The notes beneath the pieces are model-generated. The model did not search any database. It was not told the DNA's origin and was given only the letters and a program-made list of their open reading frames with translations. The position numbers were made by a program, and so were the translations under genes. Below, one piece after another: positions 1-39,145 of a DNA stretch of 39,145 bases. This DNA is from an uncultured Pelagibacteraceae bacterium (GTDB lineage Bacteria; Pseudomonadota; Alphaproteobacteria; Pelagibacterales; Pelagibacteraceae). Location of the stretch: the NCBI GenBank assembly GCA_902610675.1, contig CACLWP010000010.1, positions 1 through 39,145 on the forward strand, given 5' to 3'. Within the stretch, counting starts at the first letter, position 1. Every line of letters starts with the position of its first letter.

Positions 1-1
1 T

Positions 2-607
2 TCTGAAAATGGATCATCAATACAAGGTTTAAATTTAATTAATGCCAATTTTCCTAATAAAATTGTTCTAAGCAGAGAGAAAGAAGAATTGATTAAAATT
101 TTTAATGATAAAGTACCTGAACAATTAAGAAATAAATGTATTGAAATCTCTAAAATAAATAAAAAAGAACAAGAAAAAATATTTGGCCAAAAAGACGACA
201 ATCTTAAAAATGCTTTAAATAGAAAATATACTTTACCTTTTTTATTTAAGGGCGATAAAACAGAAAAAAATAAATTATCAAAAATTTTAAGTTCTAGTTC
301 ATTAACTTTTCAGGAAGGAGGGCGTGTTGTAAATCTGTGTGATAATATTAATAAAGTAAAATCAATGAATAAAGTAATTAAAATTTTAAAAAAAACTGAG
401 GATAAGATTAAGACGATTGCAGTTGGTGACAATTATAATGATCTAGATATGTTAAAAAGTTGTGATATCCCTTGTTTGGTATTTAACGATAAATTCAAAT
501 TGGATCATATAAATATAGATAATTTAATATTTTCTAATAAGTCATCTCCTGAGGGCTGGGCTGATGTGATTAAAAAAGCTCTAGCTAAATTAAATTATAA
601 TGTCTAA
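2..607 (+). CDS. Glucosyl/mannosyl-3-phosphoglycerate phosphatase, HAD family (5' end outside window)
   Basis: The reading frame is open to the window edge, so the N-terminus with HAD motif I (the nucleophilic Asp) is missing. The visible 201 residues begin with SENGSSI, like the ENGAAI stretch of the mannosyl-3-phosphoglycerate phosphatase (HAD-IIB) family. HAD motif IV, GDNYNDLDML, starts near visible residue 142, and a GGRVVNLCDN-type stretch with a following Lys fits the family. A TTG at 89 could be called as a start but would cut off conserved sequence. The gene ends 8 bases before gpgS, so the likely job is removing phosphate from glucosyl-3-phosphoglycerate to give glucosylglycerate. 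Family membership is fairly sure; the glucosyl rather than mannosyl substrate is inferred from the neighbour. Confidence 0.8.
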   Translation, partial: SENGSSIQGLNLINANFPNKIVLSREKEELIKIFNDKVPEQLRNKCIEISKINKKEQEKIFGQKDDNLKNALNRKYTLPFLFKGDKTEKNKLSKILSSSSLTFQEGGRVVNLCDNINKVKSMNKVIKILKKTEDKIKTIAVGDNYNDLDMLKSCDIPCLVFNDKFKLDHINIDNLIFSNKSSPEGWADVIKKALAKLNYNV

Positions 608-615
608 AATTCAAT

Positions 616-1836
616 ATGGGTGATTTTTCTCAGAATGGAATAATTTCAACTTTACATGACTTCGGAACTAGATCTACAAGTGAAATTGAAAAAGATTTAC
701 TAAAGTTCTCTGAAGAAAGGAAGATGGAGTTAATTTTACCATGCCTTTATTCTGAGCTAGAGGGATCAGCTTTGCCAAAAATCGTGGATGAGATCAGTAA
801 AACTAAATATTTAGATCACATTATTGTTGGTTTAGATAAAGCCAACGAAACACAAGCTAAAAAAGCTTGGAAATTTTTTAAAAAATTAAAAACCCCTTTT
901 TCTCTTTTGTGGAATGATGGGCCGGGTTTAAAAAAGCTTGATCAAGAATTAAAAAAAAAAGATCTTTCACCTAATGAACTGGGTAAAGGTAGGAACGTTT
1001 GGTATTGTATCGGTATGTCAATAGCAAGAGATACTGCGCGTTCAGTTGCACTACATGATTGTGATATTAAAACCTATGATAGGAGAATGTTAGCAAAACT
1101 TTTTTATCCAGTCGTAAATCCTCTATTTAACTTTGAGTTTTGTAAAGGATATTATCCAAGAGTAGCCAATGAGAAAATGAATGGTCGAGTAGCAAGATTA
1201 CTTGTTTTTCCTTTACTAACAGCATTAGAAAAAACCATCGGCAAAAGTGATTATCTTAATTTTATGAAATCATTTAAATATCCCCTAGCAGGTGAATTTT
1301 CATTTAGAAGGAATGTTTTGCCAGAATTAAGAATATCTTCTGATTGGGGAATAGAAGTTGGAATTTTGTCCGAGATGCAAAGAAGCTTTTCTCCTCAAAA
1401 TATCTGCCAAGTAGATTTGGCAGATACTTATGATCACAAACATCAAGTTTTATCTATTGATGACGAAACAAAAGGATTGTCTAGGATGTCAATTGATATA
1501 ATAAAAACATTTATAAAAAAATTAGCTACTCAGGGTAATTCATTTAGTAGGGAAAAATTTAGATCTTTAAAGGCAACTTATTACAGATCTGCTTTAGATT
1601 TAATTGATATATATAGAACCGACGCATATATGAATGGTCTAAAATTTGATTCTCATACTGAAGAAAAAGCTGTTGAGTTGTTTGCAATGAACATAATGAA
1701 AGCTGGTGAAGCTTTTATTCTTAATCCAATGGATACTCCATTTATACCAACATGGAGTAGAGTTAAAAGTGCTATTCCAGATTTTCTCGGGAGACTTGAA
1801 AAAGTAGTTAATGATGATAATAAAAAACATTCTTAA
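616..1836 (+). CDS. gpgS: Glucosyl-3-phosphoglycerate synthase (GT81)
   Basis: A 406-residue glycosyltransferase matching bacterial glucosyl-3-phosphoglycerate synthases over its full length. These transfer glucose from an NDP-glucose to 3-phosphoglycerate in the cytoplasm, the first step to the osmolyte glucosylglycerate. The N-terminus carries HDFGTR. A GT-A nucleotide-sugar/metal site is seen as DCD at residues 148-150 (in VALHDCDIKTYD), followed by the family-typical FCKGYYPRV and YPLAGEFSFRR stretches. It lies 8 bases after the phosphatase and its stop shares a base with the phosphorylase start (TAATG at 1834-1838), so the three form one transcription unit. The glucosyl call rests on overall resemblance; the exact donor (UDP-, GDP- or ADP-glucose) cannot be read from sequence. 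Confidence 0.88.
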   Translation: MGDFSQNGIISTLHDFGTRSTSEIEKDLLKFSEERKMELILPCLYSELEGSALPKIVDEISKTKYLDHIIVGLDKANETQAKKAWKFFKKLKTPFSLLWNDGPGLKKLDQELKKKDLSPNELGKGRNVWYCIGMSIARDTARSVALHDCDIKTYDRRMLAKLFYPVVNPLFNFEFCKGYYPRVANEKMNGRVARLLVFPLLTALEKTIGKSDYLNFMKSFKYPLAGEFSFRRNVLPELRISSDWGIEVGILSEMQRSFSPQNICQVDLADTYDHKHQVLSIDDETKGLSRMSIDIIKTFIKKLATQGNSFSREKFRSLKATYYRSALDLIDIYRTDAYMNGLKFDSHTEEKAVELFAMNIMKAGEAFILNPMDTPFIPTWSRVKSAIPDFLGRLEKVVNDDNKKHS

Positions 1837-3560
1837 TGCTATTTCAAAAAAACCAGAAAAAAATTAGCTCTATTCTTAATACAATTTACAAATCAAATTT
1901 AGATAAAAAAGATATTGATTATGTTAAAAATCAAATAATACAAATAATCAAAAAATTTAATAAAAAAAATTCAAAAAAAAAACTTAACATTTCTGAACAG
2001 ACATCATTGGTAATTAGTTATGGAGATAATGTTTATACAAATAATACCAATTCAATTAAGGTTTTTCAAAATTTTTTTAAAAAAAATTTAAGCAAATACT
2101 TTAGTGCTGTTCATTTTTTACCTTTTTATCCTTCTAGTAGTGATAGTGGTTTCGCTGTAAAAGATCATTATAAGATTGAAAAAAAAATTGGTAGTTGGTC
2201 TGATATAAAAAAAATTTCAAAATTTAATCATGTTATGGCTGACATTGTAATTAATCACTCATCAGCAAGAGGTTTATGGTTTAAAAATTTTCTTAAAAAA
2301 AAAAGACCTGGTAAAGACTATTTTTTAACTGTTAATTCTAAATTTGATGTATCTAAAGTAGTAAGGCCAAGAGACCACAAATTATTAAAAAAAATTGATA
2401 TTTTTAAAAGATCCGATTATTTATGGCGAACTTTCAGTGCTGATCAGATAGATCTTAATTTTAAAAACCCAACAGTATTACTTAGATTTATAAAGATCAT
2501 GATTCACCTTGTTAATAATGGTGTTAGGATTTTTAGATTGGATGCAATTGCTTACCTTTGGAAAAAAAATGGAACTAACTGCATAAATTTAAAACAAACC
2601 CATCAAATAGTTAAGCTTTTAAGAGTTATAACTAATCTTTTAAAAATACAGACTGTAATCATTACTGAAACAAATTTACCTGAGAAAGAAAATTTAAGTT
2701 ATTTTGGTAAAAATGATGAGGCTAATTGGATTTATAATTTTTCACTTCCACCATTATTAATCCATGCATTTTTATTTGAAAATAGCTCATATTTAACTAA
2801 ATGGAGTAAAGGTCTTCCTAATGCAAAACTTGGTAATAGTTATTTAAATTTTATAGCATCACACGACGGTATTGGAATGAGGCCGACCGAAGGAATACTA
2901 AATAAAAAATCATTAAACAGTTTTCTAAAAAGATTAAAAAAAAATGGTTCAAAGTTTTCATACAGAAAAGTTCAAAATAAATCTAAAAAAGTTTATGAGG
3001 CAAACATTACAGTTTTTGATGCATTAAAAAAATCAGACTTTGATCCTGACGAAAAATTTTCGTTGCAGCGGTATATTGCAGCTCACGCAATAATGATCTC
3101 CTTTGAAGGTATCCCAGCCGTTTATTTTAATTCATTATTTGGCAAGTCTAATGATGAAGCAAAGTATGTAATTACTGGAAATAATAGAGATGTTAATAGA
3201 TATAAATGGAGTTACAAAAATATTACAAAAAAACTAAGTGATAAAACTTCTAAACAAAGTATCTTCCATCAAAGTCTTGGAAAATTATTAGCTATTAAAA
3301 AAAAACAAAAAGCATTTCACCCTAATGCTAAAAGATCAAACATAAATCTAGGGTCTAAAATATTTTGTTTTAGAAGAGTAAGCCTAGATAAAAAACAAAT
3401 AATAATATCAATTACAAATTGTTCTTCAGTTTATCAATATCCAAGATTAGACAAAAAGTACAATAAATGGAAAAATATTATTAATTCTCAAATTAATTTT
3501 ACCGATGACAAAGCTCTTGAACTAAAGCCATTTGAAACCATATGGTTATCAAATATATAA
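1836..3560 (+). CDS. GH13 sugar phosphorylase, probable glucosylglycerate phosphorylase
   Basis: A 574-residue member of the sucrose-phosphorylase-like branch of GH13 (subfamily 18). Catalytic residues are visible: nucleophile D236 in FRLDAIAYLWK, acid/base E278 in ITETNLPEKENLSYFG, transition-state Asp D344 in ASHDGIGMRPTEG, and the region-I NHSS near 140. The subfamily includes sucrose phosphorylase, sucrose-6-phosphate phosphorylase and glucosylglycerate phosphorylase, which split a glucoside with phosphate to give glucose-1-phosphate. Its position directly after the synthase and phosphatase favours glucosylglycerate as substrate, giving glucose-1-phosphate and glycerate. There is no signal peptide. 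The N-terminal 50 residues are very Lys-rich. Sucrose phosphorylase remains possible; subfamily assignment is sure, substrate moderately so. Confidence 0.75.
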   Translation: MLFQKNQKKISSILNTIYKSNLDKKDIDYVKNQIIQIIKKFNKKNSKKKLNISEQTSLVISYGDNVYTNNTNSIKVFQNFFKKNLSKYFSAVHFLPFYPSSSDSGFAVKDHYKIEKKIGSWSDIKKISKFNHVMADIVINHSSARGLWFKNFLKKKRPGKDYFLTVNSKFDVSKVVRPRDHKLLKKIDIFKRSDYLWRTFSADQIDLNFKNPTVLLRFIKIMIHLVNNGVRIFRLDAIAYLWKKNGTNCINLKQTHQIVKLLRVITNLLKIQTVIITETNLPEKENLSYFGKNDEANWIYNFSLPPLLIHAFLFENSSYLTKWSKGLPNAKLGNSYLNFIASHDGIGMRPTEGILNKKSLNSFLKRLKKNGSKFSYRKVQNKSKKVYEANITVFDALKKSDFDPDEKFSLQRYIAAHAIMISFEGIPAVYFNSLFGKSNDEAKYVITGNNRDVNRYKWSYKNITKKLSDKTSKQSIFHQSLGKLLAIKKKQKAFHPNAKRSNINLGSKIFCFRRVSLDKKQIIISITNCSSVYQYPRLDKKYNKWKNIINSQINFTDDKALELKPFETIWLSNI

Positions 3561-3565
3561 AAATT

Positions 3566-3970
3566 TTATTTATCTAATAATGCTTGTTTTAAAAATTTTT
3601 GATCAAGTCTGCAATCCTTGTATCCACGTTTAACAACATTTAAATATCTTTCAGTTGGAAATCTAAAACTTGTTTTTTTAACCATTGTATAGGTCATAAC
3701 TCTTTCCCCATGATGCAAAAAATAGTATTTTTTATAAAGATTTGGATAATCCTCATAAATATCGAGTTTTTTTTCATCACCCTTAGAAATTTCATATAGA
3801 CCACCTGGTACAAATGAATTTTTTCTAGGTTCAATGTCGGCTGCTCTATATTTGCTACGAAAAGTTAATCTAAAATCTTTAAGATTAATTTTTTTTAAAA
3901 AGATACTATCCTTACATCTTCTACTCATTTGAAAATGGTGAAGATTACTCCCATACGCAAAGTAAAGCAT
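3566..3970 (-). CDS. Gamma-glutamylcyclotransferase-like protein
   Basis: A 134-residue protein starting with FAYGSNL at residues 4-10, the substrate-binding loop of the gamma-glutamylcyclotransferase (GGCT/AIG2-like) fold. The likely catalytic acid is E73 in LDIYEDYPNLY, where the family has its conserved Glu. Members cleave gamma-glutamyl groups to 5-oxoproline, but many bacterial ones have no known substrate. It starts immediately after the stop of the CinA-like gene with no spacer, so it is probably co-transcribed and translationally coupled. It converges on the phosphorylase gene with only 5 bases between the stops. Fold confident; activity inferred. Confidence 0.75.
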   Translation of the reverse strand: MLYFAYGSNLHHFQMSRRCKDSIFLKKINLKDFRLTFRSKYRAADIEPRKNSFVPGGLYEISKGDEKKLDIYEDYPNLYKKYYFLHHGERVMTYTMVKKTSFRFPTERYLNVVKRGYKDCRLDQKFLKQALLDK

Positions 3971-4720
3971 TTATCGATCTACAATTTCAATTTTTTTTTC
4001 TTTTATAAAATCAAGTATCTGTGAGTTACAGAGATCTATTTTTGATTGATTTTCTGAACGAAGGACTATTGAAACTCCTAGCTTACCAGCATGAAAAAAA
4101 GGGTAGCTACCTATTTCTACATCTTGATTTTGTTCTTGTACTTTAGTTAAAGAGTTTGCAATTTCACTCTCTACTGTTTTTAAACTTATAGTATGACTTA
4201 AGATTGGATCACCACCTACAATTTTATTTTTAAGTCCACCTAACATTGATTTCATTATTGATGGTACACCTGGTAAACAGAAAACATTATCAACACTAAA
4301 ACCAGGAGCCCCACTTGTTGGATTAAGAATTAAGTCTGCATTTTCAGGCATCCAAACCATTTTTTGTCTTCCTTCATTAAATTCACCAGGTTGGTAATAT
4401 GCTTCTAATATTTCATATCCTTTTTTATGTAACTGGTATTTTAGGCCAAAAGCCTTAGCAACAGATTGAGCAGTAATATCATCATGGGTAGGACCGATGC
4501 CCCCTGTTGTAAAAACATAATTATTAGATTTTCTCAAAACATTTAGAGTTTCTACAATTGTTTCCTCTTGGTCTGGAATTACTCTTACTTCATTAACTTT
4601 TACACCAATAGAATTTAACCAAGTTGCTAACGTACTTGTGTTAGTATCTTGAGTTCTTCCAGAAAGAATTTCATTACCAATAATTAGTATTGCAGCATTT
4701 ACTTTTGTGTTTTTACTCAT
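3971..4720 (-). CDS. CinA-type molybdopterin-binding domain protein
   Basis: A 249-residue protein of the CinA N-terminal / MoaB-MogA-like (COG1058) family. It shows IGNEILSGRTQDTN near residues 14-27, the family signature TTGGIGPTHDDITAQSVAKA near 76-95, and GAPGF and LPGVP further on. It lacks the C-terminal nicotinamide-nucleotide amidohydrolase domain of full-length CinA, so it belongs to the stand-alone branch. Characterised family members hydrolyse ADP-ribose-type pyrophosphates or bind molybdopterin; which applies here is unknown. It is divergent from sfsA with a 20-base gap, so the two promoters must overlap that gap and the coding ends. Confidence 0.8.
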   Translation of the reverse strand: MSKNTKVNAAILIIGNEILSGRTQDTNTSTLATWLNSIGVKVNEVRVIPDQEETIVETLNVLRKSNNYVFTTGGIGPTHDDITAQSVAKAFGLKYQLHKKGYEILEAYYQPGEFNEGRQKMVWMPENADLILNPTSGAPGFSVDNVFCLPGVPSIMKSMLGGLKNKIVGGDPILSHTISLKTVESEIANSLTKVQEQNQDVEIGSYPFFHAGKLGVSIVLRSENQSKIDLCNSQILDFIKEKKIEIVDR

Positions 4721-4728
4721 TTTATATG

Positions 4729-4734
4729 TATAAT
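4729..4734 (+). promoter_or_regulatory. Candidate -10 box for leaderless sfsA mRNA
   Basis: A perfect TATAAT lies 6 bases before the sfsA ATG at 4741, inside the 20-base gap between divergent cinA-like and sfsA. Transcription from it would begin at about the A of the ATG, giving a leaderless message. No convincing -35 box is seen 17 bases upstream (that site lies inside the cinA-like coding sequence). In such AT-rich DNA this hexamer can arise by chance, so confidence is limited. Confidence 0.35.
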
Positions 4735-4740
4735 TCGAAA

Positions 4741-5439
4741 ATGGAATTTACCAAGTCTTTATTAAAAGGCAAATTAATCAAAAGATATAAGCGTTTTTTT
4801 GTTGATGTAAATCTAAATAAAGAAATTGTTACTGCACATTGTCCAAATACTGGATCTATGAAAGGTTTGCTTGATGAAGGAAATGAAGTGTATTTATTCA
4901 AACACGATGATCCAAAAAGAAAATTAAAATATGGTCTAGAAATTATTAAAGTCAAGAGGAACTTTGTTGGAGTAAACACTCATAGGGCAAACAAAATTGT
5001 ATATCACGGCTTAAATAATAACCTCATAAGGGAATTAAGAAATAACGATAAGATAAATTCAGAAGTTTTTTTTAATAAAGAAACTAGATTTGATTTTTTA
5101 ATTGAAAAAAAAGGTCAAAAAAGTTTCCTAGAGGTAAAAAATGTCACTCTTTTTAGAGACAAAAATATAGCCGAGTTTCCTGATGCTGTTACTGCCAGAG
5201 GATCAAAACATTTGCTTACCCTTATTGATGCCATAAAGAGGGGTTATAAATCTTACTTAATATTTTTAGTACAAATACAAAATATGGAGTACTTTAAAAT
5301 AGCTAAAGATATTGATAGTAAGTATTATGAAAATTATTTAATGGCTAAAAAAGAAGGAGTTAAATTTTTAGCTTATAGATGTAATATTAGTTCTAAAAAA
5401 ATTTATATAAATAAAAAGATTAAAATTATTGATGAGTAA
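4741..5439 (+). CDS. sfsA: SfsA family DNA-binding protein / predicted nuclease
   Basis: A 232-residue protein resembling SfsA (sugar fermentation stimulation protein) throughout: LIKRYKRFFVDV at the N-terminus, AHCPNTGSMKGL, FDFLIEKKG, SFLEVKNVTL, FPDAVTARGSKHL, and IDSKYYENYL near the end. The E-V-K in SFLEVKNV together with the upstream Asp gives the PD-(D/E)xK-like core predicted for this family. The start is the ATG before EFTKSLLKG because SfsA proteins begin with a similar ME-F; the in-frame ATG at 4726 (adding MYNSK) is the alternative. The 3' end overlaps map by 8 bases. The role in carbon regulation is known only from Escherichia coli; here it is unproven. Confidence 0.88.
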   Translation: MEFTKSLLKGKLIKRYKRFFVDVNLNKEIVTAHCPNTGSMKGLLDEGNEVYLFKHDDPKRKLKYGLEIIKVKRNFVGVNTHRANKIVYHGLNNNLIRELRNNDKINSEVFFNKETRFDFLIEKKGQKSFLEVKNVTLFRDKNIAEFPDAVTARGSKHLLTLIDAIKRGYKSYLIFLVQIQNMEYFKIAKDIDSKYYENYLMAKKEGVKFLAYRCNISSKKIYINKKIKIIDE

Positions 5440-6205
5440 TTACGCTGAAAAATTCGAAAAAATGAGAATAGCAGGAAAGTTAGCTGCAAAAACATTAGAC
5501 ATGTTAACGGAAAACATAAAGGAGGGTGTTTCAACAGCTTACATAGATAAGCTTGGCTATGAGTTTATAAGAGATAATGGTGGTCACTCTGCCCCACTTT
5601 ACTATCGTGGTTTTACTAAATCTTTATGTACATCTCTTAATCATGTTGTATGTCATGGTGTGCCCTCAGAGGACAGAGTTTTGGTCGAAGGAGATGCCCT
5701 AAATGTAGATGTAACCGCTATCATTAATGAACACTATGGAGATACAAGTAGAATGTTTTGTATTGGTAAAACCTCAGTAAAATTAAATAATCTAATTGAT
5801 GCAACCTATCAGTCTATGATGAAGGCAATTAAAATCTTAAAACCTGGTATTAAACTAGGAGATATAGGACATGAAATACAATCTTATATTGAAGAAAATG
5901 GATTTTCTGTAGTTAAGGATTTTTGTGGTCATGGAATAGGTACTTCATTTCATGAACCACCAAATATATTACACTATGGAACAAAGAATACAGGTATGGA
6001 ATTAAAACCTGGAATGACATTTACAATAGAACCAATGATTAATGCTGGTAAATTTAACGTGAAAATGCTTAATGATGGGTGGACTGCAGTGACAAAGGAC
6101 AAATCTTTGTCTGCACAATTTGAGCATACTGTTGGAATTACTGAAAATGGTTATGAAATATTTACAGAATCTGCTAAAGGTTATTTAAAGCCTCCATACT
6201 TATAA
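5432..6205 (+). CDS. map: Methionine aminopeptidase, type I
   Basis: A 257-residue type I methionine aminopeptidase, which removes the initiator Met from nascent proteins. All five metal ligands are present: D93 (NVDVTA), D104 (YGDTSRM), H167 (CGHGIGTSFHEPPNI), E200 (FTIEPMI) and E231 (FEHTVGIT); the substrate-contacting H174 is also there. There is no N-terminal zinc-finger extension, as usual in bacteria. The start chosen is the ATG at 5432; a TTG just before it (5429) would add one residue. The coding start overlaps the sfsA end by 8 bases and the gene ends 3 bases before purB, so all are probably co-transcribed. Confidence 0.96.
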   Translation: MSNYAEKFEKMRIAGKLAAKTLDMLTENIKEGVSTAYIDKLGYEFIRDNGGHSAPLYYRGFTKSLCTSLNHVVCHGVPSEDRVLVEGDALNVDVTAIINEHYGDTSRMFCIGKTSVKLNNLIDATYQSMMKAIKILKPGIKLGDIGHEIQSYIEENGFSVVKDFCGHGIGTSFHEPPNILHYGTKNTGMELKPGMTFTIEPMINAGKFNVKMLNDGWTAVTKDKSLSAQFEHTVGITENGYEIFTESAKGYLKPPYL

Positions 6206-6208
6206 TTA

Positions 6209-7501
6209 ATGATTAAAAGATACTCTCGAAAAGAATTAACAGATATTTGGTCTGAAGAAAATAAATACAAAATTTGGTTAGATGTTGAAATTGCTGCAGC
6301 TCAAGCAATGGAAAAACTTGGTCAAATACCAAGGGGTGTTTCATCTATAGTTAAAAAAAAAGCTAGGATAAATGTAAAAAGAATTCATCAAATTGAGAGT
6401 AAAGTCAAACATGATGTAATTGCTTTTTTAACTTCCATTACAGAAAAGGCAGGTATTAAAGCTAGATACCTCCATCTTGGGATGACATCATCTGATGTAG
6501 TAGATACAAGTTTTAATATTCAATTAGCTCAATCAGGAAAAATTCTCTTAAAAGATATAGATCAAATTTTAAAAGTATTAAAAAAACAAGCTAGAAAATA
6601 TAAATTTACTCCCTGTATTGGTCGTAGTCACGGAATTCATGCTGAGCCAATATCATTTGGATTAAAATTAGCTTCCTTTTATGAAGAATTTAAAAGAAAT
6701 AGAGAAAGATTAGTTAACGCTATAGATCAAATATCAACTTGTGCAATTTCTGGAGCTGTTGGGACTTTTGCAAATGTAAACCCTAATGTTGAAAAGTATG
6801 TTGCAAAAAAACTCGGATTAAAAGTTGAGCCAATCTCTACTCAAATAATTCCAAGAGATAGACACGCATTTTATTTTTCAGTTTTAGGTATCATTGCAGG
6901 AAGCGTAGAGAGGGTTGCTATAGAAATAAGACATTTGCAAAGATCAGAAGTTTATGAATTGCAAGAATACTTTTCTAAAAGTCAAAAGGGTTCATCTGCA
7001 ATGCCCCATAAAAAAAATCCAATTTTAAGTGAAAATTTAACAGGACTTTCAAGAATGGTAAGAAGTTTTGTTACTCCAGCCCTTGAAAATATAGCGTTAT
7101 GGCATGAAAGAGATATTTCACATTCAAGTGTAGAAAGAAATATTGGTCCTGATGCAAATATTACTTTAGATTTTGCTCTTGTAAGATTAGCAGGTGTTTT
7201 AGATAATATGATTGTTTATCCAAAAAAAATGCTGGAAAATCTTAATTTAACCAAAGGACTAATTTTTTCACAGGAAGTGATGCTAGAACTGACAAAAACT
7301 GGCGTTACAAGAGAAAAATCTTATAAGTTGGTCCAAGGATATGCAAAAAAATGTTTTGCTGAAAATTTAGATTTGTTTAATGTTATCCAGTCTGACAAGT
7401 TAATAATGAGTAAAATTTCAAGCAAAAAGTTAAAGTCTATCTTTAGTTACTCCAAGCATTTAAAAAATGTAAACTTAATATTTAGAAGGGTCTTTAAGTA
7501 A
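6209..7501 (+). CDS. purB: Adenylosuccinate lyase
   Basis: A 430-residue fumarase/aspartase-superfamily enzyme. The signature [11 protein letters not shown] lies at residues 261-271; [14 protein letters not shown] near 87-100 and [10 protein letters not shown] near 138-147 carry the substrate-binding Thr/Ser/His residues typical of PurB. It eliminates fumarate twice in purine synthesis, from SAICAR and from adenylosuccinate. It begins a purine run in which purC starts in its stop codon (TAATG at 7499-7503). The product acts in the cytoplasm as a tetramer, by family. Full length, nothing missing. Confidence 0.96.
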
Positions 7502-8286
7502 TGAAGAAAGGTAAAAAACTTTATGAGGGAAAAGCTAAGATAATTTATTCAACCTCAGATAAAAATTTAGTAATCCAGTACTTTAAAGATGATGCAACAG
7601 CATTTAATAACCAAAAAAAAAGTATAATTGAAGGTAAGGGAGTTTTAAATAACAGGATTTCAGAACATATTCTTTCAAATCTATCTCAAATTGGAATTAA
7701 AAATCATCTAGTTAAACGTTTAAATATGAGAGAACAAATAATTAAACTAGTTGAAATCATTCCAATTGAATTTATTGTAAGAAATGTGGCTACAGGTTCG
7801 CTTACCAAAAGATTGGGAATTGAAGATGGAACTGTTTTAAACGAGCCTCTTGTTGAATACTGTTTAAAAGATGATGCGCTAGGAGATCCTTTAATTGCAG
7901 AAGAACATATATACGCATTTGAGTGGGCAACTAAAAAAGAAATAGAAAAAATTAGACGAATGATTTTAAGAATAAATGATTTTATGATTGGTATGTTTCG
8001 AGGAATTGGAATTAAGTTAATTGACTTTAAATTAGAGTTTGGCAGAATAAAAATTAACGGAAAAAATGAAGTAATTTTAGCCGATGAAATTAGTCCTGAC
8101 ACTTGTCGACTTTGGGATTCTATCACTGACAAAAAACTTGATAAAGATAGATTTAGAAAAAATCTTGGGGATTTAATCCCGGCATATACCGAAGTTGCAA
8201 AAAGATTGGGGATTCTGCACGAACAATCTAATGTATCAGCAGTTAACGTTACAAAATTGTCCTCAATTAAAAAAAAAAACAAATGA
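7501..8286 (+). CDS. purC: SAICAR synthetase (phosphoribosylaminoimidazole-succinocarboxamide synthase)
   Basis: A 261-residue PurC. The N-terminal [13 protein letters not shown] is the ATP-binding opening of the family. [17 protein letters not shown] near residues 83-99 and [12 protein letters not shown] near 195-206 are its two classic signatures. It joins aspartate to CAIR using ATP, making the substrate of the preceding gene's enzyme (PurB). Its last four bases overlap purS as ATGA. The C-terminal tail is short and Lys-rich. Nothing is missing. Confidence 0.96.
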
Positions 8287-8525
8287 AAATATCAGCAATT
8301 ATTACTCTTAAAAAAGATGTTTTAGATCCACAGGGAAAAGTTATTCATCAAGCCCTGGACGGTATGGGTTTTAAAAATGTCAATGAAGTGCGGCAGGGTA
8401 AATACTTTGAAATAGATGTAAACGAAGATGATCCAAAAAAAGCAGAAGATCTAGTTGAAAGTATGTGTAAAAAACTTTTAGCTAATCTTGTTATTGAAAA
8501 CTATAAGATTATTGAAACACAATAA
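8283..8525 (+). CDS. purS: FGAM synthetase subunit PurS
   Basis: An 80-residue PurS with the expected opening [18 protein letters not shown] and [11 protein letters not shown] in the middle. PurS bridges the glutaminase PurQ and the small-type synthetase PurL to channel ammonia in formylglycinamidine ribonucleotide synthesis. It overlaps purC by 4 bases and is followed 3 bases later by purQ, matching the three-protein complex found in organisms with short PurL. Confidence 0.93.
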
Positions 8526-8528
8526 TTA

Positions 8529-9212
8529 ATGAAATCATCTGTAATAACCTTCCCTGGTTCAAATTGTGATAGAGATATGGATGTAGCTCTTAAAAATTTT
8601 GGATTTAAAAATAAAATGGTTTGGCATAACGATAATGAATTACCAAAAAGTGATTTAGTAGTTTTACCCGGAGGCTTCTCCTATGGAGATTATTTAAGGT
8701 GTGGAAGTATGGCTGCAAAATCAAAGATAATGCAATCAGTTATTAATTTCGCAAAATCAGGGGGTTTAGTAATGGGAATTTGTAATGGCTTTCAAATTTT
8801 AGTTGAGAGTGGATTAGTCCCAGGAGTTTTGTTGCGAAATAAATATTTGGAATTTATTTGCAAAAATGTTTTTGTTAGAATTGAAAATAAAGATAATCCT
8901 TATTTTAAAAATTTGGATAAAGAAGTATTTGAATTTCATATTGCTCACAATGAGGGAAATTATTTTTGTACTAATGATCAACTTAAAGAAATTGAGGATA
9001 ATAATCAGATAGCTATTTATTACTGTAGCGTTTCTGGAAAAACTGATGAAAAACATAACCCTAATGGCTCATTAAAGAATATTGCTGGTATTTTTAATAA
9101 AGAAAAAAATGTCTTAGGAATGATGCCACATCCAGAAAGAATGATAGAAGAGAGTTTATCAGGAGAAGATGGATCTTTGTTTTTTAAAAATCTTTTAAAT
9201 AATATTAGATAA
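8529..9212 (+). CDS. purQ: FGAM synthetase glutaminase subunit PurQ
   Basis: A 227-residue class I glutamine amidotransferase. The nucleophile is C85 in GICNGFQIL, and the rest of the triad is H201 and E203 in MMPHPERM. The N-terminal FPGSNCDRD and [13 protein letters not shown] are typical of PurQ. It supplies ammonia from glutamine to PurL through PurS. Its stop codon shares a base with the purL start (TAATG at 9210-9214), so the subunits are translated in step. Confidence 0.95.
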
Positions 9213-11401
9213 TGGAAGTCAATGAACAAATAGCAATAGACCATGGTCTAAAGAAAGACGAGTATATTAAAATTTGCAAATTGCTTAAAAGAATTCCTAA
9301 TCTAACTGAGCTTGGAATATTCTCTGCAATGTGGAATGAACATTGTTCATATAAATCCTCAAGACTTCACTTAAAAAAATTACCCACTAAAGGAAAAAAA
9401 GTGATTCAGGGACCTGGGGAAAATGCAGGTGTGATTGATATTGAAGATGGTGATGCAATCGTATTTAAAATTGAAAGTCATAATCATCCTTCATTCATTG
9501 AACCTTATCAAGGGGCAGCAACAGGTGTTGGGGGGATTATGAGAGATGTTTTTACTATGGGAGCAAGACCTATAGCTAATTTAAATTCAATCCATTTTGG
9601 TTCTTCTCAAAATAAAAAAACAAAAAATCTATTAAGAGGTGTTGTACACGGTATTGGTGGTTATGGTAATTGTATGGGTGTTCCCACTATTGCCGGACAA
9701 ACATCCTTTGATAGCTCTTACAATGGTAACATCTTGGTAAATGCAATGACCCTAGGATTGGTAAAAAAAAATAAAATATTTTATTCAAAAGCAGCAGGAT
9801 TAAATAAACCGGTAATATACGTTGGATCAAAAACTGGAAGGGATGGAATTCATGGTGCTAGTATGGCCTCAGCAAGTTTTGATGATAAGATTGAAGAAAA
9901 GAAACCCACAGTTCAAGTTGGAGATCCATTTACAGAAAAACTTTTGTTGGAGGCTTGTCTAGAATTAATGGCTGGAGACTCAATTATTGCAATTCAAGAT
10001 ATGGGTGCAGCCGGACTTACATCTTCAAGTATAGAAATGGCTTCTAAGGGAAATTTAGGAATTGAAATTGATTTAAACAAGGTCCCTTGTAGAGAAACAA
10101 AAATGACTCCTTATGAAATCATGCTCTCAGAAAGTCAGGAAAGAATGTTAATTGTTCTTGAAAGTGGTAAAGAAGATCAAGCAAAAAAAATATTTGATAA
10201 ATGGAATTTAGATTTTGCTGTAATTGGAAAAACAACAAATACAAAAAATATTGAATTGTTTTTTGATAATAAATCTGTAGCTAAAATACCTGTAAATATA
10301 CTTGTTGAAAATTCACCCATGTACGATCGAAAATGGAAAAAATCAAAATTACCGAAAAAAAATAAAATCAATAGAACTGAATTAAATAATTTGAAAATTA
10401 AAGATGTGTTAAAAAAAATATTATCCAACCCAAACATTTGTAGTAAAGATTGGATATGGGAACAATATGACCACACAGTAATGGGGGACACAATTCAAAA
10501 GCCAGGAGGTGACTCTGGTGTTGTTCGTGTCCATGGCAGCGAAAAAGCTGTTGCAGCAACTGTAGACTCTTCCGCAGTATATTGTTGGGCCCACCCAATA
10601 ACAGGTGGAAAACAAGTTGTTTGTGAAACGTGGAGGAATCTGATTTCTGTAGGAGCAAGACCAATTGCATTAACAAATTGTCTTAATTTTGGAAGTCCCG
10701 AAAATGAGGAAAATATGGGTGAATTTGTTGAATGTGTTCAAGGCATAGGTGAAGCTAGTAAATACTTAAATTACCCTGTCGTCTCTGGTAATGTATCCTT
10801 TTACAATCAAACAAAAGATATAGGTATTAAACCAACGCCCACCATAGGTGGTGTTGGCTTGATAAAAAATTATAAAAACATGGTTACGATGAGTTTAAAA
10901 GATATAGGCAATCAAGTATTACTTATAGGTAAAACTGAAGGTCATATTGATCAAAGTTTGTTTGCAAGAGTTATATTAGATGAAAAAAAAGGCCCACCTC
11001 CAGAGGTAAACCTATTTAATGAAAAAAATAATGGAGAAACATTACTTAACTTAATCGAAAAAAATTATATCAAAAGTGCGCATGACGTATCATTAGGGGG
11101 AATTATAACTGCGATAAGTAAAATGTGTATAAAAGGAAACAAAGGAATTAAGTTAAATAAACCTAAATATTTGATAAGTGAAATAGAATATTTTTTTGGA
11201 GAAGATCAAGGAAGATATATAATCGAGATAAACCCTAAAGATTTAAAAGACGTTGCAAATATTTTAAATAAGAATTCAGTCCACTATGATGAAATAGGCA
11301 CTATAATTGAAGAAGATATCGTAATAAATCAAAAGACAAAAGTAGCAATTGACGAATTGAGATCTTATAATACAAATTGGTTAAGAAAATATATGGCTTA
11401 A
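9212..11401 (+). CDS. purL: FGAM synthetase large subunit PurL (small type)
   Basis: A 729-residue PurL of the short type that needs PurS and PurQ, unlike the roughly 1300-residue fused enzyme of enterobacteria. Residues 41-50 ([10 protein letters not shown]) and 89-94 (SHNHPS, with the active-site His) are diagnostic. Two AIRS-related halves are visible, the first with [14 protein letters not shown], the second with [13 protein letters not shown] and [15 protein letters not shown]. It converts FGAR, ATP and ammonia to FGAM. bolA follows 4 bases later, so the purine transcript runs on into iron-sulfur genes. Confidence 0.96.
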
Positions 11402-11405
11402 TTTT

Positions 11406-11636
11406 ATGGCAATGGATTTAAAAGAAATTGAAAAATTTATAAAAGAGGCAATGCCTGACGCCTCTGTTGAAATACAAGATTTAGCTGGTGATGGAAATCA
11501 CTATTCAGCGACAGTAACATCTGGCCAATTTGTGGGCAAAAGTAAAATTGATCAACATAAAATGGTATATAATTCATTAAAAGGAAGAATGGGAAATGAA
11601 TTACACGCATTAGCAATCAAAACTAAGGAACAATAA
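11406..11636 (+). CDS. BolA/IbaG family protein
   Basis: A 76-residue BolA-fold protein: EIEKFIKEAMPDASVEIQDL, then GDGNHYSATVTSGQFVGKS, QHKMVYNSLKGRM and the closing LHALAIKT. The His in the HYSATV region and that in LHALAIKT are where BolA proteins bind a shared [2Fe-2S] cluster with a monothiol glutaredoxin, and such a glutaredoxin is the next gene, overlapping by one base. The length and lack of a C-terminal tail suit the IbaG/YrbA branch. An ATG two codons downstream (11412) is an alternative start. Confidence 0.9.
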   Translation: MAMDLKEIEKFIKEAMPDASVEIQDLAGDGNHYSATVTSGQFVGKSKIDQHKMVYNSLKGRMGNELHALAIKTKEQ

Positions 11637-11971
11637 TGGATGAAAAAATTAAGAGTTTAATTCAAAATCATATTGATAACAATGAGGTGTGTTTATTCAT
11701 GAAAGGAACGCCAGATGCTCCACAATGTGGTTTCTCAATGGCTGTTACAAACATGCTTAAAATACTCGAAGTAAATTTTATGAGTGTAAATGTTCTTGAA
11801 AACCAATCAATTCGTGAGGGTATTAAAATTTTTAGTGATTGGCCAACTATTCCACAACTTTATATAAAAAAAGAATTCGTTGGAGGATGCGATATTGTTA
11901 AAGAAATGTATGAAAATGGAGAACTTAAAAAAATTTTAGACAACAAAGGCATAAACTATAAAAAAGATTAG
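11636..11971 (+). CDS. grxD: Monothiol glutaredoxin, CGFS type (Grx4/GrxD)
   Basis: A 111-residue glutaredoxin with the single-cysteine active site CGFS at residues 31-34 (in APQCGFSM), the conserved FMKGTP upstream, WPTIPQLY with the cis-Pro, and GGCDIVKEM for glutathione binding. CGFS glutaredoxins carry [2Fe-2S] clusters, alone or paired with BolA, rather than reducing disulfides. The bolA-grxD pair is tightly coupled (TAATG). The gene end overlaps the end of the convergent methyltransferase by 4 bases, leaving no room for a separate terminator. Confidence 0.95.
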   Translation: MDEKIKSLIQNHIDNNEVCLFMKGTPDAPQCGFSMAVTNMLKILEVNFMSVNVLENQSIREGIKIFSDWPTIPQLYIKKEFVGGCDIVKEMYENGELKKILDNKGINYKKD

Positions 11972-12576
11972 TTATAAATAGATCTTAATTTTTTTGAAAT
12001 AAATTTTCTAAACAACTTTAATAAATTGTGCTTTTTAATAACTTGATTGTTTTCAGCAAAGTCATAGTCAATTTTATCCTCCCAATATAATTCTAAAACC
12101 AAACTACTTTTAAAATTTTCACGTAAAGTCTGTGCCATAGATACAGTTAAAATTGGCTCTATAAATTGAAGCTTATTTGAAATTAATAATTTTGAATTAA
12201 CATCATCAAAATCCATATGCCACAAATGATCTTTCTTATTTTCAAATACTAAATTATCCTCAAGTTTAGTTGGCAATTCTATATAACCTTTTTTTGAAAT
12301 TCGTTCTAACTCATTAATAAAAAATTTGAAATCCTCTACGTGTTCCAATACATGGCTCGCAATTACAAAGTCAAATTGATTATCTTTAAAGGGTAATTGT
12401 TTTTTTTCTAATTTTACAAAATTTTTACCTTCATAAAACTTTGATAAATCTTGGACATCACAGATTGTGTTTGCAAATTCATTTGCACTATAACCACAAC
12501 CAACATCTAAAATCTTCCAGTTATTATTTTTTGATAAAATAGTTTGTATATGTTTTTTTGATGTTCTTTTAATCAA
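11968..12576 (-). CDS. Class I SAM-dependent methyltransferase, substrate unknown
   Basis: A 202-residue methyltransferase. Motif I is ILDVGCGYS at residues 22-30; later motifs are LPFKDNQFDFVIASHVLEHV, the usual type-11 methyltransferase pattern, and a YIELPT strand. The start is inferred to be TTG at 12576, four bases after the rpsD stop, as there is no Met codon before motif I; this implies coupling to rpsD translation. The target is not readable from sequence. Ribosome modification is conceivable from the neighbour, but a small-molecule or glycan target is just as possible. Confidence 0.7.
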   Translation of the reverse strand: MIKRTSKKHIQTILSKNNNWKILDVGCGYSANEFANTICDVQDLSKFYEGKNFVKLEKKQLPFKDNQFDFVIASHVLEHVEDFKFFINELERISKKGYIELPTKLEDNLVFENKKDHLWHMDFDDVNSKLLISNKLQFIEPILTVSMAQTLRENFKSSLVLELYWEDKIDYDFAENNQVIKKHNLLKLFRKFISKKLRSIYN

Positions 12577-12580
12577 TTTT

Positions 12581-13198
12581 CTATCTAGAGTAATATTCTA
12601 TTACTAGATTTGGCTCCATAACTATTGGATAAGGAACTTCCTCAAATTTAGGAATTCTTACAAACTTAAATTTTTTATTTTTTTGATCTAGCTGTATATA
12701 TTCGGGTGCTTCTCTTTCTTTGCTAGCTAAAGCAATATCAATTATCGCAAGTTGTTTAGATTTATCTCTTATCTCTATAGTGTCTTCCTCTTTAACCAGA
12801 TAACTTGAAATATTCACTTTTTTTCCATTAACTTTCACATGACCATGATTAATCAATTGTCTAGCCGAAAAAATTGTTGTTGAAAATTTAGCTCTGTAGA
12901 TAACTGCATCGAGTCTTCTTTCTAAAAGACCAATAAGATTTTCACTAGTATCACCTTTAAGCATTGAAGCTTTTTTGTAAATATTTCTAAATTGTCTTTC
13001 ATTTATATTCCCATAATAAGCTTTAAGTTTTTGTTTAGCTTGTAATTGAATACCATAATCAGAAGGTTTGGCTGGTTTTGACTGACCGTGTTGGCCAGGG
13101 CCATAAGCTCGCTTGTTAAAAGGACTTTTAGGTCTGCCCCAAAGATTTACCTTAAGTCGTCTATCTACTTTATGTTTAGAGTTTAGTCTTTTTGTCAT
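12581..13198 (-). CDS. rpsD: 30S ribosomal protein S4
   Basis: A 205-residue S4, which binds 16S rRNA early in small-subunit assembly. The S4 N-terminal domain ([19 protein letters not shown]) is followed by [22 protein letters not shown] and the S4 RNA-binding domain ([20 protein letters not shown]). Length is standard. S4 autoregulates in other bacteria by binding its own mRNA leader; here the space before the gene is only 40 bases, so a structured leader is unlikely. A good promoter lies in that gap. Confidence 0.98.
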
Positions 13199-13210
13199 TT
13201 AATAGAGGGG

Positions 13211-13238
13211 TTTATAAACTTACTCATTATTTTGTCAA
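13211..13238 (-). promoter_or_regulatory. Sigma-70-type promoter for rpsD
   Basis: Read on the minus strand, a perfect -35 TTGACA (13238-13233) is followed after 16 bases by TATAAA (13216-13211). The -35 ends against the trmJ stop codon. The predicted start of transcription, about 13204, is only about 6 bases before the rpsD ATG, so the message would have almost no leader and no ribosome-binding site. This is the best-matching promoter I saw in the window. Confidence 0.6.
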
Positions 13239-13952
13239 TCAACGTTTTTTACCTAAACTTGCAAATACTCCTGATAATATACGTGTTTCTTTATCTGATA
13301 AGTCCATTTTGTAAAAAATATTTCTGAGGTTCTCGAGCATTTTTGGTCTCTTTTCCTTTGGTCTAAAAAAATTAATTTCATCCAAATTTTTAATGCAAAG
13401 ACTTAACATTAATTGAATTTCTTTTTTACTGGCTGATTTAATCTTTTTTGATTTTTTAAATGTAGCTTTTTTAATTTTGATTAAACTAGCCACGTATTGA
13501 GCAATTATGATTAAACTGTGAGATAAATTTAATGATTTAAAATTCGGATTAGCAGGTATCTGCAAAGTGTAATTAGCATAACTGATCTCATTATTTGACA
13601 ATCCTGATGCTTCTGAACCAAACAAAAAACCAATTTTCTTTTTAAAATTAACCTTTTTTAGATCATCTAAGCTTATGTGTTTAATATTTTTATTTCTAAA
13701 TCTTGCAGAAGTGGCAATAATAATATCAATTTTACTTATCGCCTTCTCCAAATTATTATAATTTTTACTTTGTTTAATAACATCTTTAGCTCCAACCGAT
13801 GTAGCTAAAATTTTATCATTTGGAAAAATAGGTTTAGGATTAATTAAGACCAATTTCTTAAAATTGAAGTTTTTAATTGCTCTAGCACACGCGCCTATAT
13901 TTTCTGATAATTGAGGCTTATGAAGAATAAATGAGATATTATTTCTACTCAT
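13239..13952 (-). CDS. trmJ: tRNA/rRNA 2'-O-methyltransferase, TrmJ-like (SPOUT)
   Basis: A 237-residue SpoU/TrmH-class methyltransferase. The three SPOUT motifs are visible: ENIGACARAIKNF near residues 17-29, GFLFGSEASGLSNNE near 107-121, and IPANPNFKSLNLSHSLIIIA near 132-151. The HKPQLSENIG opening and the C-terminal extension with RPKEKRPKMLENLRNIF fit TrmJ, which methylates the 2'-OH of nucleotide 32 in several tRNAs. It begins directly after the cimA stop with no gap. The exact tRNA targets are inferred from the family; another SpoU-type target cannot be excluded. Confidence 0.8.
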   Translation of the reverse strand: MSRNNISFILHKPQLSENIGACARAIKNFNFKKLVLINPKPIFPNDKILATSVGAKDVIKQSKNYNNLEKAISKIDIIIATSARFRNKNIKHISLDDLKKVNFKKKIGFLFGSEASGLSNNEISYANYTLQIPANPNFKSLNLSHSLIIIAQYVASLIKIKKATFKKSKKIKSASKKEIQLMLSLCIKNLDEINFFRPKEKRPKMLENLRNIFYKMDLSDKETRILSGVFASLGKKR

Positions 13953-15554
13953 TTACTTGCTTGCGGGTGCATTATCTTTAAATAATTTATAATCTAGACT
14001 ATCAATTAATGCTTTGAACGAAGCATCGATAATGTTTGTGGAAACACCTATAGTAAACCAATTTTTTCCCTGGGAATCTGTGCTTTCAATTGATACTCTT
14101 GTTATAGCTTCAGTTCCAGTATTTAAGATTCTAACTTTATAGTCTACCAGCTTCAAATCTTTTAAATATTTCGAATATTTTGCTAGTCTGTCAACGTTTT
14201 GTCTTATGGCATTATCTAAAGCATTTACTGGACCATTACCCTCTCCTTCGCACATAATTTTTTCTCCATCAACCTCTAATTTTGCTTTTGCAGAGGAAAT
14301 TATTTCACCAGATTTATTTTTTTTCACTGAAACATCGTATTCATTAATAGATATATATCTTGGTATTTCTCCAATAATTCTCCTAGCTAATAATTCAAAT
14401 GATGCGTCAGCACCATCATAACTATAACCAATAAATTCTCTATCTTTTACCTCATCTAATAATTTTTTTATTTTTGGATCATTTTCTTGGATATCAATTT
14501 TGATGCTTTTCAATCTTGAAATTATGTTTGATTTTCCTGATTGATCAGAGACAACAATATTTCTTGTGTTACCAACTTCTTCTGGATTAATGTGTTCATA
14601 AGTTTTTGGATCTTTTTGTACAGCAGACACATGTAATCCCCCTTTGTGTGAAAAAGCTGCAGCGCCAACGTAAGGTAAATGTTGGTTAGGTTTTCTATTT
14701 AAAATTTCATCTAAAAGTCTTGAACAGTCAGTAAGATTTTTAATGTTTTCTGATTTTATTCCAATTTCAAATTTAGATGAAAAATCTTTCTTTAAAAAAA
14801 ATGTTGGTATTAATGATATCAAATTTGCATTTCCACATCTTTCACCTAATCCATTTATCGTACCTTGAATCTGTCGGACTCCAGATAATACTGCTGCTAA
14901 TGAATTAGCGACTGCATTACCAGTATCATTATGAGCGTGAATTCCTAAGTTTTTTCCTGGTACTACTTTTGTAACTTCACTGACTATCTGTGTAACTTCA
15001 TGTGGAAGTGTTCCTCCATTAGTATCACAGAGTATAACCCACCTTGCACCTTGATCATAAGCAGCTTTTAGACAGGAAAGTGCATATTTTGGATTTGCTT
15101 TGTAACCATCAAAAAAATGTTCTGCATCAAACATAAATTCTTTTTTCGCTTTAACAAAATGTTTAGTACTTTCAGAAATATTATTTAGATTTTCTTCATT
15201 TGTTATTCCCAACGCAACATCAACATGAAAATCCCAAGACTTACCAACCAAACATACAGCAGATGTGTTAGAGTTCATAATTGCAGATAAACCAATATCG
15301 TTTTCCACACTTCGACCTGATTTCTTCGTCATACCAAATGACGTTAGTTTTGAATTTTTAAAGTCATGTTTCTTTTGAAAAAATTCTGTATCAGTTGGAT
15401 TAGCTCCAGGCCATCCTGCCTCTATATAATCCACACCTAAATTATCTAAATTTAAAGCAATTTTTTCTTTATCTTCTAAAGTAAAGTCAACACCTTGTGT
15501 TTGAGCTCCATCTCTAAGAGTTGTATCAAAAATATATAATCTCTCTTTACTCAT
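13953..15554 (-). CDS. cimA: Citramalate synthase
   Basis: A 533-residue enzyme of the LeuA/CimA family. It opens with LYIFDTTLRDGAQTQGVDF (the R14-D15 pair binds the keto acid), has the metal-binding HAH at 206-208 (LGIHAHNDTGNAV), NGLGERCGNANL, and a C-terminal LeuA-dimer regulatory domain from about residue 395. The family condenses pyruvate with acetyl-CoA to citramalate, bypassing threonine for isoleucine synthesis. The pattern GAQTQGVDF rather than GEQ.PG is typical of this CimA type and separates it from 2-isopropylmalate synthase. The start is the ATG that forms an ATGA overlap with cysS (15551-15554); a TTG at 15566 is less likely. Confidence 0.88.
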   Translation of the reverse strand: MSKERLYIFDTTLRDGAQTQGVDFTLEDKEKIALNLDNLGVDYIEAGWPGANPTDTEFFQKKHDFKNSKLTSFGMTKKSGRSVENDIGLSAIMNSNTSAVCLVGKSWDFHVDVALGITNEENLNNISESTKHFVKAKKEFMFDAEHFFDGYKANPKYALSCLKAAYDQGARWVILCDTNGGTLPHEVTQIVSEVTKVVPGKNLGIHAHNDTGNAVANSLAAVLSGVRQIQGTINGLGERCGNANLISLIPTFFLKKDFSSKFEIGIKSENIKNLTDCSRLLDEILNRKPNQHLPYVGAAAFSHKGGLHVSAVQKDPKTYEHINPEEVGNTRNIVVSDQSGKSNIISRLKSIKIDIQENDPKIKKLLDEVKDREFIGYSYDGADASFELLARRIIGEIPRYISINEYDVSVKKNKSGEIISSAKAKLEVDGEKIMCEGEGNGPVNALDNAIRQNVDRLAKYSKYLKDLKLVDYKVRILNTGTEAITRVSIESTDSQGKNWFTIGVSTNIIDASFKALIDSLDYKLFKDNAPASK

Positions 15555-16912
15555 TTTACTTTCCAAATTGTTTTACCATCTTCATCTTCAATTAAAATAC
15601 CTTTGTCAAATAGCTCATCTCTAATTTTATCTGCTGATTGGTAATCTTTTTTTGCTCTAGCATCATTTCTTTGGCTAATTTTTGATAGAATATCTTTTTC
15701 AGAAATTTTCAGATTTCTCTTTTTAAAGTTATTCCACTCCTCTTTTGGTTGGCTTAAAAGTCCAATAAATTTACATGCAGTTGTAAATAGTTCTTTATCT
15801 TTTCGATCACCGTCTTTAGCTTTATCAAAAAGCTCATGCAATACTGCGATGAAGCCCGGTGTATTTAAGTCATCATACAAAGGTTTTAGATCGTTATCTT
15901 GTATCAATATTTTTTTATCAACAGTAACATAGCAATTATACCATTTGTTTAACGTTTTTTCACATTCATCCATAAGTTTTTCATTCCAGTCTAGTGGCTG
16001 ACTGTAGTGAGCGCTAATCAGAGCTAATCTTAAGACTTGACCATTATATTTTTTTTTTAAATCACTTATCTTTAAAATATTTCCCTGTGATTTTGACATT
16101 TTTTCGTTCGACATTGTGATAAAATTATTGTGTACCCAATAATTTGCAAATTTTTTTGTTTTATTTGCGCATAATGACTGTGCAATCTCATTTTCATGAT
16201 GGGGAAATATTAAATCCCTACCTCCTCCATGTATATCAAAAGTATTACCAAGATACTTTTTTGACATTGCTGAACATTCTAAATGCCATCCAGGCCTTCC
16301 TTTACCCCAAGGAGAATCCCAAAACGGTTCTGTGCCAATTGATGGTTTCCATAATACAAAATCTTCTGGATTATCCTTGTTTTCAGATAATTCTACTCTT
16401 GAACCTGCTATCAAATCATCAACATTTTTATTTGAAAGCACGCCGTAATTCCTAAATTTTTTTATCTTAAAATAAACATGCTTTTCACTTTCATAAGCAT
16501 ATTCACCTTTAATTAATTCATGTATCATATTGATCATTAAATCAATGTTATCAGTGGCTTTAGGTTCATGAGTTGGTGTTTCACAATTTAAATAATTACA
16601 ATCTTCATGAAATTTTTTTGTAATATTCAAAGTTAATTCAGCTATTGGAATTTTTTTTTCTTCAGATGATTTGATAATTTTATCATCTATATCAGTAATA
16701 TTTCGAACATACGTAACTGACTTAGTTCCATATTTACATTTTAAAACCTTAAACAATATATCAAAAATTATTAATGGTCTCGCGTTCCCAATATGTGGAT
16801 CATCATATACTGTTGGACCGCATACATACATTCCGATATTTTTTGGATCTATTGGATTAAATTTTTCTTTCTTATTACCTAAACTATTTGATAAAAAAAT
16901 ATCTTTATTCAT
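15551..16912 (-). CDS. cysS: Cysteinyl-tRNA synthetase
   Basis: A 453-residue class I aminoacyl-tRNA synthetase. HIGN lies at residues 40-43 (PHIGNARP) and KMSKS at 271-275. Zinc ligands C31 (YVCGPTVYD), C213 (GWHLECSAMS) and the HH of FPHHENE are present, as expected for CysRS. It charges tRNA-Cys. The gene starts directly after nadE ends (16913) and overlaps cimA by 4 bases, so this is one operon. Length is normal. Confidence 0.97.
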   Translation of the reverse strand: MNKDIFLSNSLGNKKEKFNPIDPKNIGMYVCGPTVYDDPHIGNARPLIIFDILFKVLKCKYGTKSVTYVRNITDIDDKIIKSSEEKKIPIAELTLNITKKFHEDCNYLNCETPTHEPKATDNIDLMINMIHELIKGEYAYESEKHVYFKIKKFRNYGVLSNKNVDDLIAGSRVELSENKDNPEDFVLWKPSIGTEPFWDSPWGKGRPGWHLECSAMSKKYLGNTFDIHGGGRDLIFPHHENEIAQSLCANKTKKFANYWVHNNFITMSNEKMSKSQGNILKISDLKKKYNGQVLRLALISAHYSQPLDWNEKLMDECEKTLNKWYNCYVTVDKKILIQDNDLKPLYDDLNTPGFIAVLHELFDKAKDGDRKDKELFTTACKFIGLLSQPKEEWNNFKKRNLKISEKDILSKISQRNDARAKKDYQSADKIRDELFDKGILIEDEDGKTIWKVK

Positions 16913-18571
16913 TTAGCTCCAATTATTAAAACCACTTGTAAGCGGAAATCTTCTGTCTCTCCCAAAAGCCTTTGAGGTTACTTTTGGTCCTGGTGCTGCT
17001 TGAAATCTTTTGTATTCAGATTTAGTTAATAGACGAGCTGTTTTTTCGACAACTTTTCTATCAAAACCTTTCGATACAATTTTCTCAACTGAAATCTCTT
17101 TTTCAACTAAATCTTTTAAAATTTCGTCTAAAATTTCGTATTCAGGCAAGCTATCAGTATCCTTTTGATTTTCTTTCAATTCAGCTGTTGGTGCTTTTGT
17201 TATGATGTTTTCAGGAATTACTTGTCCTTTTTGACCTTTGAAAAGGTCAGAAAAATTTTGGTTTCTCCATCTGCATAATTTGAAAACATCAGTTTTCCAA
17301 ACATCTTTTATAGGTGCGAAACCTCCACACATGTCACCATACAAAGTTGAATAACCAACAGCATATTCTGATTTGTTTCCAGTAGCTAATACCATATAAC
17401 CATATCTGTTTGATAAGGCCATAAGAAGTAATCCTCTCAATCTTGATTGAATATTTTCTTCAGTGATACCTGGAGAAAAATTATTTCCATTAAATTTTAC
17501 TAAAGTTTTATTAACAATTCTCATAGCTTCACTAATTTCTAAATTTGAAAATTTAATCTTTAAAAGATTAGCTGCATCCTTTGCATCACTAAGACTTTCT
17601 TGACCTGTAAAAGGACTTGGGAGCATTATCGCTTGCACCATTTCTGAACCAAATGCATCCGTTGCTATTGCTGCAACTAAAGCGGAGTCAACACCACCTG
17701 ATAATCCTAAAACAACTCCATTAAATCTGTTATTATTTACATAATCTCTTAATCCTAGAACTAAGGCTTTGTACAATCTTTCTGTTTCAGATGAATTTTT
17801 TCTTTGATTTCCATTACCTATCCATTTTCCATTTTGTTTTAAAAGATTTATAACTGAAATTTCCTCTTTAAATTCTTTTGAACAGAAAAATTTACTTCCA
17901 TCATGATTTAAGCCAAAAGATGAGCCATCAAATATTAATTCATCTTGTCCACCAGTTCTATTAAGATAAATAAGTGGCAGTTTTATCTCTTTGACTCTTG
18001 CTAAGGTTACATGCTCTCTTTCAAAACTCTTAGAAACTGTAAAAGGTGAGGCATTAATTGCGATAATAATCTCTGCACCTGATTCTGATAACTTTTCAAG
18101 TACCGTTTTTTCCCAAATATCCTCGCAAATTGGTAATCCGAATCTTATATCTTTTATTCTCACACAATCTTCTAATTTTCCCTCAGTAAATATTCTTTGT
18201 TCATCAAAAACTCCTGTATTAGGAAGCTCATACTTATCTTTTATTGCAATAATTTTTCCATTTTCGACTACAAATACAGAATTTTTTATATTTGCTCTAT
18301 CTTTTCGTGGTGCGCCAAAGATTATTGCTGATTTTCCGTCTTTTGTAGTTTCTACGAGTTTTTTTATTTCACTCTCAACTAAATTCAGAAAATCCTCTCT
18401 TAAAACTAAGTCATCAATTGGATATCCCGACACATAAAGTTCTGGTGCAACTAACACATCTATGTCGTCGTCTAATTTGGATCTGATTGTTATTAGTTTA
18501 TCAATATTTCCTACAACATCCCCTACTAGTGGATTTAATTGTGCTAAAGCAATTTTTAATTTTTTATCCAT
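16913..18571 (-). CDS. nadE: Glutamine-dependent NAD+ synthetase
   Basis: A 552-residue two-domain enzyme. The N-terminal nitrilase-like glutaminase has the triad E44, K113 and C149 (LPICEDIW). The C-terminal ATP-pyrophosphatase domain has SGGVDS at 291-296 and later GNKSEYAVGYSTLYGDMCGG. It amidates nicotinic acid adenine dinucleotide to NAD+ with ammonia from glutamine. A 79-base AT-rich gap separates it from the upstream DAHP synthase gene and contains several TATAAT-like stretches on this strand, so it may have its own promoter. Confidence 0.96.
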   Translation of the reverse strand: MDKKLKIALAQLNPLVGDVVGNIDKLITIRSKLDDDIDVLVAPELYVSGYPIDDLVLREDFLNLVESEIKKLVETTKDGKSAIIFGAPRKDRANIKNSVFVVENGKIIAIKDKYELPNTGVFDEQRIFTEGKLEDCVRIKDIRFGLPICEDIWEKTVLEKLSESGAEIIIAINASPFTVSKSFEREHVTLARVKEIKLPLIYLNRTGGQDELIFDGSSFGLNHDGSKFFCSKEFKEEISVINLLKQNGKWIGNGNQRKNSSETERLYKALVLGLRDYVNNNRFNGVVLGLSGGVDSALVAAIATDAFGSEMVQAIMLPSPFTGQESLSDAKDAANLLKIKFSNLEISEAMRIVNKTLVKFNGNNFSPGITEENIQSRLRGLLLMALSNRYGYMVLATGNKSEYAVGYSTLYGDMCGGFAPIKDVWKTDVFKLCRWRNQNFSDLFKGQKGQVIPENIITKAPTAELKENQKDTDSLPEYEILDEILKDLVEKEISVEKIVSKGFDRKVVEKTARLLTKSEYKRFQAAPGPKVTSKAFGRDRRFPLTSGFNNWS

Positions 18572-18650
18572 ATTTAAGATATAATTACTTATAATTAAAA
18601 TTGTATAATAATAATAGTCATACTTAATTAGCCTATTTGATTAATAAGCT

Positions 18651-20030
18651 TTAAGAAGCAGCTTTAATAATATTTTTCGCGTAATTAGAGTTCTTTTTAA
18701 TTTCATCAGAAATTAAAAAAGCCAATTCTAAAGCTTGTTCAGAATTTAGTCTTGGATCACAGTGTGTATGGTATCTACTTGACAAATCAGCATCAGATAT
18801 TTTTCTAGCACCTCCAGTGCACTCTGTCACATCTTGACCAGTCATTTCTACGTGCAAACCACCCGCATAACTTCCTTCTGATTGATGTACACCAAAAACA
18901 TTTTTAACTTCATTTAAAACGTTGTTGAAAGGTCTAGTTTTAAATCCAGTTGTTGATGCAATAGTATTACCATGCATCGGATCGCAAGACCAAATAACAT
19001 TAAGTCCCTCTTTTCTAATTCGTCTAAGTAACTTCGGTAAAAACTTTTCAACATTTTGATGACCAAATCTGGAAATCAGAGTTATTTTTCCTTTTTCATT
19101 TTTTGGGTTTAATACTTCACAAATTTTTGCAATCTCCTCAGGTTTAGAAGTAGGACCACACTTTATTCCAATTGGATTTTCAATTCCTCTACAAAATTCG
19201 ACGTGTCCACCATCTAGTTGTCTTGTTCTATCACCAATCCAAACGAAATGAGCAGATGTATCATGGTACTCACCAGTGGTAGAGTCTACCCTGGTCATAC
19301 TTTCCTCAAATGGTAAGTGCAACGCTTCATGTGATGTCCAAAAATTTACAGTGTATAATCTATTATTAAAGTCTGAAGTTATACCACATGCTTCCATAAA
19401 CGCTAACGCATCAGCTATTTTATCTTCTAAGTCCTTAAATTTTTTAGCCTGAGGACTTTTTTTAATATAGTCTAAGTTCCACAAATGGACTTTATTTAAA
19501 TCAGCAAAACCACCTTTTGAAAATGCTCTCAAAAGATTTAGTGTTGAAGCTGATTGGGAATATGCTTTGTACATTCTTTTTGGGTCAGGTCTTCTAGCTT
19601 TTTTGTTAAAATCTATAGCATTAATATTATCGCCTAAATAACTTGGTAATTCTATATTGCCTTGCTTTTCTGTTGGGGCACTTCTAGGTTTAGAAAACTG
19701 TCCAGCAATTCTACCAAGTTTGACAATTGGTAAAGATGCAGAATAAGTCATTACCAAAGCCATTTGAAGAATTACTTTAAAAGTATCTCTTATATTGTCA
19801 GGATGGAACTCGGCAAAACTTTCAGCACAGTCACCACCTTGTAATAAAAAAGCTTTACCATCAACTACCTTAGCTAATTGATCTTTTAAATGTCTAGTTT
19901 CACCCGCGAATACAAGTGGCGGGAATGTTTTTAATTTATTTAAAACACTATTAAGTTCTCCCTCATCGTCATACGACGGTATGTGTTTAACGGGATACTT
20001 TCTCCAACTATTAATTTTCCAATTTTTCAT
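18651..20030 (-). CDS. 3-deoxy-7-phosphoheptulonate synthase, class II
   Basis: A 459-residue class II (plant/mycobacterial type) DAHP synthase, the first step of the shikimate pathway. Diagnostic stretches are QGGDCAESF at residues 64-72 with metal-ligand C68, KPRSAPTE from 114, WIGDRTRQLDGGHVEF, the GIKCGP loop, SRFGHQNV and WSCDPMHGN. The start is the ATG giving MKNWKINSWRKYP; a TTG two codons upstream is unlikely. It condenses phosphoenolpyruvate with erythrose 4-phosphate. The N-terminal regulatory additions of the mycobacterial enzyme are not evident. It lies 35 bases after glmS on the same strand. Confidence 0.95.
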   Translation of the reverse strand: MKNWKINSWRKYPVKHIPSYDDEGELNSVLNKLKTFPPLVFAGETRHLKDQLAKVVDGKAFLLQGGDCAESFAEFHPDNIRDTFKVILQMALVMTYSASLPIVKLGRIAGQFSKPRSAPTEKQGNIELPSYLGDNINAIDFNKKARRPDPKRMYKAYSQSASTLNLLRAFSKGGFADLNKVHLWNLDYIKKSPQAKKFKDLEDKIADALAFMEACGITSDFNNRLYTVNFWTSHEALHLPFEESMTRVDSTTGEYHDTSAHFVWIGDRTRQLDGGHVEFCRGIENPIGIKCGPTSKPEEIAKICEVLNPKNEKGKITLISRFGHQNVEKFLPKLLRRIRKEGLNVIWSCDPMHGNTIASTTGFKTRPFNNVLNEVKNVFGVHQSEGSYAGGLHVEMTGQDVTECTGGARKISDADLSSRYHTHCDPRLNSEQALELAFLISDEIKKNSNYAKNIIKAAS

Positions 20031-20065
20031 GTTCAACTCAAGATTGTTGTACCAGAGTTTTTTTA

Positions 20066-21886
20066 TTATTCAACGGTTACTGATTTGGCTAAATTCCTCG
20101 GTTTATCTATATCAAATCCTTTTTTGAGTGCTGAATAATAAGCCAATTTTTGTAAAGGTATTGTTAAAAGGAAAGGTAAAAGATCTTCGTTAGAACTTTC
20201 AACTTCTATTTTTTCCCAAATATTCTCCGAAACCACCTCATCTTCACTCTTGTCCGTTATCAACAAAACTTTTGCTCCTCTGGCGATAACTTCCTGCATA
20301 TTGGAAATTGTTTTTTGGTAGTAACTATCTCTTGGTGCTAAAACAACAACAGGCATTCCTTCTTCAATTAATGCAAGTGGTCCATGTTTCATTTCTCCTG
20401 CTGGATAACCTTCAGCATGAATATAAGATAGCTCTTTTAATTTTAACGCTCCCTCTAATGCTATTGGAAAAGAAAAACCTCTCCCTAAGAACATTGAGCC
20501 TTTCGCATCATTAAAAGTATTTGATATTGATTGAATTTTGTTATCTACCATTAAAGTGTTTTTTACTAGTTTTGGTAAAGACTTCAGATCTTTTAATTTT
20601 TGATCAAATAACTCTCTCTTTAAATCTTTTCTCAATAGTCCAATTTTTAAGCCAAGAATGTACAATATTAGTATCTGTCCTAGAAAAGCTTTGGTGGATG
20701 CAACACCTATTTCAGTGCCACAATGTATTGGTAAAACAAATTTAGAGTCTCTGGCAATTGAACTTTCAACTACATTTACAACAGCGCAGGTCTTCATGTC
20801 ATTTTGATTGCACAAATCTAAAGCTGCATATGTATCAGCTGTTTCACCAGATTGTGACACAAAAATATATAAAGAATCCTTTTTAAATCTATTATTTCTG
20901 TACCTAAATTCTGAAGCTATATCAACATTGACATCTAATGTGGTGAGCTTTTCAAACCAGTATTTTGCCAACAAGCACGAGTGATATGCAGTGCCACAAC
21001 CAATTAAAGTTATTGAAGAAATCTCATTAGATTTCCATGGAAAATTATAGATATTTATATCATTACTCAAATTATTTATGTATTCGTTAATACCATTTTT
21101 TAATGTTGATGGCTGTTCCTCTATTTCTTTAGCCATAAAATATTTATAATCACCCTTGTCATATTTGTTGTCTTTAGAGGACAATTCTAAAACTTTTTTG
21201 TTTATCTTAATTCCATCCTCGCTAAAAAATTCAACCTGATCTTTTTTAATAATACAAAATTCACCATCATTTAGATAAGTAATTTTGTTAGTCATAGCTT
21301 TTAAGGCATATGAGTCGGAACCTAAATAATTTTCATTTGGTCCATACCCTACAGCCAAGGGTGATCCTCTTCTTGCGCCCACAATTATATCTGGCTGATC
21401 TCTAAATATTATTCCAAGTGCAAAACTACCATGAAGAGATTTCAAAGTTTTTTGAACTGAGTTCACAATATTCTCTGTCTTTAGATTTTCTGTGAGTAAA
21501 TGAACAATTACCTCTGTATCAGTTTGTGATTTAAATTTATGGCCTTTGCTAACTAAGAATTTTTTCAACTGAGTTGAATTTTCAATTATTCCATTGTGGA
21601 CTACAGAGACATTTTGTGATGAATGAGGATGGGCGTTTACACTGTTTGGTAATCCATGTGTTGCCCATCGAACATGACCTATTCCGATAGTTCCTTCCAT
21701 GTTTTTAATCAATGAATTGCTTTCTAGATTATCCACTCTCCCTTCGGATTTAATTTCATTAATTTTATTGTTTGAAAGTGTTGCAATCCCTGCGGAGTCA
21801 TAGCCTCTATATTCTAATTTTTTTAAAGAGCTAATTATTGTTGATGAAACTGCTTTATTACTATTTATTCCAATTATTCCACACAT
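20066..21886 (-). CDS. glmS: Glutamine-fructose-6-phosphate aminotransferase
   Basis: A 606-residue GlmS. The N-terminal glutaminase starts MCGIIG, with the Cys as nucleophile after Met removal, followed by VRWATHG. Two SIS sugar-isomerase domains follow, the first with SQSGETADTYAAL, and the enzyme ends in KPRNLAKSVTVE, the usual C-terminal tail. It makes glucosamine-6-phosphate for cell-envelope sugars. It begins 2 bases after the GlmU-like acetyltransferase gene, so two steps of UDP-GlcNAc synthesis are coupled. No glmS ribozyme is seen. Confidence 0.97.
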   Translation of the reverse strand: MCGIIGINSNKAVSSTIISSLKKLEYRGYDSAGIATLSNNKINEIKSEGRVDNLESNSLIKNMEGTIGIGHVRWATHGLPNSVNAHPHSSQNVSVVHNGIIENSTQLKKFLVSKGHKFKSQTDTEVIVHLLTENLKTENIVNSVQKTLKSLHGSFALGIIFRDQPDIIVGARRGSPLAVGYGPNENYLGSDSYALKAMTNKITYLNDGEFCIIKKDQVEFFSEDGIKINKKVLELSSKDNKYDKGDYKYFMAKEIEEQPSTLKNGINEYINNLSNDINIYNFPWKSNEISSITLIGCGTAYHSCLLAKYWFEKLTTLDVNVDIASEFRYRNNRFKKDSLYIFVSQSGETADTYAALDLCNQNDMKTCAVVNVVESSIARDSKFVLPIHCGTEIGVASTKAFLGQILILYILGLKIGLLRKDLKRELFDQKLKDLKSLPKLVKNTLMVDNKIQSISNTFNDAKGSMFLGRGFSFPIALEGALKLKELSYIHAEGYPAGEMKHGPLALIEEGMPVVVLAPRDSYYQKTISNMQEVIARGAKVLLITDKSEDEVVSENIWEKIEVESSNEDLLPFLLTIPLQKLAYYSALKKGFDIDKPRNLAKSVTVE

Positions 21887-21888
21887 TA

Positions 21889-22512
21889 TTATTTAGACTT
21901 TCTTTTATAATTTTTTACTTCTAGCTGCTGACTCCGAGTTAAAGCCAGAGATTTTCTGCTGACACTTTTAGTAATAACTGAACCTGCTCCAACTATACTA
22001 TTTTCCTCAAGTGTTAACGGTGCCACCAAAGATGAATTAGAACCAACAAATACATTATCTTTTATTTTAGTTCTGCTCTTTTTAATTCCATCGTAATTAC
22101 ATGTTATGGTCCCTGCTCCAACATTTACTGATTTACCAATCAAAGTATCACCAATATAAGTTAAATGATTTACCTTAGATTTTTTTCCAACTGTGCTTTT
22201 CTTAATTTCGACAAAGTTTCCAACCTTAGAGCCTTCTTTTAAAATAGTGCCAGGTCTTATCCTTGCGTAAGGGCCTACTTCTACTCTACTTTCAATTTTA
22301 CAATTCTCTAAATGGGTAAAAGATTTTATATTAACACCATTTCCAATTTTTACTTTTGATCCGATAACTACATATGGTTCAATAGTTACATTTTTTCCAA
22401 TTTTTGTGTCTTTTGAAAAATAAATTGTATCTGGAGCAATCATTTTCACTCCAGATTTTAAAAATTTATTTCTCAACGAATTTTGAAGTTTTTGTAAATT
22501 TAATTGTTTCAT
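21889..22512 (-). CDS. GlmU C-terminal half: stand-alone glucosamine-1-phosphate N-acetyltransferase
   Basis: A 207-residue protein equivalent to only the C-terminal part of GlmU. It begins in the linker helix (LQNSLRNKFLKSGVKMIAPDT) and continues as a left-handed beta-helix of hexapeptide repeats. Active-site residues of the acetyltransferase are kept: Arg in GPYARIRPGT, Lys in FVEIKKSTVG, His and Tyr in KVNHLTYIGD, and VGAGTITCNYDG. The N-terminal uridyltransferase domain is absent. A TAG at 22515-22513 stands in frame immediately before the ATG, so it cannot extend upstream. It should acetylate glucosamine-1-phosphate; UTP transfer would need a separate protein. It sits 2 bases before glmS. 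Confidence 0.85.
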   Translation of the reverse strand: MKQLNLQKLQNSLRNKFLKSGVKMIAPDTIYFSKDTKIGKNVTIEPYVVIGSKVKIGNGVNIKSFTHLENCKIESRVEVGPYARIRPGTILKEGSKVGNFVEIKKSTVGKKSKVNHLTYIGDTLIGKSVNVGAGTITCNYDGIKKSRTKIKDNVFVGSNSSLVAPLTLEENSIVGAGSVITKSVSRKSLALTRSQQLEVKNYKRKSK

Positions 22513-22583
22513 CTAGAAAATCATTTATATTAAGTATATACCTTTCTTAATTCACAAAATATTTCTTAAAAATACTTTTAAAA
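22513..22583. other. Divergent intergenic region between glmU-like and gph
   Basis: Seventy-one AT-rich bases separate two divergent transcription units and must hold both promoters. TATATT/TATATA-like stretches around 22530-22542 could serve as -10 boxes in either direction. I see no clear -35 box, operator palindrome or structured RNA. Confidence 0.4.
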
Positions 22584-23267
22584 ATGAAACAAGTTTATAC
22601 AATTCTTTTCGATTTAGATGGCACATTAGTAGATACAGCACCAGATTTAATGAGAGCCCATAATCATGTAATGAATAAATTTGGATATCCAACCAAATCT
22701 ACAGAAGAAATAAGAAATTTGGTGGGTCAAGGTGCTGGCGCTATGCTTGGTAGATCTATATGGGGTCAAGCTAAAAAAGAATTTGGAAAAGTCCAAGATG
22801 AAAAAATTAAAAAAGAAATGGTGAGAGAATTTGTAGATTATTATGGTAATAATATTGTTAACGAAAGTAAACTCATTGATGGTGTAAAAGATTTTTTAAT
22901 ATGGTCAAAAGAAAATAAAATTTCTATGGGTGTATGTACTAACAAGCAAGAGCATTTAGCAATTGATCTTTTAAAAAAAATTGGAATTTATGAATTTTTT
23001 GAATATGTGGCTGGTCACAATACATTTGATTATTGTAAGCCCGACCCAAGACATTTGACATCAGTGGTTGAAATTTTAGATGGAGACCTTAAAAAAACTT
23101 TAATGATTGGTGATAGTGAGACAGATGCTAATGCTGCAAAAGAAGCCGGGATTCCAGTGATTTTACTGGAAGATGGATACACTGAAAAAAATACAACTGA
23201 AATTTACCATAATCACTTAATAAAAGACTTCATTGGTATTGAAAAAATTGTAGCAAAATATCTTTAA
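22584..23267 (+). CDS. gph: Phosphoglycolate phosphatase-like HAD hydrolase
   Basis: A 227-residue HAD phosphatase with motif I FDLDGTLVDT (D10 nucleophile, D12 acid), the motif II Thr in GVCTNK, a Lys in FDYCKPDPRH and motif IV GDSETDANAAKEAG. The alpha-helical cap and the VGQGAGAML stretch resemble Gph, which removes phosphate from 2-phosphoglycolate formed during DNA repair. Other small sugar phosphates are possible substrates. It precedes prpD by 51 bases; whether they share a transcript is unclear. Confidence 0.8.
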   Translation: MKQVYTILFDLDGTLVDTAPDLMRAHNHVMNKFGYPTKSTEEIRNLVGQGAGAMLGRSIWGQAKKEFGKVQDEKIKKEMVREFVDYYGNNIVNESKLIDGVKDFLIWSKENKISMGVCTNKQEHLAIDLLKKIGIYEFFEYVAGHNTFDYCKPDPRHLTSVVEILDGDLKKTLMIGDSETDANAAKEAGIPVILLEDGYTEKNTTEIYHNHLIKDFIGIEKIVAKYL

Positions 23268-23308
23268 TATTGATTATTTTTTTTTACCTATTAGAACAGT
23301 TTTTTATT

Positions 23309-23313
23309 AGGAG
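23309..23313 (+). promoter_or_regulatory. Shine-Dalgarno AGGAG that fixes the TTG start of prpD
   Basis: AGGAG lies 5 bases before the TTG at 23319. A strong ribosome-binding site is not common in this window, and here it supports the non-ATG start. Confidence 0.7.
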
Positions 23314-23318
23314 TTATT

Positions 23319-24821
23319 TTGATCATACATAACGTAAAAGTTTTTCCATCTAAAATTTATTTACCCAAAAAAAAACAATTGGCCTGGAAAATTGCTGAGA
23401 TTGCAAGTGATAATGCAAAATTAGATAAAGAGGTGATAGAAATGGTGATTAATAGAATTATAGATAATGCATCAGTTGCAATAGCTTCTTTAAATAGACA
23501 TCCGGTTGTCTCATCCAGAGAAATGGCTTTAAAACACTCAAGAAAAAATGGTGCAACATTATTTGGAGTTAATAGTAAATTAAAATTTGATTGTGAATGG
23601 GCGGCATGGAGCAATGGAACAGCTGTAAGAGAACTTGATTTTCATGATACTTTTTTAGCGGCTGATTATAGTCATCCTGGTGATAACATTCCTGCCTTAA
23701 TAAGTGTTGCACAACAAAATAAAAAAAGCGGATACGATCTTTTAAGGGGAATAATAACTGCCTATGAAGTGCAGGTTAATTTAGTAAAAGGAATCTGTTT
23801 GCATAAACATAAAGTGGATCACATAGCTCATCTAGGACCAAGTGTTGCTGCTGGTATTGGATCAATGCTAAAATTAAATACAGAAACAATCTATCAAGCT
23901 GTTCAGCAAGCTCTCCATACAACTATTTCAACTAGACAATCAAGAAAAGGTGAAATCTCAAGTTGGAAAGCTTATGCGCCAGCACATGCTGGTAAACTTG
24001 CCATTGAGGCTGTTGATAGAGTTATGCGAGGTGAAGGAGCACCAAGTCCAATTTATGAGGGCGAAGATAGTGTTATAGCTAGAATTTTAGATGGAAAGAA
24101 AGCATCATATAAAGTTCCACTTCCAAAAAAAAACGAGACTAAAAGAGCAATACTTGAAACTTATACAAAAGAGTACTCAGCTGAGTATCAATCACAAGCA
24201 TTAATTGATCTAGCCAAAAAACTTAAAAAGAAAGTTTCAAATGTTAATCAGATTAAGAAAATAGATATCTATACTAGTCATCACACTCATTATGTGATCG
24301 GCACTGGAGCAAATGATCCTCAAAAAATGGATCCAAATGCAAGCAGAGAAACTCTAGATCATTCAATAATGTACATTTTTGCTGTAGCTTTAGAGGATGG
24401 TAATTGGCACCACGTTAAATCTTATTCAAAAGCTAGAGCAAAAAGAAAAAGCACAATTAAGATATGGAGATCTATCAAAACCCATGAAGATAAAAAATGG
24501 ACAAAAAAATATCATGATCCTAATCCTAAAAAAAAAGCATTCGGTGCTAAGGTTGTAATAACTCTAAATAGTGGAAAAAAAATTACGGAGGAACAAGGTG
24601 TTGCTGATGCTCACCCCTACGGATCAAGACCGTTCAAAAGAAAAAACTACATTAACAAATTTTTAACTCTAACTGAAAATTTATTAGACAAAAAAGAAGT
24701 AGATAGATTTCTAAAAGCAGTACAAAACTTAAAAAAATTGAAGCCTGGCCAATTAGATAAATTAAATATTGTGGTAAGTAAAAGTAAAATTAAACGAAAC
24801 TTAAAAAAGGGTATTTTTTAA
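23319..24821 (+). CDS. prpD: 2-methylcitrate dehydratase (MmgE/PrpD family)
   Basis: A 500-residue MmgE/PrpD protein of the length usual for true PrpD. The N-terminus ([20 protein letters not shown]) matches PrpD starts, so the TTG at 23319 is taken as initiator; the next Met is about 40 residues in. Other family stretches are [43 protein letters not shown] and [12 protein letters not shown]. PrpD dehydrates 2-methylcitrate to 2-methylaconitate in propionyl-CoA oxidation. It is followed at once by prpB (1-base overlap, TAATG). Confidence 0.93.
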
Positions 24822-25717
24822 TGCATTTTGTTGAGAAAGATCCAATACAAAAAAGAAAAGATTTTTCAGAAAAATTAAAATCAAAAAAAATACTAAGGGT
24901 GCCTGGTGCTTATAATCCCCTAACTGCGAAATTGATAGAGGAGATAGGCTATGATGCGGTTTATGTTTCAGGTGGTGTTATGGCAAATGACCTTGGATTT
25001 CCAGATATTGGTTTAACTACATTACAAGATGTTAGCACTCGGTCATATCTAATCTCTAGAGTTACTAATCTTCCTACAATTGTTGATATAGATACAGGAT
25101 TTAAATCTTGTAAAGAGACTGTAGAAACTTTTGAGGAGTTTGGAATTACTGGAGTTCACATTGAGGATCAAATTGATAGAAAAAGATGTGGACACTTAAA
25201 TAATAAAGAGTTGATATCGACTGATGCAATGGCCAAAAAAATTAAAGAATGTGTTTTAGCAAAAAAAGATGAAAATTTCAAAATTATTGCAAGATCAGAC
25301 GCAAAAAGTGTGGAGGGAATAGATAAAATGATTGAAAGATGTAAAGCTTATGTTGACGCCGGTGCAGAAATTATTTTTCCTGAAGCACTGCATAATGAAA
25401 AAGATTTTGAAAAGGTTAGAAAAGAACTGTCGTGTTATTTATTAGCTAATATGACTGAATTTGGAAAAACTAAATTATTAAACTACAAAGAGTTAGAAAA
25501 TCTTGGATACAATATAGTTATTTATCCCGTTACAACTCAGAGATTAGCAATGAAAAATGTTGAGGATGGTTTAAGAAACATTTATACAAGTGGACATCAA
25601 AATAACATTATTGATAAAATGCAAACTAGAAAACGATTATATGATCTTGTAGATTATGAAAAATATAATAGTTTGGACGAAAAAATTTATAATTTTGATA
25701 CCGAGGGTCATGAATAA
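24821..25717 (+). CDS. prpB: 2-methylisocitrate lyase
   Basis: A 298-residue isocitrate-lyase-superfamily enzyme. The catalytic loop KRCGH is at residues 121-125 with C123, the same position as in the Escherichia coli enzyme. YVSGGVMAND and the metal-binding VDIDTGF are present. It splits 2-methylisocitrate into pyruvate and succinate, the last step of the 2-methylcitrate cycle. Its stop shares a base with the prpC start (TAATG at 25715-25719). Confidence 0.94.
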   Translation: MHFVEKDPIQKRKDFSEKLKSKKILRVPGAYNPLTAKLIEEIGYDAVYVSGGVMANDLGFPDIGLTTLQDVSTRSYLISRVTNLPTIVDIDTGFKSCKETVETFEEFGITGVHIEDQIDRKRCGHLNNKELISTDAMAKKIKECVLAKKDENFKIIARSDAKSVEGIDKMIERCKAYVDAGAEIIFPEALHNEKDFEKVRKELSCYLLANMTEFGKTKLLNYKELENLGYNIVIYPVTTQRLAMKNVEDGLRNIYTSGHQNNIIDKMQTRKRLYDLVDYEKYNSLDEKIYNFDTEGHE

Positions 25718-26841
25718 TGGGTGAAGATATTAAAAAAGGCCTACTTGGAATAACTGTTGATGAAACAGAAGTTTCCAAAGTTATGCCAGAAATTAACTCT
25801 TTAACTTATAGAGGTTATGCTGCTCAGGATTTGTGTGCGAAATGTAAGTTTGAAGAAGTTGCTTATTTAATCTTAAACGGTGAACTTCCAAACAAAAAAC
25901 AATTAAAAGCTTTTGAAAAAGTAGAAAAAAAAGAAAGAAACTTGTCAAAAACTTTATTGGAAGACATAAAAAAATTCCCAAAAAAAGCTCACCCTATGGA
26001 TGTTGCAAGAACCGCCGTCAGTATAATGGGCCTTGAAGATAAAGATACTAAAGACAATTCACCAAAATCAAACATGAGAAAAGTAATGAGAATTTTTGCT
26101 AAAACACCGGTTGCATTAGCTGCATTTTATAGAATAAGAAAAGGTAAAAAGGTAATTCCTCCTAAAAAAAAACTTTCCTTCTCTGAAAATTTTTTTCACA
26201 TGTGTTTTGGAAAAGTACCTAGTAAAGAAATAGTAAAAGCTTTTGATGTTTCATTAATTTTATACGCTGAACATAGTTTTAATGTATCGACATTTACAGC
26301 AAGAACTATAACAAGTAGTTTATCAGATATTCATGGGGCAATTACTGGTGCAATCGCTAGTTTAAAAGGACCTTTGCACGGTGGGGCTAATGAAGAAGTG
26401 ATGCATATGATGAATAAAATTAAAAAACCAGAAAATGCATTAAATTGGATTAATAAAGCTCTAGATAATAAAGATGTTGTGATGGGGTTTGGTCATCGAG
26501 TTTATAAAAGTGGTGATTCAAGAGTTCCTACAATGAGAGAGTATTTTGGAAAAGTTGCTAAAATTAAAAAAGATAAAAAATTTGAAAAAATTTATGACAT
26601 CGTTGAAAAAGTAATGATTAACAGAAAGAACATCTACCCTAACGTTGATTACCCTACAGGGCCTACATATCATTTAATGGGCTTTGATACTGATTTCTTT
26701 ACACCAATTTTTGTAATATCAAGAATTACAGGCTGGTCAGCTCATATCATTGAGCAGCACGCTGCAAATAAATTAATTCGTCCACTCGCGAGCTACAAAG
26801 GCAGTAAATACAGAAAAGTTATTCGATTAAATCAGAGATAG
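25717..26841 (+). CDS. prpC: 2-methylcitrate synthase
   Basis: A 374-residue citrate-synthase-fold enzyme. Catalytic residues are visible in GPLHGGANEEVM (His), VMGFGHRVYKSGDSR (His) and YPNVDYPTG (Asp). The short length without the N-terminal extension of the hexameric GltA, and its place after prpD and prpB, identify it as PrpC, which condenses propionyl-CoA with oxaloacetate. Some citrate synthase side activity is normal for the family. It converges on the DUF4149 gene, with 19 bases between the stops. Confidence 0.93.
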   Translation: MGEDIKKGLLGITVDETEVSKVMPEINSLTYRGYAAQDLCAKCKFEEVAYLILNGELPNKKQLKAFEKVEKKERNLSKTLLEDIKKFPKKAHPMDVARTAVSIMGLEDKDTKDNSPKSNMRKVMRIFAKTPVALAAFYRIRKGKKVIPPKKKLSFSENFFHMCFGKVPSKEIVKAFDVSLILYAEHSFNVSTFTARTITSSLSDIHGAITGAIASLKGPLHGGANEEVMHMMNKIKKPENALNWINKALDNKDVVMGFGHRVYKSGDSRVPTMREYFGKVAKIKKDKKFEKIYDIVEKVMINRKNIYPNVDYPTGPTYHLMGFDTDFFTPIFVISRITGWSAHIIEQHAANKLIRPLASYKGSKYRKVIRLNQR

Positions 26842-26860
26842 TCACTCCGCAGAGATTTCA

Positions 26861-27250
26861 TCAAATAAGTAATAAAACTAAGAAAATCATCTGCACAAAG
26901 TTAATAAGGACAGATATGAAATGTGAGTATTTAAATTTTTTATCCTGCTTCTCATCTCTATACTTATTTATCAATGGCATTAACAAATAGTTAGAAGTAG
27001 CGAATAAAACACATATTGCTAATATTAAGTAGAAATCAATTCCCAACTTACTCAAAAATATAAATGTTAATAGAATAATTAAACTTATCCCTAAATTAAC
27101 ATTATAATAGAAGGGAAATATTCTTCTTATAAACTTTCGAGCGTTATCTTCATCCAGGGTAGTAAATACTACTGGAGCAATTACAAATGAGAAAAATAAC
27201 ATAACTCCCAAAACCATTGCCGTTAAATAGAAACTAACTTGTTCAATCAT
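26861..27250 (-). CDS. DUF4149 family small membrane protein
   Basis: A 129-residue protein with four predicted membrane segments, about 6-30, 50-68, 71-95 and 109-129. The first helix with FFSFVIAPVVFTTLDED and the following KFIRRIFPFYY are typical of DUF4149 (TMEM205-like) proteins, whose function is unknown. The loop between helices three and four (about 96-108) is highly charged and probably cytoplasmic. It lies 3 bases after a small unknown gene on the same strand. Confidence 0.72.
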   Translation of the reverse strand: MIEQVSFYLTAMVLGVMLFFSFVIAPVVFTTLDEDNARKFIRRIFPFYYNVNLGISLIILLTFIFLSKLGIDFYLILAICVLFATSNYLLMPLINKYRDEKQDKKFKYSHFISVLINFVQMIFLVLLLI

Positions 27251-27253
27251 AAT

Positions 27254-27439
27254 TTAGTTTTCTATTGAATTTTCTTCTTTCATCAATATTGGTCTTCCAT
27301 CATGAGCAGTATTGAGAGGTATAATTTTTCCTTTATACTTTGCACATAAAGTAGGAGCACTCCTTAACTTTTCTCCTAATCTTACCTCTAAATCTACAAT
27401 AACTAATTTTGCATCACTTAATTCTTTTAATATTTTCAT
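27254..27439 (-). CDS. Small protein of unknown function (61 residues)
   Basis: I do not recognise this protein. It reads as a small soluble domain with a central RLGEKLRSAPTLCAKYKGK stretch holding the single Cys, and AHDGRPILMKEE towards the end. It is likely real: it has an AGGAG site 6 bases before the ATG, codon use like its neighbours, and lies 3 bases before the DUF4149 gene start. There is no signal peptide or membrane segment. It belongs to a run of small genes downstream of nrdAB. Confidence 0.6.
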   Translation of the reverse strand: MKILKELSDAKLVIVDLEVRLGEKLRSAPTLCAKYKGKIIPLNTAHDGRPILMKEENSIEN

Positions 27440-27445
27440 ATTTCA

Positions 27446-27450
27446 CTCCT
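27446..27450 (-). promoter_or_regulatory. Shine-Dalgarno AGGAG for the 61-residue protein
   Basis: On the minus strand AGGAG is spaced 6 bases from the ATG at 27439. It is good support that this very short frame is translated. Confidence 0.6.
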
Positions 27451-27471
27451 TAATTTAAGTTTAAAATATAT

Positions 27472-27774
27472 TTAAAGTACTACTTCAAAACCTTCAAAGT
27501 TAGGTGCTCCAAGATATAAATCTTTATGTTGTCCCGCATTTTTATGAGCTAATCTAAAATTTTCTGATTTAGTCCAGTTAATAAAATCATCTTTAGAATT
27601 CCAAATACTATGAGAGGCGTATAATGAGAATTCATCATTTTTTTCACCTTTAACTAAATGAAACTCTTTAAAACCTTTAACATCATCAAGGTGTGTATCT
27701 CTTTCCCTCCAAACCTTTTCAAATTCGGCTTCCTTACCTAATACAATTTTAAATCTATTCATTGCTATAAACAT
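27472..27774 (-). CDS. Antibiotic-biosynthesis-monooxygenase-like protein (HmoA/IsdG-like fold)
   Basis: A 100-residue dimeric alpha-beta barrel protein. The opening MFIAMNRFKIVLGKEAEFE and the middle HLVKGEKNDEFSLYASHSIW, followed by FINWTKSENF, match small ABM-domain proteins, some of which degrade heme (HmoA, IsdG). Conserved Asn and Trp residues of the fold are seen (N6, W58), and H74 in LAHKNAG could be an axial heme ligand, but heme use is not established. It follows nrdB by 42 bases on the same strand. Confidence 0.65.
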   Translation of the reverse strand: MFIAMNRFKIVLGKEAEFEKVWRERDTHLDDVKGFKEFHLVKGEKNDEFSLYASHSIWNSKDDFINWTKSENFRLAHKNAGQHKDLYLGAPNFEGFEVVL

Positions 27775-27793
27775 TAGAAAATGCTCATTTGAT

Positions 27794-27799
27794 ATTATA
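27794..27799 (-). promoter_or_regulatory. Candidate -10 box upstream of the ABM-domain gene
   Basis: TATAAT on the minus strand, about 20 bases before the ATG at 27774, in the 42-base gap after nrdB. The expected -35 site overlaps the nrdB stop codon and is poor. It could give the three small genes a transcript separate from nrdAB, but chance occurrence is likely in this base composition. Confidence 0.3.
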
Positions 27800-27816
27800 T
27801 GTATGTAATTTATATA

Positions 27817-28833
27817 TTAACTAAAAGCTTCTACCCAGGTTCCTTGTGTGGACGCTTTAGAATATTCTGTTGCACGACCTTCGAAGAAATTCATGTGTTC
27901 AACAGCGTTCAACATGGTATCCAACCATCCCAACGGATTTTTTTGGACATCATAAATTGGTTCTAAACCTAATTGAGTTAGTCTTCTGTTTCCAATAAAT
28001 CTAATGTAATCTTTGACTTCTTTTGCAGTCAAACCTTCCATTGGACCCATTTCAAAAGCTAAATCAATAAAAGCATCTTCGTGCTCTATGATAGTTCTAC
28101 AAGCTTCATAAAGTTCTTTTTTTAATTTTGCATTCCATATCTCTGGATTTTCTTTTATGAATTCTTTGAATATTCTAATCATTGAATTGCAATGAAGAGT
28201 TTCATCTCTCACAGACCAAGTCACTATCTGACCCATGCCTTTCATTTTATTATGTCTTGGAAAATTTAAAAGAATTGCAAAGCTCGCAAAAAGTTGAAGG
28301 CCCTCAGTGAATGCACTAAAAACAGCAACTGTTTTTGCAATATCTTCTTTTGAACTCATGTCAAAATTTTGCATGTAGTCATATTTATCTTTCATTTCTT
28401 TATACTTCATGAATGCAGAATATTCTGACTCTGGCATTCCGATTGTGTCTAATAAATGAGAGTAAGCTGCAATATGCACTGTCTCCATAGAAGCAAATGC
28501 TGTCATCATCATTAAAACTTCTGTCGGTTTAAACACAGTTGTGTAATGTCTTAAATAACAATTACTTACTTCAACATCAGCTTGCGTAAAAAATCTAAAT
28601 ATTTGAGTTAATAAGTTTTTTTCTGATTGAGTTAGATTTTTTTGCCAATCTCTAACATCATCACCTAATGGCACCTCTTCTGGTAACCAATGAATTCTTT
28701 GTTGAGTTAACCATGCATCATAACACCATGGATATCTGAAAGGTTTATAAACTGGATTTTCAACTAATAGACCCATTTTTTTTGGCTGAACTATTTCTTT
28801 ATTAGGCATTTTAATTTTTTCTGTTACTGACAT
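27817..28833 (-). CDS. nrdB: Ribonucleotide reductase class I, beta subunit
   Basis: A 338-residue radical-generating subunit. The diiron ligands are visible as D86, E117, H120, E177, E211 and H214, and the radical tyrosine is Y124 in METVHIAAY, spaced from E117 and H120 as in Escherichia coli NrdB. The C-terminus, rich in acidic and aromatic residues and ending WVEAFS, fits the tail that docks to the alpha subunit. The start is the ATG at 28833, because GAGGAG lies 8 bases upstream; the GTG at 28842 is too close to it. The start overlaps the nrdA end by 10 bases. Confidence 0.95.
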   Translation of the reverse strand: MSVTEKIKMPNKEIVQPKKMGLLVENPVYKPFRYPWCYDAWLTQQRIHWLPEEVPLGDDVRDWQKNLTQSEKNLLTQIFRFFTQADVEVSNCYLRHYTTVFKPTEVLMMMTAFASMETVHIAAYSHLLDTIGMPESEYSAFMKYKEMKDKYDYMQNFDMSSKEDIAKTVAVFSAFTEGLQLFASFAILLNFPRHNKMKGMGQIVTWSVRDETLHCNSMIRIFKEFIKENPEIWNAKLKKELYEACRTIIEHEDAFIDLAFEMGPMEGLTAKEVKDYIRFIGNRRLTQLGLEPIYDVQKNPLGWLDTMLNAVEHMNFFEGRATEYSKASTQGTWVEAFS

Positions 28834-30764
28834 GATAAACACTCCTCGTATTCTGGTTCTTGGTTTGGTTGATTATTTTTGGATTTATATACATTGGCTG
28901 TAACATCTGTTGATTTAGCATCATTGATATTTTCGGCCCTTTGAATTGATTTTGATCTGCAGTAATAAAGGCTTTTTAAACCTTTTTTCCAAGCATCAAA
29001 ATGAATTCTATGTAATTCTTTTTTGTGAACGTCTGCTGGTAAAAATAAATTGACTGATTGAGCCTGTGAGATAAATGGTGTTCGATCACCACTTAATTCA
29101 ATAATCCATTTCTGATTTAGCTCAAAAGCTGTTTTAAAAATATCTTTTTCTAAGTCAGTTAAAAAATCCAAATGAGAAACTGATCCTTGATTAGTTGTAA
29201 TTGTGGACCATGTTTCATCATCGTTTTTACCATGACCTTCTAATATTTCTTCAAGATATCTATTTCTAACATTAAATGATCCTGATAAAGTTTTGTGTGT
29301 GTAACTATTAGCAGCAATAGGTTCTACTCCTGGAGATGCTCCTCCACAAATGATTGAAATAGAGGCTGTTGGGGCTATTGCAGTTTTGTTTGAAAACCTT
29401 TCTTGAAATCCATATTCAGCAGCATCTGGGCACGCACCTCTTTCTTCAGCTAAATCTTTTGATGCTTGATTAACTTGTTCATCAATTTGTTTAAATATTT
29501 TTTTATTCCAAGATTTCGCCATCACTGACTCAAGTGGAATTTTATTTTTTTGTAAGAAAGAATGGAAACCCATTACACCTAATCCAACACTTCTCTCTCT
29601 TTCAGCTGAGTACTTGGCATCTTTAAATTGATCAGGTGCTTTTTTTATAAAATCAGATAATACATTGTCTAAAAATCTCATTACATCACCAATCATATTT
29701 GCATCATCTTTCCACTCATCATACTTTTCTAAATTTAAAGAAGACAGACAGCAAACAGCAGTCCTATCATGTCCATCCTTATCAATTCCTGTAGGCAAAG
29801 TTATTTCACTACACAGATTAGAAGTCTTAACTGTAAGATTAGCTAATTTATGATGTTGAGGGATTTGTCTATTAACAGTATCAATATAAATTATATAAGG
29901 TTCTCCAGTTTCTATTCTTGCAGTTAATAATCTAATCCATAAATTTCTAGCTGATAAAGTTTGTTGAACAGTTCCATCCGCCGGACTCTTGAGTGCCCAC
30001 TGTTCATCTGTCTCTACTGCTCTCATGAATGCATCCGATACTAAAACTCCATGATGCAAGTTTAAAGATTTTCTATTCGGATCACCACCAGTTGGTCTTC
30101 GCATTTCTATAAATTCCTCAATCTCAGGATGATCAATCGGAAGATAACATGCAGCGGAACCTCTTCTTAAAGAACCTTGGCTGATTGCCATTGTTAAAGA
30201 GTCCATTACTTTTATAAACGGAATTATTCCAGAAGTCTTTCCAACTTTTCCTATTTTTTCTCCAATAGATCTTAGGTTACCCCAATAACTTCCTATACCA
30301 CCACCTTTAGCAGCTAACCAAACATTTTCACTCCAAAGATCTAAAATACCACCTAAGCTATCTGAAGCCTCATTAAGAAAACATGAAATAGGTAAACCTC
30401 TTTTAGTCCCACCGTTTGATAAAACTGGAGTTGCAGGCATGAACCACAGATTACTTATGTAATTATAAATTCGTTGTGCATGAAGATTATCATCCGAGTA
30501 AGTACTTGCTACTCTGGCAAATAAATCTTGATAAGACTCATTGTGTCCTAAATATCTGTCTTTTAAAGTTGCTTTACCAAAATCAGTCAGATTTACATCT
30601 CTAGATCTGTCAATTTTAATAATTATGCCTTTATCATTTTGAAAAAGCTCAGTTTCATTATTTAATGAGAATAAATCTGGTCTATTGCTTTTTTGAACCT
30701 CTTTGACCTGTGGGCTATATTCAGAGACAGCTTTCTTTAAGGCCTGTGATAGTATTTTATTCAT
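28824..30764 (-). CDS. nrdA: Ribonucleotide reductase class I, alpha subunit (no ATP-cone)
   Basis: A 646-residue catalytic subunit. The active site is complete: C128 (GLPISCFLNEASDS) and C338 (TAVCCLSSLNL) form the redox pair, and C318 with N316 and E320 (SNLCSEITL) form the thiyl-radical site. The C-terminal ECLSCQ carries the shuttle cysteines. The roughly 90-residue N-terminal ATP-cone of Escherichia coli NrdA is missing and the protein is correspondingly short, so overall dATP inhibition through a cone is not expected. It reduces NDPs to dNDPs together with NrdB. The nearest upstream gene is divergent, 157 bases away. Confidence 0.95.
   Translation of the reverse strand: MNKILSQALKKAVSEYSPQVKEVQKSNRPDLFSLNNETELFQNDKGIIIKIDRSRDVNLTDFGKATLKDRYLGHNESYQDLFARVASTYSDDNLHAQRIYNYISNLWFMPATPVLSNGGTKRGLPISCFLNEASDSLGGILDLWSENVWLAAKGGGIGSYWGNLRSIGEKIGKVGKTSGIIPFIKVMDSLTMAISQGSLRRGSAACYLPIDHPEIEEFIEMRRPTGGDPNRKSLNLHHGVLVSDAFMRAVETDEQWALKSPADGTVQQTLSARNLWIRLLTARIETGEPYIIYIDTVNRQIPQHHKLANLTVKTSNLCSEITLPTGIDKDGHDRTAVCCLSSLNLEKYDEWKDDANMIGDVMRFLDNVLSDFIKKAPDQFKDAKYSAERERSVGLGVMGFHSFLQKNKIPLESVMAKSWNKKIFKQIDEQVNQASKDLAEERGACPDAAEYGFQERFSNKTAIAPTASISIICGGASPGVEPIAANSYTHKTLSGSFNVRNRYLEEILEGHGKNDDETWSTITTNQGSVSHLDFLTDLEKDIFKTAFELNQKWIIELSGDRTPFISQAQSVNLFLPADVHKKELHRIHFDAWKKGLKSLYYCRSKSIQRAENINDAKSTDVTANVYKSKNNQPNQEPEYEECLSCQ
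28842..28847 (-). promoter_or_regulatory. Shine-Dalgarno GAGGAG for nrdB, inside nrdA
   Basis: On the minus strand, GAGGAG lies within the last codons of nrdA, 8 bases before the nrdB ATG. It decides the nrdB start and implies coupled translation of the two subunits. Confidence 0.7.
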
Positions 30765-30921
30765 ATTTATTAATATATTTTATTGTTATTGCGAAAACAA
30801 CTACATGTTGTATGCGCTATGTATTAATATACTAAATAACTTGTAAATCAATAGAACATTTATAGAACAATGAAAAAATATTTCAACTATAAAAGTCAAA
30901 AAAATGTAAGTAATTAACAAT
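30765..30921. other. Divergent promoter region between nrdA and phosphohexomutase
   Basis: The longest gene-free stretch of the window (157 bases), AT-rich. It holds the inverted repeat ACAAC-TACAT-GTTGT (30797-30811), about 33 bases before the nrdA ATG, and a partial direct repeat ATAGAACA at 30851-30858 and 30862-30869. TATAAA at 30888-30893 is a possible -10 for the rightward gene, with a poor -35. No tRNA or other recognisable RNA is seen. Confidence 0.5.
30797..30811. repeat. Inverted repeat upstream of nrdA, possible operator
   Basis: Perfect 5-base arms ACAAC and GTTGT around TACAT. Its position close to the nrdA start suits a regulator site. It matches the NrdR-box consensus poorly, so no regulator is named. 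Confidence 0.3.
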
Positions 30922-32376
30922 ATGTCTGAAACTTTAAAAATAGACCCCTATGGTTTCCGTGAATATGATGCTCGTTGGGTCTTTGAAAAAGACATCAATG
31001 AACCAGGAATAACGAATCTTGGAAAAGGCCTAGGAACACAAATTAAAAAACATACTAAAAAAGAAAACCCAAGAGTAATTGTTGGGCACGATTATAGATC
31101 ATATAGTGAAAAGATTAAGTCTGCTCTAAAGAAAGGTTTAATTTCAACTGGATGTTTTATTGAAGATGTGGGCTTATCATTATCGCCAATGGTTTATTAT
31201 GCGCAATTTAATTTAGATGCAGATGCAGTTGCAATGGTGACCGCGAGTCATAATGAAAATGGTTGGACGGGTGTAAAAATGGGCATCAAAAAAGGATTAA
31301 CTCACGCACCAGAGGAGATGAACGAACTAAAAGAAATCACCTTAAACCAAAATTTTACTAAAGGTGATGGAAATGAGAAGAAAATAAAAGATTTTGATAA
31401 GGTTTATAAAGAGGATTTAATTAATAAAAATAAATTGAATAAAAAAATAAAAGCTGTAGTTGCATGTGGTAATGGTACAGCAGGTATTTTTGCTCCTGAT
31501 ATACTAAGAGGAATAGGATGTGAGGTGATTGAATTAGATTGCAATTTAGACTGGAATTTTCCAAAATACAATCCAAATCCTGAAGATCTGGAAATGCTTC
31601 ATGCCATAGTTAAATCAGTAAAAGAGAACAATGCCGATATAGGTTTTGGTTTTGATGGAGATGGAGATCGTGTTGGCGTAATCGATAATGATGGTAACGA
31701 AATTTTTTCTGATAAAATAGGATTATTAATTGCTAGAAACCTATCTCATTCACATAAAAATTCAAAGTTTATTGTAGATGTAAAATCTACTGGCCTTTAC
31801 TCAACTGATGAAGTTTTAAAACAAAATCAATGTGAAACTTTATATTGGAAAACAGGTCATTCTCACATTAAAAGAAAGGTTTATAATGAAAAAGCTTTAG
31901 CTGGATTTGAAAAAAGTGGCCACTTTTTTTTCAATCAACCATTAGGCTATGGTTATGACGACGGAATTAATTCAGCAATTCAAGTTTGCCACTTATTAGA
32001 TAATAAAGATAAAAGAATGAATGAAATAATAAAAGAACTCCCTACTACTTATCAATCGCCAACTATGGCTCCTTTTTGTAAGGATGAGGAAAAATATACT
32101 GTAGTGGATGCAATGGTTAAGGAATTTAAAAAAATAAAAGATCAAAAAATTAAAATAGACAATCAAGAAATTAAAGAGATTATAACCGTAAATGGAGTTA
32201 GGTTTTCTTTTAAGGATGGTTCTTGGGGTTTAATAAGAGCGTCCTCTAATAAACCCTCATTAGTTGTAGTTACTGAAAGCCCTACATCTGATAAAAGAAA
32301 ACTAAATATTTTTAAATTCATTGATGAAATATTAATGAAAACTGGCAAGATTGGTGAATACGATCAAAAAATTTAG
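30922..32376 (+). CDS. Phosphomannomutase/phosphoglucomutase
   Basis: A 484-residue alpha-D-phosphohexomutase of the ManB/AlgC type. The phosphoserine is S109 in TASHNENGWTG, the metal loop GFDGDGDRVG has D245, D247 and D249, and the sugar-binding loop reads GFEKSGHFFF. It interconverts 6-phospho- and 1-phospho-hexoses (mannose and/or glucose). Glucose-1-phosphate is also the expected product of the sugar phosphorylase at the start of the window, so it could feed that sugar into central metabolism; this link is inference. The Glu in FEKSGH rather than the FGGEXSGH loop is typical of this subgroup. Confidence 0.9.
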   Translation: MSETLKIDPYGFREYDARWVFEKDINEPGITNLGKGLGTQIKKHTKKENPRVIVGHDYRSYSEKIKSALKKGLISTGCFIEDVGLSLSPMVYYAQFNLDADAVAMVTASHNENGWTGVKMGIKKGLTHAPEEMNELKEITLNQNFTKGDGNEKKIKDFDKVYKEDLINKNKLNKKIKAVVACGNGTAGIFAPDILRGIGCEVIELDCNLDWNFPKYNPNPEDLEMLHAIVKSVKENNADIGFGFDGDGDRVGVIDNDGNEIFSDKIGLLIARNLSHSHKNSKFIVDVKSTGLYSTDEVLKQNQCETLYWKTGHSHIKRKVYNEKALAGFEKSGHFFFNQPLGYGYDDGINSAIQVCHLLDNKDKRMNEIIKELPTTYQSPTMAPFCKDEEKYTVVDAMVKEFKKIKDQKIKIDNQEIKEIITVNGVRFSFKDGSWGLIRASSNKPSLVVVTESPTSDKRKLNIFKFIDEILMKTGKIGEYDQKI

Positions 32377-32447
32377 ATTTGATAATTAACAAATTCAACT
32401 ATTAAGTGTTCATAAAATTATAAAGAATCATTTATCATCTTATTTGT

Positions 32448-32484
32448 GAGGTGATGGAGGGAGACTGAAGTCACCTCTTTTTTT
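32448..32484 (+). terminator. Terminator-like hairpin ending at the next start codon
   Basis: GAGGTGA (32448-32454) pairs with TCACCTC (32471-32477) across a 16-base loop, followed by seven T (32478-32484). This is a typical intrinsic terminator about 70 bases after the phosphohexomutase stop. The T-run abuts the ATG at 32485, so it would also act at the very start of the DUF2061 gene. Confidence 0.65.
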
Positions 32485-32685
32485 ATGGCAGATAAAAAAA
32501 TTAGATCAATTGCAAAAACTTTTTCATGGAGATTCATCATTTTTGTTTATTGGGTAATTTTTGGTTATGTTTACACTGGTACATTTACTGGTGCCGGAAT
32601 ATTGGGTGTGGGATCAATAATTCCGCTATTTTTTTACTATTTTCACGAGAGAGTCTGGACTAAAATTAAATGGGGAACTGATTAA
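32485..32685 (+). CDS. DUF2061 family small membrane protein
   Basis: A 66-residue protein with two membrane segments, about 14-32 and 34-53. The N-terminal RSIAKTFSWRF and the C-terminal FHERVWTKIKWG (H54, E55, W58) are hallmarks of DUF2061, of unknown function. No Shine-Dalgarno is possible in the usual place because the T-run of a hairpin occupies the seven bases before the ATG; a GGAGG at 32456-32460 lies in the hairpin loop, too far away. There is no in-frame ATG upstream that would give a better start. It converges on the EgtD-like gene with 2 bases between stops. Confidence 0.75.
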   Translation: MADKKIRSIAKTFSWRFIIFVYWVIFGYVYTGTFTGAGILGVGSIIPLFFYYFHERVWTKIKWGTD

Positions 32686-32687
32686 AC

Positions 32688-33611
32688 CTATAGAGCTAAA
32701 TCTAGACAATGAACGCTAAAAAGTTTTTTGTCATCAGTCCAAGTTTTATTGATTTTCCATCCAGCTTCATTTGCTAAGTTTTTAAAGGACCTAATAGTGT
32801 ATTTGTGAGAATTTTCAGTATGGATCTCCTCATTTTTTTTAATAAAATATTTTGATCCATTTATTCTAATATTATTATTTCTTTTAGATTTTAATCTCAT
32901 CTCAATTCTTTTTTTTGGTTTATTATAAACAGCTAAATGTTTATAGAAATTTAGGTTTATATCTCCGCCCAATTCAATATTTATTCTTCTTAAAATATTT
33001 TTATTGAATTTTGCAGTTACGCCCTTTTTATCATCGTAAGCAGAAATTAGAGTTGGAATATCTTTAACTAAGTCGGCACCAATAATAATTTTTTTTGCTT
33101 TAAATTTTGATTTAAGCATTTTTAAAAACTTAACAGCATCATTTTTTTCAAAATTACCAATAGTTGATCCCGGAAAAAAGATTATTATATTTTCTGACGA
33201 ATTGATTTTAAAAGGTAGTTTATTATTTTTTGAGAAATCATATCCTTTTGGAGTAATGGCCACATTTGGAAATTTTTTTTTAAAACCTTTAGCAATTTTG
33301 GTTATATAGTTATCAGAAATATCTAATGGTATATATTTTTTTGGCTTATCTAAGTTGTCTAGAAAAATACCAATTTTCTTAATGTCTCCAGCACCTGGTT
33401 CAATTATAACTGCGTTAGTGCCAATTTTATTGGCAATTTCAATTTTATTATCTTGTAAAATTTTTCTTTCAGTCCGTGTTAAGTAATATTCTTCCAAATT
33501 AGTAATTTGTTCAAAAATTTTTGATCCATAAAAGTCATAAAACCATTTAGAGTTAAGCTTCTTATTTTTCTTACTTAAACCAAGACTTACCTCTTGTAAA
33601 AACAATTTCAT
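32688..33611 (-). CDS. EgtD-like histidine N-alpha-methyltransferase
   Basis: A 307-residue member of the EgtD (Methyltransf_33) family. EYYLTRTE at 41-48 and IIEPGAGD at 69-76 form the SAM-binding part, and FFPGSTIGNFE at 145-155 has the Asn (N153) matching the histidine-carboxylate contact of mycobacterial EgtD. Further histidine-pocket residues appear kept: Y192 in SAYDDKKGVTAKFN, M238 in RIEMRL, and E266 and S268 in HTENS. This predicts trimethylation of histidine to hercynine. No EgtB-like sulfoxide synthase is in the window. It starts 1 base after the upstream methyltransferase, last gene of a three-gene operon, and is AT-rich like the rest of the window, unlike its two partners. Confidence 0.78.
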   Translation of the reverse strand: MKLFLQEVSLGLSKKNKKLNSKWFYDFYGSKIFEQITNLEEYYLTRTERKILQDNKIEIANKIGTNAVIIEPGAGDIKKIGIFLDNLDKPKKYIPLDISDNYITKIAKGFKKKFPNVAITPKGYDFSKNNKLPFKINSSENIIIFFPGSTIGNFEKNDAVKFLKMLKSKFKAKKIIIGADLVKDIPTLISAYDDKKGVTAKFNKNILRRINIELGGDINLNFYKHLAVYNKPKKRIEMRLKSKRNNNIRINGSKYFIKKNEEIHTENSHKYTIRSFKNLANEAGWKINKTWTDDKKLFSVHCLDLAL

Positions 33612-33612
33612 T

Positions 33613-34527
33613 TTAAATCAGCTCAACTAAAAGACGATTAATTGGCATTGAGAATCTTCCTTGTCTTTCAGCATCAGTGCTATCTTTAGATATCGTAAGT
33701 ATCTTAGACAAGCTTGATATCATTAATTTTCTTTTCTCAGGCTTTAAGACAAATGCAGCATAGAAAAATCCTGCTGCAATTTCAGATACTTGATTCACTG
33801 GTCCCTCAATAGTTACAACATTTGTTTCAATAGTTATATTTGCTTCTGGAAAAGTTTTATGTACAAGATTGCTTAGACTTTCACGTCCTCGTATCCTTGA
33901 GTCGCCTAAATCAATCTCTCCATAACCAGGTATCTCCTCTTGTGCATAACTATAAATCAAATTATGTACATCTAAGTAGCCAGGTGCTGCATTCATTGGT
34001 CCGTCAACTAATGCTGCAAATCGCCCCCTAGAAGTTAAAACTCGTCTGACTTCATTTAATACAGGAGCTATCGGGTCCATTAACGTTAAGGCCCAGTGAC
34101 ATAATACTATGTCGATAGAATTATCATTGATCGCAGTCAAATTTTGTGCTTTTGACTTAATGAGATTAACTCTACTATTTTTGAGACGAGACCCGGCTAA
34201 TTCTAATTCTTCAGGACACATGTCCAGACCTCTTAAGTTTAAATTTTTGTTGCGCTCGAATAAGATTTTTAATAGTAGCCCTGATCCACAGGCAAGATCT
34301 AGTACACGCAAACTTTCATTGACTGGCACAAGTTCAGCTAGCCATTCATAACTATTCCGTCCAGTTTCATCCCTACAAGAGCTTGCACACTCTTCAGTAA
34401 ATCCAGTATGTTTTTGATGGACAGTCATTAAATGATCAACTAAGGCATTACTATCAGGACGTAGATTGTGAACGAGACTGTCAGTCCAGATTGAATTAAG
34501 CCCACTCTGACTTTTTAAATTTTTCAT
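33613..34527 (-). CDS. Class I SAM-dependent methyltransferase in the EgtD-like operon
   Basis: A 304-residue methyltransferase. Motif I is VLDLACGSG at 75-83, the acidic ribose contact D102 is in GLDMCPEE, and motif IV is DIVLCHWAL near 139-147, followed by VRRVLTSRGRF. The N-terminal 60 residues include ECASSCRDE, with two cysteines, and NSYEWLAEL, suggesting an added lid domain. The substrate is unknown. The gene overlaps the dioxygenase by ATGA (34524-34527) and is followed one base later by the EgtD-like gene, so it probably acts on the same molecule. A sample, 34261-34440, is 71 of 180 G+C, higher than nearby genes, suggesting transfer. Confidence 0.72.
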   Translation of the reverse strand: MKNLKSQSGLNSIWTDSLVHNLRPDSNALVDHLMTVHQKHTGFTEECASSCRDETGRNSYEWLAELVPVNESLRVLDLACGSGLLLKILFERNKNLNLRGLDMCPEELELAGSRLKNSRVNLIKSKAQNLTAINDNSIDIVLCHWALTLMDPIAPVLNEVRRVLTSRGRFAALVDGPMNAAPGYLDVHNLIYSYAQEEIPGYGEIDLGDSRIRGRESLSNLVHKTFPEANITIETNVVTIEGPVNQVSEIAAGFFYAAFVLKPEKRKLMISSLSKILTISKDSTDAERQGRFSMPINRLLVELI

Positions 34528-35522
34528 GATTTATCTTTAACTGGCCAACAAATCGGATTCAGTGGGCTAGCTGCCACTTCTCCTGGTTTAACATTGGGCA
34601 TAAATTTCTGCCAGTCCCCAGAAACCATTGTAGGTGCATTAATCACTCTGGCTCCATCTCGGTAATAAGTATTGGCTAAAACTACTCGGCTGCGATTAGT
34701 ACGGTTACGTGAAGCAGTATGGAAATTTAAGTTATGATGAAAACTAACCTCACCAAGTTCAAATGGAGTTTCATTCACTTTTACATTATTTTTTGAAAAA
34801 ACCTCTGACACCCCACGGTCATATCCAGTACCAGTTTTTTCAAATGAAACTGAGTTAACTAATTCATGAACATTAAGTGGATAAGCAAACGAGAGTGGTC
34901 CCATCTCAAGAGGGATTGGCTGAGCTGGTACCCAAGCGGTAACTACGTCATTGGTATCTAGAGGAAAATGATGATCGTCGAAGTGCCATGGGGTACGACC
35001 ACAACCAGCTTGTTTAGCTAATACATTATCATGATAAAGTCTAACAGCTGGTACCTCAAGAAGATCTGTTGAAATTTGACCTAGACGTGGTGATAAAACG
35101 TAAGCACGAAGAAGTTTATTTTTAGGCCAAATCATTTCAAGACTAAGAAAACGCTCATGTGCTCCTTTATCTGGATCAACCTTAAACTCTTTTTTTAAAA
35201 GATTAATTAGCTCAGCTCGAAGTTTAAGTACAGCGCCAGGTGAAAAAACTCTCTTAAGTTTTATGAAGCCATTTTTTTTAAAAAAATTAATTTGATCTTT
35301 CGATAAGTTATAAGGCTCAGATAATTCTAAGATAACTTCATGATCACTGGGCATTATTATATCTGGAAGGGGTTCTACATTAATAATTCTATCCTCTTTA
35401 ACATCATTGTCTGCAAGACTAACATACCAGTCCCACCAAGCCTGGTTATCCTTATCCCACGGTTTACTAACATCAGTACTGTCAGTTTTATTTAAATTTT
35501 GATTGTTATTAGATATAGCCAT
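34524..35522 (-). CDS. Phytanoyl-CoA dioxygenase (PhyH) family Fe(II)/2-oxoglutarate oxygenase
   Basis: A 332-residue non-heme iron oxygenase. The iron triad is H180 and D182 (PWHFDDHHFPL) with distal H268 (LNFHTASRN); R279, 11 residues later, is the expected 2-oxoglutarate anchor. AWVPAQPIPLEMGPLSF and SRVVLANTYYRDG are typical of PhyH proteins, which mostly hydroxylate small molecules. The first 60 residues are an extension with a Trp-rich NQAWWDWYVS. The substrate is unknown. It is the first gene of the operon, after a 128-base gap. A sample, 34861-35040, is 78 of 180 G+C (43%) against 30 of 120 (25%) in the EgtD-like gene, a mark of foreign origin. Confidence 0.8.
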   Translation of the reverse strand: MAISNNNQNLNKTDSTDVSKPWDKDNQAWWDWYVSLADNDVKEDRIINVEPLPDIIMPSDHEVILELSEPYNLSKDQINFFKKNGFIKLKRVFSPGAVLKLRAELINLLKKEFKVDPDKGAHERFLSLEMIWPKNKLLRAYVLSPRLGQISTDLLEVPAVRLYHDNVLAKQAGCGRTPWHFDDHHFPLDTNDVVTAWVPAQPIPLEMGPLSFAYPLNVHELVNSVSFEKTGTGYDRGVSEVFSKNNVKVNETPFELGEVSFHHNLNFHTASRNRTNRSRVVLANTYYRDGARVINAPTMVSGDWQKFMPNVKPGEVAASPLNPICWPVKDKS

Positions 35523-35650
35523 TAAGTAATCTTACAGTTTTATTTTTTATTAGTAAGAGGCGTTTTGACATGGGTTGTCTTTCATAAAATTAAATAATAC
35601 CTTTGATTATTTAGTGTAAGTTTATTTAGTTTAGTCTGTTCTAATAATCC
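35523..35650. other. Gap upstream of the dioxygenase operon
   Basis: A 128-base AT-rich gap between the TSUP stop and the dioxygenase start. It should hold the operon promoter, and perhaps the end of the upstream transcript, but I see neither a convincing -35/-10 pair on the minus strand nor a terminator hairpin. No repeat or attachment site is visible that would mark an insertion edge. Confidence 0.4.
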
Positions 35651-36487
35651 TTAACTTAAAGATAAGTATTCAAAAAAAGATCTAATTGAAACGATAATTA
35701 AAAATATTCCGAATATTTTACTTAAAATATTTTTATCAATTTTATAAACTGCTTTTGCACCTACTCTTGCCATTATCATTGTTACAGGTACAAAAACTAA
35801 AAACCCAATTAAGTTTACATATCCAACACTGTAAGGTGTGCTAATATTATCTAGAATTTTACCTCCTGTAATCATTGTGATTGTGCCAAATACTGCAATT
35901 AGAAAACCAACTCCTGCAGCAGTACCTATTGATCTTCTAATATCATAACCAAAAGTTCTCATAAAAGGAACCATTAATGATCCACCGCCAATACCCAACA
36001 ATACAGATATAAAACCTATTACAATACCAGAAATATTTTTAGCTGAGTCAGAAATCATTCTTGGGTTTTTTAAAAGTTGTTCCCTAAAAAAAATAAAAAA
36101 TAAACCAACTATAAAAGCCATGATTGAAAAGAATAAAATAAAAGCTGGTGTTTTTAAGTTCACAGCTAAAAAAGTTCCAGCAATTACACCTAACAAAATA
36201 AAAATACCAAAAGATTTGATAAGCTTAGAATCAACTGCATCATACTCCATATGAGTTTTGGTAGATATGATTGATGTTGGAATTATAATTGCTAATGATG
36301 TACCAACTGAAAGATGCATTCTTGTTGCAATGTCAAAATCTAAAACAGTAAAAGCATAGTAAAGTGCTGGTACTATTATAATCCCACCTCCAATACCCAA
36401 TAATCCAGCCATAAAACCTGCAACAGATGCTGCAACAGATAAAACAAATAAAAGATTTAAAATTTCACTTATATCTAAAATTTCCAT
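35651..36487 (-). CDS. TSUP (TauE/SafE/DUF81) family membrane transporter
   Basis: A 278-residue membrane protein with two homologous halves, each carrying the family motif LLGIGGG (residues 29-35 and 163-169) followed by a VP. About eight helices are expected. TSUP members move sulfite, sulfoacetate, sulfolactate or other organic anions, often outward. Its ATG lies within the stop region of dusA (shared base 36487), so it is in one transcript with dusA and the TRAP genes. The link to a TRAP importer suggests exporting an anion left over from a sulfur-containing substrate; this is inference. Confidence 0.85.
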   Translation of the reverse strand: MEILDISEILNLLFVLSVAASVAGFMAGLLGIGGGIIIVPALYYAFTVLDFDIATRMHLSVGTSLAIIIPTSIISTKTHMEYDAVDSKLIKSFGIFILLGVIAGTFLAVNLKTPAFILFFSIMAFIVGLFFIFFREQLLKNPRMISDSAKNISGIVIGFISVLLGIGGGSLMVPFMRTFGYDIRRSIGTAAGVGFLIAVFGTITMITGGKILDNISTPYSVGYVNLIGFLVFVPVTMIMARVGAKAVYKIDKNILSKIFGIFLIIVSIRSFFEYLSLS

Positions 36488-37491
36488 TATGAGTTAGCTT
36501 GAATTGCTTTCTCATTGTTCTGGACAATAGTCATAATATGTTTTGCTTTTTGAAAATCTGAGTCTCTTGCCATCATATTATCACTTAAATATCTTTTCCA
36601 CTCTTTTGAACCAACCTGTCCATGATATAAACCTACCGTATGTCTCATGATGTGATTAATCTTTGTTCCTAATTTTACTTCTCTATCTGCATATTCTAAA
36701 AGTTTTTCCACAACTTGTTCTCTTGTTGGATTATTTTTCGTTTTGAAAATTTCTTTTTCAATATCAATTAAAGAATATGGATTTTGATAAATTGATCTTC
36801 CTATCATGACGCCATCACATAAATTTAAATGGTTTTCAATTTCTTTAACTTTTGATATTCCACCATTTATAATAATTTCTAAATTTGGATTTTCTTTTTT
36901 TATATCGTAAACCATTTTATAATTTAGCTTAGGTATATTAAGGTTCTGTTTTGGAGATAGACCGGTCAGCATTGCTTTTCTAGCATGTAAAATAAAAGTT
37001 TTTGAACCAGCATCTCTCATCTTGTGAACAAAATTGTTAAGATAATCGAATTCCTCTGTATCATCAAATCCAATTCTTGTTTTAGCTGTAACTGGTATTT
37101 TACAAGCGTTGACCATTGAATTTATACATTCTGCAACTAGATCTGGCTCCTTCATTAAACATGCGCCAAACATATTTTTTTGGACTTTTTTACTAGGACA
37201 ACCTAAGTTAATATTTATTTCATCGTAACCCATATCCTCTGCAATTTTAGCTACCTTTGCCAGTTCCTCTTTATCAGATCCACCTACTTGCAAAGCCAAT
37301 GGCTTTTCATCAGGGCTAAATGATAATATTTTTTTTCTATCTCCATGTATTGCTGATTTTGTAGCAACCATCTCTGTATAGAGCATTACATTTTTACTCA
37401 TCAGTCTTAAGAAAAAACGATCATGCCTATCAGTGCAATCCATCATCGGAGCAACTGAAATTTTTCTATTAATCTTTTTGTTAGAAACCAA
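36487..37491 (-). CDS. dusA: tRNA-dihydrouridine synthase DusA
   Basis: A 334-residue flavin enzyme. SVAPMMDCTDRHDRFFLR at 12-29 is the DusA opening, the catalytic Cys is C98 in NLGCPSKKV, and KTRIGFDD, INGGI and GVMIGRSIYQNP follow as in the family. DusA reduces U20/U20a in tRNA. The likely start is the TTG at 37491, inside the end of dctM (11-base overlap); there is no Met before the conserved PMMD, so a non-ATG start is needed, and a different rare codon close by cannot be excluded. It lies between transport genes with no obvious functional tie. Confidence 0.92.
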   Translation of the reverse strand: MVSNKKINRKISVAPMMDCTDRHDRFFLRLMSKNVMLYTEMVATKSAIHGDRKKILSFSPDEKPLALQVGGSDKEELAKVAKIAEDMGYDEININLGCPSKKVQKNMFGACLMKEPDLVAECINSMVNACKIPVTAKTRIGFDDTEEFDYLNNFVHKMRDAGSKTFILHARKAMLTGLSPKQNLNIPKLNYKMVYDIKKENPNLEIIINGGISKVKEIENHLNLCDGVMIGRSIYQNPYSLIDIEKEIFKTKNNPTREQVVEKLLEYADREVKLGTKINHIMRHTVGLYHGQVGSKEWKRYLSDNMMARDSDFQKAKHIMTIVQNNEKAIQANS

Positions 37492-38812
37492 GGTCTTTAC
37501 CCATTATTTTATCAGGCAACCATGTTACAATTTCAGGAAAAATACATAAGATTAATATAGCTAAAGCCATAATTATCATAAATGGTATAGATCCTTTTAA
37601 AATTTCTGACAAACTAACATCTGGGGTAATTCCTTTGATAATGTAAAGATTTAGTCCAACTGGAGGAGTTATTAATCCAATTTCCATATTTATTGTAAAT
37701 ACAATTGCAAACCAATAAGGATCAAAACCCAATGTTGTTATAACAGGTAGCAATATTGCTGAAGTCATTACGATTACTGCGACTGGAGGCAAGAAAAAAC
37801 CAGCAATTAGAAGAAATATATTAATTAAAAGAAATACAACCCACTTGTTTGAACTAAGATCTACCATGCTTTGAGCTAGAGACTGTGTTACATACAGTTG
37901 TGAAAGAGTGAATGCAAAAAGATAGGAGGCAGCAATAATGAACATTATCATTACGCTTTCTTTCATTGAGACTTTAACAATGTTCCAAATCTTTTTTGGC
38001 TGATAAATTTTGTAAACAACAGCAATTAATACAAAAACTAAGAATGCTCCTACTCCAGATGCCTCGGAGGGTGTTGCAACTCCTCCATAAAGTACATATA
38101 AAACACCAGCTATGATTGCTAGGAAAGGTAGAATTCTTGGTAAGACTTCGAGTTTTTCTTTTAGAGTTGGTCTTACTCTATTTCTTAGAGCTTTTGCTGC
38201 ATCTTTATCAATAAAATAACTATGTATTAAAGCCCATATCGCAAACATTCCTGCCAACATAAAACCTGGCACAAGACCACATAAAAATAATCTTCCAATA
38301 GATGTGCCGGTTGCTATCCCATAAACAATTAAAACAATACTTGGAGGAATTAAAACTCCTAAAGTTCCACCAGCTGCGATAGTTCCTGTTGCAATCTGAT
38401 CCGAATATCCTCTTTTTCTCATTTCGGGTATTCCCATTGTTCCAATCGCAGCACAAGTTGCAGGACTAGATCCACTCAAGGCTGCAAAAACTGAGCACGC
38501 TCCAATATTAGAAATTACCAATCCTCCTGGCACTCTCCAAAGCCATCTATCTAATCCTGTATACAAATCTTTTCCCGCTGGAGAATTAGCAACGGCCATT
38601 CCCATTAAAATAAACATTGGTATAGAAAGTAAAACAAAAGAGTTCAGCCCTGCAAAAAATGTTTCAGCAAAGACATCAAGCATTTGAAAACCTTCAAATG
38701 TAACTAACAGAGCTATCGAAACAAAACTCAAACCAAAAGCAATTGGAATTCCAGAAAAAAGTACCAATAAAGTAAAAACTGCAACAATTAATGCTATAAT
38801 TAATGGATCCAT
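37481..38812 (-). CDS. TRAP transporter large permease DctM
   Basis: A 443-residue, roughly 12-helix permease of the DctM/IT superfamily. ALSGSSPATCAAIGTMGIPE, GTIAAGGTLGVLIPPSI and GLITPPVGLNLYIIKG are the conserved re-entrant loop regions. TRAP systems import organic acids or related solutes using sodium and an extracytoplasmic receptor (DctP). The receptor is not in the window and may lie beyond the right edge. It begins directly after the dctQ stop. The substrate cannot be read from this subunit. Confidence 0.93.
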   Translation of the reverse strand: MDPLIIALIVAVFTLLVLFSGIPIAFGLSFVSIALLVTFEGFQMLDVFAETFFAGLNSFVLLSIPMFILMGMAVANSPAGKDLYTGLDRWLWRVPGGLVISNIGACSVFAALSGSSPATCAAIGTMGIPEMRKRGYSDQIATGTIAAGGTLGVLIPPSIVLIVYGIATGTSIGRLFLCGLVPGFMLAGMFAIWALIHSYFIDKDAAKALRNRVRPTLKEKLEVLPRILPFLAIIAGVLYVLYGGVATPSEASGVGAFLVFVLIAVVYKIYQPKKIWNIVKVSMKESVMIMFIIAASYLFAFTLSQLYVTQSLAQSMVDLSSNKWVVFLLINIFLLIAGFFLPPVAVIVMTSAILLPVITTLGFDPYWFAIVFTINMEIGLITPPVGLNLYIIKGITPDVSLSEILKGSIPFMIIMALAILILCIFPEIVTWLPDKIMGKDLGF

Positions 38813-39145
38813 TTAACTAAAATCCTTATCATCAGTTAATTTTATAATTTCTGCGATATACTGTAGTATCATTAGCAAAGCTCCCAACATCATTGATGAA
38901 TATGGTATCCATAATGGTGGATCCCAGACAGTTCCTGTTGAATAATTTTTGGTAAATGCTTCTTCGAACATTAAAAATCCAAAATAAAATAAAATTAAGA
39001 AAAAAAGTAAACTTATTGAAGATGTAAAAATTTTTAATCTAATTATATTTTTTTTTGATAAAAAATCGTAAATCCATTCCATGCTCACATGAGCTTTTTC
39101 ACTTAAGACGTATACACTACCAATAAAAGTTGAGGCAACTAATAG
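38813..39145 (-). CDS. TRAP transporter small permease DctQ (5' end outside window)
   Basis: The frame stays open to the window edge, so the start is missing; 110 residues are visible. LLVASTFIGSVYVLSEKAHV followed by MEWIYDFLS matches the DctQ pattern in which a helix ends before a His-Val-X-Met/Asp stretch. Two more hydrophobic helices follow (one beginning ISLLFFLILFYFGF, one YSSMMLGALLMILQYI). A GTG or ATG near 39082-39088 would give a shorter product but would cut off the conserved helix. It partners the following DctM. Confidence 0.82.
   Translation of the reverse strand, partial: LLVASTFIGSVYVLSEKAHVSMEWIYDFLSKKNIIRLKIFTSSISLLFFLILFYFGFLMFEEAFTKNYSTGTVWDPPLWIPYSSMMLGALLMILQYIAEIIKLTDDKDFS

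Follow-up and report, generated by a model that had tools for sequence, protein, structure and literature searches.

Hercynine is usually regarded as an intermediate of ergothioneine, the product of the EgtD-EgtB-EgtE pathway. In a cyanobacterial study, hercynine was detected in nine of 10 strains and its thiol in eight of those nine (PMC3826126). The SAR11 gene block described here has EgtD in common with the ergothioneine pathway, and some relatives have EgtB in the same block, yet EgtD is accompanied by an Fe(II)/2-oxoglutarate oxygenase of the PhyH type (PhyH) and a class I SAM methyltransferase (MT2), while EgtB was not found in the genome under study (G000). Carnitine biosynthesis likewise passes through an N-trimethylated amino acid and then a 2-oxoglutarate oxygenase, namely trimethyllysine and its 2-oxoglutarate-dependent hydroxylation. 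However, it uses lysine rather than histidine, its oxygenase belongs to another family than PhyH, and the SAR11 block has an extra methyltransferase. A profile search against PDB sequences placed SnoK, SnoN, MysH, phytanoyl-CoA dioxygenase, and EctD as the solved proteins nearest to PhyH. The tailoring oxygenases SnoK/SnoN, MysH, and EctD share sequence family and metal triad with PhyH, but the likeness is distant, and PhyH has its own conserved N-terminal PWDKDNQAWWDWYV stretch as well as the linkage to EgtD. Finally, the methyltransferase of the DsyG/DsyD system of DMSP synthesis shares the broad Pfam domain PF08241 with MT2, whereas its partner DsyD is a protein with the ureidoglycolate-lyase-type domain PF04115 and not PhyH (PMC11306096). 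A Pfam search found no PF04115 domain in PhyH, MT2, or EgtD, and the DMSP reading was dropped because DsyD is not a PhyH protein.

The conserved three-gene set of SAR11 probably makes a sulfur-free, histidine-derived compound not yet known. In a literature search that had most subscription papers and bioRxiv outside its reach, no description of a PhyH-MT2-EgtD set was found, in agreement with an earlier note on this DNA, whose author knew of no described pathway with these genes. Within the same limits, no paper was found joining ergothioneine with SAR11 or EgtD with Pelagibacter.

The PhyH-MT2-EgtD operon and its enzyme families

The window, i.e., the whole stretch of DNA analyzed, comprises 39,145 nucleotides from an uncultured Pelagibacteraceae bacterium. 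According to the ORF list, three genes on its reverse strand are transcribed in the order PhyH (34524..35522, 332 aa), MT2 (33613..34527, 304 aa), and EgtD of the L-histidine N-alpha-methyltransferase type (32688..33611, 307 aa). The first two overlap by 4 bases (34524-34527), and the last two are separated by 1 base (position 33612), which confirms, for three ORFs at these coordinates, the strand and spacing given in the earlier note. Compared with two relatives, PhyH, MT2, and EgtD display dN/dS values of 0.11-0.23, indicating purifying selection on all three. The G+C content of PhyH and MT2 (0.37) versus that of EgtD (0.25) fits a PhyH-MT2 pair of separate origin joining a resident EgtD. 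A promoter scan gave nothing beyond chance (22 vs 20.1, sd 4.4), no Rfam families were found in the window, and the block has no EgtB or EgtE neighbor there. The flanking genes TauE, DUF2061, and PGM were rejected as block members: they border the block in L081 and occur in its vicinity in L129-L132 and L158, and none of the other named loci (80 in all) gave a match. L081, from Pelagibacteraceae, is the nearest named relative of the window, with 89% identity in MT2 and 94-99% in the flanking genes, and the placement of the window in SAR11 rests on this relative.

EgtD scored 329.1 bits against Methyltransf_33 (cut-off 23) in a Pfam search and passed the curated equivalog model for L-histidine N-alpha-methyltransferase, TIGR03438, with 349.5 bits (cut-off 290.9), while its score with the EasF model fell short (161.3 vs cut-off 205.55). 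In an alignment with PDB sequences, the nearest solved structures were EgtD entries, presumably mycobacterial. Numbered by hand in this alignment, N153, Y192, M238, E266, and S268, named as pocket residues in the earlier note, all have mycobacterial counterparts, i.e., Asn166, Tyr206, Met252, Glu282, and Ser284, of which Met252 is likewise assumed here to be a histidine-pocket position. The histidine site of Mycobacterium tuberculosis EgtD is given as Tyr56, Asn166, Tyr206, Glu282, and Ser284 (PMC8593015). N153, Y192, E266, and S268 are invariant in 58 of 58 aligned rows, which represent 57 genes with locus L156 entered twice, and the Met252-equivalent position is Met in 52 of these genes, Gly in three, and Leu in two. 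At the positions checked, the pocket in the window's lineage matches that of the EgtB-paired EgtD relatives L055, L056, and L194. Judged from these sequence comparisons, it is strongly supported that EgtD makes hercynine from histidine. In genus g2, the Met252 position is Gly in all three sequences examined (L059:9395-10297, L060:9565-10467, and L199:6228-7130), and the substrate of g2 EgtD may therefore differ. At the g2 loci L059 and L199, EgtD adjoins genes resembling ProX and ProW, components of an ABC transporter of the glycine-betaine type, with ProX above its cut-off and the permease below it in L059 (family search), and with L199 assigned by likeness; this neighborhood is compatible with a betaine product but proves nothing.

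The PhyH domain was recognized with 53.1 bits (Pfam cut-off 22). Its metal triad H180/D182/H268, intact according to the earlier note, proved invariant together with R279, presumably the 2-oxoglutarate residue, in all 23 sequences of one alignment and in all 10 of another that takes in far relatives. MT2 matched Methyltransf_11 (59.2 bits vs cut-off 21.2, Pfam search), and a profile search against PDB sequences placed it solely as a generic class I methyltransferase, with no known subfamily assignable. Types such as UbiE, UbiG, BioC, and ArsM were tried and rejected, since the best 25 of 32 NCBIfam methyltransferase models each scored MT2 far below cut-off. The structure predictions were too poor to use for both PhyH (pLDDT 31.3) and MT2 (pLDDT 54.6).

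Distribution within and outside SAR11

Relatives were collected as a named set, in which a named-genome scan with the MT2 alignment supplied the best 80 of 108 relatives, and as a family set of 197 genomes; the two share some genomes. Of the named loci, 78 are from Pelagibacteraceae or Pelagibacterales records and two are betaproteobacterial; most of the named genomes are single-cell or metagenome drafts. Among these best 80 of 108, PhyH adjoins MT2 in 79, the exception (L126) being cut by a contig end, and EgtD lies within 2.5 kb of MT2 in 51. An EgtD-family (Methyltransf_33) gene is carried elsewhere by 23 of the 29 genomes without adjacent EgtD, bringing the total to 74 of the 80 genomes, and was not found in the other six, for which no completeness figure is given (L096, L121, L126, L135, L142, and L151, the last beginning inside PhyH). 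Those of the 51 EgtD loci whose two flanks are both known fall into 12 different combinations of flanking gene groups, some with one flank in common, which shows that the block moved or was rebuilt as a unit. Such conservation with varied flanks means that the adjacency of PhyH, MT2, and EgtD in the window is not due to chance; the view of the earlier note that the genes form one unit is borne out, and their adjacency, which might have been peculiar to this genome, recurs in those 51 loci. In a tblastn comparison of 20 regions, the complete block was found in G040, G060, G140, and G143 besides the window, and in the relatives with listed ORFs (L042, L043, L044, and L045), the end of MT2 shares 4 bases with EgtD. 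The PhyH-MT2 pair is the tightest unit and can be separate from EgtD, as it is in genus g2 and a further Pelagibacteraceae clade.

Within the family set, PhyH was found in 25 and EgtD in 42 of the 197 genomes (4 and 14, respectively, of the 77 genomes at least 90% complete). EgtD is present in 23 of 25 genomes with PhyH versus 19 of 172 without it, a co-occurrence with a Fisher p of 2e-16 that is uncorrected for kinship, 20 of the 25 PhyH genomes belonging to one genus. Genome G185, where only the MT2 end is present near the contig start, before EgtD, counts against the co-occurrence through this contig start.

Outside SAR11, the Burkholderiales locus L156 has the gene order EgtD, PhyH, MT2, EgtB, and its proteins are 77% (PhyH), 61% (MT2), and 36% (EgtD) identical to those of the window, the value for EgtB being 43%. 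EgtD thus lies upstream of the pair in L156 and downstream in SAR11, and because the L156 EgtD is both distant (36%) and on the opposite side, EgtD and PhyH-MT2 were joined at least twice. In an MT2 tree of 84 rows with midpoint root, in which bootstrapping is not fully settled, two betaproteobacterial rows fall outside the SAR11 rows. Among 385 genomes of the class, MT2 was matched only in G299, G337, and G515 besides G000. In these three, MT2 is accompanied by PhyH, a third methyltransferase, and an MFS transporter, in two of them also by an SSS transporter, while EgtD is found elsewhere in the genome in three of three. This co-occurrence is weak support, as 54 of 177 class genomes have an EgtD scoring above cut-off, including G204, which is of the same genus as G515 and has EgtD and no MT2 match. 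G337 and G515 carry EgtB-EgtD with a gene of 375-378 aa that is EgtE-like by eye, and EgtB had no match in the G299 stretch around EgtD (L208).

The third methyltransferase (~276 aa), near PhyH/MT2 and the MFS transporter in the three alphaproteobacteria (L163:7021-7848, L161:13051-13887), belongs to a family matched in five of 372 class genomes, with further loci at L211:8672-9508 and L212:8888-10126. The contig of G435 (L211) breaks off within the SSS gene, at the place expected for PhyH/MT2, and in G379 (L212), neither PhyH nor MT2 was matched nearby. A phylum search at E 1e-30 over 398 genomes matched MT2 in G000 only. In the plasmid collection, 17 records match PhyH, the best at 43.6% (Streptomyces), and 11 match MT2, the first two listed at 33% and 38%; around five of these 28 matches, neither the PhyH-MT2 pair nor EgtD was recognized, the B. 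cenocepacia record being unannotated there. In viruses, the pattern matches from two scans numbered 11 and 34, and no relative was among them.

A proposed pathway from histidine and its alternatives

In the proposed pathway, EgtD would trimethylate histidine to hercynine, PhyH would use Fe(II), O2, and 2-oxoglutarate to oxidize hercynine at one of its C-H bonds, most likely at the side-chain beta carbon or the ring, and MT2 may methylate the new hydroxyl or an imidazole nitrogen. The product would be a small zwitterion, for which the simplest role is that of a solute or protectant, and where EgtB is also present, hercynine would be divided between the PhyH-MT2 branch and ergothioneine. From enzyme class and gene linkage we infer the PhyH and MT2 steps, their order, their sites, and the product. 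That SAR11 and some other bacteria form an undescribed sulfur-free hercynine derivative, oxidized and methylated, by a new EgtD-PhyH-MT2 pathway is given an even chance. The narrower proposal that this operon makes a sulfur-free, oxidized, and further methylated histidine betaine by EgtD, then PhyH, then MT2 is tentative and falls somewhat short of that. SAR11 genomes are small, with few accessory functions, and a conserved three-enzyme betaine route in such genomes would point to a metabolite of real use in the open ocean. If the sulfur-free branch is true, finding EgtD alone in the genome of a marine organism would not necessarily indicate ergothioneine; EgtD would feed a second pathway besides ergothioneine, and a short list of masses would become available for marine metabolomics.

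The distribution of EgtB bears on whether the product contains sulfur. No EgtB match was found in G000 (83.7% complete), an absence that is not proof in an incomplete assembly. Nor was there a match in the relative G040, a genome of one contig and 100% complete, or in any of the 31 draft genomes in which EgtD accompanies the pair and EgtB is missing from the surrounding 3 kb; as a positive control, the same query matched 12 of the 197 family genomes. The product therefore need not contain sulfur, and a sulfur-free product would be the simpler reading for the window's lineage. On the other hand, 21 of the 80 named loci (best 80 of 108), from two unrelated lineages, have EgtB no more than 3 kb from the pair, and EgtB is upstream of the block in 19 of the 80, all in one SAR11 clade of the MT2 tree. 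Across the 197 family genomes, it occurs in two of 25 with PhyH versus 10 of 172 without (p 0.65) and so, unlike EgtD, shows no association with PhyH. The EgtB-free character stressed in the earlier note thus holds for this genome, where none was found, but is no hallmark of the system, since EgtB adjoins the 19 SAR11 loci and L156; EgtB is not essential to the system. EanB is a larger multi-rhodanese protein. In G000, the rhodanese domain was matched four times, in frames of 143, 305, and 275 aa, and these matches were rejected as EanB, so that the search for EgtB or EanB elsewhere in this genome, suggested in the earlier note, found neither. It could be speculated that ergothioneine, or a product of EgtB, is what PhyH and MT2 modify, as the 21 loci with nearby EgtB in two unrelated lineages might suggest, yet the 31 drafts and the complete G040, together with rhodanese frames unlike EanB, make this quite improbable.

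A rather unlikely explanation, though one of some weight, is that PhyH-MT2 acts on a different precursor and has only its regulation or use, such as stress or osmotic functions, in common with hercynine or ergothioneine. It would account for the pair being separate from EgtD in genus g2 and the further Pelagibacteraceae clade, and for its occurrence, in the three alphaproteobacteria, with a further methyltransferase and with transporters (MFS in all three, SSS in two). Against it stand the independent joining of EgtD to the pair in SAR11 and Burkholderiales, on opposite sides and with tight spacing in SAR11, and the EgtD-family gene in 74 of 80 named genomes versus 19 of 172 family genomes without PhyH. 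The reactions may also run in reverse, with PhyH oxidizing free histidine, MT2 methylating the product, and EgtD adding three N-methyls last. The gene order itself is PhyH, MT2, EgtD, although it need not equal the order of reactions, and the Gly replacing Met252 in g2 EgtD could admit a larger substrate, whereas the window's lineage keeps the ordinary histidine pocket of the EgtB-paired relatives; the reverse order is accordingly considered unlikely. Finally, by analogy with the conversion of trimethyllysine to carnitine, it is chemically conceivable that hercynine is beta-hydroxylated and that retro-aldol cleavage then frees glycine betaine. A 349-aa protein near the pair in L096, L110, L121, and L126 is threonine-aldolase-like by eye, but its gene runs opposite to the pair and is confined to one clade among the loci examined, and this highly improbable route would leave MT2 without a role.

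EgtD also occurs with a methyltransferase and an oxygenase in a second arrangement, unrelated to the PhyH-MT2 block. In three SAR11 loci (L057:7460-11456, L195:4885-8881, and L196:4090-8086), a 209-aa methyltransferase and a 391-aa Rieske oxygenase come after EgtB-EgtD on the same strand, the oxygenase showing some GbcA likeness below the model cut-off. In several SAR11 genomes, an SBP56 protein, presumably of the methanethiol-oxidase family, is encoded downstream of EgtB-EgtD (L057:4476-5828, L195:10513-11865, and L198:84-1436); it was assigned by a Pfam match for L057 and by likeness for L195 and L198, and L057 and L195 also have a ferredoxin-like gene.
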